DNA of 45,188 nucleotides from a bacterium UBP8_UBA817 (GCA_945898045.1 CAMDGG010000003.1:74529-119716), one strand, 5' to 3'; counted from the first letter of the stretch, positions 1-45,188 are shown. Numbers and translations: made by a program. Notes: a model not told the origin generated them from the letters alone.

Positions 1-497
1 TCATGAAGCCGATATCCTGTTTGCATATCGCGCAACACGATTTCCGAATTTACACCGTCGGCTGCTTCTTTCGAAACTGCTTGGTGGTAATTAGGATCAA
101 AAGCTTCGCCGACCGCTTCAATCTTTTGAACGCCTAATTTTTCTAGCGCACTTTCAAATTGCTTCTGTATCAGCACAAACCCTTCTTTTAATTTTTCTGG
201 AGAAGGGGAGTGATTGGTCGCATGTGTGCACGCCAAAATTAAGCTATCTAAAACTGGCAACAACCCAATAATTAATTTTTCTGCTGCATATTTCTTCGCT
301 GAATCTGTTTCTTGTTCTTTGCGTTTTCGGAAATTTTCTAGTTCTGCATACGCTCGAAGACGTTGGTCTGTCTCTGTATTTAGCAAGTCTTTTACCTGAG
401 CCAACTCAGCTTCAAGTTCAATGAGTCGTGTTTCTTCTGATGTTACCTCTATCGTATCTGTACTCTCCGAAGAGAGTTCTGTATTGTCCATTGTCAT
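1..497 (-). CDS. grpE: Nucleotide exchange factor GrpE (partial; C-terminus runs off the window)
   Basis: Minus-strand translation MTMDNTELSS...ELENFRKRKEQE...FDPNYHQAVSKEAADGVNSEIVLRDMQTGYRLH is the GrpE signature; ATG overlaps the hrcA stop (ATGA). Confidence 0.93.
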   Translation of the reverse strand, partial: MTMDNTELSSESTDTIEVTSEETRLIELEAELAQVKDLLNTETDQRLRAYAELENFRKRKEQETDSAKKYAAEKLIIGLLPVLDSLILACTHATNHSPSPEKLKEGFVLIQKQFESALEKLGVQKIEAVGEAFDPNYHQAVSKEAADGVNSEIVLRDMQTGYRLH

Positions 498-1543
498 ACT
501 CCTACTCCGTTCTCTGAATATCTGGCCAAATTAGTTGTGACCAGGTGTGAAATCTGTTCAACCAAGGGCACAATCTTATCATAAGGCATACGCTTTGGCC
601 CTAACACGCCCAAAGCCCCACCCAAATGGCCTCCCATTTTAATCGGGGAGACGACCAAACTACAATCCCGTAAATTCTCAATATTCGTTTCAGCACCAAT
701 CACCACCTTAAAATCATTTTGTTGTTGGTAATAAGATAATAGTCCCAATAACACTTTGCTTTCTTCCAATGTCGACAATACTTTTTGTGTAAACTCAATG
801 TTTTTAAATTCAGGTAACTTCAGCATCTTAGACGTTCCGCCCATCAATAATTGTCGATCTTGATGGTTACTTTGATTCAGCCTATTTAATTCCAAATGCA
901 AAGACGTCAATATCGTTTTATATTCTGGAAGAGACATTAGTAGCGAGGCGAGCATGCCTTCAGATAAATCGGATAGAGACTTGCCTTCTAACTTATCGGT
1001 TAATAATTTTGAAATACGATTCAAATCGTCTTGATTAATATTTTCAGGTGGAACCTTTAATAAAAACTCTTTATTAAGCCCAGCAGAATGAAGCAAGACC
1101 ACCAAAATGCGATCTAAATCTACCATAATTAAATGCACCACTTTTAAAGATTCAATAAAAATATCGGGTGTCAAAACAATAATCGTATAATCAATTAAAG
1201 ACGATAAAATTTGAGAAATTTGCGAAAACGCATCAGATAAATTTTCGCTCAGCGAATCAATCGCTACATGCAACGCTTGCTGATCTCGCGTAGACAGCTG
1301 TGTTTTTTTCATCAACGTATCTACATAATAACGATATCCCAAATCAGTAGGAACACGGCCAGAAGAGGTATGCGGCTGTGCTAAAAAACCCACCTTTTCA
1401 AGCTCGCCCAACTCTTGTCTAATCGTCGCCGGACTGCACGAAAAATCACCACTCAAAACTTTGGATCCAACAGGCTCCGCGGTCCGAATATATTCGCCAA
1501 CAGTGGCTGCCAAAATTAATTTTTTACGATCTGTTATGTCCAT
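494..1543 (-). CDS. hrcA: Heat-inducible transcription repressor HrcA
   Basis: 349-aa ORF with N-terminal wHTH (AEPVGSKVL..SPATIRQELGELEKVGFLAQPHTSSGRVPTDLGYRYYVD); next to grpE and CIRCE. Confidence 0.96.
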   Translation of the reverse strand: MDITDRKKLILAATVGEYIRTAEPVGSKVLSGDFSCSPATIRQELGELEKVGFLAQPHTSSGRVPTDLGYRYYVDTLMKKTQLSTRDQQALHVAIDSLSENLSDAFSQISQILSSLIDYTIIVLTPDIFIESLKVVHLIMVDLDRILVVLLHSAGLNKEFLLKVPPENINQDDLNRISKLLTDKLEGKSLSDLSEGMLASLLMSLPEYKTILTSLHLELNRLNQSNHQDRQLLMGGTSKMLKLPEFKNIEFTQKVLSTLEESKVLLGLLSYYQQQNDFKVVIGAETNIENLRDCSLVVSPIKMGGHLGGALGVLGPKRMPYDKIVPLVEQISHLVTTNLARYSENGVGV

Positions 1544-1567
1544 ATTAAACCCTAAACAATGATTGAA

Positions 1568-1594
1568 TTAGCACTCAAGACTCGAGAGTGCTAG
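1568..1594 (-). promoter_or_regulatory. CIRCE operator (HrcA binding site)
   Basis: TTAGCACTC-N9-GAGTGCTAG, matching the CIRCE consensus TTAGCACTC-N9-GAGTGCTAA, directly upstream of hrcA. Confidence 0.95.
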
Positions 1595-1595
1595 A

Positions 1596-1624
1596 AGAAT
1601 ACAGGGCGAAAAAGCGTGTGTCAA
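1596..1624 (-). promoter_or_regulatory. Sigma70-type promoter of hrcA-grpE
   Basis: Minus strand TTGACA (1624-1619), 17-nt spacer, TATTCT (1601-1596), immediately upstream of CIRCE. Confidence 0.8.
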
Positions 1625-1633
1625 TTCCTACTT

Positions 1634-2785
1634 TTATTGGTTTGGTTGTAGTAAAGAGGGAAGTGTTTTTAGGGCTTCAGCCATGGGAATAGCCGTAATG
1701 GTGCCATGGTATTCTTTATGCGTTCCTCCATAAAAAATTAGACACAGTGCTTCTGGATAATCTTCTTTGAAAAGTCGGAGCCCAGATAGATCGTCCTTAT
1801 TGAGGGTTGCTTTTCTTTTAACCTCGATGGCGATGAGTCCATGAGGGCCATATAGAATGAAATCAACTTCATGCCCGGTCTGTGTCCGCCAATAATAGAG
1901 CGAGTAATCAAGTTCGAAGTAATCGTTAATGGCGCGAAGTTCTTGCAGGCAGAGGGTTTCAAGTGCCGGACCATCGACTTCTGCTTGGGTATCCAATGGA
2001 CCTAGTGGGCGAATGGTTCTAAAAACACCCGTATCAAAAAAATAGAATTTAGGATGATTGGCCATGCGACGTTTTGCGCGTTTTGTGAAAATAGGGAGAA
2101 GACTACTGATAAGCAAATCTTCTAATATAGAAAAGTAGGTCTGAATTTGAACGCGATTTGTACCGGTTTCTCTAGCGATTTCAGAGACATTGATAGCCGA
2201 ACCTTGTGAGAAACTTGCGATTTCAAGGAATCTACTAAATTGCGCAAGATTTCGAGTGAGTGCTTCTTGTTGAACTTCTTCTTTTAAATAAGTCTGGATA
2301 TAGGACTTTAGAAATTTCTTAGGATCTTCTTCTTGTAAGAGCGCTGGTAAGTGTCCCCATTTTAAAGAAAAAGACAAATCAAATTGATCTGCCAATTCTA
2401 CAGCTGTTAGCGGGTATAAGTTATAGGTGAGTGCTCTGCCGGCTAATAGGTTAACTCCCTTTTTGCGTAGGTTTCTAGCACTAGATCCGGTTAGGATAAA
2501 CCTATGCTTTTCTGCCTCGATGAGTCGATGTACTTCATTTAATAGCGCGGGTATTTTCTGAATTTCGTCAATCACAATCCAGTCAGAATAGTTTGGGGGA
2601 ATTAGGGTTTTAAGTTTGCCGGGTTGTGCCATGAGAGGTAAGAAAAACTCTGGATCTAGTAAGTCAATATAAAGACAGTGTGGCAATGTTGTCTTCAAGA
2701 GCGTTGTTTTGCCACACCCTCGCGGACCAAAAAGAAAAAAACTTTTCTTGGATAGAAACGCTTTCTTAAATAATCTGTCACTCAT
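1634..2785 (-). CDS. AAA-family ATPase with DUF4143-type C-terminus
   Basis: 383 aa; Walker A GPRGCGKTTLLK, Walker B WIVIDEIQKIP, sensor FILTGSSARNLRKKGVNLLAGRA, C-terminal HEVDFILYGPHGLIAIEVKRK nuclease-like fold typical of DUF4143 proteins. Confidence 0.88.
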   Translation of the reverse strand: MSDRLFKKAFLSKKSFFLFGPRGCGKTTLLKTTLPHCLYIDLLDPEFFLPLMAQPGKLKTLIPPNYSDWIVIDEIQKIPALLNEVHRLIEAEKHRFILTGSSARNLRKKGVNLLAGRALTYNLYPLTAVELADQFDLSFSLKWGHLPALLQEEDPKKFLKSYIQTYLKEEVQQEALTRNLAQFSRFLEIASFSQGSAINVSEIARETGTNRVQIQTYFSILEDLLISSLLPIFTKRAKRRMANHPKFYFFDTGVFRTIRPLGPLDTQAEVDGPALETLCLQELRAINDYFELDYSLYYWRTQTGHEVDFILYGPHGLIAIEVKRKATLNKDDLSGLRLFKEDYPEALCLIFYGGTHKEYHGTITAIPMAEALKTLPSLLQPNQ

Positions 2786-2787
2786 AA

Positions 2788-2814
2788 TTTACATTTTACA
2801 GTGTAAATTGTAAA
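2788..2814. repeat. 27-bp near-perfect palindrome (candidate operator)
   Basis: TTTACA-T-TTTACA-G-TGTAAA-T-TGTAAA; 12 of 13 arm positions pair; sits 3 bp upstream of the DUF4143 ATPase start codon. Confidence 0.75.
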
Positions 2815-2873
2815 AGATATATAGCAAAAAGTACTCTATAATAAAGCCGCCTGAGTTGCTACAATGCCCCATC

Positions 2874-3782
2874 ATGAAAAATATGAAAACAGCTGTTATC
2901 GGCCTAGGTAATATGGGTCGCCACCATGTGCGTCATTATGCATCACTCTCTCATCTAGTCGCCGTGTGTGATCAAGATCGAGTACGTGTACAAGAATGCG
3001 TAGATGTCTTCGGGTGCAAAGGCTACACGTCAGTCGAAGACCTTCTAGAAAACGAAGCGATAGACGCCCTCAGTATCGCAGCACCGACGTTTCTACATTA
3101 TGATATCGCAAAAAAAGTCATCTCAAAAAACATCTCCATACTCATCGAAAAACCAATCGCCGATAGCATCGAAAAAGCCAAAGAGCTAGACCAGTTAGCC
3201 ACGCAACACAAAGTCACACTAATGGTCGGACACATCGAACGGTTTAATCCCATTATCACGGCCTTAAAAAAAGAAATCGACGCTGGCATGCTAGGACAAA
3301 TCGCAAGTATCATCACCCGACGCGTAAGCCCCATGCCAACACAAATCAAAGATGCAAATGTTATGATTGACCTTGCCGTACATGATATCGACGTCTGCTC
3401 TTACCTGCTCGATAAAAATCCACAACATATAACAGGAAGAGGGGGGCGACTCATTCTTGAAGATCGAGAAGATCACGCCGAATTATTGCTCGACTACGGC
3501 ACCTGTAATGCCATAGTCCAAGTTAATTGGATTACACCTACTAAAATCAGAACCCTATCCCTCACCGGATCAAAAGCCCACGCCGAAGTCAACTACCTCA
3601 CCCAAGAAATGACGATTTATCGACCCAACGAAGAAGCGCAAATAACCAAACTAGAGAGCCAAGAGTCGCTTCCGATAGAGCTAGCCCATTTTCTAAATGC
3701 AGTCAGCACAAAAACCCCCCCGTTGGTAGGGGCGAAAGAAGGGCTAGCCGCCTTAGTCGCAGCACAGACTCCTCTGACATAA
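2874..3782 (+). CDS. Gfo/Idh/MocA-family NAD(P)-dependent oxidoreductase
   Basis: Rossmann motif AVIGLGNMGRHHVRHY, IEKPIA motif, RRVSPMPTQIKDANVMIDLAVHDID; ATG at 2874 preferred over the TTG at 2856. Confidence 0.88.
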   Translation: MKNMKTAVIGLGNMGRHHVRHYASLSHLVAVCDQDRVRVQECVDVFGCKGYTSVEDLLENEAIDALSIAAPTFLHYDIAKKVISKNISILIEKPIADSIEKAKELDQLATQHKVTLMVGHIERFNPIITALKKEIDAGMLGQIASIITRRVSPMPTQIKDANVMIDLAVHDIDVCSYLLDKNPQHITGRGGRLILEDREDHAELLLDYGTCNAIVQVNWITPTKIRTLSLTGSKAHAEVNYLTQEMTIYRPNEEAQITKLESQESLPIELAHFLNAVSTKTPPLVGAKEGLAALVAAQTPLT

Positions 3783-3876
3783 TATAGTTGAAAATCAAAT
3801 TGCCATTCCATAAATCCAAGTGATACACTACGCCTGTTTTATAATTTAACTTAACTACTTATTGAGAGGATTTATT

Positions 3877-5040
3877 GTGGCATATTTGTTTAGTTCCGAA
3901 TCTGTTTCCGAAGGCCATCCTGATAAACTGTGTGACCAAATTTCTGATGCAATTTTAGACGCAGCGTTAGCGCAAGATCCAGACAGTCGTGTAGCGGCTG
4001 AGTGTTTTGCTTCAACCGGACTGATCGTTGTCGGTGGAGAAATCACTACCAAAGCACATTTAGATATTAGAAAAATTGTTAGACAAACTATTCAGGAAAT
4101 AGGCTACACCGATCCTGCATTTGGTATCGATGCAGAAAGTTGTGGCATTATCACAACGATCAATCAACAATCTCCAGATATTGCCCAAGGCGTTAATGAA
4201 AAAGACGGCGAATTAGGCGCAGGCGATCAAGGCATGATGTTTGGTTTTGCTTGTAACCAAACCCCAGAGCTAATGCCACTCCCTATTTCATTGGCACACC
4301 GGTTAGTAAGAAAACTAGCGGAACTAAGAAAATCAAAAAAAATTGCCTATCTTAGACCTGATGCAAAAGCACAAATCACAGTTGAATTTGACGAGGCACA
4401 TCAGCCAAAGCGGATTCATACAGTGGTCATTTCAACCCAACATAATCCAGACGTAAGCTGGGATCAGATCAAAAAAGACATGGTTGAACAGGTAATTAAC
4501 ATAGTAATACCCGCAAAATTGCTAGACAGTAACACGCGTATTTTTATCAATCCGACAGGGAAATTTGTAATCGGTGGACCCTATGGAGATACAGGTCTTA
4601 CAGGTCGCAAAATTATCGTCGACACCTATGGCGGCTGGAGTGCACATGGTGGGGGCGCATTTTCTGGAAAAGATGCAACAAAAGTGGATCGCTCAGGAGC
4701 TTACATCGCAAGATACATTGCAAAAAATCTCGTAGCAGCAGGCATCGCCGATCAAGTTGAAATACAACTTGCCTATGCAATTGGCGTTGCGCAACCGGTT
4801 TCAATTCATGTCAATACACGTGGCACATCATCGCTAAGCAATCAAAAAATAGAGGAGTTGATCGCGGAGCATTTCGAATTAACACCTAGTGGTATTATAA
4901 AAACATTAGATTTAAATAGGCCGATTTATCGCAATACAGCAGCCTACGGTCATTTTGGAAGAGATGATCTGGATGTTCCTTGGGAAAAAACCGATAAAGT
5001 CGAAGCTTTGAAAAAAGCATTGCAAACGGTTGCTGCATAA
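3877..5040 (+). CDS. metK: S-adenosylmethionine synthetase
   Basis: [60 protein letters not shown] start at 3877 behind GAGAGGA. Confidence 0.97.
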
Positions 5041-5052
5041 GCACCCAAAAAG

Positions 5053-5538
5053 GTGTTTTTTCAACAGGAATTAGATTCTGCAACCTTAGATTTCGATAAA
5101 AATCTTCACCACGAATTGGGATTATTATTACGCAAACAGAAGCGGACAATAGCAATTATTGAAAGTGTTACAGGGGGAGAAATCGGGTATCGGCTCACGG
5201 AATTGTCAAAATCAGAGCCGATATTGGTTGGAGGGTTTATATGCAAAACGCCATTAATGCTCATTCAATTGTTAGGGGTTTCTCCCGCAGCAATTAGAGA
5301 ATACGGTGAAAGTAGCGAAGAAGTCGTAAAAGAAATGATTGCAGGGCTACAAAAGCGAATTAAAAGTGACATCTATCTCGCAGTAACAGGGACAATTGCT
5401 ATAGGATACAAGTGTAACAATGAAGAAAAATACAAAGAAATAAAACTCACAGGACTACCTCAAATTGTACGTCAACAAGCAACAAGAACAACGCTTATGT
5501 ATTTGAAACAATGGTTAACATCAGGAGGAATAACATGA
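5053..5538 (+). CDS. Stand-alone, divergent CinA C-terminal-domain protein
   Basis: [70 protein letters not shown] aligns with the CinA C-terminal (PncC-like) pattern; directly upstream of recA; start codon uncertain. Confidence 0.75.
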
Positions 5539-6566
5539 ACGAAAACAAAACAAAAGCCTTAGAAATCGCAATGGCACAAATCGAAAAAGCACACGGAAAA
5601 GGCGCCATCATGAAAATGGGCGATACAGCTGTTGAAGACATCGCTGTAATTCCAACCGGTGCACTTTCTTTAGACTTAGCTTTAGGCGTAGGGGGCTATC
5701 CAAAGGGAAGAATCATCGAAATCTTTGGGCCAGAATCAGCAGGTAAATCAACCCTGGCACTGCATGCAGTAGCAGAAGCCCAAAAGCTAGGCGGAGTTTG
5801 TGCCTATATCGACACAGAGCACGCTCTCAACGCAGGTTATGCGCAAAATCTGGGAGTTAACCTCGATAGTTTGTTGCTCTCACAACCAGACTATGGCGAG
5901 CAAGCCTTAGAAATCGCTGAGACATTGGTACGTTCAGGGGCGATTGACATGATCATCATCGACTCTGTTGCAGCCTTGGTTCCAAAAGCAGAGATCGAAG
6001 GAGACATGGGCGATCCTCAAATGGGTGGACAAGCACGTTTGATGTCACAAGCGCTGAGAAAACTAGCCGGTATTGTGAATAAATCCAACACGATTGTTAT
6101 TTTTGTGAACCAAATTCGTGACAAAATTGGTGTGATGTTTGGAAGTCCAGAAACAACACCGGGTGGACGCGCATTGAAATTTTATGCGTCTATTCGTTTG
6201 GATATCAGACGGATCGATTCGGTTAAATCAGGTGTAGATATTGTGGGTAACAAAGTGAAAATAAAAGTAGTTAAAAATAAAGTAGCCCCTCCTTTTAAAT
6301 TTACAGAAGTAGAAATTTTATTCGGATTAGGTATTTCAAGTGAAGGAGACTTGTTAGATCTTGCAACCAATTTTGGCTTTATTGAAAAAAGTGGGACTTG
6401 GTTTTCGGTAGGCGCTGATCGCATGGGACAAGGTAGAGAAGCTGCTAAAACTTATTTAAAAGAACATCCAGAAATTATTTTAGATTTACAGAAAAAAATT
6501 AAAGAAAAATTAGGCATTGGACAGGGCAAGAATACCCAGAAAAAAGCCGCACAAGAGGAGGCGTAA
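5535..6566 (+). CDS. recA: Recombinase RecA
   Basis: [67 protein letters not shown] at 5535 behind AGGAGG, overlapping the previous stop. Confidence 0.98.
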
Positions 6567-6570
6567 GCAC

Positions 6571-8109
6571 ATGAGAACCATCGTGATTGTCGCAATAGTC
6601 GCGATTATCTGTGTTGCAGCGCTCGCTATGTATTACATCAAGCGTCGTATTGCAGCAGATAGTCGTATACAAGAAGCCGAGAAAAAGGCAGATGAAATTT
6701 TACAAAGAACGCAACGTGAAGCCGATCGTCAGAGAAACAAAGTGCATATCGAAGCACAAAAACTGGCTGCTAAAACACGTGCAACCGTTGAAGAAGAAAT
6801 TAAAACGCGTCGCCAATCAGTAACCGATATTGAAAATCGTGTCATGCAAAAAGAAAAATATCTAGACGAAAGAGAAGCTCTCTATAAAGATAGAGAAGAT
6901 AATCTTGAGAAAGAATTCGAGAAGGTAAAAGGTCTCAAGAAAAAACAAGAAGCCGTCATCGAAGACCTGTTAAGCACGCTTGAAAAAGCGGCTGGATTTT
7001 CTAAAGACGAAGCTAAAAAAATCTTGCTCACCAACGTAGAGCGTGAAGTACGTCAGCAAGCAGGAAAAATGATCAAAGACGTCCAAGAACAAGCCCGAAA
7101 AGTAGCCAATCGTAAAGCCAAAGAAATTGTTGTAGATGCAATCCAAAGAACAGCTGTAGACCACGTCATTCCAGCTACCACTTCTGTTGTCCAACTTACA
7201 GACGACGAAATGAAAGGCCGCATTATCGGACGTGAAGGTCGTAATATCAGAGCCTTCGAATCCATCACGGGTGTAGACGTTGTTATCGATGACACCCCCG
7301 GCGCAGTAGTACTTTCATCGTTCGATCCGATTCGTCGTGAAATTGCAAAACTGGCCATGGAAAAACTCATTGGGGATGGCAGAATTCATCCTACACGTAT
7401 TGAAGAAATGGTAGAAAAATCTCGCACAGAACTTGACGACATTATCCGAGAAAGAGGCGAAAGAGCTGCTGACGAACTAGGACTTCAATTCCATCCAGAA
7501 ATTATTAAGCTTCTCGGAAAACTGCACTATCGTACAAGTTACGGACAAAACATTTTGGCCCACTCCCTAGAAGCCGCACACGTCGCAGGTATTATGGCCA
7601 ACGAGCTAAGAGTCAACGTTCAACTTGCAAAACGTGGTGCTGTACTCCATGACATCGGAAAAGCGCTCGACTTCGAACAAGTGGGTACACACACCGATAT
7701 CGGAAAAGAAATTTGCGAAAAATATGGTGAAAGTGAAGAGCTGATCAACTGCATCATGGCGCACCATGAAGACGAAGAGCCCGATACTATTGAAGCGATT
7801 ATCGTTATGATGGCCGACGCGATTTCTTCTGTTCGACCAGGTGCACGTAGAGAATCTACAGAAATGTACATCAAACGTCTTGAGAAATTAGAAGCTATTG
7901 CGTCTTCCTACGACGGCGTCGAAAAAGTATATGCAATTCAAGCCGGTCGTGAAATCCGAGTGATGGTAAGACCAGAAGAAATTGATGATCCTGGCATGCA
8001 CAAGCTGGCGCTAGATATGGCCGCACAAATCGAATCAGAAGTCGATTATCCAGGTGAAGTAAAAGTTTCTATTATCAGAGAAACCCGTGCCACGGGAGTA
8101 GCCCATTAA
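6571..8109 (+). CDS. rny: Ribonuclease Y
   Basis: N-terminal TM segment, coiled coil, KH (GRIIGREGRNIRAFESITGVDVVIDDTPGAVVLSSFDPIRREIA) and HD (AVLHDIGKALD) domains. Confidence 0.97.
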   Translation: MRTIVIVAIVAIICVAALAMYYIKRRIAADSRIQEAEKKADEILQRTQREADRQRNKVHIEAQKLAAKTRATVEEEIKTRRQSVTDIENRVMQKEKYLDEREALYKDREDNLEKEFEKVKGLKKKQEAVIEDLLSTLEKAAGFSKDEAKKILLTNVEREVRQQAGKMIKDVQEQARKVANRKAKEIVVDAIQRTAVDHVIPATTSVVQLTDDEMKGRIIGREGRNIRAFESITGVDVVIDDTPGAVVLSSFDPIRREIAKLAMEKLIGDGRIHPTRIEEMVEKSRTELDDIIRERGERAADELGLQFHPEIIKLLGKLHYRTSYGQNILAHSLEAAHVAGIMANELRVNVQLAKRGAVLHDIGKALDFEQVGTHTDIGKEICEKYGESEELINCIMAHHEDEEPDTIEAIIVMMADAISSVRPGARRESTEMYIKRLEKLEAIASSYDGVEKVYAIQAGREIRVMVRPEEIDDPGMHKLALDMAAQIESEVDYPGEVKVSIIRETRATGVAH

Positions 8110-8893
8110 AGTTCTTTGTATTGGAGACATCGTCGGCCGAGCTGGTAGATGTCTCCTGGGAAAGCACTTAGACGTTTTGAAAGAAACACACGCACCAAAT
8201 TTTATTCTGGCCAATGCTGAAAATGCAGCCTCTGGATTTGGTCTGACATTCAAAACCTATGATGAGCTTGTTAGTTACGGTATTCATGCCTTTACATCAG
8301 GCAATCACATCTTTGATAAAAAAGAAATTATCAAAACTTTCGATGCCTATACACGCTTGGTTCGGCCACTCAATTTCCCAAATGGCACGCCAGGTGTAGG
8401 CTATCGAATCTTTGAAGTGGATGGGCATAAAATCGCTGTCATTAATTTGATTGGACGCGTTTTCATGAACCATTCCGATTGCCCCTTCCAAGCTATAGAC
8501 GCACTTATCGAAACAATACGTGCAGAAACCCCGATTATTTTGGTCGATTTTCATGCGGAAGCCACCTCTGAAAAACAAGCTATGGGCTATTTTTTAGATG
8601 GCAAAGTTTCCGCCGTTTTTGGAACGCATACCCATGTTCAAACCGCAGACGAACGCATTCTGCCCAAAGGCACCGCATACATCACAGATCTAGGGATGAC
8701 GGGCAGTCTCAATAGTATTTTAGGTATGGAAAAAGAACCGGTTATCAAAAAATTCTTCACCCAAATGCCAACCCGTTTTGAAGCCACAAAAGACTATCCC
8801 TGGATGCTGAATGGCATTACACTGTCACTGAATCCAAATACAGGCTCCGCCAATGACATCACACGCGTGCGACACATAAAGGAACACGAATGA
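8105..8893 (+). CDS. ymdB: YmdB/TIGR00282-family metallophosphoesterase, apparent ATT start
   Basis: Frame extends upstream of the listed ORF as (I/M)KVLCIGDIVGRAGRCLLGKHLDVLKETHAPNFIL..; in-frame TAG at 8099 limits the start; ATT at 8105 with GGGAG 6 nt upstream. Confidence 0.88.
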   Translation: MKVLCIGDIVGRAGRCLLGKHLDVLKETHAPNFILANAENAASGFGLTFKTYDELVSYGIHAFTSGNHIFDKKEIIKTFDAYTRLVRPLNFPNGTPGVGYRIFEVDGHKIAVINLIGRVFMNHSDCPFQAIDALIETIRAETPIILVDFHAEATSEKQAMGYFLDGKVSAVFGTHTHVQTADERILPKGTAYITDLGMTGSLNSILGMEKEPVIKKFFTQMPTRFEATKDYPWMLNGITLSLNPNTGSANDITRVRHIKEHE

Positions 8894-9612
8894 TTACCAC
8901 CAAAAAACTCGTTAAAGCGTATCACAATCGTCGCGTAGTAGACGAAGTTTCGCTCACCATGGAACAAGGCGAAGTTGTCGGCCTATTAGGACCCAATGGT
9001 GCAGGAAAAACCACTTGTTTTTACATGATTATCGGTCTAATTAGACCGGATTCTGGCCAAGTGTTTCTCAATGATGTCGATATTACCAATATCCCCATGT
9101 ATAAACGGGCACGAATGGGCTTAGGGTACTTACCCCAAGAATCCTCCATTTTTAAAAAACTAACCGTAGAAGAAAATCTAACCATTTTATGGGAAGCACT
9201 AAAAATTATTCCCGCCAATAAATACGAAGAAAAAACGGAAGAGTTATTAGGCGAAATGGGGCTTTTGCACCTCAGAAAAGCACGAGGCATTGAACTTTCA
9301 GGCGGAGAACGTCGGCGTGTCGAAATTGTGCGCGCGCTTGCGACCAATCCCGCATTTATTTTATTAGATGAACCCTTTGCCGGTATTGACCCCATTGCTA
9401 TTCACGAAATACAAGACATTATCAAACGATTAAAAAAGAAAAATTTAGGCATTATTATTACCGATCACAATGTACGCGAAACCCTTTCTATAACAGACCG
9501 CGCTTATTTAATGCACCAAGGAAAATTACTGTTGTCAGGAAATTCTCAGGAAATTATTGATGATCCACGTGCTAAGCAATTGTACCTCGGTGAAAACTTT
9601 AAGTTGAAATAA
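8890..9612 (+). CDS. lptB: LPS export ABC transporter ATP-binding protein
   Basis: [82 protein letters not shown] are LptB-characteristic. Confidence 0.95.
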   Translation: MITTKKLVKAYHNRRVVDEVSLTMEQGEVVGLLGPNGAGKTTCFYMIIGLIRPDSGQVFLNDVDITNIPMYKRARMGLGYLPQESSIFKKLTVEENLTILWEALKIIPANKYEEKTEELLGEMGLLHLRKARGIELSGGERRRVEIVRALATNPAFILLDEPFAGIDPIAIHEIQDIIKRLKKKNLGIIITDHNVRETLSITDRAYLMHQGKLLLSGNSQEIIDDPRAKQLYLGENFKLK

Positions 9613-9613
9613 C

Positions 9614-10702
9614 ATGTTTAAAAAAATTGACCTTTATATCATCAGAGAACTTCTGCCCGCTTTCTTTTTTGGCATTACTGCCTTCACCGCCATATTAGCC
9701 GGAAGCACCATTCTAATCCCCCTTATGAGCGATGCCTCTAAATGGTCCATTCCTATCCAAGCTGTTTTGAAACTTTTTATCTATCACCTACCAAGTGTCA
9801 TCGCTTTTACCTTTCCTATGGCCATGTTACTTGCAACCGTAATGGCGTTCGGCAGACTCAATTCAGATCTTGAGCTCACCGCGTTTAGATCAGCTGGTAT
9901 TAGTTTTTTTCGTCTTGTGATACCCGTTATGTTTGTAGGGTTAGTGGTCAGTCTGGTCACAATAGTTTTTAATGAATCGATTGTCCCAAAAGCCACCCAT
10001 TCTGCAGAAAACTTGGTGCAAACATTTAAAAACAAAGACACTCCGACGCTCAAGAAAAATATTAATCTCACAGAATATGATCCTGAAGGAAGACCGCTTA
10101 GAATTCTCAATGTATTAGAAGTCGAAAATGGACATCTAAAAGGCGTTACGATCCTCGAATATGAAAATGGTGAATTGGTTCGCGCAATTAAGGCCAATTC
10201 AGGCCAATGGTTACCAGGTGGGGGATGGGAATTTTATGACGGAATTATGCACAACTTCACGATGTCAGACAAACGCAAAGCCATCTTAATTGAATTTAAA
10301 AAAGAATTTATTAACATCAAAAGTAATCCCATCGATCTCGCGGGCCGTGAAAAATTTATTGAAGAAATGAGTGCCAAAGAACTGCGTAAACACATTGAAG
10401 TAAGAAAAAACACGGGCCAAAAATTCGGAAAAGAACTCACCCGATACCACATGCGGTTTTCAGTGCCTTTTGCCAGTCTTATTTTCGCTATTCTTGGCGC
10501 ATCGGTAGGCGTGCGTCCCCAACGCAGTACATCGGCCATTGGTTTCGGCCTAAGTCTACTCGTTATCATGATTTACTATATTTTATTGGGCATTTCAGTC
10601 GGACTATATGAAGCCGTGCCACCTGTAGTTGCCGCCTGGATTCCAAACACGGTCGTCGGCATCGTCGGTCTATTTATGCTCTTGCGCGCTTCACAGAAAT
10701 AA
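9614..10702 (+). CDS. LptF/LptG (YjgP/YjgQ) family permease
   Basis: IDLYIIRELLPAFFFGITAFTAIL, TFPMAMLLATVMAFGRLNSDLELTAFRSAGISFFRL; follows lptB. Confidence 0.92.
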   Translation: MFKKIDLYIIRELLPAFFFGITAFTAILAGSTILIPLMSDASKWSIPIQAVLKLFIYHLPSVIAFTFPMAMLLATVMAFGRLNSDLELTAFRSAGISFFRLVIPVMFVGLVVSLVTIVFNESIVPKATHSAENLVQTFKNKDTPTLKKNINLTEYDPEGRPLRILNVLEVENGHLKGVTILEYENGELVRAIKANSGQWLPGGGWEFYDGIMHNFTMSDKRKAILIEFKKEFINIKSNPIDLAGREKFIEEMSAKELRKHIEVRKNTGQKFGKELTRYHMRFSVPFASLIFAILGASVGVRPQRSTSAIGFGLSLLVIMIYYILLGISVGLYEAVPPVVAAWIPNTVVGIVGLFMLLRASQK

Positions 10703-12481
<1,779 letters not shown>

Positions 12482-12524
12482 GGATTAAAACCTTTCTTAG
12501 AAAGGTACAACAAGAACATCGGCC

Positions 12525-12560
12525 GCCTAAAGGCTTTGGTATCCCTCAAAGCCTTTAGGC
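12525..12560. repeat. 14-bp perfect inverted repeat with 8-nt loop
   Basis: GCCTAAAGGCTTTG-GTATCCCT-CAAAGCCTTTAGGC between convergent thiC and the collar operon; a second smaller hairpin ACCTTTC-TTA-GAAAGGT lies around 12490-12506. Confidence 0.85.
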
Positions 12561-12643
12561 CATGCCAAGATCAGTATCTGAAGCATTCCTATTAAGTCAA
12601 ATGAGGTCCAAGTTCTAAAGCCTCAATTCAAAACTTTAAATAA

Positions 12644-13501
12644 TTAAGGGGTTACCCCATAAAAAATACAATAATTCACGCTTTGATTAACCGGACGAGT
12701 TTCATTGGCAACGACCGGATTCCCAAAGGTGGTAGTTGACGGGCCTTGGATAGTTAAGTAAGTGGAATCAATCGCTGTACTACTGGCAGTTGCGTCAACA
12801 AAACTCGTGTTAGTTTGACTTGGAATACTTGCAAAGCCAACGCCAATGCCAGATAGGCCAGACAGGTATCGAGGACCTCCTGTGTTTATAACCAAACTAG
12901 TTCCATTGGTAAGTGAGTGCGTATGGGGAGACATAGTGTAAGGGTGTGTATGTGATCCATTTGACAGATCATGGCTATGATTTTGAAAGGCATCATCTTG
13001 GTAGGTCCCGACACTGACCATAGGAGAGGCCCCCCGTAAAAAAATCCCTCTCATATCTGGTATAACCATCGTTCCTACATATTGATCTTGTGCATCTAGA
13101 GATAAGGTGCCGCCCCAGGTAGTTCCAATCCGTTTTGCAAGTCGCTGCAAGTAAGAATTTGGAGTTACTGTAAGTGTTCTTCCATCGCAAGGCATCCATC
13201 CCGCGTGAATACTGGTTGTTGGAATAGCAAATGCCGCAATAGTTCCAACCAACAACTTATCTATAAAGCCAGACGACCCCCCAGACAAGACATCATCCAC
13301 CACTACACCATTTGACAATTGAAACAACTTCACGGACTGAACATAATTGTCGGTTGCTGAGGATTGATCCGCGGGAACCTGCCACCCAGCATGATTTGTA
13401 AATATGATTGCTTTTTTATTAAAAGAGACTGCAAAAAGGGGTGCGGTTCCGATAAGTAAGAGACAAAGAAAAAAAGAGAGACGAAGAAAAATATTTTTCA
13501 T
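12644..13501 (-). CDS. Secreted phage-tail-collar-domain protein (copy 1)
   Basis: Signal peptide; IHAGWMPCDGRTL, MVIPDMRGIFLRGA, HSHDLSNGSHTHPYTMSPHTHS, NETRPVNQSVNYCIFY. Confidence 0.8.
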   Translation of the reverse strand: MKNIFLRLSFFLCLLLIGTAPLFAVSFNKKAIIFTNHAGWQVPADQSSATDNYVQSVKLFQLSNGVVVDDVLSGGSSGFIDKLLVGTIAAFAIPTTSIHAGWMPCDGRTLTVTPNSYLQRLAKRIGTTWGGTLSLDAQDQYVGTMVIPDMRGIFLRGASPMVSVGTYQDDAFQNHSHDLSNGSHTHPYTMSPHTHSLTNGTSLVINTGGPRYLSGLSGIGVGFASIPSQTNTSFVDATASSTAIDSTYLTIQGPSTTTFGNPVVANETRPVNQSVNYCIFYGVTP

Positions 13502-13503
13502 GA

Positions 13504-14289
13504 TTAGTACCTTATATAATATGCAACAGCATTATTTTTAGGGCGAGTTTCTGAAGCGTATTTCGGACTTCCAAAAGTGGAATATGTGGCGGGATTGGTG
13601 AGCGTTACGCCTCCGGATGAACTTGCTACTGTAAGAGCTGGAGTAGTAGAGGTGAGTGATAAATTAATATCGGTTGAGTTATAGCCTAAACTTCCACCGG
13701 AAGCATTAGTAAAATTATTAGCACCAAAATGGTGGCCAGGTGAATTTGAGACGCCCGTTCCATGCGGATGCGCAACGTTAGTAACAGTATGGGGGTGGGC
13801 CGTTTCGGACACACTATGGGCATGCCCTTGCAGGTGATCAACGTAGAAGGTGCCAAAAGCGGTGCTCGTAGATTTCCCACTTATAAATCGTCCTCGCAAA
13901 TCGGGAACGGCAAAGGTTGTCGGGCTATTACCGCCATATAAGTTACCAATTTTAAAGAAAAGTAATGCTAATTCTGGATGATTTGCAAGTGTATAAATAG
14001 TTCCGTCACATAATAACCATCCGTGTGGAATAGGATTTAGCGTATAAGCAAACGCTTGGATCGCGCCACAAAAAGACCCTACACCCAAAATATCATCTAA
14101 ATCAAGACCCCCCACAGTCATAGTCCGCGTTAGGGATTGGACGGATGGAGATACCAGATCCACTGTATTGGCATGAACTCCACTACCATTGTCAAAAACA
14201 AACGCATCTCTCTCAAAATAATGCTCGGTGGCAGCATGTGTAACGCCGTGGGACAAAAGAATAATTGATAAAACTAAGTAGTATTTCAA
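13504..14289 (-). CDS. Secreted phage-tail-collar-domain protein (copy 2)
   Basis: Signal peptide; IPHGWLLCDGTIYTLANHPELALLFFKIGNLYGGNSPTTFAVPDLRGRFISG; HAHSVSETAHPHTVTNVAHPHG; SETRPKNNAVAYYIRY. Confidence 0.85.
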   Translation of the reverse strand: MKYYLVLSIILLSHGVTHAATEHYFERDAFVFDNGSGVHANTVDLVSPSVQSLTRTMTVGGLDLDDILGVGSFCGAIQAFAYTLNPIPHGWLLCDGTIYTLANHPELALLFFKIGNLYGGNSPTTFAVPDLRGRFISGKSTSTAFGTFYVDHLQGHAHSVSETAHPHTVTNVAHPHGTGVSNSPGHHFGANNFTNASGGSLGYNSTDINLSLTSTTPALTVASSSGGVTLTNPATYSTFGSPKYASETRPKNNAVAYYIRY

Positions 14290-14298
14290 GCCATGCTC

Positions 14299-15150
14299 CT
14301 AATATTTAATGTAGTAAGCCATAACTAAATGTGAAGGAACCGTATCTGTACTCACTCTGATAGCTGGAGTACCACTACTAGTGCTTGCATCACCTAACGT
14401 GGTACCACTTGACGCGCTTGTGAGCTCAACATTGGTATTGCGCGAATCAACTTGAAGGGCACCTGAATTTAATGAGTCATCGCCACCGGCTACCCCATTT
14501 GAACCGCTAACCGAAAGCACATTACCAGAATAGCTATACGAGTGGGTATGTCCGCTGTCCGTTATCGTATGGCTATGTGCTACAGACGTAAATGCATGGG
14601 TATGACCTTGCATGGCAAATCCTTGAGGGGATCCAAGTGTGCGTGTGGCAGTATCTGGATCTCGATTTGCAGCACCTTGTGGTGTTCTCATATTGTCTTG
14701 TCCCCGTAAAAAATAAGCTCGATAGTCTGGAACCGCAAAAGTTGTGGTGCCATTACCTCCATATCGTAAACCAAGTGCGGCCCCAAGCGTTGGATAAGAG
14801 GCAATGTTGTAGACCGTTCCATCACACAAAAGCCATCTGCCAGAACGAGCATTAGAGTGGGCAAAAGGCATAACCATACCGACACAATAGGAATTAATCA
14901 TAGATTCAATTTGGACAGCATGATCATCTACAATGAGTCCATTTTGTAATTTTATTTTGGAAGTTGCTCGGATAAAGGGTGCGCTATTTTGTATTTCTGT
15001 ATTCCCTGTCGCAGATCTCCATCCGGTCCCATTATTAAACTGAATGAGATTGTGGGTAAAAAAACTTTCTGAATTTGCAGCGAGAGAAAAAATAGGGGAA
15101 GAAAAAGAAAAATATAAAAAGATGATAAAAATATAAAAATAGTTCTTCAT
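14299..15150 (-). CDS. Secreted phage-tail-collar-domain protein (copy 3)
   Basis: Signal peptide; GRWLLCDGTVYNIASYPTLGAALGLRYGGNGTTTFAVPDYRAYFLRGQD; HTHAFTSVAHSHTITDSGHTHS; SHLVMAYYIKY. Confidence 0.83.
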   Translation of the reverse strand: MKNYFYIFIIFLYFSFSSPIFSLAANSESFFTHNLIQFNNGTGWRSATGNTEIQNSAPFIRATSKIKLQNGLIVDDHAVQIESMINSYCVGMVMPFAHSNARSGRWLLCDGTVYNIASYPTLGAALGLRYGGNGTTTFAVPDYRAYFLRGQDNMRTPQGAANRDPDTATRTLGSPQGFAMQGHTHAFTSVAHSHTITDSGHTHSYSYSGNVLSVSGSNGVAGGDDSLNSGALQVDSRNTNVELTSASSGTTLGDASTSSGTPAIRVSTDTVPSHLVMAYYIKY

Positions 15151-16973
15151 GCAAGAGAATAATCGGAATCCAATGATTCCGAAGTAAACAACAGGTCAAG
15201 CTCATTTTTTAAATCCAGCAATTCTGTTTTCATAGTTTCGCGGTATTTCTCGGTTTCAAGTTTCAGCTTAGGAATTAACTCTTTGTAATACGCAATGCCA
15301 TCATTTAAATTTTGTTTGAAAAACTCAAAATATTCCACTTGTTTTGGAGTAGGAGAGGGCAGTGTTTTTTTGATTTCATTTGCCAAATAATCGATATACA
15401 TTTTAAGCTCACTAATGAAAAAATTGGGACGATAAGTGTCATTCAATAAGTTGCCGCGACCATAAATATGTCCCGCCATTTCGGCCAATGTGCTGATCTT
15501 AGAAAAGTAAGCCAGGTTAGGGCCAGGGCATACCGCTGATTTCAACGGACGCTTATTATCAATCCCATATGCAATCAAAGCCCCTGCCGCCAAATCTTCG
15601 CATAGACAAGACTTGCCAACCACATAATCAAACCGATTCTTATACGTTTTTGCATCCAAGCCATTGCTATCCAATTCTTTTAACTTCCGTTTTTCATAGG
15701 TCGTCGCTGCCGTGCAAATAGGAACTTTTGTAAATTCCATATTGCTCACCAAATGTCCTTTCGGACATGGGCTCCCAGGTTTTCCTGCTTCAACACGTTC
15801 AAATTTCTGTGCTTCACTGTCGGTATCGCGAAGTGTATTGAAAGGGACTCCCAAGGGAGAAACTTCACTCAAATACAAGTCTTCTTTTTGGGCTGAAGCT
15901 AATTTCTGGCGTGTTGGGTAATCCAAGGTGGTGACCTCAGGAACCAATAGAAAGGGTGTTGCCCAACCTGTGCCCTGTACCTGATAGTGATCCATCAAAA
16001 ATTGATTTTCTGAGGCCGTACCAATACCGCCTTGCACGGTAATATCCATCGCAGGAGTGTTTTGGAATTTAGGCAGCGTTTTTTTGTCTAATGCCTCATT
16101 GCAAATATCCATAAATGTCTGTAAAAGTTCCGAACGTTTTTGCCTAAATTCTTCCAAAATAGGGCCCAATAAAAAGCCGTCAGAAGCAAACGCATGCCCA
16201 CCACAATTAAGGCCCGATTCAATCCGATGCTCAGAAACCCAAATACCTTTCTTTGCCAAAAACTTCCCTTGTGTCAAAGAAGAGCGAACATCCGATACTT
16301 TTAAAATAATTTTCTTTGTAATGTAGCCCAAAGCGTCTGGGAAAAAATCCCGAAACTGCTCAATATATGCATAAAGACGACGGTTAAATCCAGCAGAAAA
16401 AACAATAGACGAATGCAGCTTACTCATTGCATAACCACGAAGGGCAGCAGACGCATCTGAATCATGATCAGGCAGAGGATTTCCTTCTCTATCACGATTG
16501 CTACGATCCAACTTGGTCATGATATTTACGTCCAATGACCCAGCCTGAATCGCGTCACGAAGTTTCGCGTCCAGAGACGCTTTAAGTGTTGCATCGGTTG
16601 TAGACAAGAACTGCAAATATTGTTTTTTTAAGGGGGAAGAATCAGCAAGGAGTTCAAAATATTTGGTTAATTCATTACCTAGTTCAAACGGTAAGGTTTT
16701 AATCGTCTTAACCTGTTCTTCAACAATATCGTGTACCAAATCCAAATAGGCAGTGATTCGTCTTGCGCGGTAATCCGGATCCCATTTTTTAATAAGCTCA
16801 TAAGGTTTGTGATGTAACTCAGAATAATATTTGCGCATATTTTCGCACAGCTCATCATCACCAATAGACATGACAGACGAAATGCCAAATCGAGCCACTT
16901 TTATAGGCGTATCGATCGTAAAAGCAGTCCCCATTACTGGGATATGAAAACTATGAATGCGTTTGATAACCAT
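15147..16973 (-). CDS. Conserved protein of uncertain function, possibly NPD-like/TIM-barrel flavoprotein, Cys-rich C-terminus
   Basis: About 608 aa; SGLNCGGHAFASDGFLLGPILEEF, MDITVQGGIGTASENQFLMDHYQVQGTGWATPFLLVPEVT, GKPGSPCPKGHLVSNMEFTKVPICTA, KSCLCEDLAAGAL, AVCPGPNLAYFSK; stop overlaps the start of collar copy 3 (ATGA). Confidence 0.6.
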   Translation of the reverse strand: MVIKRIHSFHIPVMGTAFTIDTPIKVARFGISSVMSIGDDELCENMRKYYSELHHKPYELIKKWDPDYRARRITAYLDLVHDIVEEQVKTIKTLPFELGNELTKYFELLADSSPLKKQYLQFLSTTDATLKASLDAKLRDAIQAGSLDVNIMTKLDRSNRDREGNPLPDHDSDASAALRGYAMSKLHSSIVFSAGFNRRLYAYIEQFRDFFPDALGYITKKIILKVSDVRSSLTQGKFLAKKGIWVSEHRIESGLNCGGHAFASDGFLLGPILEEFRQKRSELLQTFMDICNEALDKKTLPKFQNTPAMDITVQGGIGTASENQFLMDHYQVQGTGWATPFLLVPEVTTLDYPTRQKLASAQKEDLYLSEVSPLGVPFNTLRDTDSEAQKFERVEAGKPGSPCPKGHLVSNMEFTKVPICTAATTYEKRKLKELDSNGLDAKTYKNRFDYVVGKSCLCEDLAAGALIAYGIDNKRPLKSAVCPGPNLAYFSKISTLAEMAGHIYGRGNLLNDTYRPNFFISELKMYIDYLANEIKKTLPSPTPKQVEYFEFFKQNLNDGIAYYKELIPKLKLETEKYRETMKTELLDLKNELDLLFTSESLDSDYSLA

Positions 16974-17042
16974 AAGCCTCAAATTGTAATATAGAAAAAA
17001 GGCTTTGTACACAATCCGGCTCTCTTGATAGAATCACTCTCT

Positions 17043-18134
17043 ATGACAAAAATTAACTATGATCAATGGGTACAAAAAAGTCTCGCAGCAGAGCGATTTA
17101 ATCAAGAAGAATGCCGAACTATCTTAGATAGCCAAGAGATAGAAATTCTGCCTCTCCTTCAAGCCGCTTATACAGTAAGAAAAGCCCAATGGGGCAACAG
17201 TGTTAATATCCACATCATCAACAACGCCAAAAATGGCAACTGTCCAGAAGACTGTGCCTATTGTGTACAGGCCAAAACATCCAAAACACAAATTGCAGAC
17301 TATCCTATTAAAACAGACGACGAAATCATGGCAGAAGCCAAAAATGCCTATGAGTCTGGGGCCTTTCGTTATTGCATGGTTTTCGCAGGAAGAGGCCCTA
17401 CAAAACAAAGAGTTGAAAAACTTTCGGGACTCATCCAAAAAATTAAATCCACCTATCCTATACAAGTCTGCCTCTCTCCCGGTCTCCTCGATCAAGAAGG
17501 CACAGACATGCTAAAAGCAGCCGGGCTAGACAGACTCAATCACAATCTCAATACGTCCGAACGTTATTACCCAGAAATTTGTGACACCCATACATTTCAA
17601 GATCGTTTAAACACTCTACAAGCAGCCAAAAATTCTGGTATCGAGCTTTGTACTGGCATGATTGCAGGATTAGGTGAACAATCAGACGATATTATTCAGG
17701 TAGCCCAAAAACTACGTGATGTAGAAGCGCAATCTATTCCTATTAATTTTTATATGGCCATCGACGGCAATCGTCTGGGGCCAAAACATGATCTAACGCC
17801 TGAGCGTTGTTTGCGAATTTTATGCCTCTTTAGATTTATTAATCCAAAGTCAGAACTTCGCATGGCTGCAGGCAGAGAAATGCATCTCAGAAGTATGCAG
17901 GTCATGGGACTCTATCCAGCCAACTCACTCTTTATGGATGGTTACCTCAACACAAAAGGAACCAATCACGCGCAAACTCTACAAATGATCAAAGACGCCG
18001 GCTTCGACATTCAGTCCGAACACAATCTAGAAGACCTTCTAGAAAAAGCCAACGAAAAAAATCTTCCTGAAATAAACAATGGCGAAAAAGCCATTATGAA
18101 AAGCATAGAAGATCTAAGGCCCGCTAGAGCATAG
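17043..18134 (+). CDS. bioB: Biotin synthase
   Basis: NGNCPEDCAYCVQAK radical-SAM CxxxCxxC motif; LNHNLNTSERYYPEI; MAAGREMHLR; FMDGYLNTKG. Confidence 0.97.
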   Translation: MTKINYDQWVQKSLAAERFNQEECRTILDSQEIEILPLLQAAYTVRKAQWGNSVNIHIINNAKNGNCPEDCAYCVQAKTSKTQIADYPIKTDDEIMAEAKNAYESGAFRYCMVFAGRGPTKQRVEKLSGLIQKIKSTYPIQVCLSPGLLDQEGTDMLKAAGLDRLNHNLNTSERYYPEICDTHTFQDRLNTLQAAKNSGIELCTGMIAGLGEQSDDIIQVAQKLRDVEAQSIPINFYMAIDGNRLGPKHDLTPERCLRILCLFRFINPKSELRMAAGREMHLRSMQVMGLYPANSLFMDGYLNTKGTNHAQTLQMIKDAGFDIQSEHNLEDLLEKANEKNLPEINNGEKAIMKSIEDLRPARA

Positions 18135-18144
18135 ACCCTCTATT

Positions 18145-18164
18145 CCCTCCCTTTTGGGGGAGGG
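18145..18164. repeat. Intergenic palindrome, REP-like
   Basis: CCCTCCC-TTTTGG-GGGAGGG followed by TTAGGGTGGG, directly after bioB. Confidence 0.6.
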
Positions 18165-18179
18165 TTAGGGTGGGCCCTA

Positions 18180-18794
18180 TTAACTATTAAAATTCTTAAG
18201 CGCTTCCGCCCAATTCACAACATTCCAAAATGCACTCACATAATCAGGACGACGATTTTGGTAATTCAAATAATACGCATGTTCCCAAACATCCAATCCT
18301 AATACAGGCGTGCCCTTAACATCCGCATTGTCCATAATAGGATTATCTTGATTTGGGGTAGAGCTCACAACCAACGATCCGTCAGCCTTTTTAACGAGCC
18401 ATGCCCAGCCGCTACCAAATCGAGTCTTCGCAGCCGTTTCAAACTGATCTTTAAACGCTTGAAAACTTCCGAATGACGCGTTGATTGCATCTGCAAGTGC
18501 GCCAGTAGGTTCGCCACCAGCTTTAGGTCCAATCACTTTCCAAAAGAAAGAGTGGTTATAGTGTCCGCCACCGTTATTCCGTACAGTCATACGAATAGCT
18601 TCTGGTACTTGAGACAAAGCGCCTAAAATATCTTCGATTTTTTTGTTTTCAAAATCAGTGCCTTGAATCGCAGTATTCAAATTGGTGATATACGCTTGGT
18701 GATGTTTGCCGTGATGAATCTCCATTGTTTTTGCGTCAATATGAGGTTCAAGTGCTGCTGTATCATATGAAAGAGCCGGTAATTCAAATGCCAT
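18180..18794 (-). CDS. Fe/Mn superoxide dismutase
   Basis: [76 protein letters not shown]. Confidence 0.97.
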
Positions 18795-18808
18795 ATTTGT
18801 TTCCTTCT

Positions 18809-19396
18809 TTAGTTTTTGAAATAAGTAGCAAGCCCAGCAGAATCAGGTTTCATAGCTTTGTCACCTTCATGCCAGTTAGCAGGGCACACTTCACCATTCT
18901 TCTCTGTAAACTGCAGCGCATCTACCATGCGAAGAACTTCATCCACACTACGACCCAGTGGCAAATCATTTACCACTTGATGACGTACGATTCCTTTTTG
19001 GTCGATCAAGAAAAGTCCGCGATACGCAGCGCCCAAGTCCTCTTTGAGAACATCATAACTACGACTAATGTCTTTATTAAAATCAGATAAGATCGGATAC
19101 GTCACGCCTTGAATACCACCCAAAGCCTTAGGTGTATTGAGCCATGCAGCATGGGAAAACCATGAATCCACAGAGCATCCAATCACTTGTACATTGCGTT
19201 TTTCAAAATCAGCTAATTTTTCTTGGAATGCATGTAATTCAGTCGGACACACAAACGTAAAATCAAGCGGATAAAAAAAGAGCACAACATATTTGCCTCT
19301 AAGACTTTGGAGTGAATATCCCTCTTTAACTTCTCCGCCATTTACAACGGCTTTAACACTAAAATCTGGAGCTTCTTTGCCTACTAAAACGCCCAT
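18809..19396 (-). CDS. 2-Cys peroxiredoxin (AhpC/Prx1 type)
   Basis: [22 protein letters not shown] (peroxidatic Cys), [15 protein letters not shown] (resolving Cys). Confidence 0.95.
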
Positions 19397-19476
19397 CTTG
19401 AACCCTCCTGAAAGATATTATTACAACCTTGAGAGAGTACCATGACCAGGCTAGTGCAAACAAGCAATCCTGGGGA

Positions 19477-19815
19477 TCAGTCCTTAGGCGGAAGCTTGTC
19501 TAAAAGTTGAAAGCCTTCCCCTGATATTTCGGTGCGATAATGCGTGTCTTTGTCTTTCTCAAAGCGTTGTAAATGCAATTGCCCCCACACCAAAACAGGT
19601 TTCCCTTTACTCAAAAGCTGAAGCGTCACATTGGCCAATTTCCCCCAAAACGCAATCGGGACAAAATCCGTTTCATGTTTACCATCTTCCTTTCGATAAG
19701 GACGATCCACCGCCAAAGTAAAATAAGTAAGGCCTCTATCATCCGTAATTTGCCGATGTTCTGGGTCTTTGGTTAGCCTGCCAATTAATGTTACATGATT
19801 ATACGTGTAGCTCAT
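19477..19815 (-). CDS. ssb: Single-stranded DNA-binding protein
   Basis: NHVTLIGRLTKDPEHRQITDDRGLTYFTLAVDRPYRKEDGKHETDFVPIAFWGKLAN; no long acidic tail; ATG at 19815. Confidence 0.92.
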   Translation of the reverse strand: MSYTYNHVTLIGRLTKDPEHRQITDDRGLTYFTLAVDRPYRKEDGKHETDFVPIAFWGKLANVTLQLLSKGKPVLVWGQLHLQRFEKDKDTHYRTEISGEGFQLLDKLPPKD

Positions 19816-19931
19816 TATAAGTCTCCTTGGGTATAAAATGATGTCGCTTAACAAATAATAAACGTAATATAAATTGAAAGTCAATAGTGATATAACGTCA
19901 TAAGCATGACGAGCTATAAATCTTTTACAAA

Positions 19932-19960
19932 TTTACAAAAAGAAAAAACCCCGATATAAT
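19932..19960 (+). promoter_or_regulatory. Sigma70 promoter of tRNA-Asp
   Basis: TTTACA (19932-19937), 17-nt spacer, TATAAT (19955-19960). Confidence 0.85.
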
Positions 19961-19980
19961 CCTAAACTCTCCATTTAAAT

Positions 19981-20057
19981 GGGGGCGTAGCTCAGTTGGT
20001 TAGAGCGCCTGCCTGTCACGCAGGAGGTCACCGGTTCGAGCCCGGCCGTCCCCGCCA
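19981..20057 (+). tRNA. tRNA-Asp (anticodon GTC), CCA encoded
   Basis: 77-nt cloverleaf: GGGGGCG acceptor, CCTGC-CTGTCAC-GCAGG anticodon arm, TTCGAGC T-loop, CGTCCCCGCCA 3' end. Confidence 0.96.
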
Positions 20058-20086
20058 TTTAAATACTCCCAAAGAGGGGTTTCCCT

Positions 20087-20634
20087 TTATTTCTTAGGCT
20101 TAACTAACAGCTTAATAGCCTTCTCAAATTCTCCGTCGGTATTGTCTTTAGTTTGAATCTGTTCCCTATGAAATTTTTCAGATTCTTGCTCGGTATGAGC
20201 CATAGCTAACTTATGACTGATTTTTCCAGCATGTGTCAAAATTTCCCGGTCATTAAGAGAAAGAAAGCCATCCAACTTAGTAACCCAATCTTTCATATAC
20301 ATCGGAACACGACGCATTGCTTGGCCTTCTGCAAAAATTAAATATTGTTCCGCCAGGTTATTCAATGCCGCCAGTTCTACTTTTTTTTGTACTTTTTGCC
20401 ATCCGAAGCAGTTATTAAGAAATCCTTAATAACTGATTTTTCCTCAAGCTCCCCTTCCTGAAAAACGTTCTTGATATGCATATTGATATTTGGGACGCTG
20501 GTCTGAAATAGGTCTGCCAATGTCTTTTGAGTAAGCCAAACGGTCTCATTCTCAAATCGTACATCGATCTTGGTTTGACCGGATTCGGTTTGATAAATCA
20601 AAAAGTGTGATTGTGAATCGGATTTCATAGTCAT
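20087..20634 (-). pseudogene. RhuM-family (virulence RhuM) gene with internal deletion and frameshift
   Basis: N-terminal piece IYQTESGQTKIDVRFENETVWLTQKTLADLFQTSVPNINMHIKNVFQEGELEEKSVIKDFLITASDGKKY and C-terminal piece ALNNLAEQYLIFAEGQAMRRVPMYMKDWVTKLDGFLSLNDREILTHAGKISH in different frames; the middle is missing. Confidence 0.8.
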
Positions 20635-20784
20635 GATTTTGCAATTCTATCAAATTTGCTTGATGTAAGGAATCAAACCGCCATCACCAAAGTCTAACGA
20701 TGGCGGAGATCCAAGGTTTGGAATACGATTACGCAGTAACGCTTAATACGGCTATTTCGCAACAGTCCCAATCTTTGGAGCGGG

Positions 20785-21439
20785 TTATACCTGACACCAA
20801 ACCGCATCCAATAAGCTCGTCGCATAATAGGCCTCTACAACCTCCGCGAGATGGACACCTGTCAATTCATGAAGGAGTTGTCGTATTTCTTTCGTATCTG
20901 CACCAGCCTCGCGTAGTAGTGCGAGAGACTGACAGTATTTCGTCAGAATATGGGCTTCACAGGCCCCCTTACTTTGGCCATAACCACCAATAAAATGAAC
21001 TTGTCCGCTCGAATCTCCAATCACCACATGGGCTGTAGCTCGATCTGGAATGTCTGCAAATGACGGCGTCAATTAGTTTGGATAGATGAGCCCCTGTACC
21101 CACGTTATCTCGCGTGTGGTGAAAGTAGGGAGGCTGGTCAGCTATTTTCTCGATAAAATCCTGAAGCGCGTTTGGTCTCTTAAAAAAATTCAATACCCGT
21201 TTCTGCGTGTGTACAAAGCTCCAGATTACCCACATAGGTTTAGGCAGAGAGTTCCGGCCGATAAGAGGCCCTGTTCTGGCATCAAATCGTTTTTCACCAG
21301 TTTGAGGTCTTTTTTCATAGACACTCACTTTGATACCGGCATTCGCAAGTGCAAGTGCGGTCGCCAAACCACAAGGTCCTGCCCCTCTAATTTTGACGGT
21401 AATCGTTTCGGGCCGAGCAACATGTTTTTTATGGGGCAT
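20785..21439 (-). pseudogene. FAD-dependent oxidoreductase, frameshifted and shortened
   Basis: IRGAGPCGLATALALANAGIKVSVYEKRP in one frame, then FADIPDRATAHVVIGDSSGQVHFIGGYGQSKGACEAHILTKY in another; frames switch near 21070. Confidence 0.7.
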
Positions 21440-21494
21440 TTGCTTTATTATCGACTACATAAGAATAAAAATTTCATCTTGAGGAGAGTAGCTA

Positions 21495-21731
21495 GTGGAA
21501 ATAGATCACTTGGTCTCAGGTACGCGACTGACCATCAAAGTCAAAGCGCGTGCAAAAACAGACGAGATCATTCTAGACGGCGAGATGATGCTGGTAAAAG
21601 TGAAAGCCCCCGCGCAAGACAATCAGGCCAATGAAGCGGTAATTAAACTCTTAAAGAAAAACTTGGGAATACGATGCGAAATAGTAAGAGGTCATACAAG
21701 TTCTATAAAGCAGATTCAGATTTTCTCATAA
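21495..21731 (+). CDS. YggU/DUF167 family protein
   Basis: LTIKVKARAKTDEIILDG..LLVKVKAPAQDNQANEAVIKLLKKNLGI..IVRGHTSSIKQIQI; GTG start with GAGGAGAG upstream. Confidence 0.88.
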   Translation: MEIDHLVSGTRLTIKVKARAKTDEIILDGEMMLVKVKAPAQDNQANEAVIKLLKKNLGIRCEIVRGHTSSIKQIQIFS

Positions 21732-21774
21732 AATCCAGATGCAAATTTAGTGGATTCATAATAGTCTTAACCCA

Positions 21775-23562
21775 ATGCCAAACCAACAACTCCTATCCAA
21801 CTTAAAAACCTACTTCGGTTTCGATGCCTTTCGTGAATATCAACAAGAAATTATCACAGCCATGTTAGGCCAAAAAGACGTTCTTGCCGTTCTCCCAACG
21901 GGCTCTGGGAAGTCACTCTGCTATCAACTTCCAGCCATTTTAACCCCGGGAACAGCCATCGTTGTGTCACCCTTAATTGCGCTTATGGAAGACCAAGTCC
22001 AATCCCTTCTCGCTATGGGTATTTCGGCTACTTTTTTAAATAGCCAAGTTTCATTTGCAGATCAGAGACACATTCAAGAAAATCTGTCTGATTATCAACT
22101 TTTATACGTAGCCCCAGAACGTCTGATGATGCCCAGTTTTTTAGACTATTTAGATCAGCAAAAAATTTCTTTATTTGTAATTGATGAAGCCCACTGTATT
22201 TCCCAATGGGGCCACGCGTTTCGCCCAGAATACCGACAATTATCTATATTGCGGTCTCGATTTCCCAATCACCCGATTTCTGCATTTACAGCTACGGCAA
22301 CCGAGCGCGTTCGCCACGACATCGTAGAGCAACTCAATTTAAAAAATCCCTTTCAACTCACAGGAAGTTTTGACCGTGACAATCTCTCAATACACATCTT
22401 GCCTCGTGAAAATGGGCGTGACCAACTCCTGAATTTTTTAAAAGCACATCAGGGTGTTTCTGGTATCGTCTACGCCGCTACACGCGATTCGGTTGATAAA
22501 TGGCACGAACTATTAAAGTCACAAGGCTTTTTAGTAGGGAAATATCATGCAGGCCTTTCGGACAATGAGAGACGAAAAGCCCAAGAAGCTTTTTTAAAAG
22601 ACGACATCTTAATCATGGTCGCTACAATTGCCTTCGGAATGGGCGTACACAAGCCCGATGTTCGCCTGATTATCCATATGGATCTCCCGAAAAGTTTCGA
22701 AGGGTACTACCAGGAAATTGGTCGGGCAGGGCGAGACGGGCTCCCTTCAGAATGTTTGCTTCTCTATGGCACCCAAGATTATCTTTTGCAAAAACGATTC
22801 CATAGCCAAATTGAAGACGTGGCCATCAAAATGAATCTCATTCGTAGTCTCGAACAATTTTTTGCGTTTTGTTTTTCAACCGAATGCCGACGCAAGGAAA
22901 TGTTACACTATTTTGGAGAAAACTACCCAAAAGAAAACTGTGGCAATTGCGACAACTGCCTCAACGACGCCATCGCAGAAGATGCCACCATCATTGCCCA
23001 AAAAATTCTCTCTTGCATCTATCGTATGCAACAACGATTCGGTCTCAACCTAGTGATTGATGTGCTTAGTGGCTCCGATACGCAGGCGATTCGCAATAAT
23101 CAGTTTGAAAAACTATCAACATACGGACTCCTCAAAGAACACTCTAAATTGGAAATCAGGCACTATATTTTTTCGCTCATTAATCAAAATTACGCCCATA
23201 TTACAGAAGGCGATTACCCCATCCTAAAACTAACCGAAAACGCCAAAAAAGTATTACGAAGTGAAGAAACTGTAAGTATTCGCCGCCGTATAATTAAGCC
23301 CGGAAAAACTACCAAAACTAAAGCTAGCAACCAAGCCTTGCCCAAAGAGTCTATAGATCTTTTTGCCAAACTCAAAGTACTACGAAAACAACTCGCCGAT
23401 GAAATTGGCATTGCTCCGTACATGATCTTTCACGACAAACATCTGCAGCACATGGCCCTCGTAAAACCAAAAAACGAAACGGAATTTAGCCAAGTCCAAG
23501 GCGTAGGCGAACAAAAACTAAAACGCTTCGCCAAGCCATTTCTTAACTGTATAAAATCGTAA
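21775..23562 (+). CDS. recQ: ATP-dependent DNA helicase RecQ
   Basis: FGFDAFREYQQEIITAMLGQKDVLAVLPTGSGKSLCYQLPA, DEAHCISQWGHAFRPEYRQL, Zn-binding C..CGNCDNC, HRDC C-terminus. Confidence 0.96.
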   Translation: MPNQQLLSNLKTYFGFDAFREYQQEIITAMLGQKDVLAVLPTGSGKSLCYQLPAILTPGTAIVVSPLIALMEDQVQSLLAMGISATFLNSQVSFADQRHIQENLSDYQLLYVAPERLMMPSFLDYLDQQKISLFVIDEAHCISQWGHAFRPEYRQLSILRSRFPNHPISAFTATATERVRHDIVEQLNLKNPFQLTGSFDRDNLSIHILPRENGRDQLLNFLKAHQGVSGIVYAATRDSVDKWHELLKSQGFLVGKYHAGLSDNERRKAQEAFLKDDILIMVATIAFGMGVHKPDVRLIIHMDLPKSFEGYYQEIGRAGRDGLPSECLLLYGTQDYLLQKRFHSQIEDVAIKMNLIRSLEQFFAFCFSTECRRKEMLHYFGENYPKENCGNCDNCLNDAIAEDATIIAQKILSCIYRMQQRFGLNLVIDVLSGSDTQAIRNNQFEKLSTYGLLKEHSKLEIRHYIFSLINQNYAHITEGDYPILKLTENAKKVLRSEETVSIRRRIIKPGKTTKTKASNQALPKESIDLFAKLKVLRKQLADEIGIAPYMIFHDKHLQHMALVKPKNETEFSQVQGVGEQKLKRFAKPFLNCIKS

Positions 23563-25132
23563 TTGCTTTGGGCTCTTTCTTTATGCGGAATTTCAAGAAT
23601 TTCTGAATCGAATTAAGTGATACAAAGACAGTTTTTTTCGGGCTTTTCCAAGTCCTAGAAGAAAGCGTCAGAGACTTGCCTTGATAGACAATAGCGGTCG
23701 CTTGTTTCTTTTTATACGTGACATCCAGATTTAAATTCCGAGCCAAAGCCAGAAGCGGAACCATCATTCGTCCTTCATCATCAATAAATGCAGATTCCTC
23801 AGCATCCTCAGATAAAGCCATCGGTGCATTATTGATATAAACCAGTATGGCTTTTCCATAGGGAGATTTGGGGAGCGCTGGCGAAAGCTGAAAAAGATAC
23901 GGTGTAAAATCAGGCGATTTAAAATCAAACATATCAACCAAATTATTGGCTGCAGCATCACGACGATTAAACGCAGGCAGTTTCCAATTCCATTCAATAA
24001 ATTTAAGAATAGACGTTGTGTCATAAAGCACATGACTCACATAATTCTTTTTGGCAAACGGAGAAATCACGAGTGCCGGAATCCGAGGCCCGCGTCCTTC
24101 CAGTCCATCAGGGCTACGCTGGGATTTCTCGATTTGTGGCGGCACAACATGATCCCAATATCCGCCTGATTCATCGTACGTCAAAATAATTGCCGTATCT
24201 TTCCAATACGGACTCGACATGATCAAATTAATCGTTTTAACAGAAAAACTTTCCCACATCGGAGAACTTTGCCCAGGATGTTCATCCTCACCTTCGCCTG
24301 CTTTAACATACACAACAGCCGGCAACGTTTTGGCCTTAATATTCTTTTCTAACTCACTATAATCTTTTATATTTTTCTTGTAAGCGCCTTGCTCATACCG
24401 ATCAAAATACTGAAACGGATTATGGTGTGCGACATACGTATCATCTGCATCCGTGCCATGCCGATAGCCACCTTGATACCAAGACCAGTCAATCTTATTC
24501 TGGCTCAAAACATCTCCTATATTTTTATACTTGAGTCCATCGGCGCGAACCCGTTTTGATCCACCAGTTGGTCCATAGGCTGGTAGTGGATCGCCTGTAA
24601 TTTCATCACCCGCATTACCCGATTGTGCCGAAATCAAGTACAAAGCCCCAGGCGTAGAAGGCCCGAAAACAGGCTGAAACCAATTATCAGCTAAACTAAA
24701 ATGTTGGGCATACTGCCATGATGCAGCCAATGTCCTGTAATCGTAATACCCCATTGCGGTTCGTCCGCTACCTTTTTTGTGCTTTTCAGACTGAATAAAG
24801 AACTTATCCATCTTGCCCTTGTTGTAGGACTTAATCATCGCCCCATAATCATGATTAGGATCAGGCGTGATCAGTTCGGTTTTGCCAAAAAGATAGGGCG
24901 CTACTTTTTTACCTTTCGTATCTAAATTGAAAGCCCCCGTAGGAATACCATTAACAGCTGGCGTTCCAGGGAGCGCTAGGAAGCCAGGTGCTTTTGGGTA
25001 TGTGCCAAAATAATGGTCAAAGGATCTGTTTTCTTGGTAGATAACGACAATATGCTTAATCGGAGAAGAGGTGTCAGCATATATAAACGACGTAAAAAAA
25101 AGTGCGGAAAGAGCGAGAAGGGCTCTAGCCAT
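23543..25132 (-). CDS. Secreted phosphoesterase (phospholipase C/acid phosphatase superfamily) with C-terminal copper-amine-oxidase-N-like stalk domain
   Basis: Signal peptide; IKHIVVIYQENRSFDHYFGTYP, DNWFQPVFGPSTPG, IILTYDESGGYWDHVVPP; C-terminal FIDDEGRMMVPLLALARNLNLDVTYKKKQATAIVYQGKSLTL. Confidence 0.85.
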   Translation of the reverse strand: MARALLALSALFFTSFIYADTSSPIKHIVVIYQENRSFDHYFGTYPKAPGFLALPGTPAVNGIPTGAFNLDTKGKKVAPYLFGKTELITPDPNHDYGAMIKSYNKGKMDKFFIQSEKHKKGSGRTAMGYYDYRTLAASWQYAQHFSLADNWFQPVFGPSTPGALYLISAQSGNAGDEITGDPLPAYGPTGGSKRVRADGLKYKNIGDVLSQNKIDWSWYQGGYRHGTDADDTYVAHHNPFQYFDRYEQGAYKKNIKDYSELEKNIKAKTLPAVVYVKAGEGEDEHPGQSSPMWESFSVKTINLIMSSPYWKDTAIILTYDESGGYWDHVVPPQIEKSQRSPDGLEGRGPRIPALVISPFAKKNYVSHVLYDTTSILKFIEWNWKLPAFNRRDAAANNLVDMFDFKSPDFTPYLFQLSPALPKSPYGKAILVYINNAPMALSEDAEESAFIDDEGRMMVPLLALARNLNLDVTYKKKQATAIVYQGKSLTLSSRTWKSPKKTVFVSLNSIQKFLKFRIKKEPKAITILYS

Positions 25133-25133
25133 T

Positions 25134-26822
25134 CTACCGAGCTTTGGCTCTCGTAACCAATGGCTTGCGATTTTCGCCAGCAGATTGAAATGCTTTTAAA
25201 ATCGCTTGTGAATCACCAGTGGGTACAGAAATAAAAGAAAATTTATCTAATAATTGGACATCCCGAATTAATTTTCCAGGAACTTGACTTTCATTTTCTA
25301 TTAACTGAATTAAGCGAGGTACAGTAAATCCATCAGCTTTACCCTTAGCAACAAAAAGACGCGTACGGCCATCAACGCTTCCACCTTCACTACCAGATGA
25401 ACGCTCACGACGATCACCACTACGAGGGCGATCACTACCACTACGCTCGCGGTCTCTATAGGATGTCTCCGGTCTAGGGCGAGAACGACGTGTGTTGCCA
25501 TCAATAACCCGATAACGAGATTCTTCCAAACTATCTTTAAAGTGACTTTGAAGCATGGCTGAAACAACCGTCTGGACATCATATTTTTTAAGAAGTTCTT
25601 CTGCAAAATTAGTAAGCACAGGATTGTCATGATGTTCAATTGCAATCGCCAATTGTTTTTCGAAACGAACTTTCTTCGCTTCAATCAAATCATGAACACT
25701 TGGAATGGTCATGGCGTTAATAGTTTGTTTAGAAATGCGTTGAATATACGTGATTTTAGAATACTCAGATGACGTAATAATCGTGATAGCAATCCCATTT
25801 TTACCCGCACGTCCTGTACGACCAATACGGTGTACATACGTTTCGGGATCTTGAGGAATAGCAAAGTTAATAACATGCGATAAATCTTGTACATCAATAC
25901 CGCGTGAAGCGACATCCGTTGCAACCAAAATCGTTAATTGACGATTCTTAAACTTATCTAAAATCTTAATACGTTGACTCTGAGAAATATCACCATGCAG
26001 TCCGTCTGCAGAATAACCACGCTCCATCAACTGACGCGTAATTGCATCAACATCAATCTTGGTGCGGCAAAATATAATGCCGTAAAAGTCATCCGCCGCT
26101 TCAATCACACGAATCAACGACTCAAATTTATCATCGCGGTGTACTTCAAGATAAAACTGCTCAGTAGAATTGGTTGCAGACGTATTAGCTGCGACAGAAA
26201 CCGTTTCATATTTGCGCATATAAGTTTTTGCAATACTTAAAATTGCGGGAGGCATCGTTGCCGAAAATAAAAAGACCCGTTTTTCTTTGCTGCTAACAGA
26301 AAGAATGGCTTCGATATCTTCTTTAAAGCCCATATTAAGCATTTCATCGGCTTCATCCAAAACCAAAAATGCCAATTCATCCAAACGCAATGTCTTACGC
26401 TTAATGTGATCCAAAAGACGTCCTGGAGTTCCAACAACAATATCCGCTTTCTTTAATGCTTTAAATTGTGGTTCAAACGCTTGGCCGCCATAAACAGCTG
26501 TGATTTCAATTTGTTTCTTGCCTCTAAGGGAGTCTAATTCGTTGGCAATTTGAATCGCCAATTCTCGTGTAGGCGCCAAAACCAAAGCTTTTACACAAGG
26601 TGGATTAGCATGATCTAAAACTTCTAAAATAGGAAGTCCAAACGCGGCTGTTTTACCTGTTCCTGTTTGTGCTTGACCAATAAAGTCGGTATCGCTTGAA
26701 AGAAGTAGTGGTATGCTTTGTGCTTGAATAGGAGTGGGGTGTGTGAAGCCTTTTTCTAGTAGTGCGGTTAATAAGATCTCAGATAACCCAAGGTCTTGAA
26801 ATGTCGGGGGTGTTGAATTCAT
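25134..26822 (-). CDS. DEAD-box RNA helicase (DeaD/CsdA type) with C-terminal DbpA-like RNA-binding domain
   Basis: AQTGTGKTAAFGLPILE, VLDEADEML, SATMP, HRIGRTGRAGK; Arg/Ser-rich linker; C-terminal RLFVAKGKADGFTVPRLIQLIENESQ. Confidence 0.95.
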   Translation of the reverse strand: MNSTPPTFQDLGLSEILLTALLEKGFTHPTPIQAQSIPLLLSSDTDFIGQAQTGTGKTAAFGLPILEVLDHANPPCVKALVLAPTRELAIQIANELDSLRGKKQIEITAVYGGQAFEPQFKALKKADIVVGTPGRLLDHIKRKTLRLDELAFLVLDEADEMLNMGFKEDIEAILSVSSKEKRVFLFSATMPPAILSIAKTYMRKYETVSVAANTSATNSTEQFYLEVHRDDKFESLIRVIEAADDFYGIIFCRTKIDVDAITRQLMERGYSADGLHGDISQSQRIKILDKFKNRQLTILVATDVASRGIDVQDLSHVINFAIPQDPETYVHRIGRTGRAGKNGIAITIITSSEYSKITYIQRISKQTINAMTIPSVHDLIEAKKVRFEKQLAIAIEHHDNPVLTNFAEELLKKYDVQTVVSAMLQSHFKDSLEESRYRVIDGNTRRSRPRPETSYRDRERSGSDRPRSGDRRERSSGSEGGSVDGRTRLFVAKGKADGFTVPRLIQLIENESQVPGKLIRDVQLLDKFSFISVPTGDSQAILKAFQSAGENRKPLVTRAKAR

Positions 26823-26929
26823 AATGATATACTCTCTTTGCTTGCTTGATTAATAAATAAAATGGAAAGTGCAGTATAACAGAGAATCCTAAATTTCGGA
26901 AACCACGGTAAAAAAAGAGGAAATTGAAC

Positions 26930-27721
26930 ATGAATGGCATGCTAATTTTTAAAAATTTCACGACATATCTGTCACTAAGATTGGAAGCCATCGCAGGGGT
27001 TCTGCTTGTTGCCAGTGTAGGGTGGTTGATTATTAAACGTTTGGAAGGCGTGATCCTAAAAGCTTTCGTTAAAATGCGTTTAGATTCCACCCTCAGTATT
27101 TTTTTAAAAAACTTAATTTCTATCTTATTAAAAGTCATTTTATTTATGACGGTTTTATCGATGGCCGGCGTCAAAATCGCCTCCATTTTAGCTGTCTTGG
27201 GTGCCGCCAGTTTGGCATTGGGTCTTTCTCTTCAAAGCAGCTTGTCTAATATTGCAGGGGGCGTCATTCTTTTGGCGATTCGTCCCTTTCGTGTGGGGGA
27301 TGTGATTGAAATAGGTGTTTTTTCTGGAAAGGTACATGCGATTCAAATTTTTAATACCGTGATTAAAACGGCCGACAATAAAACCATTTTTATCCCCAAT
27401 GCTAAGTTAATGGGGGAGTCCATCACAAACGCCTCTATCGAAAGTAAGCGTCGTCTCGATATTACATTTCCGGTCTCGCCAAATACAGACATTAAAAAAG
27501 CAAAAGGCCTTATCCAAGAAATTTTAAATAAAAATGAAGATATTGTTCGAGATCCCGAACCGGTTGTTTATATAGGAGAGTGGGGACAGGCTGGTCTACC
27601 TATAGGTATAAGAGTCTGGTGTAAAAGCGCAGACTATCTCGCCATCAAACAAGACGTCATTGAATCTGTAAAAGCAGTCTTTGACGACAACAGTATCCAG
27701 ATCTTTGTGGGGGGTGGGTAG
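26930..27721 (+). CDS. Small-conductance mechanosensitive channel, MscS family
   Basis: VLGAASLALGLSLQSSLSNIAGGVILLAIRPFRVGDVIEIGVFSGKVHAIQIFNTVIKTADNKTIFIPN. Confidence 0.93.
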   Translation: MNGMLIFKNFTTYLSLRLEAIAGVLLVASVGWLIIKRLEGVILKAFVKMRLDSTLSIFLKNLISILLKVILFMTVLSMAGVKIASILAVLGAASLALGLSLQSSLSNIAGGVILLAIRPFRVGDVIEIGVFSGKVHAIQIFNTVIKTADNKTIFIPNAKLMGESITNASIESKRRLDITFPVSPNTDIKKAKGLIQEILNKNEDIVRDPEPVVYIGEWGQAGLPIGIRVWCKSADYLAIKQDVIESVKAVFDDNSIQIFVGGG

Positions 27722-27739
27722 AGGCGGCGCGAAAAATGG

Positions 27740-27768
27740 TTGAACTTTAAGTAAACTTGTCCTAATAT
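27740..27768 (+). promoter_or_regulatory. Sigma70-like promoter of rpmB-rpmG
   Basis: TTGAAC (27740-27745), 17-nt spacer, TAATAT (27763-27768). Confidence 0.6.
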
Positions 27769-27824
27769 TTACTTCTTTATTTTTAAAATTCACGCAGGTA
27801 CTACGCGTTATAGAGGGTTTAGAG

Positions 27825-28043
27825 ATGGCTAAAGAGTGTCAAATTTCAAAGAAAAAAGGTCTCGTTGGTAACAACGTAAGTCACTCCAAGCGTCGCACAA
27901 AGCGTCGTCAGGAAGTAAACTTGCAGTGGAAGAAATTCTGGGATCCAACCGAAGAAAAGTGGGTGCGTCTTCGTGTTTGCACCAATATTGTTAAATCAAT
28001 TAATAAAAAAGGCCTTAGCGCAGTTCTTAAAATCTACCAATAG
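27825..28043 (+). CDS. rpmB: 50S ribosomal protein L28
   Basis: MAKECQISKKKGLVGNNVSHSKRRTKRRQEVNLQ. Confidence 0.95.
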   Translation: MAKECQISKKKGLVGNNVSHSKRRTKRRQEVNLQWKKFWDPTEEKWVRLRVCTNIVKSINKKGLSAVLKIYQ

Positions 28044-28058
28044 AAAAAGGGCATTTCA

Positions 28059-28220
28059 ATGGCAAAAAAAGGCAACCGTCTTCACATTGTTTTAAAAAGC
28101 ACAGAAAGTGGTCACATGTACCACAGCACTAAAAACAAAAATAACACGTCTGAAAAAATGGAAATACTCAAGTATGATCCGTTAGTCAGAAAACATGTCG
28201 CTTACAAAGAGAAAAAGTAA
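28059..28220 (+). CDS. rpmG: 50S ribosomal protein L33 (cysteine-free form); absent from the supplied ORF track
   Basis: Own translation: [53 protein letters not shown] (53 aa), between L28 and citrate synthase. Confidence 0.95.
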
Positions 28221-28223
28221 GCC

Positions 28224-29531
28224 ATGACAGCTAAAGCACCGTTACAAAATTTAGCTTCCAAAATCATAAAAAATAATACGATCAATCAAGCCCTTTATGA
28301 CGAGATTGAAGTAAAACGTGGTTTAAGAAACAAAGATGGTAGTGGTGTATTGGCTGGTCTCACCAGCATTTCCTCAGTAATTGGCGCCAGGATGATTGAT
28401 TATCAACGCTACCCTGTAGAAGGCGAGCTGAGTTATCGTGGTTATAATATATTTGATATTGCTGAAACGTTTAAATTAAAAGATCGTTTTGCATTCGAAA
28501 AAACAGCCTACCTTCTCCTAGTAGGTGAAATCGCCGATAAAGAAAACGAAAAAGCATTCATTCAACTCGTGTCAGAAAGACGTGCAATCCCAGAAGTCAT
28601 TATGAAGAATGTCATTCAGGGCATTCCCAGTAAAGACATCATGAATAAACTGCAAACAGCAGTATCAGCGCTCTACTCACAAGACGCCGATCCAGATTCT
28701 CTAGATCCCTTCGAAAACTTCCTAAAAGCAGTCGACTTGATGGCAAAAATGCCCATAATTACCGCTTATGCATACCTCGCAACCTATAAAGAAAATCCGA
28801 AATTTGTTGTGCCAGAACCCAGTATGTCGCAAGCAGAAGCATTTCTCTACGTACTTGGTGAAGGAAAAGCCCCAAGTGAATTTGACGCACAAATCTTAGA
28901 CCTTTGTCTCGCTATTCACGCAGAACATGGCGGTGGAAACAATTCTACATTCACAACCTACGTCGTATCTTCAAGTGGCACCGATATCTATTCGGCAGTG
29001 GCGGCTTCTATTTCAAGTCTAAAAGGTCCTCTCCATGGATCTGCCAATAGCAAGGTCATGGGTATGATGGATGACATCAAAAAACATGTGAAAAATTGGG
29101 ACAATAAAGAAGAAGTTCGCAACTATCTCCAAAAAATAATGGAGCAAAAAGCCCATGACAAATCCGGAAAAATTTACGGGCTAGGCCATGCGGTCTACAC
29201 CAAATCTGATCCTCGTGCCCTTCTTTTGAAAATCCAAGCACAAAAATTAGCAGAATTAAAAGGCCGCCAAGATGAGCTTAAACTTTATCTAACCATCGAA
29301 ACAGAAGGCCCCGAGCTTTTTCAGAGCGTTAAAGGCGATAAAAAAGTAATTTCCGCCAACGTCGACTTCTTCTCGGGATTTGTATATGACTGCCTAGGAA
29401 TTCCCAAAGAAATCTATACACCCATGTTCGCCATGGCCCGAGTTGTCGGATGGTGTGCACACAGAATCGAAGAAGGTCTCTCTGGAAAACGGATTATTCG
29501 TCCGGGGTATAAGTACGTTAAGCAGGGTTAG
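28224..29531 (+). CDS. gltA: Citrate synthase
   Basis: AEHGGGNNSTFTTYVVSSSGTDIYSAVAASISSLKGPLHG, YGLGHAVYTKSDPRA, VDFFSGFVYDCLGIP. Confidence 0.95.
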   Translation: MTAKAPLQNLASKIIKNNTINQALYDEIEVKRGLRNKDGSGVLAGLTSISSVIGARMIDYQRYPVEGELSYRGYNIFDIAETFKLKDRFAFEKTAYLLLVGEIADKENEKAFIQLVSERRAIPEVIMKNVIQGIPSKDIMNKLQTAVSALYSQDADPDSLDPFENFLKAVDLMAKMPIITAYAYLATYKENPKFVVPEPSMSQAEAFLYVLGEGKAPSEFDAQILDLCLAIHAEHGGGNNSTFTTYVVSSSGTDIYSAVAASISSLKGPLHGSANSKVMGMMDDIKKHVKNWDNKEEVRNYLQKIMEQKAHDKSGKIYGLGHAVYTKSDPRALLLKIQAQKLAELKGRQDELKLYLTIETEGPELFQSVKGDKKVISANVDFFSGFVYDCLGIPKEIYTPMFAMARVVGWCAHRIEEGLSGKRIIRPGYKYVKQG

Positions 29532-29540
29532 AGTCTAAAC

Positions 29541-29628
29541 ACCCCGCCCTTCGGGCACCCCTCTATTAGAGGGGAATGGACTGAATACGATGCGGTCAAA
29601 TTCCCCTTCTGTGAAGGAGGGACGGGGT
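29541..29628. repeat. About 88-bp composite palindromic intergenic element with terminal inverted repeats
   Basis: Starts ACCCCGCCC and ends GGGACGGGGT; internal hairpins GCCC-TTC-GGGC, CCCCTCT-ATT-AGAGGGG, CCTTC-TGT-GAAGG. Confidence 0.7.
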
Positions 29629-29675
29629 AGTTAAAGGTCTAACTAGAAAAACATATATTTTAATGGTATGTTTTA

Positions 29676-29685
29676 TAGATATCTA
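29676..29685. promoter_or_regulatory. Candidate TA operator (TAGATATCTA palindrome; further TATCTA half-sites at 29704-29709 and 29720-29725)
   Basis: Perfect 10-bp palindrome plus repeated half-sites immediately upstream of the antitoxin ATG. Confidence 0.5.
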
Positions 29686-29724
29686 AAATGGGTATTTTTT
29701 TAGTATCTAGTTAAGGAGGTATCT

Positions 29725-29961
29725 ATGAATAGACATGCAATTTCATTAAAAGTTAGGGAAGATTTGTATGAAGAGGCAGAGATATTGCGCCTTAGCTTTC
29801 ACAAACCTCGAAATGCATACATTAATGATGCTATCGCTTTTTACAATCACATTATGCGTAAAGAAATGCTCAAGGTGCAGTTGCAAAAAGAATCAAAGCT
29901 AGTAAAAAAACACTCCATAAAAATTCTTCAGGAACTAGACGCATTAGATGATAGATTTTGA
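29725..29961 (+). CDS. Putative ribbon-helix-helix-type antitoxin
   Basis: 78-aa charged protein (ISLKVREDLYEEAEILRLSFHKPRNAYINDAIAFYN) overlapping a PemK/MazF-like toxin gene by 14 bp; AAGGAGG RBS. Confidence 0.75.
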   Translation: MNRHAISLKVREDLYEEAEILRLSFHKPRNAYINDAIAFYNHIMRKEMLKVQLQKESKLVKKHSIKILQELDALDDRF

Positions 29962-30295
29962 ATTTAAACAACACGCTATTTATCTCGCTGATTTAAGTCC
30001 AAGATTTGGAACAGAACCAGGTAAAAAAAGACCTGTAGTCATTATTCAAACAGACTTACTGAATAGTGTTCATCCAAGTACAGTCGTGTGCCCAATTTCC
30101 TCTCAGGTCATTAAAGGCGTTTCCATTTTACGGATTCACTTAAATGATCCTCTCAATGGCCTTGAAAAACCTTCTGATATTTTGGTAGACCAAATCCGTG
30201 CAATTGATAATCAGCGATTTATATCATTATTGGGACAACTGTCTCCAGTTCAAATTAAGAAATTAAATCGTGCGTTGGAAGTGTTGTTGTTTTAG
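29948..30295 (+). CDS. PemK/MazF-family toxin (endoribonuclease)
   Basis: IYLADLSPRFGTEPGKKRPVVIIQTDLLN, STVVCPISSQ, ILVDQIRAIDNQRF. Confidence 0.9.
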   Translation: MIDFEFKQHAIYLADLSPRFGTEPGKKRPVVIIQTDLLNSVHPSTVVCPISSQVIKGVSILRIHLNDPLNGLEKPSDILVDQIRAIDNQRFISLLGQLSPVQIKKLNRALEVLLF

Positions 30296-30300
30296 AAAGA

Positions 30301-30738
30301 TCAATCCTGATCCAATTTATCAATCCGACTCTGATGCCGACCACCTTCAAACTTGGTCTCTAGCCACGTTCTTACCAACGTCGACGCCAACTCTGGATCC
30401 GTAGTCCGTCCACCCAAACACAATATATTGGCATTGTTATGCGCCTTGGACATCTCTGCCGTAAAGACATCGTGAACAACAGCCGCGCGGATACCCTTGA
30501 ACCTATTCGCCATCATACTAATACCCAGTCCCGTGCCACAAATCAAAATGCCTGCATCGGCCTTGCCTTCTAAAATAACTGAAACACCCTTGCGTGCAAA
30601 ATCTGGATAATCCACAGAAGCATCGGTATCTGTGCCAATATTAATGAGTGTGATGTCTGGTCTGGTCTGCTCCAAAAAATGCATAATCCGAGACTTTAAA
30701 GCCACTCCACCATGATCCGATCCAATAACTAAACGCAT
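30301..30738 (-). CDS. rpiB: Ribose-5-phosphate isomerase B (RpiB/LacAB family)
   Basis: MRLVIGSDHGGVALKSRI, DYPDFARKGVSVILEGKADAGILICGTGLGISMMANRFKGIRAAVVHD. Confidence 0.95.
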   Translation of the reverse strand: MRLVIGSDHGGVALKSRIMHFLEQTRPDITLINIGTDTDASVDYPDFARKGVSVILEGKADAGILICGTGLGISMMANRFKGIRAAVVHDVFTAEMSKAHNNANILCLGGRTTDPELASTLVRTWLETKFEGGRHQSRIDKLDQD

Positions 30739-31589
30739 CGTGTTTCTCCTTGTTTTAAATACTCTTTTACGGATTCTTCCCAAAATAGGGGGGTGAAAAT
30801 ATCTAAGTCTAAAAATTTACGGCAATTCAGGCGTGAATTCAACGGGCGTTTTGCAGGGGTAGGGTAGGCCTCTGTCGAAATAGACGAGAGCGTACATGGA
30901 ATATTTTGAAGTTTTAAGAAATAGGTCGCAAAATCAAACCACGTGGTGTATCCCTGGCTCGCGAAGTGATAGAGACCTTCTGCCGGTTCGTGAGCTATGA
31001 CTGCCAATACAGCCCGTGCAATTTCTATCGTCCAAGTCGGTGACCCCCACTGATCTCCCACAATAGAAAGGGCACCACGTTCTTTAGCCAGTTCAGAAAT
31101 GCGGCTTAAAAAATTCACGCCATATCGTCCAAATAACCACTGAACACGAAACACATATCCACGAACGCCACTCTCAAAAAAAGCGACTTCTCCAGCCCTT
31201 TTGGAGGCGCCATAGCGATTAACTGGATCACAAATATCGGTTTCTAAATAAGGCGCTTTCCCAAGTCCATTAAAAACATAGTCTGTAGAAAAATGAATCA
31301 AATGGACACCTTGTTTCTGACAAAGCGAGGCAAGGTTTGCAACCGCTACACCATTAATAGTATCAGCCAATTCGCCTTCAGATTCTGCTCGATCTACTGC
31401 AGTATAAGCCGCACAATTTATAGCCCAAGTGACGTCTGGATGTTGCGAAAAAATATGAGTTACGGCAACAGAATCGCACAAGTCCGCATCGGTCCGAAGT
31501 ATCGGGATAACGTTATGTCCTACCGAGACTAAAACGTCTCTAACATCATGCCCTAACATACCACCCGCTCCAAAAATCAAAATTTTCAT
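30729..31589 (-). CDS. rfbD: dTDP-4-dehydrorhamnose reductase family protein
   Basis: MKILIFGAGGMLGHDV, HFSTDYVFNGLGKAPYLETD, NRYGASKRAGE; overlaps rpiB by 10 bp. Confidence 0.88.
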   Translation of the reverse strand: MKILIFGAGGMLGHDVRDVLVSVGHNVIPILRTDADLCDSVAVTHIFSQHPDVTWAINCAAYTAVDRAESEGELADTINGVAVANLASLCQKQGVHLIHFSTDYVFNGLGKAPYLETDICDPVNRYGASKRAGEVAFFESGVRGYVFRVQWLFGRYGVNFLSRISELAKERGALSIVGDQWGSPTWTIEIARAVLAVIAHEPAEGLYHFASQGYTTWFDFATYFLKLQNIPCTLSSISTEAYPTPAKRPLNSRLNCRKFLDLDIFTPLFWEESVKEYLKQGETRCV

Positions 31590-31626
31590 GGACGGATTGT
31601 AGCATAGTTAATTACACTGATTGGAT

Positions 31627-33249
31627 ATGTCACACATCACATTCTATAGAAAATACAGATCTCGAAATTTTAAAGAAATCGTCGGCCAAGATCATGTTGT
31701 CCAAACTCTAGAAAACGCCATCACCTATGACCGTCTAACCCATGCTTATATTTTCTCTGGTCCACGAGGCACGGGAAAAACATCCGCAGCACGTATTCTC
31801 GCAAAAGTACTCAACTGCCAAGAAGGCCATGAAAAAGATCCCTACTTAACATGTCCCCTGTGTCATCGCATTTCGACTGGAAATTGTGTCGATATTATCG
31901 AAATCGATGCGGCTTCTAATACAGGCGTAGACAATATCCGCACCCTCAACGAACAAGTTAACTTTGCACCCGTAGAATGTACCTACAAACTCTACATTAT
32001 CGACGAAGCCCATATGCTAAGTACCGGCGCATTTAATGCACTCTTAAAAACTTTAGAAGAACCCCCGAGTAAGACTATTTTTGTACTGGCTACAACAGAG
32101 CCTCATAAAATTCCCGTCACCATTCATTCTCGGTGCCAACACCTCTATTTTAGAAGCGTAACAAGTAGTGATATCGTTCGGCAGCTTCGTATTATTGCGG
32201 ATGCTGAACAAATTTCTATAGACGACAAAAGCCTATACGTAATCGCAAGAAATTCCGGAGGTTCGATGCGCGATGCGGTTTCTTTATTAGACCAAATTTA
32301 TTCGTTTAAAGGTACCCAGATTAATTTGGAAGATGTCTTGCTCAGTTTGGGTGCGACGCAATGGGATCATTTATTAATTTTACTTGGGCACATCCTAAAT
32401 AAAGACGCCAAAAAAGCGTTATCCAATCTCCAAGAAATTACAGACAGCGGTGTAAATATAATTCAGCTCACGGCTGATATGACGACGCTAGTTAAACAAG
32501 CACTATTTATTAAATTGGGCCTCAGTGAAGAGCTAGATCTTGACGATGAAAGACTTCAAAAATTGCAAGCGCTTATAGCATCCAACTCTGCAGAAACCAT
32601 TCAAATCTTACTAGAAATGCTCGCCAAAATTGAAATGGAACTCCGTTGGTTTTCTGATCCCAAACTCTTGCTTCAAATCCGACTCCTCATGTTTATCAAA
32701 GACCAATCACCACCTCAAGAAATTCCTGTAAAACAAGAACAAAAGCAAGAAGCAAAAATAGAAAAAATAATACCTAAGCCATTCGCCGAGCCCATTCAAA
32801 AAATTATTGAAAAGCCAGTCGAAATTCGCATTGAAAAACCTGTTGAAAGACAAGTGGTGCCACCCACACCACAATCGCCTCAATGGGCCGTCTTCTTAGA
32901 GAAAATAAAAACAGTCAAACAAGGGCTCTATATTATTTTGAATGGCTCTACTGTTACTGAAATGACAGACACCGAAGTACATGTCAAATTAAAACAAGAT
33001 ATCAAATTTTTTAGAGAAAAATTAAAAGAATCCGAGAATCAAAAACTCATCGAAACGGTCATGAGTGAGGTCTTTGGAAAACCACTGAAGCTAAGTCTTC
33101 CGGGCTCAGATACTACGGTGCCCACTGTACCAAGCGAGTCTCCCATAGAATTTGAAAATAGTGTGCCAGTGATACAAGAAGAGCCCGCCGAAAAAAGCAA
33201 GAAAATAAATCAGATTATAGCCATGTTCGACGGTACACTCGTTTCTTAA
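31627..33249 (+). CDS. dnaX: DNA polymerase III subunit gamma/tau
   Basis: FYRKYRSRNFKEIVGQDHVVQTL, FSGPRGTGKTSAARILAKVLNC, DEAHMLSTGAFNALLKTLEEPP. Confidence 0.96.
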   Translation: MSHITFYRKYRSRNFKEIVGQDHVVQTLENAITYDRLTHAYIFSGPRGTGKTSAARILAKVLNCQEGHEKDPYLTCPLCHRISTGNCVDIIEIDAASNTGVDNIRTLNEQVNFAPVECTYKLYIIDEAHMLSTGAFNALLKTLEEPPSKTIFVLATTEPHKIPVTIHSRCQHLYFRSVTSSDIVRQLRIIADAEQISIDDKSLYVIARNSGGSMRDAVSLLDQIYSFKGTQINLEDVLLSLGATQWDHLLILLGHILNKDAKKALSNLQEITDSGVNIIQLTADMTTLVKQALFIKLGLSEELDLDDERLQKLQALIASNSAETIQILLEMLAKIEMELRWFSDPKLLLQIRLLMFIKDQSPPQEIPVKQEQKQEAKIEKIIPKPFAEPIQKIIEKPVEIRIEKPVERQVVPPTPQSPQWAVFLEKIKTVKQGLYIILNGSTVTEMTDTEVHVKLKQDIKFFREKLKESENQKLIETVMSEVFGKPLKLSLPGSDTTVPTVPSESPIEFENSVPVIQEEPAEKSKKINQIIAMFDGTLVS

Positions 33250-33292
33250 AACATGGTATCCTGAAACCATTACTTAAATTGGAGGATTTAAC

Positions 33293-33616
33293 ATGTTCGA
33301 TGGCTTAAAAGATATGGGCAAATTGCTCAAACAAGCAAAAGAAATGAAATCAAAAATGCAAGATGTACAAAAAGAACTTAAAAAAGTTCGTGTATCTTCA
33401 TCTGCTGCAAACGACAAAATTAAAATCGTGGTGACTGGTGAATTAGAAGTTATAGAACTTTCAATAGAACCCTCATTGCTAGATCCTAAGCATGCAAGTT
33501 CACTTGAAAAAGCACTCGTCAAACTCTTTAACGATGCCACCAATCAAGCAAAAACAATTGCAACACAAAAACTATCAGAAGTTTCCGGAGGATTAGATAT
33601 CCCCGGCCTAACCTAA
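33293..33616 (+). CDS. YbaB/EbfC nucleoid-associated protein
   Basis: MGKLLKQAKEMKSKMQDVQKELKKVRV, KTIATQKLSEVSGGLDIPGL; between dnaX and recR. Confidence 0.93.
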   Translation: MFDGLKDMGKLLKQAKEMKSKMQDVQKELKKVRVSSSAANDKIKIVVTGELEVIELSIEPSLLDPKHASSLEKALVKLFNDATNQAKTIATQKLSEVSGGLDIPGLT

Positions 33617-33631
33617 ACAATATCCAGGAGA

Positions 33632-34231
33632 ATGGATGATCACAATCCCCTCACCGGGCTGATTCATCAATTATCAAGATTGCCAGGAATTGGGCCTAGA
33701 TCTGCCCAGCGCCTGGCTTTTTTTTTCCTTTCACTCCCAAAACCAGATGTCGCAAAATTCACAGATGTCTTGATGCATACGCGTACACATATAAAATACT
33801 GTAAACGGTGTTTCAACTTATCGTTTACAGAACAGTGTTTTATTTGCGCCAACCCCAAACGACTTCCCGCGCAATTATGCATCGTCGCAGAACCAAGAGA
33901 TCTCATGGCGCTCGAAAGAACAGGGGAATTTAAAGGCCATTATCACGTCTTAGGCGGACTCATCTCGCCTATCGATGGCATCCATCCCGACGCCCTCCGC
34001 ATTCCAGAACTCATGGCACGCCTAAGAACTGAACCTATACAAGAACTCATCGTTGCATTAAATCCCACCATAGAAGGAGACACAACGGCACTCTACCTAA
34101 GTGAAATGTTGCGCGAGTTCCAAATACCCATAACGAAACTAGCCTACGGATTACCTGTGGGATCAGATATTGATTATGCTGATGAAATGACCTTGCAAAA
34201 AGCGTTCTCGGGGAGGACAAAAATTGAATAA
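33632..34231 (+). CDS. recR: Recombination protein RecR
   Basis: LIHQLSRLPGIGPRSAQRLAFFFL, CKRCFNLSFTEQCFICANP, GLISPIDGIHPDALRI, ALNPTIEGDTTALYL. Confidence 0.97.
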   Translation: MDDHNPLTGLIHQLSRLPGIGPRSAQRLAFFFLSLPKPDVAKFTDVLMHTRTHIKYCKRCFNLSFTEQCFICANPKRLPAQLCIVAEPRDLMALERTGEFKGHYHVLGGLISPIDGIHPDALRIPELMARLRTEPIQELIVALNPTIEGDTTALYLSEMLREFQIPITKLAYGLPVGSDIDYADEMTLQKAFSGRTKIE

Positions 34232-35768
34232 AGAATTTGCAAAAGTAGACGATTTAAACCGACTCATAAACTATTTACCGGCACCTATTCGTAACCGCAT
34301 TAAAACCATTCCAAATTACCAACTCATCACCGAAATTGTCATGGACTTAGGCCAAAAAGTAGAAGTCCGTTTCCAAGAAGGATTTGAACGTCTACATGAT
34401 CTGCCAAAAATAACCTATCAAGACATCGCGACAGTTACTCATAGTATTGGGGCATTCAATACAGACAATCGCGCTGGCATCGAAGGGACACTCCACCGTA
34501 TTTCTGCTATTCGTAACAGACAAGGTGTTGTCGTAGGTCTCACCTGTCGGGTTGGCCGCGCTATCACAGGCACTGTCGAATTGATACGGGATCTAGTAGA
34601 AAGTAGAAAAAGCCTCCTATTTTTAGGGTCCCCCGGCATCGGAAAAACCACCAATCTAAGAGAAACTGCACGCGTCTTAGCAGATGATCTTTTACTACGC
34701 GTTATAATTATCGACACCTCCAACGAAATTGCAGGGGACGGGGATATTCCTCACCCAGGAATCGGTACCGCCAGACGCATGCAAGTGCCATCTCCGGACA
34801 TGCAGCATCACGTGATGATTGAAGCCGTAGAAAACCACATGCCACAAGTTATTATCGTCGATGAAATTGGTACAGAAGAAGAAGCAAAAGCCGCCAGAAC
34901 CATTGCAGAACGTGGCGTCCAACTTATCGCAACCGCGCACGGATATACCCTCGAAAACCTCATTAAAAACCCAACACTTTCCGATCTAGTGGGAGGTATT
35001 CAGTCTGTAATATTGGGAGATGAAGAAGCCAAATTTCGTGGCACACAAAAAACAGTCCTAGAAAGAAAAGCCCTGCCCACATTTCACAGTCTCATTGAAA
35101 TCAGAGAAAGAGATCTCTACGCAATCTATCCCGATATTGCACATGCTGTAGATCATTATTTGCGCGGCGAACAAGTGGATCCTGAAATACGCTATCGTAA
35201 AGGAACGCAACAACATAGCGATTCTCAAAATAAAATAGGTTTTGAAAAATCAAATACAGCACCCAAAGAACCCAAAAGACGTATCAGAAATCCGTCAAAC
35301 GATGCCTATTCGTTTTTTCCATTTGGTATTAACGTCGAAACCATTAATGCTGTCATTCACAGTCTCCAACTTCCCGTAGAAATTGCACCCACTATTCATG
35401 ATGCAGACGGCATTTTAACTGTTCAAACGCAACTCAACGGCAAAGGAAAAAACAAGCTCCAACTCCTCACCCAAGGTAAACAAATTCCTGTGCACGTTCT
35501 CAAACGAAATTCCAACGCGCAACTCGTCCAATTTTTTAAACGCTATTTCAACATCCCAGAAAATGACGAACAACTAGAAGCCGAAGCCCTCAGAGAAATC
35601 AAAAAAGCCTGTACCCGTTGTGTCGAAGAACATCGCATCGTCGAAGTTGCGCCACGCCCCGATTTTTTACGTAGAATCCAACGTCAATACGTAGAAGAAA
35701 AAGGCCTCAACGGCATCAGTGTCGGTGAAGAACCCAATCGTCGTATTCGCATCTACCCAAAAGGATAA
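34224..35768 (+). CDS. AAA ATPase with R3H-like C-terminus, Ycf45/SpoIIIAA-like
   Basis: RNRQGVVVGLTCRVGRAITGTVELIRDLVESRKSLLFLGSPGIGKTTNLRETAR, VIIVDEIGTEEEAKAARTIAERGVQLIATAHGYTLENLIKNPTLSDLVGGIQSV; TTG start behind GGGGAGGA. Confidence 0.85.
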   Translation: MNKEFAKVDDLNRLINYLPAPIRNRIKTIPNYQLITEIVMDLGQKVEVRFQEGFERLHDLPKITYQDIATVTHSIGAFNTDNRAGIEGTLHRISAIRNRQGVVVGLTCRVGRAITGTVELIRDLVESRKSLLFLGSPGIGKTTNLRETARVLADDLLLRVIIIDTSNEIAGDGDIPHPGIGTARRMQVPSPDMQHHVMIEAVENHMPQVIIVDEIGTEEEAKAARTIAERGVQLIATAHGYTLENLIKNPTLSDLVGGIQSVILGDEEAKFRGTQKTVLERKALPTFHSLIEIRERDLYAIYPDIAHAVDHYLRGEQVDPEIRYRKGTQQHSDSQNKIGFEKSNTAPKEPKRRIRNPSNDAYSFFPFGINVETINAVIHSLQLPVEIAPTIHDADGILTVQTQLNGKGKNKLQLLTQGKQIPVHVLKRNSNAQLVQFFKRYFNIPENDEQLEAEALREIKKACTRCVEEHRIVEVAPRPDFLRRIQRQYVEEKGLNGISVGEEPNRRIRIYPKG

Positions 35769-35779
35769 TTTAAGCACCC

Positions 35780-36388
35780 ATGTTTATTACATTCGAAGGC
35801 ATTGAAGGCGGTGGAAAAAGTACCCAAGTCCAAAAAATTTCAGACGCGCTCACCAAAGCCGGCTACAACATCGTCCAAACCAAAGAGCCCGGCGGCACTG
35901 CCATCGGCCAAGAGCTTCGCCGCATGATTCTAGATCCCAACCAACGCTTCCACTCGCCCTACACCGAAGTCATGCTCTTCTTCGCCGACCGTCTAGAACA
36001 CGTCGAAACCGTCATCAAACCTGCTCTTGCATCCGGAAAAATCGTCCTCTGCGATCGCTACATCGACTCCACCATCGCCTACCAAATTGGTGGACGCGGC
36101 ATGCCCAAACCTCTCATCGAAACCCTCACCCAACTCGTCGATCTCAAACCTGATCTTACCCTTCTCTTCGATCTCTCCCCAGAAGAAGGTCTCCAACGCG
36201 CCAAACAACGCGCCGCCCTAGACCGCTTCGAACAAGAATCCATAGACTTCCACAGCCGCATCCGACACAGCTATCTCGACCAAGCCAAAAAAGAACCAGA
36301 TCGCATCAAAGTCATCTCCGCATCATGCGATATCGAACCCCTTTTTGAACGTTTAATGAAGGACTATATTTTACCTTCACTATCGTGA
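35780..36388 (+). CDS. tmk: Thymidylate kinase
   Basis: MFITFEGIEGGGKSTQVQKI, TKEPGGTAIGQELR, DRYIDSTIAYQIGGRG. Confidence 0.96.
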   Translation: MFITFEGIEGGGKSTQVQKISDALTKAGYNIVQTKEPGGTAIGQELRRMILDPNQRFHSPYTEVMLFFADRLEHVETVIKPALASGKIVLCDRYIDSTIAYQIGGRGMPKPLIETLTQLVDLKPDLTLLFDLSPEEGLQRAKQRAALDRFEQESIDFHSRIRHSYLDQAKKEPDRIKVISASCDIEPLFERLMKDYILPSLS

Positions 36389-36398
36389 TGATCTTAAG

Positions 36399-38063
36399 AT
36401 GAAAATAGAAAACCAATCTGAACAACCGTTTTTAAAAGAATTATTAGAAAATCTAATTGAAAATTGGGAAAATGAAACTGTTGAATTTAAACGGGAGTGT
36501 AATTCAAACTCTGAAATTGGAAAATATTTTTCAGCACTCTCAAACGAAGCTAATCTTAGAAATAAGGAAAAAGCATGGTTGATACTTGGTATAGACAATA
36601 AGGCCCGAAAAATTATAGGCGCCGAGTTTAAAAAAGACCGCTTTAAAGATACCCAACACACTATTCTTCAGATGGTTCAGCCGGCAATTACATTCCGTAA
36701 TATTTATAAGCTTCAAACGACACAAGGCCAAGTGATTTTTCTGGAAATACCTGCTGCTCCTCTAGGCATGCCCATTGCGTGTGATGGACATTATTACGCA
36801 AGAGCTGGAGAAAGCCTAAAATCCTTAGGTTTAGACAAGCTAGATGAGATGAGAAATCAAAGTAGCGCATCAGACTGGACAGCTCACATAGTAAATGACG
36901 CCACTATCACCAATCTTGACTCAATTGCTCTGCAAAGATCTCGAGAAGCATTTATGAAAAAATATGCTAATCGGTTTGACGTAGATGAAATGCTTAGTTG
37001 GTCTGATATGACATTTCTGGATCGCGCAAAATTGACGATCAATGGAAACATAACGAGAACAACTCTTTTATTGCTTGGAAAACCTGAGGCAGCGCATCTT
37101 TTATTACCATATCCTTCACAATTAACTTGGAAACTAGAGGGGCCAGAGCGTGCGTATCAGCATTTTGGCCTTCCGTTTATTTTAAATACAACGCACCTGT
37201 ATCAGCTGATACGAAATGTCCAGATTCGCATTTTACCTCAAGATGACTTGTTCCCAATAGAGGTTGCAAAGTACGATCAAAAAATATTTCTAGAAGCTTT
37301 GCATAATTGTATTGCCCATCAAGACTATTCGCGTAATGGCAGGGTTATTGTAACAGAACGTTTGGATCGGTTAATTTTTGAGAATGAGGGTTCTTTTTTT
37401 GAAGGGAGTCCAATAGATTATATCTCTGGAGAAAAAACCCCTAGGCGTTATCGGAATCCCTTTTTGACACAAGCCATGTCTGAATTAAACATGATCGATA
37501 CGATGGGGTATGGTATCCATCAAATGTATATTGGTCAGGCACGTCGCTATTTCCCAATGCCAGATTATGATCTGAGCGATCCAAAGGCAGTAAAAATGAC
37601 ACTGTATGGCAGTATAGTAGATCCTACGTACAGTAAACTTTTAATACAGAAAACAGATTTAAAAATAGACGAGATTTTTGCCCTAGATCGTATTCAAAAA
37701 AAACTACCTATCGATGATTCCAAAATAAAATTTTTGCGTCAAAGAAAATTAATCGAAGGAAGAAAGCCAAATTTTCATGTTTCTGCTTCTATTGCGTCTG
37801 TAACAGCCTCAAAAGCGGATTATATTAGAACACGTGCTCAAGATGATACATTCTATATCAAACTGATTAATGATTATCTTTTAAGATTTAGTTCGGCTAC
37901 ACGAATAGAAATTGACAAGCTTTTATGGGAAAAACTCAGTGACGGATTAAGCGATAATCAAAAGAAAAATAAAATTAATAATCTTATTTTTAAAATGAGG
38001 TCAACAAATAAAATTAAAAACTCTGGTTCAGATCGAAAGCCAAAGTGGATTCTACTCAAGTAA
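36399..38063 (+). CDS. AlbA_2/Schlafen-type ATP-binding protein (putative transcriptional regulator)
   Basis: ENETVEFKRECNSNSEIGKYFSALSNEANLRNKEKAWLILGIDNKARKIIGAEF; ALHNCIAHQDYSRNGRVIVTERLDRLIFENEGSFFEG (HATPase_c_4-like); C-terminal winged-helix-like region. Confidence 0.8.
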   Translation: MKIENQSEQPFLKELLENLIENWENETVEFKRECNSNSEIGKYFSALSNEANLRNKEKAWLILGIDNKARKIIGAEFKKDRFKDTQHTILQMVQPAITFRNIYKLQTTQGQVIFLEIPAAPLGMPIACDGHYYARAGESLKSLGLDKLDEMRNQSSASDWTAHIVNDATITNLDSIALQRSREAFMKKYANRFDVDEMLSWSDMTFLDRAKLTINGNITRTTLLLLGKPEAAHLLLPYPSQLTWKLEGPERAYQHFGLPFILNTTHLYQLIRNVQIRILPQDDLFPIEVAKYDQKIFLEALHNCIAHQDYSRNGRVIVTERLDRLIFENEGSFFEGSPIDYISGEKTPRRYRNPFLTQAMSELNMIDTMGYGIHQMYIGQARRYFPMPDYDLSDPKAVKMTLYGSIVDPTYSKLLIQKTDLKIDEIFALDRIQKKLPIDDSKIKFLRQRKLIEGRKPNFHVSASIASVTASKADYIRTRAQDDTFYIKLINDYLLRFSSATRIEIDKLLWEKLSDGLSDNQKKNKINNLIFKMRSTNKIKNSGSDRKPKWILLK

Positions 38064-38107
38064 GTTTAAGAGTATTTTAAGAGTATTTTAAGAGTATTTT
38101 AAGAGTA
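38064..38107. repeat. Four tandem 11-bp repeats (TTTTAAGAGTA)
   Basis: gTTTAAGAGTA|TTTTAAGAGTA|TTTTAAGAGTA|TTTTAAGAGTA starting right after the stop codon at 38061-38063. Confidence 0.95.
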
Positions 38108-38205
38108 AAATGCTTTTTTTGTATTTAAAAAACTAGTATCTTGCGGTGTCAAAAGTTGTAGAAATATGCTAGCGTTAAACCCTAATCTTTTTGGAGGTAT
38201 AAGTC

Positions 38206-39585
38206 ATGTCATTTAGAATTGAAAAAGATACGATGGGTGAAATCCAAGTCCCCTCGGATCGGTATTATGGTGCACAATCAGCTCGCTCGTTAGTCCACTT
38301 TGCAATTGGTATCGAAACATTCCCGCGTGAACTGATTCGTGCGTTGGGCATTCTCAAAAAAGCAGCGGCACTTACCAATCTAGATTGTGGTGTACTCACC
38401 CAAGAAAAATGTGATCTGATTTGTCAGGCTGCAGACGAAGTCATTTCCGGCAAATTAGACGCCCATTTCCCTCTCTCCGTTTGGCAGACCGGTAGCGGCA
38501 CCCAAAGCAACATGAACGTAAACGAAGTTATCTCCAATCGGGCCATCGAAATCGCTGGTGGCGTTATGGGAAGCAAAACCCCCATTCATCCCAATGACGA
38601 TGTAAACAAATCACAATCTTCAAACGACACATTTCCAACCGCCATGTCCATCGCAGCTGTTGCAGAAACCTATCGTCGTCTCATCCCCATGATTGCAGTA
38701 CTACGCGACACGTTTCAAAAAAAGTCAGATACGTTTAAAGACATCGTCAAAATCGGACGTACCCATTTAATGGACGCTACGCCATTGACAGTCGGCCAAG
38801 AATTTTCTGGCTACACCCAACAACTCCAATACGCACTAGATCGCATTCAAGGGACATTACCCCGTCTTTCCGAACTCGCCCTAGGCGGAACCGCAGTAGG
38901 CACAGGCCTAAACACCCCAGAAGGCTACGCAGAAAAAGTAGCCAAAAAAATTGCCCAACTCACCCATCTTCCATTCCAATCAGCCCCAAATAAATTCGAA
39001 GCACTCAGTGCCCACGATGCCATGGTAGAAATGAGCGGCGTTCTCAAAACAATTGCGTGCTCACTCCACAAAATCGCCAATGATATTCGCCTCTCAGCAT
39101 CCGGTCCACGCTGCGGTATTGGCGAACTCACCATCCCAGAAAACGAACCAGGCTCCAGCATCATGCCCGGAAAAGTAAACCCCACCCAAAGCGAAGCCAT
39201 GACCATGGTCGCAGCACAAGTCATTGGTAACGACGCAGCAATAGGTTTTGCCGGTGCCAACGGACACTTCCAATTAAATGTCTACAAACCCGTCATCATT
39301 TTCAATCTTCTACAATCTATTAGATTAATCGCCGACTCATGCGAAAGCTTCAATCACCATTGTGCTACAGGCATCGAACCCAATCGCATCATCATCGAAA
39401 AAAATCTACAAAATTCTCTCATGCTCGTTACAGCTCTCAACACACATATCGGTTACGACAACGCAGCAAAAATCGCCAAAACTGCACACAAAGAAAACAA
39501 GACACTCAAACAAGTGGCCGTTGAGTTAGGGCTAGTGACATCAGAGCAATTTGATCTCTGGGTTAAACCCGAAGAAATGATCTAA
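38206..39585 (+). CDS. fumC: Class II fumarate hydratase
   Basis: [72 protein letters not shown]. Confidence 0.97.
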
Positions 39586-39624
39586 AAAGGTTCAAGCTTT
39601 TTCAGTATAGACACCATCCAAAAG

Positions 39625-39655
39625 TTTAAGTATGCTTAATTTAAGCATGCTTAAA
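39625..39655. promoter_or_regulatory. Tandem palindromic operator candidate upstream of the metal-uptake operon
   Basis: TTTAAGTATGCTTAA followed directly by perfect 16-bp palindrome TTTAAGCATGCTTAAA. Confidence 0.7.
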
Positions 39656-39674
39656 AATCTTAGGAGTTCTTTAT

Positions 39675-40436
39675 ATGAAAATACAGTTCAAAACACTTTT
39701 AATCGCATCATTATTAATACCCTCTCTATCCCATTCTGAACCCATTGTCACCGATCGACCTGACTTTACCGAAAGCTCTCAAGTCGTAGAATTAGGGAAA
39801 ATTCAGATTGAAGCGGGCTACACCTTTTCAGAATCAGATACTACGCAGGGGCATACTTTAGGCGAGCTCTTGATCCGAATCCCCGTTCTTCCTAGACTAG
39901 AAGCGCGATTGGGAATCAATTCCTTCGCTTTTTCAAACGAAGGCTCGACCGAAACATCAGGATTACAAGACAGCTCGATCGGCATCAAAGCGATGATACT
40001 CCCAGAACAAAACGGATGGATACCTCAAACCTCACTCATTGCAGGAACGACGCTTCCTACGGGCGGAAATCCGTACAGTGAATCTACCCTTCAGCCAGGT
40101 GTTAAGTTCTGTTTCGGTTGGGAACTTTCTGAAAACTGGGCACTATCCTCAAACCTCAATTACGATAGATCCAGCGAAGCAGGCACAGCCTTTAACGAAT
40201 TTTCTCAAAGTCTGTCACTAGGATGGGGATTTGCGGACCAATGGGGAGCCTACCTTGAAGCCTTTAGTTTTCAACCTGATTTAGCAGGAAAAGTAGCGTC
40301 GACCTATATCAATACAGGGCTTACGTATCTGATCTCAGATGATTTACAATTAGATGCACGTGTTGGAAGTGGGCTCAATGGTATTAATAAAGATTATTTT
40401 ATCGGATTCGGTGCTTCAAGCCGATTCAAAATTTAG
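39675..40436 (+). CDS. Outer-membrane beta-barrel protein (transporter family, MetA-phenol-degradation-like)
   Basis: Signal peptide; PIVTDRPDFTESSQVVELGKIQIEAGYTFSES; alternating amphipathic strands; C-terminal YFIGFGASSRFKI. Confidence 0.75.
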   Translation: MKIQFKTLLIASLLIPSLSHSEPIVTDRPDFTESSQVVELGKIQIEAGYTFSESDTTQGHTLGELLIRIPVLPRLEARLGINSFAFSNEGSTETSGLQDSSIGIKAMILPEQNGWIPQTSLIAGTTLPTGGNPYSESTLQPGVKFCFGWELSENWALSSNLNYDRSSEAGTAFNEFSQSLSLGWGFADQWGAYLEAFSFQPDLAGKVASTYINTGLTYLISDDLQLDARVGSGLNGINKDYFIGFGASSRFKI

Positions 40437-40451
40437 AAAAGGAAAATTTGC

Positions 40452-41372
40452 ATGAAAAAGACACTACTATTTTCTCTATTAGGAATAGCTATTTTTTTAA
40501 CGGGCTGTACCTCAAACTCCCCAAAAGGCCCTTATAAACTAAACGTTGTTTCAACAACAGGCATGATTAACGATATCGTTCTAAATATTGGCAGTGGAAA
40601 TGTAGAAGCCAAAGGCCTCATGGGCCCAGGTGTAGATCCTCACCTCTACAAAGCTAGCGAAGGAGACGTTAACACACTCGCTAAGGCAGATGTTATTTTT
40701 TATAATGGACTCCACCTCGAATCTAAAATGGGAGAGGTTTTTGAAAAAATGTCAGGGAAAGTAAAAGTAGTCGCTGTAGCCAGTACTATTCCTGAAGCCA
40801 AACTCAGAACACCTCCAGAGTTCAAAGGATTCCACGATCCCCACGTCTGGTTTGATGTCTCATTATGGAAAATAGCCGCTTTAGAAGTAGAAAAAGCACT
40901 CATCGAAGTAGATCCTGCCAACGCTTCCGCTTATAAAGAACGTGCAAAACAATATCAGGAAAAATTAGATACGCTAGAAATCGAAATTAAAGCGGCCATT
41001 AAAACACTGCCTAAAGAAAAAAGAATTCTGGTCACAGCACATGATGCATTTGGATATTTTGGACGCGCTTATGGATTTGAAGTCATTGGCTTGCAAGGCA
41101 TTAGTACACAGGCCGAAGCAGGCACCCAAGATGTTCAGCGACTTGCCGCCCTCATCCAACAAAGAAAAATTCCCGCGATCTTTATTGAAACCGCTATTCC
41201 TATTCGTAATATCAAAGCAGTTCAAGACGCTGCAAAAGCCAAAGGCTGGAATGTTCGAATTGGCGGCGAATTATTTTCAGATGCAATGGGGACAAGTGGC
41301 ACGCCACAAGGAACCTACGTCGGCATGGTACGCCATAATATCCATACTATTGTGAAGGCTCTGGGACAATGA
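40452..41372 (+). CDS. TroA/ZnuA-family metal-binding lipoprotein
   Basis: Lipobox [63 protein letters not shown] (TroA-like H-H-H-D ligand pattern). Confidence 0.92.
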
Positions 41373-42100
41373 CCCCCCCTGCAGTCGCAGTTAAAGATCT
41401 AACACTCGCCTACCGAGACACACCCGTCTTATGGGATATTGATATCACCATCCCACAAGGCGTTCTCTTAGCCATTGTAGGCCCAAATGGCGCAGGAAAA
41501 ACAACCTTAATTAAAGCCATTTTAGGGCTTCTAAAACCTGCTGCTGGTAAAGTGGAAATTTTAGGGAAACCCTATCAACAGCAAATTAAAAAAGTGGGAT
41601 ATGTACCGCAACGTGGCACCGTAGATTGGGATTTTCCAACAGATGCCCTAGATGTCGTGCTCATGGGACGGTATGGTCATTTGGGATGGTTCAAACGTCC
41701 TGGAAAAAAAGACTATGCATTGGCTTTGGACGCCTTGGACCGGGTAGGCATGGCTGATTTTGCCTCCCGCCAAATTAGTCAATTATCAGGAGGCCAACAA
41801 CAGCGCATTTTTTTGGCACGCGCCCTTGTACAAGACGCGCAAATTTATTTTATGGACGAGCCTTTTGTAGGCGTGGATGCTGCCACTGAAAAAGCCATTG
41901 TGACGCTCCTAAAAGAATTAAGAAAACAAGGTAAGACTGTGATTGTGGTCCATCATGATTTGCAGACCTTAAAAGAATACTTTGATTGGGCACTCTTATT
42001 AAACGTTCACCAAATTGCCATCGGCCCGGTTGAAGAGGTCATCACCTCCGATAACCTCCGAAAGGCGTATGGTGGTCGAAGTGCATTTTTTGTGAGCTGA
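41369..42100 (+). CDS. Metal ABC transporter ATP-binding protein (TroB/MntB-like)
   Basis: [91 protein letters not shown]. Confidence 0.95.
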
Positions 42101-42101
42101 T

Positions 42102-42995
42102 ATGGATTACACAATTTTCATGGTAATGATTGGCAGTAGTTTGGTTGGATGTGTTTCGGGTGCCTTGGGCAGTTTTGCGGTTCTAAGAAAACAAAGTCTT
42201 TTAGGAGACGCCATTTCTCATGCGGCACTTCCTGGTATCGCACTGGCTTTTTTAATTACGATGGCAAAATCCCCCATGATCTTTATGGCAGGCGCTATGA
42301 TTGCCGGATGGATTGGGACGATGTTAGTGATGGCCATTGTACGGCATACTGTGATCAAAGAAGATGCAGCCTTAGGCATGATTTTATCCGTATTTTTTGG
42401 ATTTGGATTGGTACTTCTAACATTGATTCAACGATTGCCCACTGCCAATAAATCAGGACTCACCCACTATCTTTTTGGAAGCGCTGCTACGCTTCTTTTA
42501 GAAGATGTGAAAGCCATGTGTCTTATGGGTGTTGTCACACTTGCGGGACTTTTTCTTTTCTGGAAAGAATTTAAACTTTTTACTTTTGATAAAGATTACG
42601 CGACCGCCTTAGGGTTCCCCGTAAAACGTATCGAACTCATACTCACACTTCTCACCGTTACCGCTATCGTTATGGGTCTTCAAACGGTGGGCGTTATCCT
42701 AATGAGTGCAATGATTATTGCGCCCGCAGCAGCAGCTAGACAATGGACGGATCGACTGTGGTTGATGGTGGTTTTAAGTGCCGTTTTTGGCGCAGTATCT
42801 GGACTATCAGGGGCCTTGCTTAGTGGCTTTGTTGCACAGCTTCCAACAGGGCCTACGATTGTTTTAATTATGAGTGCAATCGTACTAATTTCACTTTTAT
42901 TTGCACCCAACCGGGGCATGATTTGGGAATGGTTTCAACGTAGACAAGAAACCAAATTACTGAGACAAAAACTAATGGAAAAACATAAATCATGA
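42102..42995 (+). CDS. Metal ABC transporter permease (TroC-like)
   Basis: LGSFAVLRKQSLLGDAISHAALPGIALAFL, TVGVILMSAMIIAPAAAARQWTDRLWLMV. Confidence 0.94.
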   Translation: MDYTIFMVMIGSSLVGCVSGALGSFAVLRKQSLLGDAISHAALPGIALAFLITMAKSPMIFMAGAMIAGWIGTMLVMAIVRHTVIKEDAALGMILSVFFGFGLVLLTLIQRLPTANKSGLTHYLFGSAATLLLEDVKAMCLMGVVTLAGLFLFWKEFKLFTFDKDYATALGFPVKRIELILTLLTVTAIVMGLQTVGVILMSAMIIAPAAAARQWTDRLWLMVVLSAVFGAVSGLSGALLSGFVAQLPTGPTIVLIMSAIVLISLLFAPNRGMIWEWFQRRQETKLLRQKLMEKHKS

Positions 42996-44095
42996 CCCCT
43001 CAACTCGAAATTATTATTACTGCGTGCATAGTCTCAACCGCGTGCGTCATTCCCGGTGTCTTTTTAATTTTACGTCGCGTTGCACTCATGAGTGATGCCA
43101 TTAGCCATGCCATCTTAATGGGAATTGTGATTATGTTTTTCATCGTTAAAGATCTTCATTCCCCTTTGTTAATGATCGGTGCAGTGGCTACAGGCATCCT
43201 CACCGTACTTCTCACGGAATGGATTATCCAATCAAAAAGACTCAAAGAAGATGCCGCAATTGGACTAGTATTTCCCGTCTTTTTTTCAATCGGAGTCATT
43301 TTAATCAGTCGGTATGCCGGCAATATTCACCTAGACCAAGACGCCGTATTATTGGGAGAAATTGCCTTTGCACCCTTTAACCGGTTCCTATTTTTAGGTC
43401 GGGATTTGGGCCCAGTCGCCATGTGGAGTATGGGGGCTATTCTAGTGATGAATCTGGGGTTATTACTTCTCTTTTATAAAGAACTTAAACTGGCAACTTT
43501 TGATAAAGCCCTCGCCGCGACGGTAGGGTTTTCACCCGTTTTACTTTATTACGGCCTCATGACTACGGTCAGCATCACCGCGGTCGGTGCGTTCGATGCA
43601 GTGGGCTCTATCTTGGTGGTGGCGCTAATGATCACACCTCCCTCAACCGCCTATCTACTCACGGACCGCCTTTCAAGAATGATTGTACTCAGTGTTTTGA
43701 TTGGTATTGCTTCTGCAGTCAGTGGATACGTGATGGCCTCATTATTAGATGCGTCCATAGCAGGCTCTATCGCGACCATGACAGGGGCCGCCTTTTTAAT
43801 TGCTCTCTTTTTCTCTCCAAAACAAGGGTTACTCACCACTTATTTACGATCCAAGCATCAAAAGACAGACTTTGCTTCAAAAATGCTCTTGGTCCAATTA
43901 ATGGTTCATGAAGATCAACAAGAAGATTTTGAAACCACGGTTACCCATATGGTTCATCACATGGATTGGTCCATTAAATTTTCAAAAAAAATTGCCCGAT
44001 ATAGTGTTGAAAAAGGATACATCACCCGAAATCAAGATCAGCTCTTTTTAACCCCTCTAGGAAGAGAGGTCGCAAGAGCCGCTATCGTACATTAA
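42992..44095 (+). CDS. Metal ABC transporter permease (TroD-like) fused to C-terminal winged-helix, DtxR-like domain
   Basis: IPGVFLILRRVALMSDAISHAILMGIVI.. permease core; C-terminal FASKMLLVQLMVHEDQQEDFETTVTHMVHHMDWSIKFSKKIARYSVEKGYITRNQDQLFLTPLGREVARAAIVH. Confidence 0.85.
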   Translation: MTPQLEIIITACIVSTACVIPGVFLILRRVALMSDAISHAILMGIVIMFFIVKDLHSPLLMIGAVATGILTVLLTEWIIQSKRLKEDAAIGLVFPVFFSIGVILISRYAGNIHLDQDAVLLGEIAFAPFNRFLFLGRDLGPVAMWSMGAILVMNLGLLLLFYKELKLATFDKALAATVGFSPVLLYYGLMTTVSITAVGAFDAVGSILVVALMITPPSTAYLLTDRLSRMIVLSVLIGIASAVSGYVMASLLDASIAGSIATMTGAAFLIALFFSPKQGLLTTYLRSKHQKTDFASKMLLVQLMVHEDQQEDFETTVTHMVHHMDWSIKFSKKIARYSVEKGYITRNQDQLFLTPLGREVARAAIVH

Positions 44096-44111
44096 TTAAA
44101 GTGGGTAAGTC

Positions 44112-45059
<948 letters not shown>

Positions 45060-45188
45060 TTAATAAATTTCCATCGTATGATCAATGTCTCGCGCCCATT
45101 GCGTGATGCCACCAACCAAATTTTTAACATTCACAAATCCCGCATCCTGCAAAATCCCAACAGCCCGAGCACTACGCCCGCCACTGCG
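45060..45188 (-). CDS. Rhodanese-like domain protein (partial; N-terminus off window)
   Basis: Own translation RSGGRSARAVGILQDAGFVNVKNLVGGITQWARDIDHTMEIY*; fits the rhodanese C-terminal pattern downstream of the active-site loop. Confidence 0.85.
   Translation of the reverse strand, partial: RSGGRSARAVGILQDAGFVNVKNLVGGITQWARDIDHTMEIY

Follow-up and report, generated by a model that had tools for sequence, protein, structure and literature searches.

A secreted three-subunit collar module in an operon with a predicted FabX-fold flavoenzyme gene of a UBP8_UBA817 bacterium

Do a flavoenzyme and three secreted proteins of the phage-tail-collar type work together when their genes share an operon? 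The question is raised by a locus at positions 12644–16973 of the window, the whole 45,188-nt stretch of UBP8_UBA817 DNA analysed here (GCA_945898045.1 CAMDGG010000003.1:74529-119716). The window belongs to a 1.24 Mb assembly of 28 contigs (G000), and among the relatives compared with it are MAGs named UBP8_UBA817 and bins from Saanich Inlet (SI072). The first-pass annotation described a cellular system that exports needle-like trimers and requires the enzyme to do so. The flavoenzyme fold and the secreted, cellular nature of the collar proteins stand, and the functional coupling between the two does not. The interesting part of the locus is the secreted three-subunit collar module, not its coupling with the enzyme. 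It is fairly probable that two unrelated things share one transcript: a housekeeping FabX-fold flavoenzyme and a self-contained heterotrimeric collar-needle module. This reading draws on gene structure, conservation of the module, orthology of its subunits, the number of HxH sites, the predicted fold of the enzyme, and its conserved neighbours.

ORF calling places four genes on the minus strand, in the order 608-residue protein, c1, c2, and c3. The gene of the 608-residue protein spans positions 15147–16973 and starts with an ATG at 16973. Its TGA overlaps the ATG of c1 in the sequence ATGA (15147–15150), and the intergenic gaps are 9 bp between c1 and c2 and 2 bp between c2 and c3, confirming the arrangement and the protein size originally given. 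The collar proteins c1 (14299–15150), c2 (13504–14289, with a TTG start), and c3 (12644–13501) have 283, 261, and 285 residues, respectively. An intergenic stretch (12482–12643) separates c3 from the convergent thiC gene (10721–12481, plus strand) and contains a hairpin-like inverted repeat, CTAAAGGCTTTG...CAAAGCCTTTAG, which probably acts as a shared terminator. On the other side, the operon is flanked by bioB (17025–18134, plus strand) and by genes for an Fe/Mn superoxide dismutase (18180–18794) and an AhpC-type peroxiredoxin (18809–19396), both on the minus strand. A search of the whole window revealed no phage gene besides the collars, as had been noticed at the start; the remainder is ordinary bacterial chromosome.

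Each collar protein has a hydrophobic N-terminal signal peptide (about residues 1–24 in c1, 1–19 in c2, and 1–24 in c3), which is separated from the collar domain by about 55–70 residues. The signal peptides, called by a simple rule and not by a dedicated predictor, are followed by plausible signal-peptidase sites in all three proteins, in agreement with the first description. No transmembrane segment follows the N-terminal hydrophobic stretch in c1, c2, or c3. The PF07484 collar domain scores above the cutoff in every case, at 14710–14880 in c1 (E = 2.9e-18), 13882–14067 in c2 (E = 1.2e-16), and 13040–13246 in c3 (E = 2.4e-8), and the PHROG matches are to tail-fibre families. Three HxH motifs are present at a spacing of nine residues, at residues 183, 192, and 201 in c1 (14542–14604), 156, 165, and 174 in c2 (13762–13824), and 175, 184, and 193 in c3 (12917–12979). 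Shuffling gives an expectation of 0.1–0.6 HxH per protein. In phage T4 gp37, metals in the needle are coordinated by motifs of this kind.

The phage tail collar, or short tail fibre (PF07484; T4 gp12 type), shares this domain and, behind it, needle-like sequence rich in HxH motifs. The secreted collars differ from it in three respects. First, only they carry a signal peptide and an N-terminal stretch of about 50–60 residues with an FxNGSGW-like motif. The alignments of c2 with the listed phage and plasmid records begin at residue 54 or later, with the exception of Microbacterium phages (from residue 26), so the N-terminal stretch is absent from most of these matches. Second, they have no phage neighbourhood. 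Third, a complete locus contains three different paralogues.

The same genome carries a second triplet of signal-peptide collars on contig C4, and complete triplets are also found in two relatives, G001 and G014. Fragments are present in two more: in G015, the first collar gene ends one contig while the tail of the third collar and two HTTM genes end another, and in G012, two collar genes lie at a contig end. The number of genes at complete loci is always three. No phage genes surround any of these other triplets. The collars thus lie outside any prophage both in the window and in relatives, where a recognisable prophage would have spoken against a cellular role.

The subunits of different loci fall into classes. 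Best hits between C4 and G001 pair position by position, with E-values of 2e-41, 4e-40, and 4e-36 for the first, second, and third proteins, whereas neighbours within the C4 locus match far more weakly (1e-13 to 1e-16). Judged by sequence, positions 1, 2, and 3 of these two loci are orthologous and are designated alpha, beta, and gamma; G014 follows the pattern less clearly. The window triplet has one member of each class in a rotated order (c1 gamma, c2 alpha, and c3 beta), with moderate support. Branch supports between the classes are likewise moderate, and the placement of c2 and of the second G014 protein is weak. The assignment in the window is less secure than in the other triplets because c1–c2 and c2–c3 match each other about as well as, or better than, the same proteins match those of other loci. 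Orthologous secreted triplets are kept across two families and across genera, in different cellular contexts. Three HxH-type sites are found in all subunits; in three beta subunits, one of the sites is one or two residues wider. The triplets fall into two subtypes. Tight spacing, with about nine residues from one motif to the next, is seen in the window triplet and G012; neither has an HTTM gene close by, and the G012 genome gives no HTTM match at all. C4, G001, and G014 have more widely separated motifs, with a pair of membrane proteins encoded downstream.

Three conserved paralogues with matching HxH sites suggest a secreted, metal-threaded heterotrimeric needle. The alpha, beta, and gamma subunits would exit through Sec and would most likely fold into one heterotrimeric collar-plus-needle, in which HxH pairs from the three chains build three stacked sites, presumably for metals. 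The needle may serve attachment at the cell surface.

It is possible, although we hold this view only tentatively, that each collar protein instead forms a separate homotrimeric adhesin and that the three make up a diversified array. Phage collar fibres are typically homotrimers, which favours this reading. The MAT fibres of Bdellovibrio, which are trimeric adhesins, function as a repertoire (PMC10769870). Like the window collars, MATs are phage-fibre-like proteins with signal peptides that are used by the cell. However, MATs form long beta-helical fibres, and an S74 chaperone is present in 13 of the 21, whereas the window collars are short and come in fixed threes. A comparison of lengths also sets the conserved domain of about 130 residues that follows the signal peptide in MATs against the shorter stretch that precedes the collar domain here. 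An array would vary in number, but complete loci always hold three genes whose classes are kept across genera, and the presence of three HxH-type sites in every chain also argues against independent fibres.

The collar module has a recurrent partner at other loci. Two genes encoding membrane proteins with HTTM (PF05090) or VKGC-lumenal (PF22777) domains lie directly downstream of the triplets at C4, G001, G014, and G015. The second HTTM protein of G014 matches GGCX, the human vitamin K-dependent gamma-carboxylase, with an E-value of 1.4e-23. In each pair, one protein keeps the YNNH/FNNH and GxxK motifs, which hold the equivalents of His160 and Lys218, and the partner lacks both. Lys218 and His160 are essential in GGCX (PMC9146348). 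The collar-linked HTTM proteins align with GGCX but, unlike GGCX and bacterial HTTM proteins, come as a pair with one degenerate member. The triplet and the pair follow lnt at C4 and rpoN in G001, and lie by murG/bioB in G014; a linkage kept in such different chromosomal contexts argues for a function of the pairing. Seven genomes contain a VKGC-lumenal domain, and in four of them it is encoded beside a collar triplet. In the other three, the gene adjoins those of two large secreted proteins whose N-terminal motif is similar (G005), lies two genes from a 2,733-residue tail-fibre-like protein (G018), or has nothing similar adjoining it (G011). Plasmid HTTM relatives have no collar neighbour in the annotated Bernardetia and Paracoccus records; the Persicobacter record is unannotated.

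The window locus lacks the HTTM/VKGC-lumenal pair and is a variant copy of the secreted three-subunit module without it. Where the pair is present, the GGCX-like enzyme and its degenerate partner may modify the subunits after export. A more far-reaching proposal, which we regard as rather unlikely, is that the module is a surface organelle. Its secreted needle would assemble only from all three collar proteins, and a GGCX-like enzyme made of two membrane proteins would modify them once exported, possibly by gamma-carboxylation of Glu for Ca2+ binding. On this proposal, the window triplet is a second copy without the enzyme, which either does not need it or is served by it in trans. The orthologous subunits, the constant number of three, and the linked enzyme make a heterotrimeric needle modified after export a testable idea. 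If true, a bacterial relative of vitamin K carboxylase would gain a candidate for its natural substrate. No description of the pairing of collar triplets with a GGCX-like pair was found in the open-access literature.

Several features were observed around the membrane pair. On contig C4 (48745–53263; L040 8745–13263), the triplet is followed first by the degenerate protein and then by the HTTM/GGCX-like protein that bears the catalytic residues, and the first HTTM ORF is apparently truncated at its N terminus. Large proteins with a low-complexity stretch and one likely transmembrane helix adjoin the HTTM genes at L040 13266–15359, L071 13599–18084, and L123 6976–9090. In some of them, a Tyr-rich tail carries NPxY/DPxY-like motifs (ENPVY, DNPY, SNPTY, and EDPVY), which are unusual for bacteria.

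The distribution of the 608-residue protein is quite different from that of the collars. Its gene is present in 22 of the 27 genomes of its class, the window's own included. Outside the class, 2 of 47 genomes of the phylum have it, and no relative was found in the viral contigs and plasmids searched. In one MAG (G018, contig C386:2244-4039), several in-frame stops interrupt the homologue, reflecting either a pseudogene or an assembly error. AhpC, SodB, BioB, and ThiC genes recur around it in the 19 neighbourhoods examined. Enzyme and collars were expected to co-occur in related genomes, and no conserved co-occurrence was found: a collar gene lies beside the 608-residue gene in 1 of the 19 neighbourhoods, that of the window itself. 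This speaks against the proposal that the enzyme is coupled to, or required for, the collars.

In six relatives, thiC and the 608-residue gene are convergent with nothing between them, at distances of 21 (G003), 55 (G012), 64 (G022), 70 (G024), 92 (G006), and 185 bp (G005). In the window, this junction is occupied by 2.6 kb of collar genes, which can therefore be regarded as an insertion. Two relatives carry other ORFs at the same place, of 589 residues in G001 and 519 residues in G015 (equivalent loci L042 and L041). The junction thus accepts insertions, and the shared operon is probably incidental. The collar module would have inserted between the 608-residue gene and thiC. No convincing direct repeats, mobile signature, or sharp change in GC content was found at the insertion site. 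G002, of the same genus, gave a weak, partial bioB hit and no match for thiC or the 608-residue gene, and so is unusable as an empty-site control.

A single functional system of flavoenzyme and collars, in which making or exporting the needles depends on the enzyme, is in our view highly improbable. Translational coupling through the overlapping ATGA and the gaps of 9 and 2 bp are the arguments for it, and transcription of the four genes may truly be coupled despite the lack of conservation. On the other hand, the adjacency is unique to this genome, many genomes have the enzyme without collars, and the other triplets lie away from it, most of them beside HTTM/vitamin-K-carboxylase-like proteins.

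What, then, is the housekeeping enzyme? Sequence searches place the 608-residue protein in no Pfam or PDB family, and those against the PDB returned chance hits only. The NMO family (PF03060) is not among the Pfam hits listed at E ≤ 10 for 24 family members, and hhalign against three NMO proteins gave a weak probability of 1.9. An AlphaFold model from 24 sequences reached a pLDDT of 87.5 and a pTM of 0.89, superseding a model from five sequences (pLDDT 59.9). It displays the TIM-barrel fold of the NMO family; in a PDB fold search the top four matches are FabX structures (E = 3.6e-9 to 1.6e-7, probability 1.00), followed by nitronate monooxygenases. The predicted fold is thus of the nitronate monooxygenase/FabX type, which bears out the NPD-like flavoenzyme proposed in the first-pass annotation. 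Homology with NMO rests on this fold, because the profile match is weak and the Pfam hit is absent. The five motifs first quoted for the protein all lie in strongly conserved columns of the 24-sequence alignment, in which SGxNCGGH (with H259 in SGLNCGGH) and QGG are invariant. In the C-terminal part, C402 and C419 are invariant and C455, C457, and C481 nearly so.

The best fold match is H. pylori FabX (PDB 7e1q), an NMO-family decanoyl-ACP dehydrogenase/isomerase with FMN and [4Fe-4S] that produces unsaturated fatty acids and gives off superoxide (PMC8626469). The two proteins are predicted to share the TIM-barrel flavoenzyme fold, with FMN as cofactor, and a Cys-rich C-terminal part. The GGH motif is comparable to the region of the catalytic H182 of FabX. 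However, the cysteine spacing is unlike that of the FabX cluster ligands (C300, C304, C308, and C320), the 608-residue protein has a large helical insertion after the first strand, FabX has about 366 residues, and no sequence-family membership is detectable. The protein is named FabX-fold, not FabX, because of the insertion, the cysteine spacing, the weak NMO profile match, and cofactors and substrate that are only predicted. FabA is above the cutoff in none of 26 class genomes, which is consistent with a FabX-like role but is not proof of it; a desaturase is present in one of the 26. The enzyme would dehydrogenate an acyl substrate and pass electrons to O2, yielding superoxide or H2O2 that the neighbouring superoxide dismutase and peroxiredoxin would remove. 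Since FabX releases superoxide, these neighbours fit such production. The position of this class-wide FabX-fold enzyme beside superoxide dismutase and peroxiredoxin suggests that a poorly known lineage has a lipid enzyme that produces superoxide.

Collar triplets outside phage genomes are not confined to the secreted type. They recur in several bacterial phyla as three anonymous 'tail fiber protein' genes, and no described function was found in the open-access literature, nor a relevant description of secreted collar proteins or collar–HTTM pairs. Plasmids of Spirosoma, Paenibacillus, Deinococcus, Azospirillum, and Sinorhizobium carry tandem triplets of 164–188 residues without a signal peptide, and two copies are annotated in D. 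gobiensis. Like the secreted triplets, these MdpB-like proteins are three tandem paralogues, but they begin directly with the collar domain and have no HTTM protein annotated nearby. A GNAT gene is nearby in several, and lasso-peptide-type genes are near two. The triplets on plasmids of Azospirillum oryzae (L134) and Deinococcus sp. QL22 (L133) lie near genes of the lasso-peptide-type B2/PqqD, asparagine-synthetase-like, and 2OG-Fe(II) oxygenase kinds, a neighbourhood that hints at the modification of peptides. The other plasmid collar hits examined are inside phage tail modules.

Least probable of all is that the window collars are decayed prophage tail genes left after phage loss, as their PF07484 and PHROG tail-fibre matches might indicate, because they are three intact ORFs with signal peptides, their orthologous triplets are conserved in two families and in different cellular contexts with phage genes absent around every copy, most phage and plasmid matches lack their N-terminal stretch, and secreted collars form a clade separate from the non-secreted triplets with a support of 1.000. 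In addition, runs of proteins of about 900–3,150 residues were observed in other class members (L075 5721–15662, L076 15–14091, and L124 3–18317). These proteins are large and fibre-like, and several end in HxH-rich sequence with partial collar matches.
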